44,887 nt of DNA from Rhodocyclales bacterium (GTDB lineage Bacteria; Pseudomonadota; Gammaproteobacteria; Burkholderiales; Rhodocyclaceae). Numbering within the stretch: the first letter of the stretch is position 1; the number at the start of each line of letters is the position of its first letter. Below are positions 1 through 44,887 of this stretch, one piece after another. The notes under the pieces are model-generated. The model had not been told where the DNA came from and ran no database searches. It was given only the letters and a program-made list of their open reading frames with translations. Location of the stretch: NCBI GenBank assembly GCA_026399415.1, contig JAPLQZ010000289.1:1-44887 (forward strand), given 5' to 3'. A program made the translations under genes and the position numbers.

Positions 1-145
1 CAACGCGGGCGACGCGCACGCGCGTCATCCAGTCACGGAAATTCGCCCTCTACACTGTGCGGAGTTTCTGTTCATTCGCAAGCAGTTGAAGATGAGGCAA
101 TTAACCTACTTGCCAAATGCAGTCTGCTTGTTTAGACTGCCTCTC

Positions 146-442
146 ATGGAAAAACGCGTGCCTCACTTCAAGCTGGCAGTCGTCAAAACATTGCTTGGGC
201 AAGGGAATGTCCGCGCGACGATGACCGCGCTTGGCGGCGCGGAGGCCATGGGATTCGACTTCGACGACATGCTCGCTGTCGTTATGGCACTGACCACCAC
301 CGACTTCTACAAGAGCATGACGACCCATGCGAATCATCGGCTGTGGCAGGACGTGTACCGCCCGACGACGCCAGCCGGCGCGGTGTATCTGAAGTTGACG
401 GTGATCGACGATGTACTCATCGTGTCTTTCAAGGAGCTATGA
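146..442 (+). CDS. mqsR: MqsR-like mRNA interferase toxin
   Basis: Protein MEKRVPHFKL...DFYKSMTTHANHRLWQDVYRP...VYLKLTVIDDVLIVSFKEL matches the E. coli MqsR family throughout; internal ATG at 146 preferred over the ORF-track start at 86. Confidence 0.93.
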   Translation: MEKRVPHFKLAVVKTLLGQGNVRATMTALGGAEAMGFDFDDMLAVVMALTTTDFYKSMTTHANHRLWQDVYRPTTPAGAVYLKLTVIDDVLIVSFKEL

Positions 443-444
443 AC

Positions 445-846
445 ATGAAGTGCCCAAACTGCGGAGCAGCAAAGCTGGTGCATGACACCCGCGATTTGCC
501 ATACACCTACAAAGGCGAGTCAACCGTTCTTCCCACGGTCACCGGCGATTTTTGCCCGGCTTGCGCGGAAGGCGTCTTTGACGCCGTGCAATCGCGCCGC
601 GTCAGTGCCTTGATGCGTGAGTTCAGCAAACAGGTCAATGCAACGATTGTTGACCCTGCGTTTATCGCCAGCGTTCGCAAGAAGCTCGATCTTGACCAGC
701 GCCAAGCCGCCGAGATTTTCGGCGGAGGGGTCAATGCCTTCTCACGCTACGAGAATGGTAAAACCAAGCCGCCCCTGGCACTGGTGAAGTTGCTCAAAGT
801 GCTTGACCGTCACCCCGATCTGCTGAACGAAGTCAGGGCGGCATAG
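445..846 (+). CDS. mqsA: MqsA-like antitoxin (zinc-binding N-terminus, HTH C-terminus)
   Basis: MKCPNCGAAKLVHDTRDLPYTYKGE... with CPNC/CPAC cysteine pairs and VRKKLDLDQRQAAEIFGGGVNAFSRYENGK HTH; starts next to the mqsR stop. Confidence 0.93.
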   Translation: MKCPNCGAAKLVHDTRDLPYTYKGESTVLPTVTGDFCPACAEGVFDAVQSRRVSALMREFSKQVNATIVDPAFIASVRKKLDLDQRQAAEIFGGGVNAFSRYENGKTKPPLALVKLLKVLDRHPDLLNEVRAA

Positions 847-1002
847 AGGACGGGTTGTGTGCGGGTTGACGAGTCGGCGACCGCGCGGGGAAATGCGAGC
901 CTGGAACCTTTGATTTGAGACGAAATCGTGACGCCAATGTCATTTTCATCAAATAATGGGCCTGCTTTGAGCCGGAACGCGGGGTGTTTCGCCTCATTCT
1001 GC

Positions 1003-1996
1003 TCATGCCGGACGCACCTCCCCTACGAGAGGTTGTCCCCATTTGTTGATATTGAGCATCGCCAGCATGGCGAAGGCCCGATTGGCGTTCTTCGCCAGAC
1101 CGCGATAGCGGACCTTGGCGAAACCCCACAGGCGCTTCAAGGTCAGGAATGGGTGCTCGACCTTGGAACGCACACTGGATTTGCGCCGGTTCGTTTCCTT
1201 GTCGGCGTCCGTCAGCGGGCAATTACGGTAGGCGCGCTTGTTGGTGAAGTCCTTCGCCTTTGGCGCGATCTCCTTGAGTCGCTCCCGTTGCTGCTTGCCC
1301 CGGTAGGCGCTATCGCCGTAGAAGCGAGTTTCCTCGCCATGCAGCAAGTTCGGTACTTCGTGGCTGTCATGGACGTTCGCCGCGGTGACACTCGCACTAT
1401 GGACCAGACCAGTCTGGCTGTCGGCGCCAATGTGCAGCTTCATGCCGAAGTGCCACTCGTTGCCTTTCTTGGTCTGATGCATCTCCGGATCGCGGGCTCT
1501 TCTCCTGATTCTTGGTCGAAGGTGGCGCGGCGATCAGTGTCGCATCGACAATGGTGCCGCCCGACAGCCTCATGCCGTTGGCCAGAAGCAACTCACCGAC
1601 CTTGGCGAACAGGGCTGCACCCAGGTTGTGCTTCTCCAGCAGGTGCCGAAAGTGGAGCAGGGTCGTGGCGTCCGGTACCCTCTCTCGTCCCAGATCGATC
1701 CGGCAGAACTCCCGGAACACCGGCACATCGTAGAGTGCGTCTTCGCAGGCTTCGTCGGCCAGGTTGAACCAGTTGGCCACGCAGTACATCCGCAGCATCC
1801 GTTCCAGACCCACCGGCGGCCGTCCATTCCCGGCCTTGGGGTAATGCGGTTCGATCAAAGCACCGAACTCGGCCCACGGCATCAGGCTTTCCATGCGCGA
1901 CAGAAACTCCGCCTTGCGCGTCGCCCGGTTGTGCTTCTCGAATCCTCTTGTCGCGGCCAGCGTCATCTGCTTCATCGTCTTGTCCCTTGTGATCAC
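1003..1996 (-). mobile_element. IS5-family-like insertion sequence; transposase split into two overlapping frames (1397..1996 N-terminal part, 1003..1482 C-terminal part)
   Basis: N-part MTLAATRGFEKHNRATRKAEFLSRMESLMPWAEF...; C-part MHQTKKGNEWHFGMKLHIGADSQTGLVHS...; frames join near 1480 by a single-nt shift (KNQEK-A-RDPEMHQTKKG expected). Exact IS termini not assigned; right end is probably near ggaaacactga at ~2060. Confidence 0.85.
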
Positions 1997-2050
1997 AACT
2001 CTTCGTCTGACTCCATGACAAAGAAATCGTTCACAGTGTTTGATGCTTAT

Positions 2051-2410
2051 TCAGTGTTTCCCTAGAATTGTCAGGTCTGCGTGCGCATGAACCTCATTCC
2101 GAGAAGCCAGTAGTCGACGGTGAAGTTCCACAAACTCAATTGGGACGTAGGATGTCGCGAGGCGGTAGCGCCTCTTATGTATCCCTTCCGATCCAGTGTA
2201 AGGCGTGGCGTATTCGACCAAAGCAAAACGAAATGCTGGCTTGGCCAGCGGATGGCCCGTATGGTCTTTGATTGTTGTAAGAGCGCTCAACGCGCTATTC
2301 ATACGTTCGATGCATATATCGAAGTGAATAAACTCTTCGTGGTGCCGAGTCATGCGGAGTCCTGACAATGGGTTCATATGCTGATTGTTGCATATGACGT
2401 TTACGATCAA
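2051..2410 (-). pseudogene. Hypothetical protein, probably 3'-truncated by the IS
   Basis: ORF ends ...HADLTILGKH* where the last codons (CTA GGG AAA CAC TGA) come from the apparent IS terminus. Confidence 0.45.
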
Positions 2411-2485
2411 ATACCCAGTTCATTCATTTCAAATGACCTATCTCTGACGGACGTACACGAAACTCGCCACGAGCAACCAGCGCGG

Positions 2486-3295
<810 letters not shown>

Positions 3296-3736
3296 CTACT
3301 TCTTCTCTTCGGCGGCTGCACCCGCTGCCGCAGGCGCATGGATTTCGATCACCTGTGCGGCAGGCCTGGGCGCCTCGGACTTTGATCCATCCTCGGCCAC
3401 CACATCGCCCGCCACGCGTGTCAGTTTGTTGTCCACAAAGAACACCGTCAGAGTACGTTGCTGAACCTCCTCGCGTCCGTGCCGGTAGCGATACACATAA
3501 TCCCAGCGGTCGGCGTGGAACATGTCGGCCACCAGAGGCGAGCCGAGGATGAAGCGCACCTGATCGCGAGTAAGGCCCGGCTTCAGCTGCGCCACCATCT
3601 CCTGGGTGACGAAGTTGCCCTGCCGCACATCGATGCGATAGGGCGAGAGATAGTTTGTGATCTGCGGGAGCTGCGGGAGCTGCGGTGCGCTGGAACAGGC
3701 TGCCAGAAAAGGCAGGAACAACAGGAATCGCTTCAT
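3296..3736 (-). CDS. bamE: Outer membrane assembly lipoprotein BamE (SmpA/OmlA)
   Basis: Lipobox MKRFLLFLPFLAACSS; QGNFVTQEMVAQLKPGLTRDQVRFILGSPLVADMFHADRWDYVY. Confidence 0.92.
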   Translation of the reverse strand: MKRFLLFLPFLAACSSAPQLPQLPQITNYLSPYRIDVRQGNFVTQEMVAQLKPGLTRDQVRFILGSPLVADMFHADRWDYVYRYRHGREEVQQRTLTVFFVDNKLTRVAGDVVAEDGSKSEAPRPAAQVIEIHAPAAAGAAAEEKK

Positions 3737-3898
3737 CGGGAAATTCCGGAAAAACCACCAATGGGTCGTGGCCACCCCATTCTGGCGCGCCTCGTCTATT
3801 CCCGACTGCATTATCCCAATCGGGCCGCGAAAACTATATCATAGCTGCCCGCCCATCACTGCGCGCGCTGCACGGCCCCAGGCCGCGCTTACCGCTCC

Positions 3899-4345
3899 AT
3901 GACCCATCCCGACGACCTCAAGAGCAGCGGCCTCAAGGCAACGTATCCGCGCCTCAAGATTCTCGACCTCTTCCACAAACTGCAGGATGAGGGCTCGCCG
4001 CGCCATGTCACGGCGGAAGACGTCTATCGCCACCTGCTGACCAGCGGCATCGATATCGGCCTGGCCACCGTCTATCGCGTGCTTACCCAGTTCGAACAAG
4101 CCGGCTTGCTGCAACGCCACCATTTTGAATCCGGCAAGTCGATTTTCGAGTTGAATGAGGGACAGCATCACGACCATCTGGTCTGCGTGGACTGCGGCAG
4201 GGTGGAAGAATTCTTCGACGCCGCGATCGAGAAACGCCAAATAAAGATCGCGGAAGAACGCGGCTTCACCGTTCGCGAACACGCCCTCTACCTCTACGTC
4301 GAGTGCCAGAAAACGGACTGCCCGCACCGCAAGGCGGTGGCTTAA
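3899..4345 (+). CDS. fur: Ferric uptake regulator
   Basis: LKSSGLKATYPRLKILDLF, HVTAEDVYRHL, IGLATVYRVLTQFEQAGLL, HHDHLVCVDCGRVEEF. Confidence 0.95.
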   Translation: MTHPDDLKSSGLKATYPRLKILDLFHKLQDEGSPRHVTAEDVYRHLLTSGIDIGLATVYRVLTQFEQAGLLQRHHFESGKSIFELNEGQHHDHLVCVDCGRVEEFFDAAIEKRQIKIAEERGFTVREHALYLYVECQKTDCPHRKAVA

Positions 4346-4354
4346 GGCCGCGGT

Positions 4355-4927
4355 TTGGAAGCATTTCTCACGTCGACCATCCTGGTCGCCATCGCCGAAA
4401 TCGGCGACAAGACCCAGTTGCTATCCTTCGTCCTCGCCGCCCGGCTGCGCAAACCGCTGCCGATCATCGCCGGCATCTTCGTCGCCACGGTGCTCAATCA
4501 CGCCCTGGCCGGCTCGGTCGGCGTCTGGCTGGCGCAACTGATCGCGCCACAATGGTTGCCGTGGATCACCGGCTCGGTATTCATCGGCTTCGGCCTGTGG
4601 GCGCTGCACCCGGATTCGCTCGACGAAGACCCGAAGATTCATCGCGCCGGTGCGTTCATCACCACCACCATTGCCTTTTTCATCGCCGAAATGGGCGACA
4701 AGACCCAGTTCGCCACGATGGCGCTGGCGGCCCAGTTTCAGGGGGCGTTGATTGCCGTGGTGATGGGCACCACGCTGGGCATGATGCTGGCCAACGTGCC
4801 GGCCGTCATTGTCGGCGAACGACTGGCCAAACGCCTGCCACTAAACCTGATTCGCTGGATCGCTGCCGCCGTGTTCATCGCAACGGGCTTGGTGGCCATG
4901 CTCGGCGCGCCAAGTCTTCCGGTCTAA
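4355..4927 (+). CDS. TMEM165/GDT1 (UPF0016) family membrane transporter
   Basis: Two EIGDKTQ / EMGDKTQ motifs in duplicated hydrophobic halves. Confidence 0.88.
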   Translation: MEAFLTSTILVAIAEIGDKTQLLSFVLAARLRKPLPIIAGIFVATVLNHALAGSVGVWLAQLIAPQWLPWITGSVFIGFGLWALHPDSLDEDPKIHRAGAFITTTIAFFIAEMGDKTQFATMALAAQFQGALIAVVMGTTLGMMLANVPAVIVGERLAKRLPLNLIRWIAAAVFIATGLVAMLGAPSLPV

Positions 4928-4933
4928 GCCGAA

Positions 4934-6604
4934 CTATCCCGAGCCGAGCATTTCCGCCGCGTGGCGGCGGGTGGTTTCAGTAATTTTCTCGCCGCCCAGC
5001 ATGCGCGCGATCTCTCCTATGCGAGCTTCCGGATCCAGCACACTGACCGAGGACGTCGTCGCCTCGCCACGCGTTTCCTTGACGATCGACCATTGCCAGT
5101 CGGCCTGCGCCGCCACCTGCGGCAGATGGGTCACGCAGAGCACCTGCCGACGCTTGCCCAGCTCGCGCAGCATGCGGCCGACAATCTCGGCGACGCGACC
5201 GCCAATGCCGACATCGACCTCGTCGAAAATCAGCGTCCCCGCGGCGAGTTTTTCTGACTTGGCCTGACTGGCAATGACCTGCAAGGCCAGCCCGATGCGC
5301 GACAACTCGCCGCCCGAAGCCACCTTGGCCAGCGCCCGCAGCGGCTGGCCGGCATTGGCCGAGACGAGAAATTCGACGCTTTCAAGGCCGCAGGAAGCGC
5401 CTTCGGCCAAGGGCTCCAGCGCAATTTCAAAGCGCCCCCCGGCCATGGCCAATTCCTGCATGCCGGTCGTCACCGCCGCAGACAATGCCCTGGCGGTCTT
5501 CGCTCGCAAGGCCGAAAGCTTCTTGGCCGCGTCACGAAAAGTCGATTCCGCCTTGCGTTCCCTGTCAGCCAGCGCCGCCGGGTCGGCACGCAGCGTAAGT
5601 TCGGCCAGCCTGGCTTGCAAACCCTGCAAGAGATCGGGCAATTCCTCGGCCGTGACGCGATGCTTGCGCGCCATCTGCGTTACCACATCGATGCGGTTGT
5701 CGAGCTCGTTCAGCCGCGCCGGATCGAGCTCCAGTCGATCCTGATAACGCCGTAGTGCCAGCACCGACTCTTCGAGCTGGATCAGCGCGGTCTCGAACAG
5801 TTGCGCCGCTTCTGTCAGTGCCGGATCAAACCCGGTCAGTTCCGACAGCCTGGCCCCCGCATGCTGGAGCAGCGGCAGACTCGCTGTCTCGCCTTCCTCA
5901 AGCGCAGCCAGCGCGGCGCTCGCACCTTCCAGCAGGGCATTGGCATTGCCCAGCCGGCGCTGCTCCTGTTCCGTTTCCTGCCATTCGTCAGCATTGAAGG
6001 CCAGGGCGACGAGTTCCTTCACCTGCCATTCAAGCAGTTCGCGCTCGCGCAGCGTGGCCTCGACATCCTTCTCCGCCGCCTGGCGCGCCTCACGCGCCGC
6101 ACGCCATGCGCCGTACGCTGCGGCCACTTCGCGCGCCAGCGCCAATGCCCCGGCATGGGTGTCGAGCAAGTCGCGCTGGGCGTCGCTGCGCAACAGGGAA
6201 TGATGGGCATTCTGGCCATGGATGTCGGCAAGAAAATCGGCAACTTCGCGCATCTGCCCCAATGTCGCTGCCGCACCGTTGATATAGGCGCGGGACCGGC
6301 CGGCACTGTCAATCACGCGGCGCAGCAGGCAAGCCTCAGTGTCGTAATCGTTGGACTGCAGCCAGGTCTTTAGAGCGCCGTCCGGCGCTACATCGAACTC
6401 CGCAGAAACTTCGGCGCGCTCGGCGCCGCTGCGCACCACGGTGGCATCGGCACGCTCGCCCAAGGCCAGCGACAGTGCATCGACCAGAATGGACTTGCCG
6501 GCGCCGGTCTCGCCGGTCAGGGCGCCAAAACCGCTGCCGAATTCAAGTTCGAGGCGGTCGACAATGACGAAATCGCGGACGATCAGACGCAGGAGCATGT
6601 TCAA
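4934..6604 (-). CDS. recN: DNA repair protein RecN
   Basis: MLLRLIVRDFVIVDRLELEFGSGFGALTGETGAGKSILVDALSLALGERAD; LIFDEVDVGIGGRVAEIVG. Confidence 0.95.
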   Translation of the reverse strand: MNMLLRLIVRDFVIVDRLELEFGSGFGALTGETGAGKSILVDALSLALGERADATVVRSGAERAEVSAEFDVAPDGALKTWLQSNDYDTEACLLRRVIDSAGRSRAYINGAAATLGQMREVADFLADIHGQNAHHSLLRSDAQRDLLDTHAGALALAREVAAAYGAWRAAREARQAAEKDVEATLRERELLEWQVKELVALAFNADEWQETEQEQRRLGNANALLEGASAALAALEEGETASLPLLQHAGARLSELTGFDPALTEAAQLFETALIQLEESVLALRRYQDRLELDPARLNELDNRIDVVTQMARKHRVTAEELPDLLQGLQARLAELTLRADPAALADRERKAESTFRDAAKKLSALRAKTARALSAAVTTGMQELAMAGGRFEIALEPLAEGASCGLESVEFLVSANAGQPLRALAKVASGGELSRIGLALQVIASQAKSEKLAAGTLIFDEVDVGIGGRVAEIVGRMLRELGKRRQVLCVTHLPQVAAQADWQWSIVKETRGEATTSSVSVLDPEARIGEIARMLGGEKITETTRRHAAEMLGSG

Positions 6605-6618
6605 AGCTTGGAAAATAT

Positions 6619-7509
6619 TTAGTGACGGGGAGTCGAACTCCAGTGCAGCTTTTCCCTCAGCATGGCGAAATAGCTGTAGCCGGGAGGATGCAGCAGGATG
6701 ACGTTGTGGCTCGAACGCACCATGCGCACCACATCGCCGGCGCGGGCGTCAAAACGCGTCTGGCCGTCGAAGTGAATTCGTGCATCGTGCGGAGGCAAAA
6801 GGGCGATATCGATCGTGCTGCTGTCGCTGACGGTAATCGGCCGGTTCGAGAGCGCATGCGGGCATAGCGGGACGATGGCGATGCCGGGCACCGACGGGTG
6901 GAGGATCGGTCCGTTGGCGGACAGCGCATAAGCGGTAGACCCGGTAGGCGTGGACACGATCAGGCCGTCGGCACGCAAGACGTGGATCAATTCGCCATCA
7001 ACCTTGACTTCGAGTTCGATCATGCGGCCGATGTCGCCCTTGTTGACCACCACGTCGTTCAGCGCCAGCGTCTGAAATGCCGGCTCGCCATCACGCAACA
7101 CTTCGGCGGTGAGCAGAAACCTCTTCTCGCGGGAAAACTTCCCGTCCAGCAACGCCGTGATGCTCTCGATCATGGTGCCAAGCGCAATGTCGGTCATGAA
7201 GCCGAGCCGCCCCTGGTTGATGCCGACCAGCGGTACGTTGAACTTGGCCAATTGCCGCGCCGCATGCAGCATGGTACCGTCGCCGCCGAGCACCACCGCA
7301 AGTTCGGCGCGGACGCCGATCGCATCGTAGCCTGCCACCGCATAGTTGCTGGCTCCGACCGCCGTTGCCGTATCCTCTTCGAGCAGAACCTCGATGCCGC
7401 GCTCCTTCAAAAACGTGGCGAGCACCCGCAGCGATTCGGCGATTTCCCGGCTCTGATATTTGCCGATCAGGGCAATGGTATGAAATGTGGAAAATGCGGC
7501 GGTCTTCAT
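6619..7509 (-). CDS. nadK: NAD kinase
   Basis: [58 protein letters not shown]. Confidence 0.95.
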
Positions 7510-7619
7510 CGGACTGATTAAACCACAATTGGGGACTGCTTTTTTTGGCGAGTTGCCGGCTGGCAGCTTGTTGCGCCGTCCGCGTGGGGACCGTCCGACG
7601 GACTGCTAGAATCCCTGCC

Positions 7620-8639
7620 ATGCTCGACTATCGCGCGCAAACCCTGCTGAAAACCCTGATCGAACGCTATATCGCCGAAGGTCAGCCGGTCGGTTCGCGC
7701 ACGCTTTCGAAATACTCGGGCCTGGAACTCTCCCCGGCGACGATCCGCAACGTGATGTCGGATCTGGAAGAGTTGGGCTTCATCGCCAGCCCGCACACCT
7801 CGGCCGGACGCGTGCCGACGCCGCTCGGCTACCGGCTCTTCGTCGATTCGCTGCTGACGGTACGGCCCCTGCAGGGCAGCGAACTTTCCGAGATTCGGGA
7901 AGCCATCCAGCCCGACCAGCCACAACTGGTGATCAGCCACGCGTCGCAATTGCTGTCGCAGCTCACCGCCTTTGCCGGCGTGGTAGTCGCGCCGCGCCGC
8001 CAGCAGCCGCGCATCCGCCAGATAGAGTTTCTCAGCCTGTCGGAAAAGCGCATTCTGCTGATCATCGTCACCGCCGACGGCGACGTGCAGAACCGCATCC
8101 TGTTCACCCAGCGCAATTACAGCCCGTCCGAACTGGTCATGGCGGCAAACTACCTGAACCAGAACTGCTTCGGGCTCAACTTCGACCAGGTCCGCGCGCG
8201 CGTGATGGAAGAACTGCGCCAACTGCGCGCCGACGTGTCCGAACTGATGACCGCGGCGCTGGACGCCAGCAACCAGGCCGTCGCCGACACCTCGATGCAA
8301 TACGTCATCAGCGGCGAGAAGAACCTGCTCGGCGTCGAAGACCTGTCGTCCAACATGACGCGCTTGCGCCGCCTCTTCGATCTGTTCGAACAAAGAACCG
8401 GCCTGGCGCAATTGCTCGAACTCTCCTGCCGCGCCGAAGGCGTGCAGGTCTTCATCGGCGGCGAGTCCGGCATCGCGCCGCTCGACGAATGCAGCGTGGT
8501 GGCCGCGCCCTACGAGGTCGACGGCCAGATCGTCGGCACCATCGGCGTCATCGGCCCGACGCGGATGGCCTACGAGCGCGTCATTCCCATCGTCGACATC
8601 ACTGCCAAGCTGTTGTCCTCGGCACTCTCGACGCCCTGA
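7620..8639 (+). CDS. hrcA: Heat-inducible transcription repressor HrcA
   Basis: [67 protein letters not shown]. Confidence 0.95.
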
Positions 8640-8645
8640 CGACCC

Positions 8646-9732
8646 ATGTCCCGCTACGCTCCCGAACCCGCGCAACAGCACGGCGCCCCGCGCCGCACCG
8701 CCGTCCTTCTGGTAAATCTCGGCACACCCGAGGCGCCCACCGCAGCGGCATTGCGCCGCTATCTCAAGCAGTTTCTCTGGGATCCGCGCGTCGTCGAAAT
8801 TCCGCGTCCGGTCTGGTGGCTGATTCTCAACGGCATCATCCTCAACCTGCGCCCGGCCAAATCGGCCGCCAAATACGCCAAGATCTGGATGCTGGACGGC
8901 TCGCCGCTGAAGGTGCACACCGAGCGTCAGGCCAGGCTGCTCAAGGGCTGGCTGGGTGAAGCCGGCACTCCGGAAGTAGTCGTGGCGTGGGCCATGCGCT
9001 ACGGTCAGCCGTCGATCGCCAGCGCCCTCGACCAGTTCAAGCGCGATGGCGTCGAGCGCGTGCTGGTGGTGCCGCTCTACCCGCAATACGCGGCCAGCGC
9101 CACCGCCAGCGTGATGGACGACGTGGCCGACTGGCTCAAGCGCAGCCGCAACCCGCCGGAACTGCGCTTCATCAAGCACTTCCACGACCACCCCGGCTAC
9201 ATCGGCGCGCTGGCGGCCAGCGTCGCCGAACACTGGACCGCGAACGGCCGACCCGACAAGCTGGTGATGAGCTTTCACGGCGTGCCGCGCCGCTCGCTCG
9301 ACCTGGGCGATCCCTATTATTGCGAATGCCAGAAAACCGGGCGCCTGCTGGCCGAAGCACTGAGGCTGACCGAGAAGGATTACCTGGTCACCTTCCAGTC
9401 GCGCTTCGGCAAGGCGGAGTGGCTGCAACCCTAATACCCAGGCGACCCTGGAAAAACTCGGCCGCGACGGCACGGCGCGGGTCGATGTCATCTGCCCCGG
9501 CTTCGTTGCCGATTGCCTGGAGACGCTGGAAGAAATCGCGATGGAATGCAAGGCGGCGTTTCTGTCGTCCGGCGGCAAGGAATTTCATTACATCCCCTGC
9601 GTCAACGAACGGCCCGACTGGATCGCGGCACTGCGCGACCTGGTTTCGACTCACCTCTCCGGCTGGCCAAGCACCGCTCAGTCCGATACGGGTGCGGCTG
9701 CGCGCGCCAACGCATTGGGCGCGAAAGACTGA
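8646..9732 (+). pseudogene. hemH: Ferrochelatase, frame-broken near 9432 (real frameshift or sequencing indel)
   Basis: [14 protein letters not shown]...; [23 protein letters not shown]; ends [11 protein letters not shown] while the next frame continues [44 protein letters not shown] if one extra A at ccctaatacc is removed. Confidence 0.88.
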
Positions 9733-9757
9733 TCCCACCATCCTGACAAAATTTCAG

Positions 9758-9780
9758 GAGTCGGCGCTGACAATACGCCG
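9758..9780 (+). repeat. Dispersed 23-bp repeat, copy 1
   Basis: GAGTCGGCGCTGACAATACGCCG. Confidence 0.7.
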
Positions 9781-9787
9781 CCGCAGC

Positions 9788-10050
9788 CTACCTCCCACCA
9801 TCTCCCACCAGCGAGAACGGCGCCCAGAACATCGGGTGAGCGTAGGTATAGCCTTTGGTGTCGAGCTGGTCTGTCGGTGCCGCCTTGTCCATGAGATCAA
9901 TCATCGTCACCCGTAGTGCCTCGGCACGAGTCACCGTCGGGTGGCTGGCCTGATGCTCGAACAGCTTCGTCGTCAGCAGCATCGCGGAGACCGTCTCCAC
10001 CGGCCAGTTCGACACCAGCAGAGTGCGCGCTCCGGCGAAAAAGAAACGTA
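9788..10050 (-). pseudogene. C-terminal remnant of a CHAT-domain (caspase-like) protein
   Basis: Frame reads FFFAGARTLLVSNWPVETVSAMLLTTKLFEHQ...KGYTYAHPMFWAPFSLVGDGGR*, matching CHAT C-terminal motifs; N-terminal part absent. Confidence 0.65.
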
Positions 10051-10051
10051 G

Positions 10052-10074
10052 AAGTCGGCGCTGGTGACACGGCG
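10052..10074 (+). repeat. Dispersed 23-bp repeat, copy 2
   Basis: AAGTCGGCGCTGGTGACACGGCG. Confidence 0.75.
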
Positions 10075-10088
10075 CTGCTCAGGCGCGC

Positions 10089-10613
10089 CTACGCACTTGG
10101 ATCATTCCATTCCCGCTGCACTTGCCGGATGACATCGTCGAGCAAACTGGGTCGAATGTGCAGAGTGCTGCGCGTTGCTATCGAGTTCAATAACGCGAGC
10201 ACTTCCGTTGGCGACCGCAGCCCTCGTCGCACGGATCGGATCAACAGACCCAAAGTGCCGTGGGTGACCAGGTTCAGTGACGTCGCCGCAAGCCTTGCGG
10301 CCGTATCGTCGGCGAGCAGCGTTCCAATCGAGTGTTCAAGGCACAGGGCCAACGCGGCACGTTCGCCGCGATGGAGGCTGTAGAGCGCGGCGATGGCATT
10401 CATCCGGGCAGAGATTGGCGAAGCCTCGTGGCGCACGAGGCGAATTCCACTGTGCCGCAACGCCTGGGGCCGGTGCAGGGCGACCTCGGACCAAACGTCT
10501 TCCGGAACCCAAACTTCCGGAAAATCAGCGAGCACATCGAGCGCGTCGAGTTCATCCAGATGAATCAGCGGCCCCGCATCGGCAACGACTACTGGCGCAT
10601 CAGTCCTCACCAT
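10089..10613 (-). CDS. DUF3368/PIN-like putative toxin nuclease
   Basis: VVVADAGPLIHLDELDALDVL... SLHRGERAALALCLEHSIGTLLADDTAARLAA, NLVTHGTLGLLIRS; typical DUF3368 layout. Confidence 0.75.
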   Translation of the reverse strand: MVRTDAPVVVADAGPLIHLDELDALDVLADFPEVWVPEDVWSEVALHRPQALRHSGIRLVRHEASPISARMNAIAALYSLHRGERAALALCLEHSIGTLLADDTAARLAATSLNLVTHGTLGLLIRSVRRGLRSPTEVLALLNSIATRSTLHIRPSLLDDVIRQVQREWNDPSA

Positions 10614-10797
10614 GCAATGCCCAGGCTACATCGTCGCGAACAAAGCGCTCGGCCAGCACGTCCTGATGCGATTCCAGATAGCGCCGCAGCGATTCATTGA
10701 CCACTTCCTGCACATTGCTCGCCCAACCCTGACTGACCAACGCATTGGCTTGCTGCAACAGGCCATCGGGAATTTCGGCTTGAATCAGGTTGGACAC
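10600..10797 (-). CDS. Ribbon-helix-helix-type putative antitoxin
   Basis: VSNLIQAEIPDGLLQQANALVSQGWASNVQEVVNESLRRYLESHQ; overlaps the downstream PIN ORF; GTG start proposed at 10797 (ORF track starts at 10872). Confidence 0.65.
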   Translation of the reverse strand: MSNLIQAEIPDGLLQQANALVSQGWASNVQEVVNESLRRYLESHQDVLAERFVRDDVAWALHGED

Positions 10798-10894
10798 GGC
10801 GATACTCCTTCGAATAGAAACACTACCGGCGCGAATCGGCGCCAGATCGTCAAATATTAGCACCGGACGCAATTCACACTACCGCCGGACTCGC

Positions 10895-11185
10895 TCATAC
10901 CGGCATGGCTTCCCGGATCACCTGCTCGCGAAATCGCTTGGGCAGGTCACCCGGCGTCAGTACGTCGACGGGAATACCGAGCACGGTTTCCAATTCGACC
11001 TGCATGGCGCCAAGATCAAACAGCGTTGTTCCCGGCAAGGGATCCACGAGCAAATCGAGATCACTGCCATCAGCGTCACAATGATGAATGACCGACCCGA
11101 ACACCCTCGCGTTGCACACTGGGTAGCGTGCAACGGCCTGTCTAATGACTTCCCGATTGTTCTGCAGGGCGATGGATGGCTTCAT
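10895..11185 (-). CDS. MNT-type nucleotidyltransferase (MntA-like), no adjacent HEPN partner seen
   Basis: MKPSIALQNNREVIRQAVARYPVCNARVFGSVIHHCDADGSDLDLLVDPLPGTTLFDLGAMQVELETVLGIPVDVLTPGDLP; GS...SDLDLLV nucleotidyltransferase motif. Confidence 0.8.
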   Translation of the reverse strand: MKPSIALQNNREVIRQAVARYPVCNARVFGSVIHHCDADGSDLDLLVDPLPGTTLFDLGAMQVELETVLGIPVDVLTPGDLPKRFREQVIREAMPV

Positions 11186-11303
11186 GACAACATTGTAGGG
11201 CAGGTCGTTCTTCAGGAACAAGAATAGCTTGCGGGCCGCAAGTGCCGCTTGAATTTGCCTGCGGCATCCATATATCAGTAACACCTGATATATGGAGCGC
11301 GCC

Positions 11304-11738
11304 ATGTCCGAACCGTTGATCGTCGTTTGCCCCCACTGCCACGCCGCCAATCGCGTGCCTGCCGAACGCCTTGCCGATGGCGCCACTTGCGGCAAGTGCA
11401 AGGCTCGCCTGTTCGCCGGCGAGCCGGTGGAACTCACCGCGGCGACCTTCGATACCCACGCCGGACGGTCCGGTATTCCCCTGCTGGTAGATTTCTGGGC
11501 CCCTTGGTGCGGGCCCTGTCGCAGCATGGCGCCAGCGTTTGCCCAGGCGGCGAAACAACTCGAGCCGGAGTTCCGCTTGGCGAAAGTGAATACCGAGGAA
11601 GAACAGCAACTGGCGGCGCGCTTCGGCATTCGCTCGATCCCGACCCTGGCCCTGTTCAGGAATGGCCACGAAGTCGCGCGTCAGGCCGGTGCGATGGATG
11701 CCGCCAGCCTGATGCGCTGGGTTCGCAGTCAAAAGTAA
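11304..11738 (+). CDS. trxC: Thioredoxin 2 (TrxC) with N-terminal zinc ribbon
   Basis: VVCPHCHAANRVP...CGKCKARLF; VDFWAPWCGPCRSMAP. Confidence 0.92.
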   Translation: MSEPLIVVCPHCHAANRVPAERLADGATCGKCKARLFAGEPVELTAATFDTHAGRSGIPLLVDFWAPWCGPCRSMAPAFAQAAKQLEPEFRLAKVNTEEEQQLAARFGIRSIPTLALFRNGHEVARQAGAMDAASLMRWVRSQK

Positions 11739-11767
11739 GTTTTCCTCTACTGAGCGGGATTTCGCGG

Positions 11768-12589
11768 CTACCAGTATTTTTCGAAGGCCATCTGGCCGGG
11801 CACGCCGCGGCGATTGGTGGCGAAGCCGCGCGCGGCCAGCCACTGACGTAACTCACGCGTCATTTCTGGGTTGCCGCAGACCAACACGCGGGAAATGGCG
11901 GAGCTGAGAGGGGTTGCTGCTTCCTGCTCCAGCCGGCCATCGGCGAGCAGCAGCGGAATGCGTTCCGCCAGCACGGCCGCGCCCGGTTCGCGGGTGACCA
12001 CCGGCAGATAGGTGAGCGTGGCTTTCGCCTCGGCGAACAATTCGCCTTTCGGCATGTCGGCAATTTCGTCGCGCCAGGCCAGTTCGGTCGACTGGCGCAC
12101 GCTGTGCGCGACGATCAGGCGCTGGTAGTTTTTCCACACCGCGGGATCGCGCAGTATCGACAGAAACGGCCCGAGCCCGGTGCCGCTGGCCAGCAGCCAG
12201 AGGTCCTTGCCGGGGGCCAGTTGATCGACGGTGAGAAAGCCGTAGCTGGCCTTGTCGATGCGAATCGGGTCGCCGGCGCGCAGTCGCCTGAGCGGTTCGG
12301 AGAAAGCGCCGCCGGGCACCAGCACGGCGATGAACTCGAGGAAGTCATCATAGGCCGCCGAGGCCATCGAGTAGGGGCGCCAGACAAGGTCATCGTCGGC
12401 GCCGAGCCCGAGCCGCGTGTAGTGCCCCGGCGTGAAGCGGAAGCCGCGATACCGAGTGGTGCGGAAGGACAGCAGGGTCGGTGTCCAACAGCGTATCGAC
12501 AGCACGCGCTCCGTCGTCCATTTCTCTTTCGGATCGGCGGCGGGCTTGCCAAACATGGCCAGGCCGGGTTCTTCGATGGCACCCATCAT
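11768..12589 (-). CDS. fpr: Ferredoxin/flavodoxin-NADP+ reductase
   Basis: RFTPGHYTRLGLGADDDLVWRPYSMASAAYDDFLEF; LLASGTGLGPFLSILRD; C-terminal GFATNRRGVPGQMAFEKYW. Confidence 0.88.
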   Translation of the reverse strand: MMGAIEEPGLAMFGKPAADPKEKWTTERVLSIRCWTPTLLSFRTTRYRGFRFTPGHYTRLGLGADDDLVWRPYSMASAAYDDFLEFIAVLVPGGAFSEPLRRLRAGDPIRIDKASYGFLTVDQLAPGKDLWLLASGTGLGPFLSILRDPAVWKNYQRLIVAHSVRQSTELAWRDEIADMPKGELFAEAKATLTYLPVVTREPGAAVLAERIPLLLADGRLEQEAATPLSSAISRVLVCGNPEMTRELRQWLAARGFATNRRGVPGQMAFEKYW

Positions 12590-13683
12590 GCAGCTCCTTG
12601 AGTTGCGGTTTCGCGGTTGCCGCGCACGACGCTGGCCAGCATCGTGGCGATGAACAGCAGCAGCGCGATGGCATTGAGCAGGCCGCCTTCGCTGCGCAGC
12701 GGAAAGTTGTCGCCGAGGCCGCCGAGAATGCGCAGCGCCAGCGAGGCGTGCAGCACCAGCAGCGGCAGGTAGAAGAACGGGTGATACGGAATCTTCACCC
12801 GCACCACGGCCGGAAAGATGATCGGCGCGTGGCCGAATATCATCGAGAACACGAAGCCGAGGCCGACCGCATGCAGCGTCGCATCGCGCCACGGGTGGCC
12901 GGGCAGGAAGCCGCCGGCCACGCCGAGCAGGCCGGCCAGCACCAGCCAGGCATAGCCCGAGAGCAGGCACAGGGCGATGAAGCGGACCAGCCCCTGCTGT
13001 TGCGCATTGCGTCGTGCGATGTCGTAGCGCAGCAGCCAGACGGCCAGCGCTAGCAGTCCGGCGGCGAACAGCCGGAGGCCGGCATCTTCCTGCCAGAAGC
13101 TGAGGGCGGCGCCGGCGAGGATGCCGCCGACGATGGCGAAGAACAGCCGTTGCGCCGCGGCCGGAGTGGGCAGGAAGCGTGTCAGTTCGAGCCGTTCACC
13201 GGCGATGGTCAGCACCAGAAAGGCCAGCCACCAGGGCACGGCCACGGTCAGCGCGCCGCCGGCCAGCCAGGCCAGGTTGCCGATCAGCCAGCACGTGGCG
13301 GCCGCAGCAAGGATTACGGTGAATGGCGCCACCAGCCGGCGCAAGACCTGAACACTGGCGGCGACCAGTATCGCCGCCGCGACGACGGTCAGGACTTGCG
13401 TCACGATCAGGGGCGCACCGGCGAGCAATGCGATGCCGCCGATACCGGCCGCAGCGGGCCCCAGGTAGGCCCAGCCGCTACCGATGGCGACGGCCCGTTC
13501 GAGGCTGATGACGGTGCCGAGAAAGGCGGAAATCATCAGTGCTCCGTGCCAGCCGGCTGACGCAGCGGCAACGGACGGCACGGCCCAGTCCAGACGTGCC
13601 AGGCCGGCCAGTACGCCGCCGAGCAGCGACAGCATCCCGAGCACCAGCAGCGGCACGCGGGCAGCGGGCGGCAGATCGCTCAT
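12586..13683 (-). CDS. NnrS-like heme/copper multi-pass membrane protein
   Basis: Multi-TM with GWHGALMISAFLGTVISLERAVAI, WRDATLHAVGLGFVFSMIFGHAPIIFPAV. Confidence 0.75.
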   Translation of the reverse strand: MSDLPPAARVPLLVLGMLSLLGGVLAGLARLDWAVPSVAAASAGWHGALMISAFLGTVISLERAVAIGSGWAYLGPAAAGIGGIALLAGAPLIVTQVLTVVAAAILVAASVQVLRRLVAPFTVILAAAATCWLIGNLAWLAGGALTVAVPWWLAFLVLTIAGERLELTRFLPTPAAAQRLFFAIVGGILAGAALSFWQEDAGLRLFAAGLLALAVWLLRYDIARRNAQQQGLVRFIALCLLSGYAWLVLAGLLGVAGGFLPGHPWRDATLHAVGLGFVFSMIFGHAPIIFPAVVRVKIPYHPFFYLPLLVLHASLALRILGGLGDNFPLRSEGGLLNAIALLLFIATMLASVVRGNRETATQGAA

Positions 13684-14037
13684 CTAGTCGGGCGCCCAGC
13701 CGAAATGCTGTTTGCTTGCCTCATCCATCATCGAGGAATTCCACGGCGGCTCCCAGACCAGGCGGATGTCGGGTTCGATCGCATCCGGCAGGGCCTGCTT
13801 CAGCGCGGCCCGGACATCGCCGACGATCATCTCTCCCATCGGGCAGGCCGGCGAGGTCATGGTCATCTCGATCAGCAGTCGGTCGGGGGCGACCTCGATG
13901 CGGTAGACCAGGCCGAGCGCGACGATGTTCATGCCGACCTCGGGGTCGACGACCTGGCGCAGGATGTCGCGCACCTGCTGCTCGCCGAGGCAAGTTTGGC
14001 CGGGTGCTTCGGGTGATGCGGCGGCTTCAGTCGTCAT
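13684..14037 (-). CDS. DUF59/MIP18-family metal-sulfur cluster assembly factor
   Basis: VRDILRQVVDPEVGMNIVALGLVYRIEV...TMTSPACPMGEMIVGDVRAAL. Confidence 0.88.
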   Translation of the reverse strand: MTTEAAASPEAPGQTCLGEQQVRDILRQVVDPEVGMNIVALGLVYRIEVAPDRLLIEMTMTSPACPMGEMIVGDVRAALKQALPDAIEPDIRLVWEPPWNSSMMDEASKQHFGWAPD

Positions 14038-14047
14038 GGCTGGTTGA

Positions 14048-14117
14048 AAGCAGTAAAATTAATACAGCTTTATGCTAGCACTGCTGTATTATTAAAGCAA
14101 TATCAATTTTACTGCTT
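14048..14117. promoter_or_regulatory. Nested inverted repeats in the nsrR / DUF59 divergent promoter region
   Basis: Outer AAGCAGTAAAATT (14048-14060) / AATTTTACTGCTT (14105-14117); inner TAATACAGC (14060-14068) / GCTGTATTA (14083-14091); all perfect. Confidence 0.7.
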
Positions 14118-14137
14118 ATAGGCGTAAACTGCCCGAC

Positions 14138-14572
14138 ATGAAACTTACCATTTTCTCCGACTACACCCTGCGCGTGCTGATGTTCCTTGCGCTCAACCGC
14201 GACCGGCTCGCCACCATTCCCGAGATCGCTGCCGCCTACGGCATCTCGGAGAATCACCTGATGAAGGTGGTGCATCAACTGGCGCGCTCGGGGGTCATCG
14301 AATCGGTGCGCGGCAAGGGTGGCGGCATCCGTCTGGCGGGCGAGCCCGAATCGATCCGGCTGGGACAGATCGTCCGCGTCAGCGAAGGCAACGCGCCGAT
14401 TGTCGAATGCCTGTCCGGGGATGCCGGCGCCTGCCGCATCGCGCCCGCCTGCCGCCTGTCGGCGGTCCTGGTGCGCGCTTTCGATGCCCTCTACGCGACG
14501 CTGGACGACTACACGCTGGCCGACCTGGTGCGCGCGCCGCGCGGCTTGAAGGCGCTGCTGCTGCGCAGCTAG
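14138..14572 (+). CDS. nsrR: Rrf2-family regulator, NsrR-like
   Basis: MKLTIFSDYTLRVLMFLAL; GISENHLMKVVHQLARSGVIESVRGKGGGIRLA; cysteine cluster C-x8-10-C-x5-C; beside NnrS-like gene. Confidence 0.85.
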   Translation: MKLTIFSDYTLRVLMFLALNRDRLATIPEIAAAYGISENHLMKVVHQLARSGVIESVRGKGGGIRLAGEPESIRLGQIVRVSEGNAPIVECLSGDAGACRIAPACRLSAVLVRAFDALYATLDDYTLADLVRAPRGLKALLLRS

Positions 14573-14837
14573 CACGCGACGGCGCCATGTGCGCCGAAGT
14601 CCGAGCTTGTCGCTACTTGCTGAGCAGCGAACCCAGGATATCCACCAGCTCCGCCCAGTCGCCGTCCTTGCCGATCTCTTCCTGCAGAAACTGTGCCTGG
14701 CTCACGGTCCAGAATGGAGCTTCTGCTACGGGCACCGCGTTATGCAGCGGTCGATTCCCTGCTTGCTCAACGCCATTCGCGTCTTCGAAGACCAGGTGCC
14801 AATCGCGATCAGTCGTGCCGGCGCGCGTGCTGAATAT

Positions 14838-16319
14838 TCAGGCGCCCGGCCCGCAATCCATGCAACGCTCGATCGCTTCGGACCCGGTGTGAAGCTTGTG
14901 GTTCAGATCGCGAAGTGCGGTGCGCAGCCCTTCTTCGATGACCGGATGATAGAAGGGCATTTCCAGCATGCCGGCAATCGTCATGCGCTTTTGCTCCGCC
15001 CACGCCAGCAGGTGCCCGATATGCTCGGCGGCCGGGCCGAACATTTCCGCCCCGAGGAACAAGTCGCTGCCTTGCTCGGCATAGACCTTCAGGATCCCCT
15101 GGTTGCGCAACATGACGCGGCTGCGCCCCTGATCCTCGAAGGACACCTGCCCGGTGGCGAAGCGACCCTGGAAGTGCTGGTTCAGCTGGTCCAGATTGAA
15201 TCCGACCGACGCCACCTGGGGGTCGGTGAACACCACTGCCAGGGGTGTGCGGCGCAGGCCGGGTCGTACATCGGGATAACGTCCGGCATTTTCGCCCGCG
15301 ATGCGACCCTGATCGGCCGCTTCGTGGAGCAGGGGAATGTCGTTGCTGGCGTCGCCGGCAATGAATATCGAGCTGTTGCCGCACTGCAAGGTGTCACGGT
15401 CAAACAGCGGCACGCCGCGTTCGTTCAGCCTGAGTCCGGTGTTCTTCAACCCCAGCGCGGCGACGTCCGGAGCGCGGCCGGTGGCCGCCAGCGCGTAGTC
15501 GAACTGCTCGGTTTGCCAGGTGCCGTCCCGATGCAGATATCGGACCTCGACCCCGGTAGCGGTCTCGCTGACCGATTTCACCTGAGCCGACGCATCCAGA
15601 TAGAACTCTTCGTTGAAGATCCGGTTGGCGTAGTCGCGAATCGCCGGGTCACGAATGCCAGCAATGTCGCCGCCGACGCCGAACATCTTGACCTTCACTC
15701 CCAGGCGACTCATCGCCTGCCCCAGTTCCATCCCGAGCACGCCCGGACCGAATACCACCAGGCTCTTCGGCAAAGTGGGCAAGTCGAATATGGTTTCATT
15801 GGTCAGCAAGTGCGCTTTCAATCCCTTTAGCGGAGGCGGCAGGACCGGAATGCTGCCGGTGGCGATCACGATGCGCCTGGCGTGAATCGCCTGGCCCTGC
15901 TCCGTCACCAGGGTATTGGCATCCTGAAAACTGACTTTTGCCGTCAAACGGTTGCCTTGCGGAATGGATTCAACCGATTCCAGCACGAATCCGACAAAGC
16001 GGTCCCGTTCGTGTTGCACCCGGGCCATCACCGCCGCACCGTCTATCGTCAGGTTCTTTACATGCACTCCGAATCGATCGGCATGGCGCGTCTGATGAGC
16101 GACTTCCGCGGCGGCAATCAGCAGTTTGCTGGGCATGCAACCGATGCGGGCGCAGGTCGTACCGTAGGCGCCCCCCTCGATCAGCAACACGGAATCGGTA
16201 TGGGCCCGGGCGGTCCGGTAGGCACCCATGCCGGCCGTGCCCGCGCCAATAATCGCGACATCGACATGAATCGGAAAAGTGACTTGGGGGACTTGTTGGC
16301 CGTCGCGTGACTTGAGCAT
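14838..16319 (-). CDS. Dihydrolipoamide dehydrogenase-like pyridine nucleotide-disulfide oxidoreductase
   Basis: VAIIGAGTAGMGAYRTARAH; GTTCARIGCMPSKLLIAAAE redox motif; IFIAGDASND; C-terminal HPVIEEGLRTAL. Confidence 0.88.
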   Translation of the reverse strand: MLKSRDGQQVPQVTFPIHVDVAIIGAGTAGMGAYRTARAHTDSVLLIEGGAYGTTCARIGCMPSKLLIAAAEVAHQTRHADRFGVHVKNLTIDGAAVMARVQHERDRFVGFVLESVESIPQGNRLTAKVSFQDANTLVTEQGQAIHARRIVIATGSIPVLPPPLKGLKAHLLTNETIFDLPTLPKSLVVFGPGVLGMELGQAMSRLGVKVKMFGVGGDIAGIRDPAIRDYANRIFNEEFYLDASAQVKSVSETATGVEVRYLHRDGTWQTEQFDYALAATGRAPDVAALGLKNTGLRLNERGVPLFDRDTLQCGNSSIFIAGDASNDIPLLHEAADQGRIAGENAGRYPDVRPGLRRTPLAVVFTDPQVASVGFNLDQLNQHFQGRFATGQVSFEDQGRSRVMLRNQGILKVYAEQGSDLFLGAEMFGPAAEHIGHLLAWAEQKRMTIAGMLEMPFYHPVIEEGLRTALRDLNHKLHTGSEAIERCMDCGPGA

Positions 16320-16484
16320 CGTTTCACCCTCTCGGGTTCGTGTTGTGTTTCGATGTCTGCACAGTACGTACCCACCGCTGGTTTATCAGTTCGCTGGCGA
16401 ACATACCGGCCAGGCGACTCCACGTAATGTTCAGGCTGAGCCGCTGCCATCCTGGATCGGCGGCTCGTTGCCGAAAGGAAGACC

Positions 16485-16670
16485 ATGAGCCTCAAATTCG
16501 TCACCTTCACCATGCACGACGGCAAGACGTCGATCAAGATCAATCCCCTTCGCGTGAATTACCTGCTATCGCCGGAAAGTGGATACACAAAGATCCATTT
16601 CGGACTCGATCAGACCGTAGACGTAATCGGCGAACAGAAAGCCGTTGAAGCCGTTCTAAGTGGTCTTTAG
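16485..16670 (+). CDS. Small hypothetical protein
   Basis: ORF MSLKFVTFTMHDGKTSIKINPLRVNYLLSPESGYTKIHFGLDQTVDVIGEQKAVEAVLSGL preceded by gaaaggaag. Confidence 0.55.
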   Translation: MSLKFVTFTMHDGKTSIKINPLRVNYLLSPESGYTKIHFGLDQTVDVIGEQKAVEAVLSGL

Positions 16671-17343
16671 CCAACCCGAACGATCCGCCGCGGTTGGCAA
16701 CAGAGAATTCGATGCGTCCGGAAGTGGTGACCGAATGAAAACCGCACCTGCCGCTGCCGCGGGGTTGCCACCGAGTCCCGGCGCCGAATCGGATCGCGAC
16801 CAGATCAGCCAGAATATCGAGGCGGTCCTGGATTTCTACGCGCGTGAAGAGAAGAAAATAAGCGTCTCGCAACGTTGCATGGAGCGCATCAGCCGTTTTG
16901 TCGGGCAGCCGGTATTTATTGGCATCATTCTGTTCTTCGTTACGCTCTGGATAGTCGCCAATATCGCGTTGCGGGAGTTTGGCCGGGCCGAGTTCGATCC
17001 GGCTCCGTATTTCTGGCTGCAGGGGATTGTCGGACTGAGCGCCTTGCTGACCACGACCGTGGTGCTGGGCAAGCAGAACCGGCTGGCCAAGCTTGAGGAA
17101 CAGCGGGCGCATCTGGATCTGAAGGTGAATCTCCTGACCGAGCAGAAGGCCGCCAAGCTCATCGACCTGATGGAAGAATTACGGCGCGATTTGCCCAATG
17201 TCAGAGACCGGCATGATTCAGAGGCGGTGGCACTTCAGCAGTCGATGAATCCGGATCTGGTGCTGGCTGCGCTGGATGAGCGCAGTGAGCCGGATGAACG
17301 ACTGGAGCCCGCGGAAGAAATCGCCGAGGACGCCGGCGGCTGA
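16660..17343 (+). CDS. DUF1003-family membrane protein
   Basis: ERISRFVGQPVFIGIILFFVTLWIVANI... SALLTTTVVLGKQNRLAKLEEQRAHLDLKVNLLTEQKAAKLIDLMEEL. Confidence 0.85.
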   Translation: MVFSQPERSAAVGNREFDASGSGDRMKTAPAAAAGLPPSPGAESDRDQISQNIEAVLDFYAREEKKISVSQRCMERISRFVGQPVFIGIILFFVTLWIVANIALREFGRAEFDPAPYFWLQGIVGLSALLTTTVVLGKQNRLAKLEEQRAHLDLKVNLLTEQKAAKLIDLMEELRRDLPNVRDRHDSEAVALQQSMNPDLVLAALDERSEPDERLEPAEEIAEDAGG

Positions 17344-17420
17344 TTGGATCCAGACGACGCCGAAAGCATGCGAAGTCTCGCGTGCTATGCTTTTTGGCGA
17401 ACAGGCTACCAGGATGATTC

Positions 17421-17633
17421 ATGGCCGGCGCATGGGGTTGCCCACACGAAACGAATGACTTGTGTTCCAAGGTCAACAACCTGCCTTGCGATCCCGGCAT
17501 GAAGGGTTGCGTGCTGCATGGCCGCTTCGTCTTCGCCAACGACGACAAGAACGAACGCCTCAGGCAGAAGCAGGCCCGGGAGACGCCGGCGGACTCTCCA
17601 TCGGCGCCGTCGGCGCCGAAAGAATCGTCCTGA
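17421..17633 (+). CDS. Small cysteine-containing conserved hypothetical protein
   Basis: MAGAWGCPHETNDLCSKVNNLPCDPGMKGCVLHGRFVF. Confidence 0.6.
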   Translation: MAGAWGCPHETNDLCSKVNNLPCDPGMKGCVLHGRFVFANDDKNERLRQKQARETPADSPSAPSAPKESS

Positions 17634-17787
17634 GGTCGATCATCCGCATGGCATCGACGGCGCACTCCCAGGCGCCTTTCTGGCACAACCCGGCGATCTG
17701 CGCCCGCTCGTAGCCATCCAGCGCGGCCTGAACGCAGGCGCCGCGGATGACGCTGGCAAGTTGCAGCGGATCGTTTGGCATGGGCAT
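17560..17787 (-). CDS. Small conserved hypothetical protein
   Basis: MPMPNDPLQLASVIRGACVQAALDGYERAQIAGLCQKGAWECAVDAMRMIDL; directly upstream of the MarR gene end. Confidence 0.55.
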   Translation of the reverse strand: MPMPNDPLQLASVIRGACVQAALDGYERAQIAGLCQKGAWECAVDAMRMIDLRTILSAPTAPMESPPASPGPASA

Positions 17788-17788
17788 T

Positions 17789-18208
17789 TCAGTCCTCCTG
17801 CAAATCCTGCAATTGCGGCAGCAGAAAACTGCCGTCGGGGCTCAGCAGTTCGTCGCGGTGCAGTTGCGCCATCTTGGCGACCATGTGCTCACCCTTGGCG
17901 GTGAGGCGGATTTCCACTTCCCGCCGGTCCGTCCTGCCCTCCTCACGCCTGACCCAGTCCCGTTTCTCGCAACGCGATATCAACGCGACCACGCCATGGT
18001 GCTGGGCCTGTAGCCGCTCCGCCAGCTCGCCCACGGTTGCCCAGTCGCGTCCGGGGAATCCCTTGATATGCAGCAGCAGCAGGTATTGCAGCGGCGTGAT
18101 GCCATTGCGACGCGTCACCTGCTCGCTGAAGCGCAGGAAGCGCCGCATCTGGTAGCGGAACTGGGAGAGAGCTTCAATTTCTCGTTTGCTGATTGCCGCT
18201 TTCGCCAT
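17789..18208 (-). CDS. MarR-family regulator
   Basis: RRNGITPLQYLLLLHIKGFPGRDWATVGELAERLQAQHHGVVALISRCEKRDWVRREEGRTDRREVEIRLT. Confidence 0.85.
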   Translation of the reverse strand: MAKAAISKREIEALSQFRYQMRRFLRFSEQVTRRNGITPLQYLLLLHIKGFPGRDWATVGELAERLQAQHHGVVALISRCEKRDWVRREEGRTDRREVEIRLTAKGEHMVAKMAQLHRDELLSPDGSFLLPQLQDLQED

Positions 18209-18308
18209 GTCGCACAATATCCTTCGATTTGAATACCCCCATATCCCGCCAGGGGATACCGTCTGCGCCCCGGGAGGCGACAGACATAACATATCACATT
18301 GTGCTTCT

Positions 18309-18321
18309 ATCACGACGTGAT
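18309..18321. promoter_or_regulatory. Palindrome between divergent MarR and TusE genes
   Basis: ATCACGACGTGAT, perfect 13-nt palindrome. Confidence 0.5.
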
Positions 18322-18368
18322 GTAATATTCGCTTTACAGGCTGTTTTCCCATTTCATGGAGATGACCA

Positions 18369-18692
18369 ATGGAAGCAACTATGGAATTGCCGGCCACCGA
18401 TGACGAGGGTTACCTGATCGATCCGGCAGAGTGGAGCGAAGCACTGGCAGTGGCCTTGGCCCGCCAGGAGAATATCGATCTGACCGAAGCCCACTGGGAC
18501 GCAATTCGCTTCATCCGCAGCCGGTACCAGGAGCGTCAGGTGATTCCGGACGTGCGCTTCGTCATCCGGCACCTGGCCGACCTCGGCGCGGAATCGCGCA
18601 ACAGGATTTTCGAACTGTTTCCCTATGGCTACGTCAAGCAGGCCTGCAAGATTGCCGGCATGCGGCGCCCGCGCGGCTGGAGTACGGGCTGA
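18369..18692 (+). CDS. TusE/DsrC-family sulfur-relay protein
   Basis: DDEGYLIDPAEWSEALAVALA...ARRFIRSRYQE-type core, HLADLGAESRNRIFELFPYGYVKQACKIAGMRRPRGWSTG (C-terminal Cys region). Confidence 0.88.
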   Translation: MEATMELPATDDEGYLIDPAEWSEALAVALARQENIDLTEAHWDAIRFIRSRYQERQVIPDVRFVIRHLADLGAESRNRIFELFPYGYVKQACKIAGMRRPRGWSTG

Positions 18693-18693
18693 C

Positions 18694-20433
18694 CTACCGC
18701 AGCCAGGGGTGCGTGCCCAGCAGCACCAGCAGCAGGATGGCGAGAAGCAGCGAAAGACTCTTCCAGAACACCAGCGGATTGCGCTCGATCAGCGGCGGTG
18801 GCCGGTTCGTCTGGAATGCCCGGTTCGGATGACGCAGGTCGTAGACGAATTCCGAAATCTCGGCGTAGCGCTTTTCCGGATTGAGGTGGATCGCCTTTTT
18901 CAGCGCGCCGTCAACCCAGACCGGGATTTCCCTGCCGAACACGAGCGCGGAGGCGTACTTCAGCTTGTTCTGCTCGGCCCGTGTGCGGCACTTGGCGACC
19001 CCGGTGCCATAGGGAAACCGTCCGGTCAGCATCTGGTAGGCGATCACGCCCAGCGAAAATAGATCGGAGCGCGTCGAGCCGTCTTCCCAGAGAAAATACT
19101 CCGGCGCCGCATATTGCAGCGTGCCTGCCATCTGGTTGCGCTCGTTCCGGTTCGCCGCTTCGACGATGCCGGCGACGCGCGTTGAGCCGAAATCGATGAG
19201 CTTCACCGTGCCGGCGCCGTCGATCATGATGTTCTCCGGCCGCAGATCCTGATGCAGCATTTCGAGCCGATGGAAGGCCTGCAGGCCCTTGGCGATCTGG
19301 TCGATGATGCCGCGCACGGTTTCCAGATCCGGCTTCGGATTGTCGATCATCCACTGCGCCAGTGTCTGCCCCTCGATGAATTCGGTGACCACGTAGAGAT
19401 AGTTGCGTTTGCGGGTCTGCGGGACGGCCTTCAGCACATGGACGCTGTCGATGCGGCGGGCGATCCACTCCTCCATCAGGAAGCTTTCGAGGTAGGCGGG
19501 ATCGCCGCCCAGATCGATCGAGGGAATCTTGACGATGACCCGGGCGCCGCTTTCTCCATCGACGGCCAGATAGATGTGGCTGCGGCTGCTGCCATGCACC
19601 TCGCGGACGATGGTGTAGCCATCGAAGGTCATCCGCGGTTCAAGCAGCGGCGGCAGCGGCAGTTCGGACAGCTGGTGACGGATTTCGCCGATTTCTCCGG
19701 CAGGCAGTTGATCGACCCGCAGCAGCTGGATCGTCAGGTTGTCCGGGCTGCCCTGGCGCAAGGCGGTATCGATGATCGCCCTCGCCGCCGATTCGAGGTC
19801 GCCACCGTGACAAACAATCGCATCGACGATGAACGAAGGGGAGACATGCTCATGCACGCCGTCGGTGGTCAGGAGAAAAACGTCGCCCTTCTCGATCGGC
19901 TGGGTCCGGTAATCGATGTCCAGCTGCGGATTGATGCCGAGGGCGCGGCTCAGGTAGCTCTCGTCCCGTGTCACGAAGACCCGGTGATCGTTGGTCAGCT
20001 GTTCGAGAGTGCCGTCGCGCAGCAGGCAGACCCGGCCGTCGCCGACATGAAAGACATGCGCCGTGGTCGACTTGATGACCAGCGCGCTGAAAGTGCAGAC
20101 ATAACCGCGATCCTTGTCGTAGCGCCCTTGGCTTTGCTGCGTCTGCGAGTACAGCCACGAATTGGTGGCGCCCAGCACGCGCAGTGCCGAGGTCTTGACC
20201 GACCATGCGTCCGAGGTGCAGTAGTAATCCTCGAGGAAGCCGCCGACCGCAGACTCGCTGGCGACGCTGCCGAAATCGCTGCTGCTGATGCCGTCGGCCA
20301 GCGCCACGGCAACGCCCTTGGCGCTGAGCTGGGGCTCCTTCGGAATGCAGACGCCATGGAAATCCTGATTGGATTCCTTGCGTCCCTTGTCGGAGTGCTG
20401 GCCGATGGATAGCTTGAGTTCGGTGGACATGTT
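18694..20433 (-). CDS. Bifunctional PP2C phosphatase - Ser/Thr protein kinase fusion (copy 1), C-terminal TM
   Basis: N-terminal PP2C: GRKESNQDFHG, VALADGISSSDFG, HVGDGRVCLLRDGTLEQLTNDH, TTDGVHEHV; C-terminal kinase: MLHQDLRPENIMIDGAGTVKLIDFGS, SDLFSLGVIAYQMLTGRFPYG. Confidence 0.9.
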   Translation of the reverse strand, partial: NMSTELKLSIGQHSDKGRKESNQDFHGVCIPKEPQLSAKGVAVALADGISSSDFGSVASESAVGGFLEDYYCTSDAWSVKTSALRVLGATNSWLYSQTQQSQGRYDKDRGYVCTFSALVIKSTTAHVFHVGDGRVCLLRDGTLEQLTNDHRVFVTRDESYLSRALGINPQLDIDYRTQPIEKGDVFLLTTDGVHEHVSPSFIVDAIVCHGGDLESAARAIIDTALRQGSPDNLTIQLLRVDQLPAGEIGEIRHQLSELPLPPLLEPRMTFDGYTIVREVHGSSRSHIYLAVDGESGARVIVKIPSIDLGGDPAYLESFLMEEWIARRIDSVHVLKAVPQTRKRNYLYVVTEFIEGQTLAQWMIDNPKPDLETVRGIIDQIAKGLQAFHRLEMLHQDLRPENIMIDGAGTVKLIDFGSTRVAGIVEAANRNERNQMAGTLQYAAPEYFLWEDGSTRSDLFSLGVIAYQMLTGRFPYGTGVAKCRTRAEQNKLKYASALVFGREIPVWVDGALKKAIHLNPEKRYAEISEFVYDLRHPNRAFQTNRPPPLIERNPLVFWKSLSLLLAILLLVLLGTHPWLR

Positions 20434-20490
20434 TTTCATCGAAAAGCCCAATCCCGGCGAAGGGGCGAGGCTGTTCAAAGATGCCGGCGA

Positions 20491-21303
20491 TCAGCCGAGG
20501 ACACGCTTGGGCGCGGTTTTGATATGCGTAGAGTAGAGCGTCAGGCCGGTGAAGGCCAGCCCCCCGACCAGATTTCCCAAAACGGTCGGGATTTCGTTCC
20601 AGATGAAGTAGTCGAGGATCGAGAAGTTGCCGCCCAGCATCAGCCCGGAGGGGAACAGGAACATGTTCACCACGGAGTGCTCGAAGGTCATGGCGAAGAA
20701 CAGCATGATCGGCATCCACATGGCGATCACCTTGCCGCTCACCGTGGTCGAGATCATCGCGCCAACCACGCCGGTGGACACCATCCAGTTGCACAGCATG
20801 CCGCGCATGAAAATCGTCAGCCAGCCCATCAGGCCGTATTTGGCGTAGCCGAGCGTGCGCGCCTCGCCGATGTGGCCGATCTTGGTACCGACGTCGTTGG
20901 GCGCGGTCGAGAAGCCGTAGGTGAAGACGAAGGCCATCATGAAGGCCACCGTCAGCGCGCCGAGAAAGTTGCCGGTGAAGACCAGGCCCCAGTTCTTCAG
21001 AATGGCGGGGATGGTGACGCCGGGGCGCTTGTCGAGCCAGGCCAGCGGAGTCAGCACGAAGACGCCGGTGAGCAGGTCGAAGCCCAGCAGGTAGAGCATG
21101 CAGAAGCCGACCGGAAACAGAATCGCTCCGACCAGCGGCGAGCCTGTCTGCACCGATGCCGACACCGCGAACACCGCCGCCAGCGCGAGTATCGCGCCCG
21201 CCATGTAGGAGCGGATCAGCACGTCGCGCGTCGCCATGTAGATTTTGGATTCGCCCGCATCCACCATTTTGGTTACGAACTCGGAAGGCGCCAGATAAGC
21301 CAT
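20491..21303 (-). CDS. Formate/nitrite transporter (FocA/NirC family)
   Basis: SYMAGAILALAAVFAVS..., GNFLGALTVAFMMAF, GMLCNWMVSTGVVGAMIS, FEHSVVNMFLFPSGLMLGG. Confidence 0.92.
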   Translation of the reverse strand: MAYLAPSEFVTKMVDAGESKIYMATRDVLIRSYMAGAILALAAVFAVSASVQTGSPLVGAILFPVGFCMLYLLGFDLLTGVFVLTPLAWLDKRPGVTIPAILKNWGLVFTGNFLGALTVAFMMAFVFTYGFSTAPNDVGTKIGHIGEARTLGYAKYGLMGWLTIFMRGMLCNWMVSTGVVGAMISTTVSGKVIAMWMPIMLFFAMTFEHSVVNMFLFPSGLMLGGNFSILDYFIWNEIPTVLGNLVGGLAFTGLTLYSTHIKTAPKRVLG

Positions 21304-21564
21304 GCTGTTTTCCTTTTTTTACGATCGATAAAATTCGGCAGAGTGGTTTGTCGCCCGCATCGCCTGATCCATTTGAATCCACGCGAAGCGCTCCTCTGCC
21401 GGGGGCGAGAGTTACTTAGCACTGACCGTGCCACACAAGGAAATCAACAGTTACGGCTTGCCTGACACCCATCCGAGGGCCGGGACGCCCTCATACGGTG
21501 CGCGTCGATGCAGGCAATGATCTACGCTGGTGCGGACGCGCGGCTGGCCGCCGAGCCGCCGCGC

Positions 21565-23289
21565 CTAGCGCGCAAGAAGGATGAATAGCAGCAGGAGATT
21601 CAGTACGAGGGAAGCGGCCGCGAGCAGCTTGAGGCCCAGCGTCGGGTCACGTTGCAGCAGCGGCGTGCGTCGCGCCACGCGCAGAGGCCGCTGGGCGCCG
21701 CGCTCGAGCGCCAGCAGGAATTCCTCGACGGTCTCGAAGCGGTCGGCCGGATCACGGGCAACCGCCTTGAGCATCACCGATTCGAGCCAGTCCGGAATCT
21801 CCGGACGGTAGCGCGTGGGCGGCAGCGGGTCGCCGAAGCGGGGGTTCTGGAAGGGTTCGATTTCGCCGTAGGGGTACTTGCGCGTCAGCAGGTGATACAA
21901 CGTTACGCCGACGGCATAGAGATCGCTGGCCTCGTTGGCTGCCGTGGCCACCCCGGTGCCGGCAAAGAGTTCCGGCGCCATGTAGGACGGCGTGCCCGGA
22001 TTGTTGATTTCGTTGAAGGTCTCCGCCGCGTCCTGCCCATCGGAGGCGGCGACGCCGAGATCGAGCAGTCGCAGCCGGCCGTCGGCGCCAAGGTGCAGGT
22101 TGTCGGGCTTGATGTCGCGATGCACGATGGCCAGGCGATGCAGCGCGCCCAGCGCCTTCAGCGCACGCGTCGTCAGATCGGCGGCCTCGACCGGTGTGTA
22201 CCGGCGGCCCTGTTCGAGATGGCGCGCCAGCGTGGCGCCTTCATGCCAGCTCATCAGGTAGTAGAGATGGCTGCGCGCGGGCCAGCTCACCATTTGCGGA
22301 AAGTCGGCGCTGGCGACACGCCGCGCCAGCCATTCCTCGTGCGCCAGTGCGGCGGTATCGGCGGCGTCGGCCTCGGCGTGCAGGGTCTTGAGCACGAAAT
22401 CCTGTCCGCTGGCCACGGCGCGTACCCTATAGAGCAGGGTGACGCGGGACTCGTGCAGCACCTCGGTGACTTCGAGGCCGTCGAGCACTTGTCCCGGCTT
22501 GAGACGCGGCGGCAGCGGCAGCGCTTTGACCCGCGCCAGCGCGTCGCGCAGGCCGTCCGCCGGCAAGTCGAGCACCCGCAGCACCAGCGCCGTGCAATTA
22601 TCCTGCGCACCGGCGTCGATGGCGGCGTTGGCGATGTGGCCGGCAATCTCGTCGGCGCTGTCGCTCGACGCCAGCAGTTTCGCCATGCGTTCGTCGCCCA
22701 GCGTGCCCCATATGCCGTCGCTGACCAGCAGGAATAAATCGCCCGTTGCCAGTTCGCCATCCGCGTAATCGACTGTCAGGCCGGCATCGAGACCGACAGC
22801 GCGCGACAGGACGCTGTTGAGTTCTGGATGTTCCCAGACATGGTCGCTGGTGAGCTGCGTCAACTCGTTGTTGCGCAGTCGATACACGCGCGTGTCGCCG
22901 ACATGGGCGAGGACGTAGCGCCGCCCGCGCAGCACCAGCGCCGACAGGGTGGTGGCCATGCCAGCGGTTTCGCGCGCACGCCGGCTGTGGGCATGGAGCC
23001 AGCGGTTGAGGGCGACGATGACCTTGTCCAGCGCCTGCGGCACGCTCCAGGTGTCGGGCGTGGCGTAGTAGTCGGCGAGCAGGCTGCGCACGCAATATTC
23101 GGAGGCCTCGCGACCGTTGGCGTGACCGCCGACGCCATCAGCCACGGCGACCAGGATGCCCTTGTTCTCAAGCTCGGCGCCTTCCGGAGTGACACCGGCG
23201 CAGTAGTCCTCGTTGCGCGGGCGCGGGCCGGAAAGCGAGGCGTGGCCGAGGTCGACGCGGAGGATGGAGGGCGGCTTGAAATTCTTCAC
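21565..23289 (-). CDS. Bifunctional PP2C phosphatase - Ser/Thr protein kinase fusion (copy 2), C-terminal TM
   Basis: PP2C: GPRPRNEDYCAGVTPEG, VAVADGVGGHANG, HVGDTRVYRLRNNELTQLTSDH; kinase: IVHRDIKPDNLHLGADGRLRLLDLGV, GTPSYMAPELFAG. Confidence 0.92.
   Translation of the reverse strand: MKNFKPPSILRVDLGHASLSGPRPRNEDYCAGVTPEGAELENKGILVAVADGVGGHANGREASEYCVRSLLADYYATPDTWSVPQALDKVIVALNRWLHAHSRRARETAGMATTLSALVLRGRRYVLAHVGDTRVYRLRNNELTQLTSDHVWEHPELNSVLSRAVGLDAGLTVDYADGELATGDLFLLVSDGIWGTLGDERMAKLLASSDSADEIAGHIANAAIDAGAQDNCTALVLRVLDLPADGLRDALARVKALPLPPRLKPGQVLDGLEVTEVLHESRVTLLYRVRAVASGQDFVLKTLHAEADAADTAALAHEEWLARRVASADFPQMVSWPARSHLYYLMSWHEGATLARHLEQGRRYTPVEAADLTTRALKALGALHRLAIVHRDIKPDNLHLGADGRLRLLDLGVAASDGQDAAETFNEINNPGTPSYMAPELFAGTGVATAANEASDLYAVGVTLYHLLTRKYPYGEIEPFQNPRFGDPLPPTRYRPEIPDWLESVMLKAVARDPADRFETVEEFLLALERGAQRPLRVARRTPLLQRDPTLGLKLLAAASLVLNLLLLFILLAR
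22301..22323 (+). repeat. Dispersed 23-bp repeat, copy 3 (inside PP2C-kinase gene)
   Basis: AAGTCGGCGCTGGCGACACGCCG. Confidence 0.7.
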
Positions 23290-23307
23290 CTGCGCAGCTT
23301 AGCGTAC

Positions 23308-24528
23308 TCAGATTTTGGCGGCGGTCAGGTGCGACGCACCCCAGGTCGTGCGCCAGCGGGTCTTGACCCCGGTGAGGCCGACCAGCGCCAGTACGGCCAG
23401 CGCGGCGAAGATCAGGAAGCCGGCCTGGTAGCTGCCTGTCATCTGCCTGGAATAGCCCAGGCTGGAGGCGAGATAGAAGCCGCCGATGCCGCCGGCCATG
23501 CCGACCAGCCCGGTCATGACGCCGATCTCCTTGCGGAAGCGCTGCGGCACCAGCTGGAACACCGCGCCGTTGCCCATGCCGAGGCACAGCATGGCGGCGA
23601 CGAAGCCGGCCAGCGCCAGCCAGGCATTGGGCAGGCCGAAGCTGACGACGGCGAGGAACAGCGCTGCGCCCATGTACATCACGGTCAGCGACTTGACGCC
23701 GCCGATGCGGTCGGCGACGTTGCCGCCGATCGGCCGCACCAGCGAGCCGGCGAAGACGCAGGCGGCGGTGAAGAAGCCGGCCGTCTTGGCGTCCAGGCCA
23801 TACTGCGTGTTGAAGTAGATGGTGAGCGAAGATGCCAGCCCGACGAAGCCGCCGAAGGTCACCGAGTAGAAGAACATGAACCACCAGGCATCCTTGTCCT
23901 TGAGTACTGCAAAGTATTCGGCGAGCGATTTCGGCGCCGGGCATTCCGGCGCGTCCTTGGCCATCAGCAGATAGAGGATGAAGACGATGATCAGCGGGAT
24001 CAGCGCCAGGCCGAAGACATTGCTCCAGCCGAAGGCTACCGCCAGACTGGGGGCCAGCAGGGCAGCCAGCGCGGTGCCCGAATTGCCGGCGCCGGCGATG
24101 CCCATCGCGGTGCCCTGATGCTCCGCCGGATACCAGCGCGAAGCCAGCGGTAGCGCAGCGGCAAATGAGGCGCCGGCGACGCCGAGGAACAGGCCGAGGA
24201 TCAGCGTCTGCTCGTAGCTGTGGACGCCGAAGTACCAGGCGAAAAACAGCGCGGCAATGACGATGACCTGGCCGATGGCGCCCGCCATCTTGGGTTTCAG
24301 ATGGTCGACCAATACGCCCATCACCAGCCGCAGCAGCGCGCCGGCCAGTACCGGGGTGGCGACCATGAGGCCCTTCTGCGCGTGGGTCAGATGAAGATCG
24401 TTGGCGATCTGCACGCCGAGCGGGCCGAGGATGACCCAGACCATGAAGGCGAGGTCGAAGTAGAGAAAGGCGGCCAGCAGCGTCGGCGTGTGCCCGGCCT
24501 TGAGGAAGTCGCTCTTGAGCATGAACAT
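23308..24528 (-). CDS. narK: MFS nitrate/nitrite transporter (NarK/NasA type)
   Basis: FLYFDLAFMVWVILGPLGVQIANDL..., GVAGASFAAALPLASRWYPAEHQGTAMGIAGAGNSGTALAALL. Confidence 0.92.
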   Translation of the reverse strand: MFMLKSDFLKAGHTPTLLAAFLYFDLAFMVWVILGPLGVQIANDLHLTHAQKGLMVATPVLAGALLRLVMGVLVDHLKPKMAGAIGQVIVIAALFFAWYFGVHSYEQTLILGLFLGVAGASFAAALPLASRWYPAEHQGTAMGIAGAGNSGTALAALLAPSLAVAFGWSNVFGLALIPLIIVFILYLLMAKDAPECPAPKSLAEYFAVLKDKDAWWFMFFYSVTFGGFVGLASSLTIYFNTQYGLDAKTAGFFTAACVFAGSLVRPIGGNVADRIGGVKSLTVMYMGAALFLAVVSFGLPNAWLALAGFVAAMLCLGMGNGAVFQLVPQRFRKEIGVMTGLVGMAGGIGGFYLASSLGYSRQMTGSYQAGFLIFAALAVLALVGLTGVKTRWRTTWGASHLTAAKI

Positions 24529-24533
24529 GATGA

Positions 24534-24562
24534 AGCTCCTGCGTGATTGGAATGCAGGAGCT
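24534..24562 (-). promoter_or_regulatory. Leader hairpin overlapping the narK Shine-Dalgarno
   Basis: Minus strand AGCTCCTGC-attccaatcac-GCAGGAGCT, perfect 9-bp stem whose 3' arm contains AGGAG, 6 nt before narK ATG. Confidence 0.6.
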
Positions 24563-24668
24563 ATTGCAATGCCTGTGCCAGGCGACGGAAAAGCCACGCA
24601 AACCTTTGCCAGCAAGGGCTTTGCCGCTCCGGCAACGCGATGGCGCAGGCAGCCCGCCGGAGGACGCA

Positions 24669-24685
24669 CGCACACTGATGGTGCG
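24669..24685 (+). promoter_or_regulatory. Candidate NtrC-type site upstream of nirB
   Basis: CGCACAC-TGA-TGGTGCG vs TGCACCA-N3-TGGTGCA; about 85 bp upstream of the sigma54-like promoter. Confidence 0.45.
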
Positions 24686-24767
24686 CCGCAATACGATAAC
24701 GAGTCGATCTGGTGCGTGGACCGTCCTGCCAAGCACCGGATTGCATCGATTTGACCGGTTTCGGGTG

Positions 24768-24783
24768 TGGCACACGCCTTGCT
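24768..24783 (+). promoter_or_regulatory. Candidate sigma54 (-24/-12) promoter of nirB
   Basis: TGGCACACGCCTTGCT; GG and GC separated by 10 nt, as in TGGCAC-N5-TTGCW. Confidence 0.6.
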
Positions 24784-24825
24784 GATAGGTGTTCGAAGCC
24801 CATTGATCTTTGCAAAGGATGTCAG

Positions 24826-27137
24826 ATGAAGAAGCAGAAACTGGTAGTGGTCGGCAACGGCATGGCCGGCATTCGCGCCGTGGAGGAGCTGCTGAAACTC
24901 GCCCCGGACCTCTACGACATTGCCGTGTTCGGCGCCGAGCCGCATCCGAACTACAACCGCATCCTGCTCTCGCCGGTGCTGGCGGGCGAGATGACGATAC
25001 AGGACATCATCCTCAATCCGCTGGGCTGGTACTCGGACAACGGTGTCCGCCTGCATGTCGGCAAGACCGTGACGAAAATCGATCGCACCGCGCGCAAGGT
25101 GATCGCGGCCGACGGCACCGAGGAAGACTACGACCGCCTGCTGCTGGCCACCGGTTCGACGCCTTTCATGCTGCCCGTTCCCGGCAACGACCTGCCCGGC
25201 GTGATCAGCTATCGCGACATCAAGGACACCGACGAGATGATCGCCACCGCCGCCACACACAAGCATGCGGCGGTGATCGGCGGCGGCCTGCTCGGCCTCG
25301 AAGCCGCCAACGGCCTCAAGCTGCGCGGCATGGATGTCACCGTGGTGCATCTGATGCCCTGGCTGATGGAGCGCCAGCTCGACAGGGCTGCCGCCGACAT
25401 GCTGAAGACCTCGCTCGAAGCGCGCGGCCTCAAGTTCCTGCTGGAGAAGCAGACCGAGGCGCTGATCCGTGGTGAGTCGGGGAGAGTTGCCGCGCTGCGC
25501 TTCAAGGACGGCCTCGAAATTCCCGCCGACCTGGTGGTGATGGCAGCCGGTATTCGCCCCAATACGGCGCTGGCCGAGTCGGCGCGGATTTACTGCAACC
25601 GCGGCATCGTGGTCAATGACACCATGCAGACCTACGACCCGCGCATCTACGCGGTGGGCGAATGCGTGGCGCACCGCGGTATTGCCTACGGCCTGGTGGC
25701 GCCGCTGTTCGAGCAGGCCAAGGTCTGCGCCAACCATCTGGCGAACTTCGGCATCGCGCGCTACACCGGGTCGGTGACCTCGACCAAGCTCAAGGTACGG
25801 CGACACGGCCGACGGCGCCTGGTATTTCCAGTTGGTCAAGGAAGGCCGGAACATTCACCAGATTCGCGATCACCTGATGTTCGGCCAGAACCACGTCGGC
25901 GACGTCGGCCATGCCGGTGTGTCGAAAGCGGCCACCATGTCCGATGATGCCCAGGTCTGCGGTTGCAACGGCGTCTGCAAGGGCGACATCGTCAAGGCGA
26001 TCAAGGGCCACGGCCTGTTCACATTGGAGGACGTGCGCAAGCACACCAAGGCCTCCAGTTCCTGCGGCTCCTGCACCGGCCTGGTCGAACAGATTCTGGC
26101 CTCGACCGTTGGCGGCGCCTATACGCCGTCGGAATCGAAGGACAAGCCGATGTGCGGCTGCACCGACCATTCGCACGGCGTGGTGCGGCAGACCATTCGC
26201 GAGCGGCACCTGATCACGATTCCCGATGCGATGCGCTACATGGAATGGAAGACGCCGAGCGGCTGCGCCTCCTGCCGTCCGGCGCTCAACTACTACCTGA
26301 TCTCGACCTGGCCGGGCGAGGCGAAGGACGATCCGCAGTCGCGTTTCATCAACGAGCGCGCGCATGCCATATTCGGTGGTGCCGCGCATGTGGGGCGGGC
26401 TGACGACGCCGGCCGAACTGCGCACGATCGCCGACGTCGCCGAGAAGTACCAGGTGCCGACGGTGAAGATGACCGGCGGTGCGCGCATCGACCTGCTCGG
26501 CATCAGGAAGGAAGACCTGCCCAAGGTCTGGGCCGACCTCGGCGCTGCGGGCATGGTCTCGGGCCACGCCTACGGCAAGAGCATCCGCACCGTGAAGACC
26601 TGCGTCGGCGCCGAGCACTGCCGCTTCGGCACGCAGCGCTCGATGGCGATGGGCGTCAAGCTGGAGCGCATGCTGTTCGGCATGGGCGCGCCGCACAAGG
26701 TCAAGCTGGCGGTCAGCGGTTGTCCGCGCAACTGCGCCGAGGCGGGCATCAAGGACATCGGCGTGATCGGCGTAGACTCCGGCTATGAACTGTATGTGGC
26801 GGGCAACGGCGGGATCAAGACCGAAGTCGCACAGTTCCTGTGCAAGGTGAAGTCGGACGAGGAGGTGATGGAATATTCCGGCGCGTTTCTGCAGCTCTAC
26901 CGCGAGGAAGGCTACTACCTTGAGCGCACCTGTCATTACGTCGCCCGCGTCGGCCTCGACCATGTCAAGGCGGCGGTGGTGAATGATCCGCTGAAGCGCA
27001 AGGAGCTTTATGAACGCCTCATGTTCGCCCTGCAGGACTACGAGGATCCATGGCAAGCCGCGGTAGCGAAGCCTGCCGTGCGCCGTGAATACGAAATCAT
27101 CAAGATCAAGGAACTGACGGCCGAGGTGATGCCATGA
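24826..27137 (+). pseudogene. nirB: Assimilatory nitrite reductase large subunit, broken at ~25795 and ~26358 (real or sequence error)
   Basis: MKKQKLVVVGNGMAGIRAVEELL...; second frame YGDTADGAWYFQLVKEGRNIHQIRDHLMFGQNHVGDVGHAG...CGCNGVCKGDIVKAI; third frame YSVVPRMWGGLTTPAELRTIADVAEKYQVPTVKMTGGARIDLLG...AVSGCPRNCAEAGIKD. Confidence 0.9.
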
Positions 27138-27445
27138 GCGGCTGGATCAAGGTTTGCGCGCTCGACGAGATTGCGCCGCAGGGCAGCCGCGTGGTCGCCT
27201 CATCCCAGGGCGATATCGCGCTCTTCCGCACTGCCGACGACCGGGTATTCGGCCTCCACGACAAATGTCCGCACAAAGGGGGACCGCTGTCGCAGGGCAT
27301 CGTGCATGGTGATACCGTCACCTGTCCATTGCACGGTTTCAAGATCGGCCTCAAGGACGGCGAGGCCGTGGCGCCGGACAAGGGCTGCGCGCGGCGCTTC
27401 GAGGTGAAGCTCGACGGCGGCGCGGTGTGGCTGCAACTCACCTGA
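27134..27445 (+). CDS. nirD: Nitrite reductase small subunit (Rieske-type NirD)
   Basis: VFGLHDKCPHKGGPLSQGIVHGDTVTCPLHGFKIGLKDGEAVAPD. Confidence 0.92.
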   Translation: MSGWIKVCALDEIAPQGSRVVASSQGDIALFRTADDRVFGLHDKCPHKGGPLSQGIVHGDTVTCPLHGFKIGLKDGEAVAPDKGCARRFEVKLDGGAVWLQLT

Positions 27446-27446
27446 G

Positions 27447-27469
27447 CGCCGTATCACCAGCGCCGACTC
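27447..27469 (-). repeat. Dispersed 23-bp repeat, copy 4 (just after nirD)
   Basis: Plus CGCCGTATCACCAGCGCCGACTC; minus GAGTCGGCGCTGGTGATACGGCG. Confidence 0.75.
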
Positions 27470-27479
27470 TTCACTCGCC

Positions 27480-27528
27480 ATGGAAACCAAATCCACCTGC
27501 CCTTACTGCGGCGTCGGCTGTGGTGTGG
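27480..27528 (+). pseudogene. Duplicated 5' fragment of the nasA start (METKSTCPYCGVGCGV)
   Basis: ATGGAAACCAAATCCACCTGCCCTTACTGCGGCGTCGGCTGTGGTGT nearly repeats the real nasA start at 27628 (MSETRSTCPYCGVGCGV), then diverges. Confidence 0.7.
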
Positions 27529-27627
27529 CCCGCATACAACGCGCGGGCCGCGTGCGGCAAGAATGGGCACCCCCCTTTCGTCCCCCCGCCGGGCGGGGGG
27601 TTCCGCCGCAGCTAGTCCCCAACTGCC

Positions 27628-30349
27628 ATGAGCGAGACCCGATCCACCTGCCCTTACTGTGGCGTCGGCTGCGGCGTAATTATCGAGCACGATGAAACGC
27701 AGATCACGGGCGTGCGCGGCGATCCGGAGCATCCGGCGAACTTCGGCCGGCTATGCACCAAGGGCGGCACGCTGCACCTGACCATGACGCCACAGGTGAT
27801 GGCGCAACGTTTGATGCAGCCGCAACTGCGCCGCGACAAAGCCGTTCCGCTGGAACGTTGCCCTCGATCACGCCGCCGAGCAGTTCGCCCGCGCCATCAG
27901 CGAGCACGGCCCGGACAGCGTCGCCTTCTACATCAGCGGGCAACTGATGACCGAGGACTACTACGTCTTCAACAAGCTGGCCAAGGGCCTGATCGGCACC
28001 AACAACGTCGACACCAACTCGCGCCTGTGCATGAGCTCGGCCGTGGCCGGCTACAAGGCCACGCTGGGCGCCGACGCGCCGCCGTGTTCCTACGAGGACA
28101 TCGACCACGCCGACTGCCTGCTGATCGCCGGCGCCAACATGGCATGGGCGCATCCGGTGTTGTTCCGCCGCATCGAGGACGCGCGCGCGGCCAATCCGCA
28201 GATGAAGCTGATCGTGGTCGACCCGCGTCGCACCGACACGGCCGAGGCCGCCGACCTGCACCTGGCGATCCTGCCCGGCACCGACATTGCGCTCTACAAC
28301 GCGATGCTGCACGTGCTGCTGTGGGAAGACCTGGTCGATCTCGATTACATTCGCGCCCACACCGAGGGCTTCGATGCGCTGAAGGCCCTGGTGCGCGACT
28401 ACACGCCGGCCATGGCGGCGGACATCTGCGGTGTGAAAGCAGAAGACATCGTCACCGCCGCGCGCTGGTTCGGCCAGGCGCCGGCGGCGCTGTCGCTTTA
28501 CTGCCAGGGCCTCAACCAGTCCAGCCACGGCACCGACAACAATGCCGCCATCATTCATCTGCATCTGGCCACCGGCAAGATCGGCAAGCCCGGCTGCGGC
28601 CCTTTCTCGCTGACCGGCCAGCCCAATGCCATGGGCGGGCGCGAAGTCGGCGGCCTGTCCAACCTGCTTTCCGCGCATCGCGATATGGCCAACCCGGAAC
28701 ATCGCGCCGAAGTCGCGCGCTTGTGGGGCGTGGCGGACGTACCGGCCACGCCCGGTCTTACCGCAGTGGAACTGTTCGAGGCCGTGCATCGCGGCGAGAT
28801 CAAGGCGCTGTGGATCGCCTGCACCAACCCGGCGCAGTCGCTGCCTGACCTGACGCAAGTGTATGAGGCGCTGGCCAAGTGCCCGTTCGTCGTGCTGCAG
28901 GAAGTCAGCACCGACACCGACACGGCAGCCTTTGCCGATCTGCTGCTGCCGGCCGCTGGCTGGGGCGAGAAGGAAGGCACGGTGACCAACTCCGAGCGCC
29001 GCATCACCCGCGTCAAGGCGGCGGTGCCGGCGCCGGGCGAGGCACGGGCGGATTGGCGCATCGTGACGGACTTCGCGCGGCGGCTGGAAAGTCGGCTTGA
29101 GAGTCGGCGCTCGCGAGACGGCGATACGCTGTTCCCTTACGAGAACATTGAGGAAATTTTTGACGAGCACCGCGCCAGCACCCTCGGCCGCGATCTGGAT
29201 ATCGGCGGTGTTTCCTATGCGCTGCTGGAACAGGCTGGCCCTCAGCAATGGCCGCTGCGCGTAGGCGCCACGGCCGGTACGCCGCGCCTCTATGGCGACG
29301 GCGTGTTCCCCACCGCAAATGGCCGCGCCCGCTTCAAGGAAGTGCAGCATCAGCCAACCGCCGAAGCCACCGATCCGCGCCATCCGCTGCATCTCAACAC
29401 CGGCCGCCTGCGCGACCAGTGGCATGGCATGAGCCGCACCGGCACAGTCCCCCGACTATTCGCCCATGCCCCGGAACCGGTCATCGAAATGAACGCCCGC
29501 GACATGGAACGACGCGGCATCACCGACGGTGATCTGGTGCGGGTCAAGGGCAAGCGCGGCACCCTGCTGCTGCGCGCGGCCGCCTCGACCGCGCTGCGTC
29601 CGGCGCAAACCTATATGCCGATGCACTGGGGCGGGCGTTTCATGAGCGGCCTCGGCATCAACACCCTGACGCTGCCGGTCACCGATCCCGTCTCGCGCCA
29701 GCCCGAGCTCAAGCACGCTGCCGTACAGGTGGAGAAATTCAATACCGGCTGGCAACTGGTCGCCCTGCGCCGCGACGACCAGGGTAGCCTGCACGCGGCC
29801 CTGCAGCCATGGCTGGCCCGCTTCGACCATGCCACGCTGACCCTTGCGGGTCGCGAATCGACGGTGGTCGCTCTGCGCGTCTGGGGTAGCGCCGACACCG
29901 CCTTGCCGTCACCTGAAATGCTGGCCGAACTCGCCGCCGCGATGGGCCTCGACGCGCCGGCGGCGCTGGCCTTCAGCGATACTCGGCGCGGCATCGTCAA
30001 GCGCGCCCTGATCGAAGACGACCGCCTTGCCGGGGCCCTGCTGTGTAACGAAACCCGCGCCACCGACTGGCTGCTCGATTTGATCGCGCGCGGCGGCAGC
30101 ACAGCCGAGCTGCGCAAATGGCTGTTCGCCCCGCTTGCCGCGCCACCAACCTCCGGGCCGCCGCGCGGCCGCATCGTCTGCAACTGTTTCGATGTTTCTG
30201 AAAACGATATCCGTGCTGACCTGGCCGCCGGCGTCGATCTCGCGACGCTGCAGGCAAAGCACAAGTGCGGCAGCAATTGTGGCTCCTGCCTGCCGGAACT
30301 CAAGCGCATGGCGGCGAAGTCGATGGCTTCGGAACCCGTGACCCACTGA
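27628..30349 (+). pseudogene. nasA: Assimilatory nitrate reductase catalytic subunit with C-terminal BFD-like [2Fe-2S] domain; frame break near 27850
   Basis: MSETRSTCPYCGVGCGVIIEHDETQITGVRGDPEHPANFGRLCTKG...; downstream frame WNVALDHAAEQFARAISEHGPDSVAFYISGQLMTEDYYVFNKLAKGLIGTNNVDTNSRLCMSSAV...; C-term RGRIVCNCFDVSENDIRADLAAG...CGSNCGSCLPELK. Confidence 0.92.
29101..29123 (+). repeat. Dispersed 23-bp repeat, copy 5 (inside nasA)
   Basis: GAGTCGGCGCTCGCGAGACGGCG, preceded by half-copy AAAGTCGGCTTGA. Confidence 0.65.
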
Positions 30350-30430
30350 GGCTTCGACACCCCCGCTTGTGGTAGCAGGCCTCAAAAGATCCGGAAACGA
30401 ACGTTTTCCGAATAATTGTTGGCGGCGGGG

Positions 30431-30460
30431 CTTGAAGCCCCCGCATTCACCCTCATTTAG
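30431..30460 (+). promoter_or_regulatory. Candidate sigma32 heat-shock promoter of grpE-dnaK-dnaJ
   Basis: CTTGA-agcccccgcattcac-CCTCATTTAG; same spacing as E. coli dnaK P1-type CTTGA-N15-CCCCATTTAG, one mismatch in the -10. Confidence 0.75.
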
Positions 30461-30486
30461 GTCGGGTTTCTTCCGGAGCCCGACCC

Positions 30487-31083
30487 ATGCAGCACAAGCC
30501 ACACACCCACCGCGCCAAACCAGACGCCGAAGCCGCGCCGGAATCAGGCCAGCCCGACCCGGCCGCCGTACCGCCAGCGCCGACTCTTGAGACTGCGCCG
30601 GAAGGCACAGTCATGCCGAGCCTCGAAGAGATGCTCCAGACCGCCGAACTCAAGGCCGCCGAGCACCACGACGCCTGGCTGCGCGCCAAGGCCGAGACCG
30701 AAAACGTGCGACGCCGCGCGCAGGAAGACATCGGCAAGGCTGGAAAATTCGCCGTCGAGAAGTTCTCCGGTGAAATGCTGGCCGTCAAGGACAGCCTCGA
30801 AGCCGCGCTGGCCAGCGACAACCAGAGCGCTGAACACCTCAAGGCCGGCGTCGAAGTGACCCTCAAGCAGTTGATTGCGGCTTTCGAAAAATCCGGCCTG
30901 ACGGAGATCAACCCGCTCGGCGAAAAGTTCGATCCGCACCTGCACCAGGCCATCAGCCAGGTCGAGGCGCCGGACGATGCGACCGAAGCCAATACCGTGC
31001 TCACCGTGCTGCAGAAGGGTTATGCCCTGCATGGGCGCGTGATCCGCCCCGCCCTGGTGGTGGTTTCCAGGGCAAAGGCTTGA
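30487..31083 (+). CDS. grpE: Nucleotide exchange factor GrpE
   Basis: [68 protein letters not shown]. Confidence 0.95.
30564..30586 (-). repeat. Dispersed 23-bp repeat, copy 6 (inside grpE 5' region)
   Basis: Plus CGCCGTACCGCCAGCGCCGACTC. Confidence 0.75.
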
Positions 31084-31152
31084 ACGGCCGGCGAATAACC
31101 CCATATTCCGAACAACTCAGTATTCCCTGACATTACCAACAAGGACATCACC

Positions 31153-33093
31153 ATGGGCAAGATCATCGGCATCGACCTCGGCACCACCAACAGCTGCGTC
31201 GCCATCATGGAAGGCGGCAAGCCCAAGGTCATCGAAAACGCGGAAGGCGCGCGCACCACGCCGTCCATCGTCGCCTACGCGGAAGACGGCGAGATTCTCT
31301 GCGGTGCGTCGGCCAAGCGCCAGGCCGTCACCAACGCCAAGAACACCCTGTATGCGGTCAAGCGCCTGATCGGCCGCCGCTTCGAAGAGAAGGAAGTGCA
31401 AAAGGACATCAGTCTGATGCCCTTCAAGATCGTCAAGGCCGACAACGGCGACGCCTGGGTCGAAGCGCGCGGCAACAAGATGGCGCCGCCGCAGGTGACC
31501 GCCGAAGTGCTGCGCAAGATGAAGAAAACCGCCGAAGACTACCTCGGCGAGGAAGTCACCGAGGCGGTGATTACCGTGCCTGCCTACTTCAACGACAGCC
31601 AGCGCCAGGCCACCAAGGATGCCGGGCGGATTGCCGGCCTCGATGTCAAGCGCATCATCAACGAGCCGACCGCGGCGGCGCTGGCTTTCGGCATGGACAA
31701 GCAGGAAGGCGACCGCAAGATTGCCGTGTATGACCTCGGCGGCGGTACTTTCGATATCTCCATCATCGAGATCGCCGAACTCGACGGCGAGCACCAGTTC
31801 GAAGTGTTGTCCACCAACGGCGACACCTTCCTCGGCGGCGAAGACTTCGACCAGCGCCTGATCGACTATGTGGTGACCGAGTTCAAGAAGGAACAGGGCG
31901 TCGATCTGAAGAACGACGTACTGGCCCTGCAGCGCCTCAAGGAATCCGCGGAAAAGGCCAAGATCGAACTGTCCTCCAGCCAGCAGACGGAATTCAACCT
32001 GCCCTACATCACGGCGGATGCCAGCGGCCCGAAGCATCTGGCGATGAAGCTGACCCGCGCCAAATACGAAGCGCTGGTGGAAGACCTGATCGCCCGCACC
32101 ATCGAGCCCTGCCGCATCGCGATGAAGGATGCCGGCGTCAAGAACTCGGACATCACCGACGTGATCCTGGTCGGCGGCATGACGCGCATGCCCAAGGTGC
32201 AGGAGAAGGTCAAGGAATTCTTCGGCAAGGAGCCCCGTCGCGACGTCAATCCCGACGAAGCCGTCGCGGTCGGCGCCTCGATCCAGGGCGGCGTGCTGCA
32301 AGGCGAAGTCAAGGACGTGCTGCTGCTCGACGTCTGCCCGCTCTCGCTGGGTATCGAGACCCTGGGTGGCGTCATGACCAAGCTGATCACCAAGAACACC
32401 ACCATCCCGACCAAGACCAGCCAGACCTTCTCCACCGCCGACGACAACCAGAATGCCGTGACCATTCACGTCATGCAGGGCGAGCGCGAAATGGCCAGCG
32501 GCAACAAGAGCCTTGGCCAGTTCAACCTGACCGACATCCCGCCGTCGCCGCGCGGCATGCCGCAGATCGAGGTCACCTTCGACATCGATGCCAACGGCAT
32601 CCTGCATGTCTCGGCCAAGGACAAGGGCACCGGCAAGGAAAACAAGATCACCATCAAGGCCAACTCCGGGCTTTCCGAAGCCGAGATCCAGAGCATGGTG
32701 CAGGACGCCGCTGCCCACGCCGAGGAAGACCACAAGGCCCGCGAACTGGTCGACGCGCGCAACCAGTGCGATGCCATGGTGCATTCGATCAAGAAGGCAC
32801 TCGGCGAACACGGCGACAAGCTGGACGCCGACGAAAAGGCCAAGATCGAAACTGCGATCACGGAGGCTGAAGCCGTACTGAAGGAAGGCGACAAGGCCGC
32901 CATCGAAGCCAGGACCGAAGCGCTGTCCAAGGCCTCGCAGAAACTCGGCGAAAAGATTTACGGTGACGCGCAGGGTGCGGCAGGTGCCGCCGGAGCGGGC
33001 GGCGCGGCAGGTGCCGGCGGCGGCGAGGCAAAGAAGGATGACAGCGATGTCGTCGATGCAGAGTTCACCGAAGTGAAAGACAAGAAGGGTTAG
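31153..33093 (+). CDS. dnaK: Chaperone DnaK
   Basis: [74 protein letters not shown]. Confidence 0.98.
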
Positions 33094-33119
33094 ACCGGGC
33101 GCTGGCGCGCCGTTCTAAC

Positions 33120-33162
33120 TGGCCGAGTTGAAGCGGGCGACTTCGTCGCCCCTTAACTCGGC
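33120..33162. repeat. dnaK-dnaJ intergenic hairpin
   Basis: ggccgagttgaagcgggcgac-ttc-gtcgccccttaactcggcc imperfect long stem. Confidence 0.65.
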
Positions 33163-33193
33163 CTTTGCACTGAAGTAGCCTGGACCGACTGAC

Positions 33194-34315
33194 ATGGCAA
33201 AACGCGACTACTACGAAATCCTCGGCGTCAACCGCGACGCTTCCGACGAGGACATCAAGAAGGCCTACCGCAAGCTGGCCATGAAGCACCATCCCGACCG
33301 CAATCCGGACAACCCGAAATCCGAGGATCACTTCAAGGAAGCCAAGCAGGCCTACGAGATTCTTTCCGATGCACAGAAGCGTGCGGCCTATGATCAGTAC
33401 GGCCATGCCGGCATCGATCAGCAAGCCGCGGGGGGTGCCGGCATGGGCGGCTTCGCCGATGCCTTTTCGGACATCTTCGGCGACATCTTCGGCGCCGGCG
33501 GCGCGCGCGGCGGCGGACGCTCCAATGTCTATCGCGGCGCCGACTTGCGCTACAACCTCGAAGTCACCCTGGAAGACGCCGCGCGAGGCAGCGAAACCCG
33601 CATCCGCATCCCCACCATGGCGGAATGCGAAACCTGCAGCGGCAGCGGCGCCAAGAAAGGCACCGAACCCAAGACCTGTCCCACCTGCGGCGGCCACGGC
33701 CAGGTACGCATGCAGCAGGGTTTCTTCTCGATCCAGCAAACCTGCCCCAAGTGCCACGGTACCGGCCGCTACATCCCCGACCCCTGCGGTACCTGCCACG
33801 GCGCCGGCCGCATCAAGCAGCACAAGACCCTGTCAGTCAAGATTCCGTCGGGGATCGACGAAGGCGATCGGATTCGTCTCACCGGCGAGGGCGAGCCCGG
33901 CGTCAATGGCGGCCCGCCGGGCGACCTCTACGTCCAGATCCACCTCAAGGCCCACGCGGTGTTCCAGCGCGACCACGACGACCTGCATTGCGAGATGCCC
34001 CTCAGTTTCGCCACGGCGGCGCTCGGCGGCGAAATCGAGATTCCCACCCTCGACGGCGTCGCCAAGCTCAAGGTGCCCGCCGAAACGCAGACCGGCAAGG
34101 TCTTCCGCCTGCGCGGCAAAGGCGTCAAGGGTGTCCGTTCAGCCAGCCGGGGCGACCTGCTCTGCCATGTCGTGCTGGAAACCCCGGTCAGCCTCACCGA
34201 CCGGCAGAAGGAACTGCTGCAGGAATTTGAAATCATCAGTCAGGGCAACGCACAACGACACAGCCCGCGCGCACAAAGCTGGCTGGATCGGGTCAAGGAT
34301 TTCTTCAGCAACTGA
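33194..34315 (+). CDS. dnaJ: Chaperone DnaJ
   Basis: [40 protein letters not shown]; four CxxCxGxG zinc motifs. Confidence 0.98.
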
Positions 34316-34329
34316 ATCACGTTGCGCAG

Positions 34330-34352
34330 GAGTCGGCGCTGGCGGTACGGCG
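34330..34352 (+). repeat. Dispersed 23-bp repeat, copy 7 (just after dnaJ)
   Basis: GAGTCGGCGCTGGCGGTACGGCG. Confidence 0.8.
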
Positions 34353-34390
34353 GCGTGACTGATCAGAGGACAGCACGGGCAGAGGTCGAA

Positions 34391-35530
34391 TCACTCTCCG
34401 GAACAAACGCGGTTCCGGCCGCTTTCCTTCGCCGAATACAAACCGCGATCAGCGACAGCGACCAACATGGCGGAAGTTTTCTGCTGGTCAGGTCTCATCG
34501 TTGCAGCGCCGATGCTGACCGTGACCACATCCGCGACCGCTGAGTCCGCATGAGGAATATGCAGCGCTGCAAGTTCATGCTGGATAGCCTGCGCCACCAG
34601 AATCGCGCCGTTCAGCTCGGTGTTCGGCAGAATGACGACCAGTTCCTCGCCTCCATAGCGGGCCAGCAGGTCGCCGGGGCGCTTGAATGCCGATAGCGCG
34701 GCCTGAACCACGGATTGCAGACACCGATCCCCCTCCTGATGACCATAGGTGTCGTTGTAGCGCTTGAAGTAGTCGACATCGATCATCAGCAGGGACAAGG
34801 ACTGATGTTCCCGAACTGCCCTGCGCCATTCCTCATCCAGCCTGGCGTCGAAATACCTGCGGTTGGCAATTCCCAGCAGGCCATCGCTGTTGGAAAGCGC
34901 TTCCAGCCTGTGGTTGAGGCCGGTCAAAGCCTGATTGGCCTGTGCCAATTCGCTGGTGCGTTCGGCCACCCTTTCCTCAAGACGAAAATTGGCCGCAGCC
35001 AGATCGCGGTTCTGCCCGGAAAGCACCTGGTAAAGATTCTGCAGCGCCTGCAACAAGGCGGAAGTGGCGTTGTCTATCTGCGCCGAATCCATTTCGTAGG
35101 CTTGGTCCGGGGATTTCCCGATACGGATGAGAGCGATCTGCCGGGCCATTGCCTGATCCTCCCCCAGAATATGAAAGCCCAGCCAGGAACGAAGAAAACC
35201 ATGCAGGGTTTCCGCCGCGCTGGCCATGGAGTTGCGCGAGTTCCACATTGTCGATACCTGTTCGACAAATTCAGCATGGTGCCGGTGATGCGGATCCCGA
35301 TGCCGGGAGTCAACGCCGGTTTCCTCCATGAGGCGTTCCTCTTCCGCAAAGTGATACTGGGCGTAGTCCGCGAGCTGGCCGAAGATTTCCTGCAAGGCTT
35401 CAGGCTCCTCGACTTCTCCCGCAATCAGGGACTCGCCGAGTTGATTGATCAAATCCACCAGATGGTGATGCTGCGCGTCCACCCGTTCCAGCCCGGTGGT
35501 GAAATGCTGGTCCCAAATAAAGGTTTCCAT
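34391..35530 (-). CDS. Bacteriohemerythrin-GGDEF diguanylate cyclase
   Basis: METFIWDQHFTTGLERVDAQHHHLVDLINQLGESL...YHFAEEERLMEETG...HRHHAEFVEQV hemerythrin ligands; LARYGGEELVVILP active site. Confidence 0.88.
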   Translation of the reverse strand: METFIWDQHFTTGLERVDAQHHHLVDLINQLGESLIAGEVEEPEALQEIFGQLADYAQYHFAEEERLMEETGVDSRHRDPHHRHHAEFVEQVSTMWNSRNSMASAAETLHGFLRSWLGFHILGEDQAMARQIALIRIGKSPDQAYEMDSAQIDNATSALLQALQNLYQVLSGQNRDLAAANFRLEERVAERTSELAQANQALTGLNHRLEALSNSDGLLGIANRRYFDARLDEEWRRAVREHQSLSLLMIDVDYFKRYNDTYGHQEGDRCLQSVVQAALSAFKRPGDLLARYGGEELVVILPNTELNGAILVAQAIQHELAALHIPHADSAVADVVTVSIGAATMRPDQQKTSAMLVAVADRGLYSAKESGRNRVCSGE

Positions 35531-35662
35531 CAGGTGCCGCTCCCTGTTCAAAGAGGTCATGCGGCGGACGGCTGCAACGCGTCCCTTTCACGCCCAGGAT
35601 CAGGCTACCACAGGCTCCGAAGGCCAATTATATTCCCGGACACCGATCATGGTTATGACCTG

Positions 35663-37906
35663 TCAAGCTTTCGCGGCATAAAACCGTATCAAGTTGCGGC
35701 CTGCCTCCTTGGCCTGATACATCGCCGCATCGGCCCATTTCAGCACATCGTCCTGGCTGGCTTCGTGACCGAGAAACAAGGCCACACCGACGCTCGCCGT
35801 GCAATGATGCTCGACGCTGGTCGCGGCTTCCCCGTCGCGTGTGACGGTCAGCACATAGGGGCCCGATATCCTGATGCGGATTTTTTCCGCAACGATCTCG
35901 GCGTTGGAAATCGACTCGGCCTTGCTCGCATTCAAATCCCTTAGCATGACCACAAATTCATCGCCGCCGAAGCGCGCCACCGTGTCCGTTTCGCGTACAC
36001 AACTTTTCAGCCGCTGCGCCACTTCGATCAACAGCAAATCGCCAATCGCATGCCCGTGCGTGTCATTGAGCGGCTTGAAATTGTCCAGATCGAGGAACAT
36101 CAACGCGCCGTGGCAACCGCTGCGCTTGCTGAACGCCATGGTCTGGCTCAGGCGGTCGTTGAGCAGGCGCCGGTTCGCCAGCTTGGTCAGCGCATCGTAG
36201 AAAGCCAGTTCGCGCACCTGCTCTTCCATCTGCTTGCGTTCGGTGATGTCGCGGGCCATGGCAAACACCAAAGCCTTGTCATAGAGTTCGAAGATGTGCG
36301 CGTTGACTTCTACCGGAATGACCCTGCCGTCGCGAGTGCGGTGGAAGCTCTCGTAGACCGCCTCGCGGCGGAACGCCAGCTTGATGTTGGGTGCCGGGTG
36401 CGCCGCCGCCTCGGCAGCGATGATGTCCTCGGGCCGCATCTGTAGCAGCTCCTCGCGGCTGTAGCCAAGACGGTAGCAGGCCATGTCGTTCACCTCGACG
36501 AAGTGTCCGACGGGCGAGCCGGAGATGGAGTCGGCCTCATAGACGAAGATGGGATCGTTGCCGCTGTTGAACAGGAGCCGTATATGTTTCTCGGATTCCT
36601 TCAGGATTTTCTCGGTTCGCTTGCGTTCGGTGATGTCGACGACCACGCCGATAAGGCCGCGCTTCTCACCGCTGGCGTCATAGAAACGCTTGCCCGTCAG
36701 ATGGCCCCAGAATGCCGTGTGGTCGGCGCGCCAATACAGGCGGTCGACATCGACCGAGGGAATTGCGCTGGCCAGCAGCTCAAGCATCTTCTGTCGCCCA
36801 GTCTCGCGCTCTTCCGGATGAACCAGGGCCACATACTCGTTGCCCACCAGTTCATCGGGCGGCCAGCCGAACATTTCGGCCATGCGCTGGTTGGCTTGCG
36901 TGATGCGTCCTGTCATATCGACCAGAAATATCCCCACACTGGACGTATCGAGGATTTGCTTGAGCAAAGCTTCGCGTCCCGCCAGATCCTCGTTTGCCCG
37001 TGCCAGTGCCTGCGTGCGTTCGGCGACCTTCTGTTCGAGCTCGCCTTGATGAGCCTGCAGCTTCATTACCAGTAGCGCCACATAGCTCAGCAGCAGGCTG
37101 AATATCAGACCGAGGATGGCCTTGAACCAAAACTCAACCGGGTTGCCCCACCAGCCCTTGACGGGGGCGACACTCAGGGTCCAGTTGCCGTAAGCCAGAT
37201 TCAGATTCTGTTCCACGGGCGCGATCAGGGCACTGGATTTTGACGCCGCAATGATCTGTTTTTGTCCGTTGTCCGGTTGAATGCGCCAGAGTTCGTAATC
37301 GACGCCCTGCTCTACCAACTGCGGCAATCGGGCGCCGACGAGCGCCTCGGGAAAACGGATCACGACGTTGGTGAATCCCCAGAAGTAGGGCTTGCCGCTT
37401 GCATCTTCAAGAAACACCGGCAAGCGTCCGACGGCACCCAAGCCGCCCTGAACCAGATTCATCGGCCCAGCCAGTGTCAGCTTTCCGGTGTCCCGGGCGA
37501 TCATGGCCTCCTTGCGCTGCCCCGGACTCCGCAACTGGTCGAAGCCGATCGCCTTTTCGTTGCCGGCCAGCGGCACGGCCTGTCGAATGACGCCTCCCGG
37601 CGACAGTTCCAGCGCAGATACACCCGGATAAAGCCGCAGCATCTGGTTTGCCACGGCATCGAAGTTGGCGATCTTGCCGTTTCCCTGGCGAACCAGTGCA
37701 GCGAGGGCGTAGGTGGCGGACAAGGCCCGTTCGATGGTGGTTTCGAGCGCACGCGCATGGTCCTTGGCCAGACCGGCGAAACGCGCGCGGGTTTCCTGCA
37801 CGTGATGCTGCTCGGATTCCCAGATCAGGCTCGCCGCGACTATCGTGGCCAGCAAAAAAATGCCCAAGGCCACGACCAGCGGGCGCTGGTTGCTTGAACG
37901 GACCAT
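35663..37906 (-). CDS. CHASE-PAS-PAS-GGDEF signalling protein
   Basis: CHASE-like periplasmic region (LRLYPGVSALELSPGGVIRQAVPL...GKLTLAGPMNLVQGG), PAS blocks, GGDEF motif ARFGGDEFVVMLRDL; upstream in-frame ORF extends to 38152. Confidence 0.85.
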   Translation of the reverse strand: MVRSSNQRPLVVALGIFLLATIVAASLIWESEQHHVQETRARFAGLAKDHARALETTIERALSATYALAALVRQGNGKIANFDAVANQMLRLYPGVSALELSPGGVIRQAVPLAGNEKAIGFDQLRSPGQRKEAMIARDTGKLTLAGPMNLVQGGLGAVGRLPVFLEDASGKPYFWGFTNVVIRFPEALVGARLPQLVEQGVDYELWRIQPDNGQKQIIAASKSSALIAPVEQNLNLAYGNWTLSVAPVKGWWGNPVEFWFKAILGLIFSLLLSYVALLVMKLQAHQGELEQKVAERTQALARANEDLAGREALLKQILDTSSVGIFLVDMTGRITQANQRMAEMFGWPPDELVGNEYVALVHPEERETGRQKMLELLASAIPSVDVDRLYWRADHTAFWGHLTGKRFYDASGEKRGLIGVVVDITERKRTEKILKESEKHIRLLFNSGNDPIFVYEADSISGSPVGHFVEVNDMACYRLGYSREELLQMRPEDIIAAEAAAHPAPNIKLAFRREAVYESFHRTRDGRVIPVEVNAHIFELYDKALVFAMARDITERKQMEEQVRELAFYDALTKLANRRLLNDRLSQTMAFSKRSGCHGALMFLDLDNFKPLNDTHGHAIGDLLLIEVAQRLKSCVRETDTVARFGGDEFVVMLRDLNASKAESISNAEIVAEKIRIRISGPYVLTVTRDGEAATSVEHHCTASVGVALFLGHEASQDDVLKWADAAMYQAKEAGRNLIRFYAAKA

Positions 37907-38105
37907 GGTGATCAAACGATTTTCATTGTGTGCGCCGCAGCCGCAAAATACTCCAGCCGCGGCAACTCGTAAGGAAATGCATCTCAAAGCCGGACTGCGA
38001 GTATCCGTCACCTGCATACCCCGGTCAAATTCTATTTTCCTGTATTCCGCAACGAAGGACCAGGGACGCCGGAATTCAGCCTCTGTCCTCATGCCGCGCC
38101 TTCTT

Positions 38106-38128
38106 CGCCGTGCCGCCAGCGCCGACTC
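38106..38128 (-). repeat. Dispersed 23-bp repeat, copy 8 (between GGDEF gene and tracrRNA)
   Basis: Plus CGCCGTGCCGCCAGCGCCGACTC. Confidence 0.8.
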
Positions 38129-38237
38129 TTGCAGCGATCTCGTCGTTGCCAAGACCGCCTGTCGTCGTCGCCCGCAGAATGTTCTGTGGGTCGCGCTGCG
38201 GCAGGCTCAGCACAAGTCCATTCATTAAGCATAGAAT

Positions 38238-38338
38238 GAAAAAGCCCGGCGGGTTTCCCCGTCGGGCTTTTGGATACGGACTCAGTCTTTCGACTGAACC
38301 TTATTGTAGCAACGGCTCTCACCCCGGATAGCAACAAT
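38238..38338 (-). ncRNA. Predicted tracrRNA (type II-C, Neisseria-like)
   Basis: Minus strand ATTGTTGCTATCCGGGGTGAGAGCCGTTGCTACAATAAGGTTCAGTCGAAAGACTGAGTCCGTATCCAAAAGCCCGACGGGGAAACCCGCCGGGCTTTTTC: anti-repeat to the array repeat with a 5x5 internal loop, second hairpin, GC-rich terminator + U tract. Confidence 0.92.
38241..38271 (-). terminator. Rho-independent terminator of tracrRNA
   Basis: Minus strand AAAGCCCGACGGGGAAACCCGCCGGGCTTTTT. Confidence 0.88.
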
Positions 38339-38345
38339 GGAGCCG

Positions 38346-38374
38346 ATTATGCGGGAGGAAACCATGGCTGACAA
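38346..38374 (-). promoter_or_regulatory. Predicted sigma70 promoter of tracrRNA overlapping cas9 RBS/start
   Basis: Minus strand TTGTCA (38374-38369) - 17 bp - CATAAT (38351-38346); one mismatch in each hexamer; predicted TSS ~38338-38340. Confidence 0.75.
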
Positions 38375-41300
38375 GACCCTTGGCGCACTTACTTTCGGCT
38401 TCGACATCGGCATAGCTTCTGTCGGGTGGTGCGTACTCGGAGAAGACCGGATCGTCGATCTCGGCGTGCGCTGCTTCGACAAGGCCGAGACAGCCAAGGA
38501 AGGGGATTCGCTCAACCTTGTGCGCCGCACGGCCCGCCTCATGCGCCGCCGCCTGCGCCGCCGCGCCTGGCGATTGACCAAGCTGGCACGCCTGCTGAAA
38601 CGCGAAGGATTGATTGCCGATGCCATGTTGTTCAAGAACCAGCAAGCGTTCCCACAATCGCCGTGGCAACTGCGCGTCGACAGCCTGGACCGACGGCTGG
38701 ACAGCGCAGAATGGGCGCAAGTGATCTACCACCTTTGCAAGCACCGTGGCTTCCATTGGATCAGTCGTGCGGAGGAAAAGCAGGCGGACGCGGATACCAA
38801 GGGCGAAGGCGGCAAGGTCAAGCAAGGTCTTGCCGGCACCACCAAGCTAATGAAGGAGAAAGGCTATCGCAGCGCCGCCGAAATGGTGCTGGCCGAATTC
38901 CCCGAGGCGCAGCGAAACAAGCAGGGCGACTACGGCAAGGTGCTCTCCCGTGTGCTGTTGGGCGAGGAATTGTCCCTGCTATTCCAGCGACAGCGTGAGC
39001 TGGGCAACCCTCATGCGACCCAGAAACTGGAGACGGCGATTCTCGGGAGCGGCGACCGCAAGAGCGGCTTGTTCTGGACGCAGAAACCGCCGCTGGCAGG
39101 GAGCGACCTGTTGAAAATGCTCGGCAAATGCACCTTTGAGAAAGAGGAATGCCGGGCACCCAAGGCCAGCTTTACAGCCGAACGCCATGTCTGGCTGACG
39201 CGACTCAACAATCTTCGGATCGTCGTTGAGGGCACCACGCGCGGCCTGAACGAACTGGAGCGGAGAATCGCCCTGCCCCTGCCTTACAGCCAAGCCGGCG
39301 ACTTTACCTACAAGCAACTTCGCAACGCGCTGGTAAAAGGGGGCGCCTTGCCCGATGCATTCCGCTTCGCCAGTTTCTCCTATGCCCAACAGCCCGATGG
39401 CAAGGCGAAAGACCCAGAAACGGCCGTGCTGGTAAAGCTTCCCGCCTGGCAGGAATTACGACTGACGCTGAAAAAGGCCGGCCTGGAAACCGAATGGCAA
39501 GGCATGGCCGGCGCCGCCACGGATGGCCGGCCGGAACTGTTGGACAACATCGCGCGGGTATTGAGCGTTTTCAAGGATGACGAGGAAGCGGCAGCAGAGC
39601 TACGCAAGCTGCCCCTGCCCAGCGCGGAGAAGATGATCGATACGCTGTTGGACATCCGCTTCGACAAATTCCACGCGCTCTCGCTCAAGGCGCTGCGGCG
39701 GATCGTGCCGCTGATGGAAACCGGCCTACGCTATGACGAAGCGGTTGCTGCGATCCCCGACTACGGGCACCACAGCCAGCTTCACAAAGTCGGCGAAGGC
39801 GAACACAAGTATCTGCCGCCGTTCTACTCCGGCCGCGAAAAGGATGGCCGCATGGTGTTCAGCGAGGACATGGACGTACCGCGCAATCCCGTCGTGCTGC
39901 GCGCCCTCAATCAGGCGCGCAAGGTAGCCAATGCACTGATCCGCCGTTACGGCTCGCCGTCCGCCGTGCATATCGAAATGGCACGGGATTTATCGCGGCC
40001 CATCGACGAACGTCGGAAGATCGAAAAGGACCAGGCCGAGTATCGCGACAGAAATGACAAGGACAAGGCCATGTTCGCCGAGCAGTTCGGCCAGCCACCC
40101 CAACGCAACGAATTCGAGAAGTGGTGCCTATACCGCGAACAACAAGGGAAATGCGCCTACTCCATCGAGCCGCTGGACCTCCATCGCTTGCTGGAGCCGG
40201 GCTACGTCGAAGTCGATCACGCCCTGCCTAAATCCCGCAGCTTCGATGAGAGCAAGAACAACAAGGTGCTGGTACTCGCCGCAGAAAACCGCAACAAGGG
40301 CAACCGCACGCCCTACGAATATCTCGGCGGCGCCGAGGAAAGTCCTCGCTGGCAAACGTTCGCCGCCTTCGTCGAAGGCAACAAGGCCTACCGCCTCGCC
40401 AAGCGCAGCCGACTGCTGCGCAAGAATTTCGGCAACGACGAGGCCAAGGAATTCCGCGAACGCAACCTGAACGACACGCGCTACATCTGCCGCTTCTTCA
40501 AGAACTATGTCGAACGCTACCTGCAACTGAAAGTCGGCGCTGGCGAGACGGCGGCGAAGCGCTGCGTGGTACTCAGTGGCCAGACCACTGCCTTCCTACG
40601 GGCCCGCTGGGGACTCATCAAGGTACGTGCCGACAATGACCGCCACCATGCCCTTGATGCCGCCGTGGTAGCGGCGTGCAGCCACGGCATGATCAAGCGG
40701 CTCGCCGACTATGCCCGACGCGAAGAACTGAGGAACGTGCGCACTGGATTCGTCGACATGGAAACCGGCGAGATCGTCGATCCAGCCATGTTCCAGCAAC
40801 TACGGCAACACTTTCCCGAACCTTGGCCGCATTTCCGAGCCGAACTGGAAGCTCGCCTGAAAATCGACGACCGAGCCGCGCTGCGAGAGGAAATTGGGCG
40901 GCTTGGCACCTATCCGCCTGAGACGCTGGAAGCGCTAGGGCCACTGTTCGTTTCGCGTGCTCCGCAACGGCGCAACAGCGGCGCCGCCCACAAGGACACC
41001 ATCTACGGCCAGCCGGAGCGCTTGAAGGCGCAAGGCGGCGTAACGCAGAAGGTTCCGCTCTCTGGTCTGAGCTTGAATGACTTGGACAAGCTGATCGACC
41101 CGCATCGCAATGAAAAGCTCTATGCCGCCGTCCGCGCGAGGCTGGAAGCCCACGGCGGAAAGGGCGACAAGGCGTTTCCCCCGGGCAATCCGTTATGCAA
41201 ACCAGACCGCGAAGGCAATCCGACCGGTCCTATCGTGCGAACCGTCACGATGGTGATCGACAAGCTGTCCGGCATCCCCGTGCGCGGCGGCATCGCCAAG

Positions 41301-41777
41301 AACGACAGCATGTTGCGGGTGGACGTGTTCACCAAGGCGGGCAAGTTCCATCTGGTACCGGTGTATGTGCATCACGCGGTAGCGAAGACATTGCCGAATC
41401 GGGCGATTGTTCAGGGTAGGGATGAGGGCGAGTGGACCTTAATCGACGACACCTTCGAATGGTGCTTCTCGCTGTATCCGAATGATCTGATTAAGGTAAC
41501 GCAAAAGGGCGGCGAAGCAGTATTCGGCTATTACCGCAGTTGCCATAGCGGAACAGGTGCAATAAGCGTTGCCCTGCATGATCGATACGCCTATGGCCCA
41601 CGGACAACAAGCTTGGCTCTCTATCAGAAAGAACCGAACAAGCCTATCCCTAACGACAAACTTGGATTGATGGAGGCAGTCGGCGTAAAGACAGCGCTTA
41701 ACTTTGAGAAGTTCCACGTCGACGTTCTCGGCAATATCTACCCTGCCCCGCCGGAGCCGCGCCTTGGTCTGGCGTAG
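38364..41777 (+). CDS. cas9: Cas9, type II-C (~1137 aa); catalytic motifs intact
   Basis: RuvC-I FGFDIGIASVGWCVL; Arg-rich bridge helix RLMRRRLRRRAWRLTKLARLLKREG; RuvC-II AVHIEMARDLS; HNH YVEVDHALPKSRSFDESKNNKVLVLAAENRNKGNRTPYEY; RuvC-III NDRHHALDAAVVAACS. ATG at 38364 has GGGAGGA RBS (ORF track starts at 38337). Confidence 0.97.
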   Translation: MADKTLGALTFGFDIGIASVGWCVLGEDRIVDLGVRCFDKAETAKEGDSLNLVRRTARLMRRRLRRRAWRLTKLARLLKREGLIADAMLFKNQQAFPQSPWQLRVDSLDRRLDSAEWAQVIYHLCKHRGFHWISRAEEKQADADTKGEGGKVKQGLAGTTKLMKEKGYRSAAEMVLAEFPEAQRNKQGDYGKVLSRVLLGEELSLLFQRQRELGNPHATQKLETAILGSGDRKSGLFWTQKPPLAGSDLLKMLGKCTFEKEECRAPKASFTAERHVWLTRLNNLRIVVEGTTRGLNELERRIALPLPYSQAGDFTYKQLRNALVKGGALPDAFRFASFSYAQQPDGKAKDPETAVLVKLPAWQELRLTLKKAGLETEWQGMAGAATDGRPELLDNIARVLSVFKDDEEAAAELRKLPLPSAEKMIDTLLDIRFDKFHALSLKALRRIVPLMETGLRYDEAVAAIPDYGHHSQLHKVGEGEHKYLPPFYSGREKDGRMVFSEDMDVPRNPVVLRALNQARKVANALIRRYGSPSAVHIEMARDLSRPIDERRKIEKDQAEYRDRNDKDKAMFAEQFGQPPQRNEFEKWCLYREQQGKCAYSIEPLDLHRLLEPGYVEVDHALPKSRSFDESKNNKVLVLAAENRNKGNRTPYEYLGGAEESPRWQTFAAFVEGNKAYRLAKRSRLLRKNFGNDEAKEFRERNLNDTRYICRFFKNYVERYLQLKVGAGETAAKRCVVLSGQTTAFLRARWGLIKVRADNDRHHALDAAVVAACSHGMIKRLADYARREELRNVRTGFVDMETGEIVDPAMFQQLRQHFPEPWPHFRAELEARLKIDDRAALREEIGRLGTYPPETLEALGPLFVSRAPQRRNSGAAHKDTIYGQPERLKAQGGVTQKVPLSGLSLNDLDKLIDPHRNEKLYAAVRARLEAHGGKGDKAFPPGNPLCKPDREGNPTGPIVRTVTMVIDKLSGIPVRGGIAKNDSMLRVDVFTKAGKFHLVPVYVHHAVAKTLPNRAIVQGRDEGEWTLIDDTFEWCFSLYPNDLIKVTQKGGEAVFGYYRSCHSGTGAISVALHDRYAYGPRTTSLALYQKEPNKPIPNDKLGLMEAVGVKTALNFEKFHVDVLGNIYPAPPEPRLGLA
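40531..40553 (+). repeat. Dispersed 23-bp repeat, copy 9 (in frame inside cas9)
   Basis: AAGTCGGCGCTGGCGAGACGGCG, encodes part of LKVGAGETAAKR. Confidence 0.75.
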
Positions 41778-42666
41778 CGTAATGATCTCCCGCCCCGCCA
41801 AACTGCGGCGGGAGCATTACTCGCTTGCCATAGAGCAGGAGCAAACAGCCTTTGTCCCTTTCGAGGACATCGCCGTCATCGTCCTCAATCACCGCGAAAT
41901 CACGCTTACCCATCCGGTGCTGTCCGCCTGTGCCGAATATGGCATTGGGCTTTACGCGACGGGCAGTAACCATCAACCATCCGGAGTATTCCTGCCCTTC
42001 CTCCCGCATTCGCGCACCACGCGCATGATGCGCAAGCAACTCGACATCGCCCGACCGCTCGCCAAGCAGGTTTGGGCGAGCATCGTCCGTCGCAAGATCG
42101 AGAATCAGGCCGCATGCCTCAAGCTCTGCGGACGGGAAGGCGTGGATCGTCTGGAGTCCTACGCCAGGCGCGTGCGCTCGGGCGATCCCGACATGCTGGA
42201 AGGACAGGCCGCCGCCTTCTATTTCACGCAAATGTTCGGTCAGGGCTTTCATCGCGGTCAGGAGCGTTGGACCAACAGCGCGCTGGACTATGGCTATGCG
42301 GTACTGCGCGGCGCCATCGCGCGGGGACTGGTGGCCCACGGTTTGCACCCTACCGTCGGCCTGTTCCACGACAGCGAGCAGAACGCCTTCAATCTCGCCG
42401 ACGACCTAATCGAACCCTTTCGCCCTCTCGTCGACTTGCATGTCGGCAAACACCCGGCGAATACCGAAGGCGATCTTTCGCCGGCGGACAAGGCCGCGCT
42501 GGTGGCTTTGCTCAACGTCGATGTCGCCATGCCGCAAGGCCGGATGTCTGCTCTATCCGCCATCGAGTACGCAGTGGAAAGCCTCGTCCGCGTATTCGAG
42601 GAAGACAGCAACAACATGGAACTGCCCGCGCTTATTGGCTTGCAGCCGCATCGGTTGGAGTGTTGA
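41764..42666 (+). CDS. cas1: Cas1, type II
   Basis: VWRSVMISRPAKLRREHYSLAIEQEQTAFVPFEDIAVIVLNHREITLTHPVLSACAEYGIGL...; GYAVLRGAIARGLVAHGLHPTVGLFHDSEQNAFNLADDLIEPFRPLVD; TTG start proposed, overlapping the cas9 end. Confidence 0.95.
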   Translation: MVWRSVMISRPAKLRREHYSLAIEQEQTAFVPFEDIAVIVLNHREITLTHPVLSACAEYGIGLYATGSNHQPSGVFLPFLPHSRTTRMMRKQLDIARPLAKQVWASIVRRKIENQAACLKLCGREGVDRLESYARRVRSGDPDMLEGQAAAFYFTQMFGQGFHRGQERWTNSALDYGYAVLRGAIARGLVAHGLHPTVGLFHDSEQNAFNLADDLIEPFRPLVDLHVGKHPANTEGDLSPADKAALVALLNVDVAMPQGRMSALSAIEYAVESLVRVFEEDSNNMELPALIGLQPHRLEC

Positions 42667-42669
42667 GGC

Positions 42670-43002
42670 GTGGGCGTCGAGACGCGGCGATATATGCGAT
42701 TGCTCGTCTTCTTCGATCTGCCGATGGTCACCAAGGCCGAAAAGCGGGCCTATGTCCAGTTTCGCCGCTTCCTTCTCAACGACGGCTTCGACATGATCCA
42801 GTGGTCGGTCTACGGTCGGATTCTCAACGGCAACGATGCCGAAACCAAACACCTGCGGCGGTTAGCGGACAACCTGCCGCCCGCAGGTTCGGTGCGTTGC
42901 ATGACCGTCACCGAGAAGCAATTTGCGGGCATGCACCTGCTCGTCGGCATGCCGCTATTTCAGGAAAAAAAGGTCGGCGTCGCCCAGATGCTGCTCTTCT
43001 AA
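42670..43002 (+). CDS. cas2: Cas2
   Basis: RRYMRLLVFFDLPMVTKAEKRAYVQFRRFLLNDGFDMIQWSVYGRI. Confidence 0.95.
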   Translation: MGVETRRYMRLLVFFDLPMVTKAEKRAYVQFRRFLLNDGFDMIQWSVYGRILNGNDAETKHLRRLADNLPPAGSVRCMTVTEKQFAGMHLLVGMPLFQEKKVGVAQMLLF

Positions 43003-43020
43003 GACCGGAAATCGGAAGAA

Positions 43021-43054
43021 AAATCCCCGTCCAGCCGAGGCTGGGCGGGGATTT
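43021..43054. terminator. Hairpin terminator between cas2 and the array; U tract on the minus strand
   Basis: AAATCCCCGTCCAGC-CGAG-GCTGGGCGGGGATTT; minus strand continues ...GGGGATTTTTCTTCC. Confidence 0.75.
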
Positions 43055-43066
43055 GAGTTGCGCCAC

Positions 43067-44822
43067 ATTGTAGCTATCCGGGGTGAGAGAGGGAGCTACA
43101 ACGTCGATCCGTACCAGGCTTTCATCGATCAGCATTGTAGCTATCCGGGGTGAGAGAGGGAGCTACAACTGTTGATGGTGAGCATGGCGCTGAGATATAC
43201 ATTGTAGCTATCCGGGGTGAGAGAGGGAGCTACAACCTACATTGCGTCCGGGCAGAGGGCATTAACCATTGTAGCTATCCGGGGTGAGAGAGGGAGCTAC
43301 AACTCGTCCGGTTGTTCAAAGAGCGCGGCCTGGCATTGTAGCTATCCGGGGTGAGAGAGGGAGCTACAACCCGTTTCCGCATTGTAAACGCAATGTGAGG
43401 CATTGTAGCTATCCGGGGTGAGAGAGGGAGCTACAACGCGATATACACGAAGCGCTACATTCGAGCGCATTGTAGCTATCCGGGGTGAGAGAGGGAGCTA
43501 CAACCGTGGAGCGCATGAAAGCGTACATGGCCGACATTGTAGCTATCCGGGGTGAGAGAGGGAGCTACAACAGCTTCGGCGGCGGCCTGGTCGAGCTTCT
43601 GCATTGTAGCTATCCGGGGTGAGAGAGGGAGCTACAACACAATGGCGGGAAGTTTGATTTTTTCTATACATTGTAGCTATCCGGGGTGAGAGAGGGAGCT
43701 ACAACTGATCTTTTTCGTTAATCATAGAATACCCCCATTGTAGCACGAATTGCTGGGTGCTGACGCTGCCCGGCCCCATTGTAGCTATCCGGGGTGAGAG
43801 AGGGAGCTACAACAATGCGGACGGAACACCCAAACGCAAAGCGCATTGTAGCTATCCGGGGTGAGAGAGGGAGCTACAACGGGGAGAATGTTACCCCAGA
43901 AGCGACAAGCCATTGTAGCTATCCGGGGTGAGAGAGGGAGCTACAACGTTAATAATGCGCACTGGGTTTTCCAGCGTCATTGTAGCTATCTATCCGGGGT
44001 GAGAGAGGGAGCTACAACGTTAATAATGCGCACTGGGTTTTCCAGCGTCATTGTAGCTATCCGGGGTGAGAGAGGGAGCTACAACACCGCTTCCGTCCAG
44101 CTTCCCGTAGTCCGGCATTGTAGCTATCCGGGGTGAGAGAGGGAGCTACAACATTCGATCCGCTCAGGTTATAGCGGACGTCCATTGTAGCTATCCGGGG
44201 TGAGAGAGGGAGCTACAACAGTCTTCTGCCGCTCTAGCCGACGCTGGAACATTGTAGCTATCCGGGGTGAGAGAGGGAGCTACAACAACGAGGTTTGGGA
44301 TAAGCGCGAGTGCAGGCATTGTAGCTATCCGGGGTGAGAGAGGGAGCTACAACGCGCTGCGCACCGCTTATCGCGACTGGTGTCATTGTAGCTATCCGGG
44401 GTGAGAGAGGGAGCTACAACACCCGCTCGTCAGTGCAGACGCATCCACTACATTGTAGCTATCCGGGGTGAGAGAGGGAGCTACAACAGTCTTCTGCCGC
44501 TCTAGCCGACGCTGGAACATTGTAGCTATCCGGGGTGAGAGAGGGAGCTACAACGCGAACATCAAGCGCGTGAACAAGGAAACGCATTGTAGCTATCCGG
44601 GGTGAGAGAGGGAGCTACAACGCAGCAGGTGAGCAGGCTCTTGAGGTTGTCCATTGTAGCTATCCGGGGTGAGAGAGGGAGCTACAACATTCTTGCCAAG
44701 GTTGAGAGCGTCTATGGTCATTGTAGCTATCCGGGGTGAGAGAGGGAGCTACAACCCCGTCGCCACCATCAGCGCGGCGCCGAAGCATTGTAGCTATCCG
44801 GGGTGAGAGAGGGAGCTACAAC
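43067..44822 (-). CRISPR. Type II-C CRISPR array: 27 repeat positions (25 perfect, 1 internally deleted, 1 with 4-bp insertion), 26 spacers of 30 nt
   Basis: Plus-strand repeat ATTGTAGCTATCCGGGGTGAGAGAGGGAGCTACAAC (36 nt; a C always precedes, so 37), regular 67-bp period. crRNA sense GTTGTAGCTCCCTCTCTCACCCCGGATAGCTACAAT(G). Confidence 0.98.
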
Positions 44823-44875
44823 CTCATGATTGAGGGGTGTGCCAATAAACCGGCACACCCCTCAATCATGAGGTT
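44820..44875. repeat. 24-bp perfect inverted repeat with 8-nt loop abutting the terminal CRISPR repeat
   Basis: AACCTCATGATTGAGGGGTGTGCC-aataaacc-GGCACACCCCTCAATCATGAGGTT. Confidence 0.95.
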
Positions 44876-44887
44876 CTTGCTTCGCAA

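Follow-up and report, generated by a model that had tools for sequence, protein, structure and literature searches.

The compact type II-C CRISPR-Cas locus described here, in which the tracrRNA gene adjoins cas9 on the opposite strand, raises the question of where the tracrRNA promoter lies and what sharing that DNA means for the two genes. The locus is contained in a 44,887-nt stretch of DNA, referred to below as the window (Rhodocyclales bacterium, assembly GCA_026399415.1, contig JAPLQZ010000289.1, positions 1-44,887; GC content 62%), and is complete, with tracrRNA, cas9, cas1, cas2 and a 26-repeat array (Table 1). Its gene content is that of N. meningitidis-like systems, comprising Cas9, a Neisseria-type Cas1 and Cas2 without csn2 or cas4, and the ORF listing of the window contained no further cas-type ORF between cas2 and the array. 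The repeats are 36 nt long and the array is transcribed opposite to the cas genes, as the RF01344 matches lie on the minus strand; this strand is also fixed by the complementarity of the anti-repeat. The tracrRNA shows the anti-repeat, nexus and terminator of type II-C systems, with a canonical fold and canonical pairing with the repeat (co-fold of tracrRNA and repeat, -51.6 kcal/mol), and by these predictions is of the N. meningitidis type. The same order of tracrRNA, cas9, cas1, cas2 and array is given for the Neisseria meningitidis II-C locus (Nme1Cas9) in the available text of its descriptions (PMC13431127; PMC3656092, Fig. 6D).

Table 1. Features of the type II-C locus, in coordinates of the window.
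Feature	Position	Strand	Description
Candidate cas9 promoter AGCACA-17-TAGAAT	38209..38237	+	weak, score 6.3; just left of the tracrRNA terminator
tracrRNA gene	38238..38338	-	about 100 nt: anti-repeat, nexus hairpin, terminator hairpin with U-tail
Intrinsic terminator of tracrRNA	38240..38271	-	fold -22.7 kcal/mol
Anti-repeat of tracrRNA	38304..38338	-	86% complementary to the CRISPR repeats; duplex in co-fold
Predicted tracrRNA start	38338	-	A, 7 nt past the -10 box, first anti-repeat base; placed from box position
Predicted tracrRNA promoter, -10 box CATAAT	38346..38351	-	from sequence and conservation in relatives
cas9 Shine-Dalgarno sequence GGAGG	38354..38358	+	inside the tracrRNA promoter spacer; loci of the 12-15 nt class have a purine-rich Shine-Dalgarno sequence here too
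cas9	38364..41777	+	1137 aa, type II, Neisseria-type; TIGR01865, E=9.8e-215
Predicted tracrRNA promoter, -35 box TTGTCA	38369..38374	-	one mismatch to TTGACA; inside cas9 codons 2-4
cas1	41740..42666	+	type II, start approximate; TIGR03639 (cas1_NMENI), E=3e-80
cas2	42670..43002	+	TIGR01573, E=2.5e-21
CRISPR array	43066..44822	- (crRNA strand)	26 repeats of 36 bp; Rfam RF01344 CRISPR-DR34, 26 matches

The array itself carries traces of rearrangement. A 9-bp repeat remnant (CATTGTAGC) at 43735-43744 lies between two spacers, where it breaks the regular 67-bp unit spacing, and resembles a repeat from which an internal stretch has been deleted. Two spacers are each present twice (43948-44048, 44220-44250, 44488-44517) and one repeat contains a 4-nt CTAT duplication (43979-44018), both signs of array duplication. 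A perfect hairpin with arms of about 22-24 bp adjoins the array and closes the window at 44823-44887. In the same assembly, the hairpin also precedes a second array of 13 repeats, on contig C104 (L001, about 1435-1500), where the flank is the same and the leader-proximal spacers differ; this probably reflects variation between strains or a fork in the assembly at a single array.

The first-pass annotation had proposed a minus-strand tracrRNA promoter, TTGTCA-17 bp-CATAAT, lying across the cas9 ribosome-binding site and start codon, and its boxes, strand, spacing and position were all recovered from the sequence. The 17-bp spacer holds both the Shine-Dalgarno sequence and the ATG of cas9 (38364), the -10 box lies just upstream of the former, and the -35 box runs from the third base of codon 2 through codon 3 to the second base of codon 4. 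A sigma-70 matrix, applied to all 89,714 placements in the window across both strands, ranked this site best (12.5); at a spacing of 17 bp, no other site on either strand has one mismatch or fewer in each box. Such sites occur at 0.011 per kb per strand, which puts the chance of finding one within 4 bp of the needed place on either side at about 1e-4; a local promoter scan found one site, against 0.2 in the shuffled local region. Sigma-70 promoters were taken to have hexamers 16-18 bp apart and a start 6-9 nt past the -10 box, and here 10 of the 12 box positions match at a spacing of 17 bp. The start had been expected at about 38338-38340, at the beginning of the anti-repeat, and the position predicted from the boxes falls on A38338; in the co-fold, an RNA starting there pairs with the repeat through the repeat's last base. 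Two further in-frame ATGs were dropped as cas9 starts, one at 38337 and one at 38349 that has GGAG 6 nt upstream of it, since the conserved GGGAGG Shine-Dalgarno sequence and the conservation of the region favour 38364.

Relatives were collected by searching for Cas9 within the window's family, order and class and in a GTDB contig set (a search of plasmids returned distant or partial Cas9s only), which yielded 80 loci with a recognisable tracrRNA adjoining cas9. For footprinting, 63 family-level loci were anchored on the CCCCGG core of the tracrRNA; these loci are related and their counts are therefore not independent. A -10-like box was present 15-18 nt past the core in 62 of the 63 (CATAAT in 20, TAGAAT in 18, TACAAT in 7, TATAAT in 6, and others), and hexamers starting with TTG were found at a spacing of 17 in 29 loci and of 18 in 22 (51/63), whereas no other spacing between 0 and 44 had more than five. 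The distance from the -10 box to the cas9 ATG falls into classes of 12-15 nt (43 loci), 18 nt (11), 27-40 nt (17) and 93-175 nt (6), the last taking in the Neisseria-like loci, which were recognised by their tracrRNA and Cas9 N-terminus. With its gap of 12 nt the window belongs to the first class, where the -35 box is in or beside the first cas9 codons; in the 18-nt class it coincides with the ATG and codon 2 (ATGCAA, which is TTGCAT on the other strand), and in the 27-40 nt class it is upstream of the ATG. A TTG -35 box at 17 or 18 bp is kept in 41/43 loci of the window's class and in all 11 of the 18-nt class, a good one in just 7/17 of the 27-40 nt class, and promoter matches are poor in a few more distant loci (L088, L094, L098, L107, L114). 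The Neisseria-like loci have the same tracrRNA promoter (TTGACA or TTGACT-17-TAGAAT) with cas9 about 95 bp off. The conserved letters thus track the tracrRNA and not the reading frame, which makes a protein-level cause unlikely, and on this evidence the predicted promoter is fixed relative to the tracrRNA while the cas9 start floats. On a quick Cas9 tree, used solely for this point, the gap class switched more than once while the promoter persisted.

That quick tree of the Cas9 body also disagrees with the 5′ module of tracrRNA, promoter and first codons (L025, L028, L011, L068 and others), and the window's Cas9 body clusters with loci whose gap belongs to other classes, a hint that recombination has occurred just inside cas9.

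If the first cas9 codons encode a promoter on the other strand, a trace of it might be sought in their silent positions. We compared 27 family-level genes with an ATG at the window's place; choosing genes by ATG position alone (o = 35 or 36), and not by the -35 box, returned the same 27. Codon 3 ends in C in 27/27, while the expectation derived from these genes is 18.3-18.8 (P about 2e-5; the control codons share the same phylogeny), and it does so whether it encodes Gly, Asp, Ser or Val. Codon 4 always starts with AA (Lys or Asn), and CAA on the cas9 strand is the TTG core of the -35 box on the other. At codons 2, 4, 7 and 8, C endings are far below expectation; such scarcity is usual near gene starts. 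Codon 2 of the 18-nt class is CAA and never CAG in 11/11; five genes had the length needed for a test, which gave P=0.0085, although CAG is the commoner Gln codon in most of these five. By this codon test, the first cas9 codons are under apparent selection for the promoter of another gene. Coding also appears to cost the promoter something, keeping its -35 box short of consensus: the consensus A at position 4 was found in just two overlapping loci (L010, TTGACA; L112, TTGACC), whereas in the four Neisseria-like loci whose promoter is clear the -35 box is TTGACA or TTGACT.

The expectation that the hexamers would be conserved in cas9 codons 2-4 of homologues was thus borne out, both by the TTG at 17-18 bp and by the invariant C of codon 3, and the footprinting and the silent sites together strongly support a tracrRNA promoter overlapping the cas9 translation-initiation region. 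We put the probability that TTGTCA-17-CATAAT is a genuine sigma-70-type tracrRNA promoter of a type II-C locus, embedded in the start of cas9, at roughly 0.88. Consensus matches to sigma-70 boxes do arise by chance, and the hexamers could be by-products of the complement of the Shine-Dalgarno sequence and of the codons, with the tracrRNA transcribed from a promoter further to the right in cas9. This is very improbable in view of the position-specific conservation, the silent-site constraint and the retention of the same promoter where cas9 is some 95 bp away; moreover, the sigma-70 matrix found no other minus-strand site scoring above 7.7 in 38150-38650.

With an embedded promoter, RNA polymerase would start at A38338, move leftward and stop at the terminator near 38240, giving a tracrRNA of about 100 nt. 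The separation of about 95-100 bp between tracrRNA promoter and cas9 seen in Neisseria-like loci is absent in this clade: cas9 starts 12 nt past the -10 box, with its Shine-Dalgarno sequence and ATG in the spacer and the -35 box read through as codons 2-4, and selection for that box shapes codons 3 and 4.

How cas9 itself is transcribed bears on what the overlap does. Its mRNA needs its own Shine-Dalgarno sequence and must therefore start at or to the left of about 38350, which leaves room for a promoter only within or beyond the tracrRNA gene. The first-pass annotation had spoken of divergent transcription; the opposite strands are as it described, while the geometry is doubtful, as cas9 transcription must abut or cross the tracrRNA start, and the units overlap or collide rather than plainly diverge. 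For this reason the two may compete by promoter occlusion, collision or antisense pairing, which would tie the outputs of Cas9 and tracrRNA to each other, a weaker inference than that of a transcription start at A38338. Such mutual interference is what the first-pass annotation suggested could set the Cas9:tracrRNA ratio.

The overlap may equally be mere compaction without a regulatory role, and we give even odds to a real promoter whose overlap is neutral, the two genes sharing DNA and being transcribed so rarely that competition between polymerases, and with it any control of a ratio, is absent. In E. coli bidirectional promoters, competition is reported to be negligible at basal activity and to arise only under strong activation (PMC12825309). 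The gap to cas9 changed several times on the Cas9 tree while the promoter stayed, and the distance is thus not universally fixed. Against neutrality, a gap of 12-13 nt is tightly kept within the window's clade (40 loci), although the constraints of the Shine-Dalgarno sequence and the -35 box alone may explain this.

A scan for a plus-strand cas9 promoter in the window and in all relatives identified none. Just left of the tracrRNA terminator the window has a weak candidate (Table 1), at whose spot same-genus loci carry -10-like CATAAT, TAGAAT or TACAAT; if used, it would give cas9 a leader antisense to the whole tracrRNA. In the window's class, the interval 81-140 nt to the left of the anchor shows an excess of plus-strand promoter-like sites: across 38 loci it gave 18 bin hits with a score of at least 8, compared with 0-2 in each bin further off and 8 on the minus strand. 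Were cas9 transcribed from there, its leader would be fully complementary to the tracrRNA (predicted duplex, -204 kcal/mol), and tracrRNA could repress cas9 through occlusion, collision and RNase III cleavage. A plus-strand TACAAT within the anti-repeat, which might serve cas9 instead, is broken as a rule in the window's class (intact in 2/43 loci, against 10/11 in the 18-nt class), which also fits transcription from further left. Such a regulatory device is nonetheless doubtful: the window's candidate scores just 6.3, the enrichment may mirror AT-rich intergenic DNA, and the U-rich tail of the tracrRNA terminator itself produces A/T-rich plus-strand words in this region. The terminator hairpin can, in addition, be read as a weaker plus-strand terminator (CTTTTGG; plus-strand fold, -25.8 kcal/mol), which could stop a cas9 transcript coming from the left. 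Still more speculative, and rather unlikely, is the full form of this idea, in which transcription of cas9 passes through the tracrRNA gene, giving the mRNA a leader antisense to all of it, and the embedded promoter acts as a counterweight. This would amount to feedback in cis that couples Cas9 synthesis to the supply of tracrRNA and needs no dedicated repressor RNA of the kind that Streptococcus pyogenes has in its long tracrRNA form.

Three other arrangements were considered for the window and rejected. TGGATA-17/18-TATTGT, 26 nt left of the anchor and the most promising of the internal candidates, is inseparable from tracrRNA sequence fixed by RNA structure, and its spacing is wrong in the window; the repeat-type TACAAT of the anti-repeat is broken there (AACAAT); and a symmetric bidirectional -10 box (TANNNTA) does not fit the plus-strand reading G-ATTAT-G.

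In other gap classes the last two do recur. An intact plus-strand TACAAT in the anti-repeat complement occurs in 10/11 loci of the 18-nt class against 2/66 elsewhere (Fisher 6e-10), suggesting that the anti-repeat there doubles as a cas9 promoter. The intact loci are L026, L031, L050, L052, L054, L061, L062, L074, L075 and L080 (equivalent to 38333-38338 of the window); elsewhere the box is often broken by C changes that preserve G-U pairing in the RNA. The symmetric TANNNTA occurs in 16/17 loci of the 27-40 nt class against 6/60 elsewhere (8e-11), with 3/43 in the window's class, and could act bidirectionally, for tracrRNA and cas9 alike; it was seen in L032, L036, L041-L044, L051, L053, L055-L058, L065, L071, L076 and others. 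Both associations were computed without phylogeny and are leads rather than proof. Judging from these motifs, the gap classes seem to solve cas9 transcription differently, the window's class having as a rule neither an intact TACAAT nor TANNNTA and more plus-strand promoter-like sites left of the terminator.

Known systems offer partial parallels. In Neisseria-like loci the tracrRNA has the same architecture and is likewise on the strand opposite to cas9, yet there a gap of about 95 bp, lacking in the window, holds a promoter of cas9's own (TTGCAT-18-TATATT, identified by eye), and Neisseria cas9 is drawn with separate -10 and -35 boxes (PMC13431127). Type II-C loci with the tracrRNA encoded upstream of cas9, on the other strand, have been described before (PMC4624362; compare PMC10281378). 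Compared by description, the available text on the Bordetella pseudohinzii locus gives a putative divergent tracrRNA upstream of cas9 with a predicted promoter and terminator, as in the window, and does not mention an overlap with the cas9 ribosome-binding site or codons (PMC4624362). For the EH CRISPR-Cas9 system, the available text likewise gives a tracrRNA gene of about 100 bp upstream of cas9 with a predicted promoter and terminator and describes no overlap with the cas9 start (PMC10281378). The minimal II-C locus of Campylobacter jejuni resembles the window's, with a tracrRNA mapped by dRNA-seq; the portion of that report available describes promoters within each repeat, which fire crRNAs and have the same kind of box as the TACAAT of the 18-nt class, and no tracrRNA promoter embedded in cas9 (PMC3656092). 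Bidirectional promoters of E. coli show that opposing promoters on shared DNA can compete for polymerase; their symmetric TANNNTA matches the 27-40 nt class, whereas the window's CATAAT is not symmetric (PMC12825309). In the literature searched, which covered the key papers incompletely and may have missed a prior mention, we found no account in which cas9 codons contain a tracrRNA promoter, and it is this predicted embedding in the cas9 start that appears to be new here.

The embedded promoter would be a case of protein-coding DNA with a double duty, in which the promoter of Cas9's own RNA cofactor puts a constraint on the first cas9 codons. The N-terminal residues, codon choice and start position of such Cas9s would be inseparable from tracrRNA output, which matters for the cloning or recoding of native II-C loci. 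The arrangement also poses the question of how Cas9 and tracrRNA are balanced in minimal II-C systems, for which the gapped loci of the Neisseria kind and the collapsed loci of this clade may serve as natural controls.
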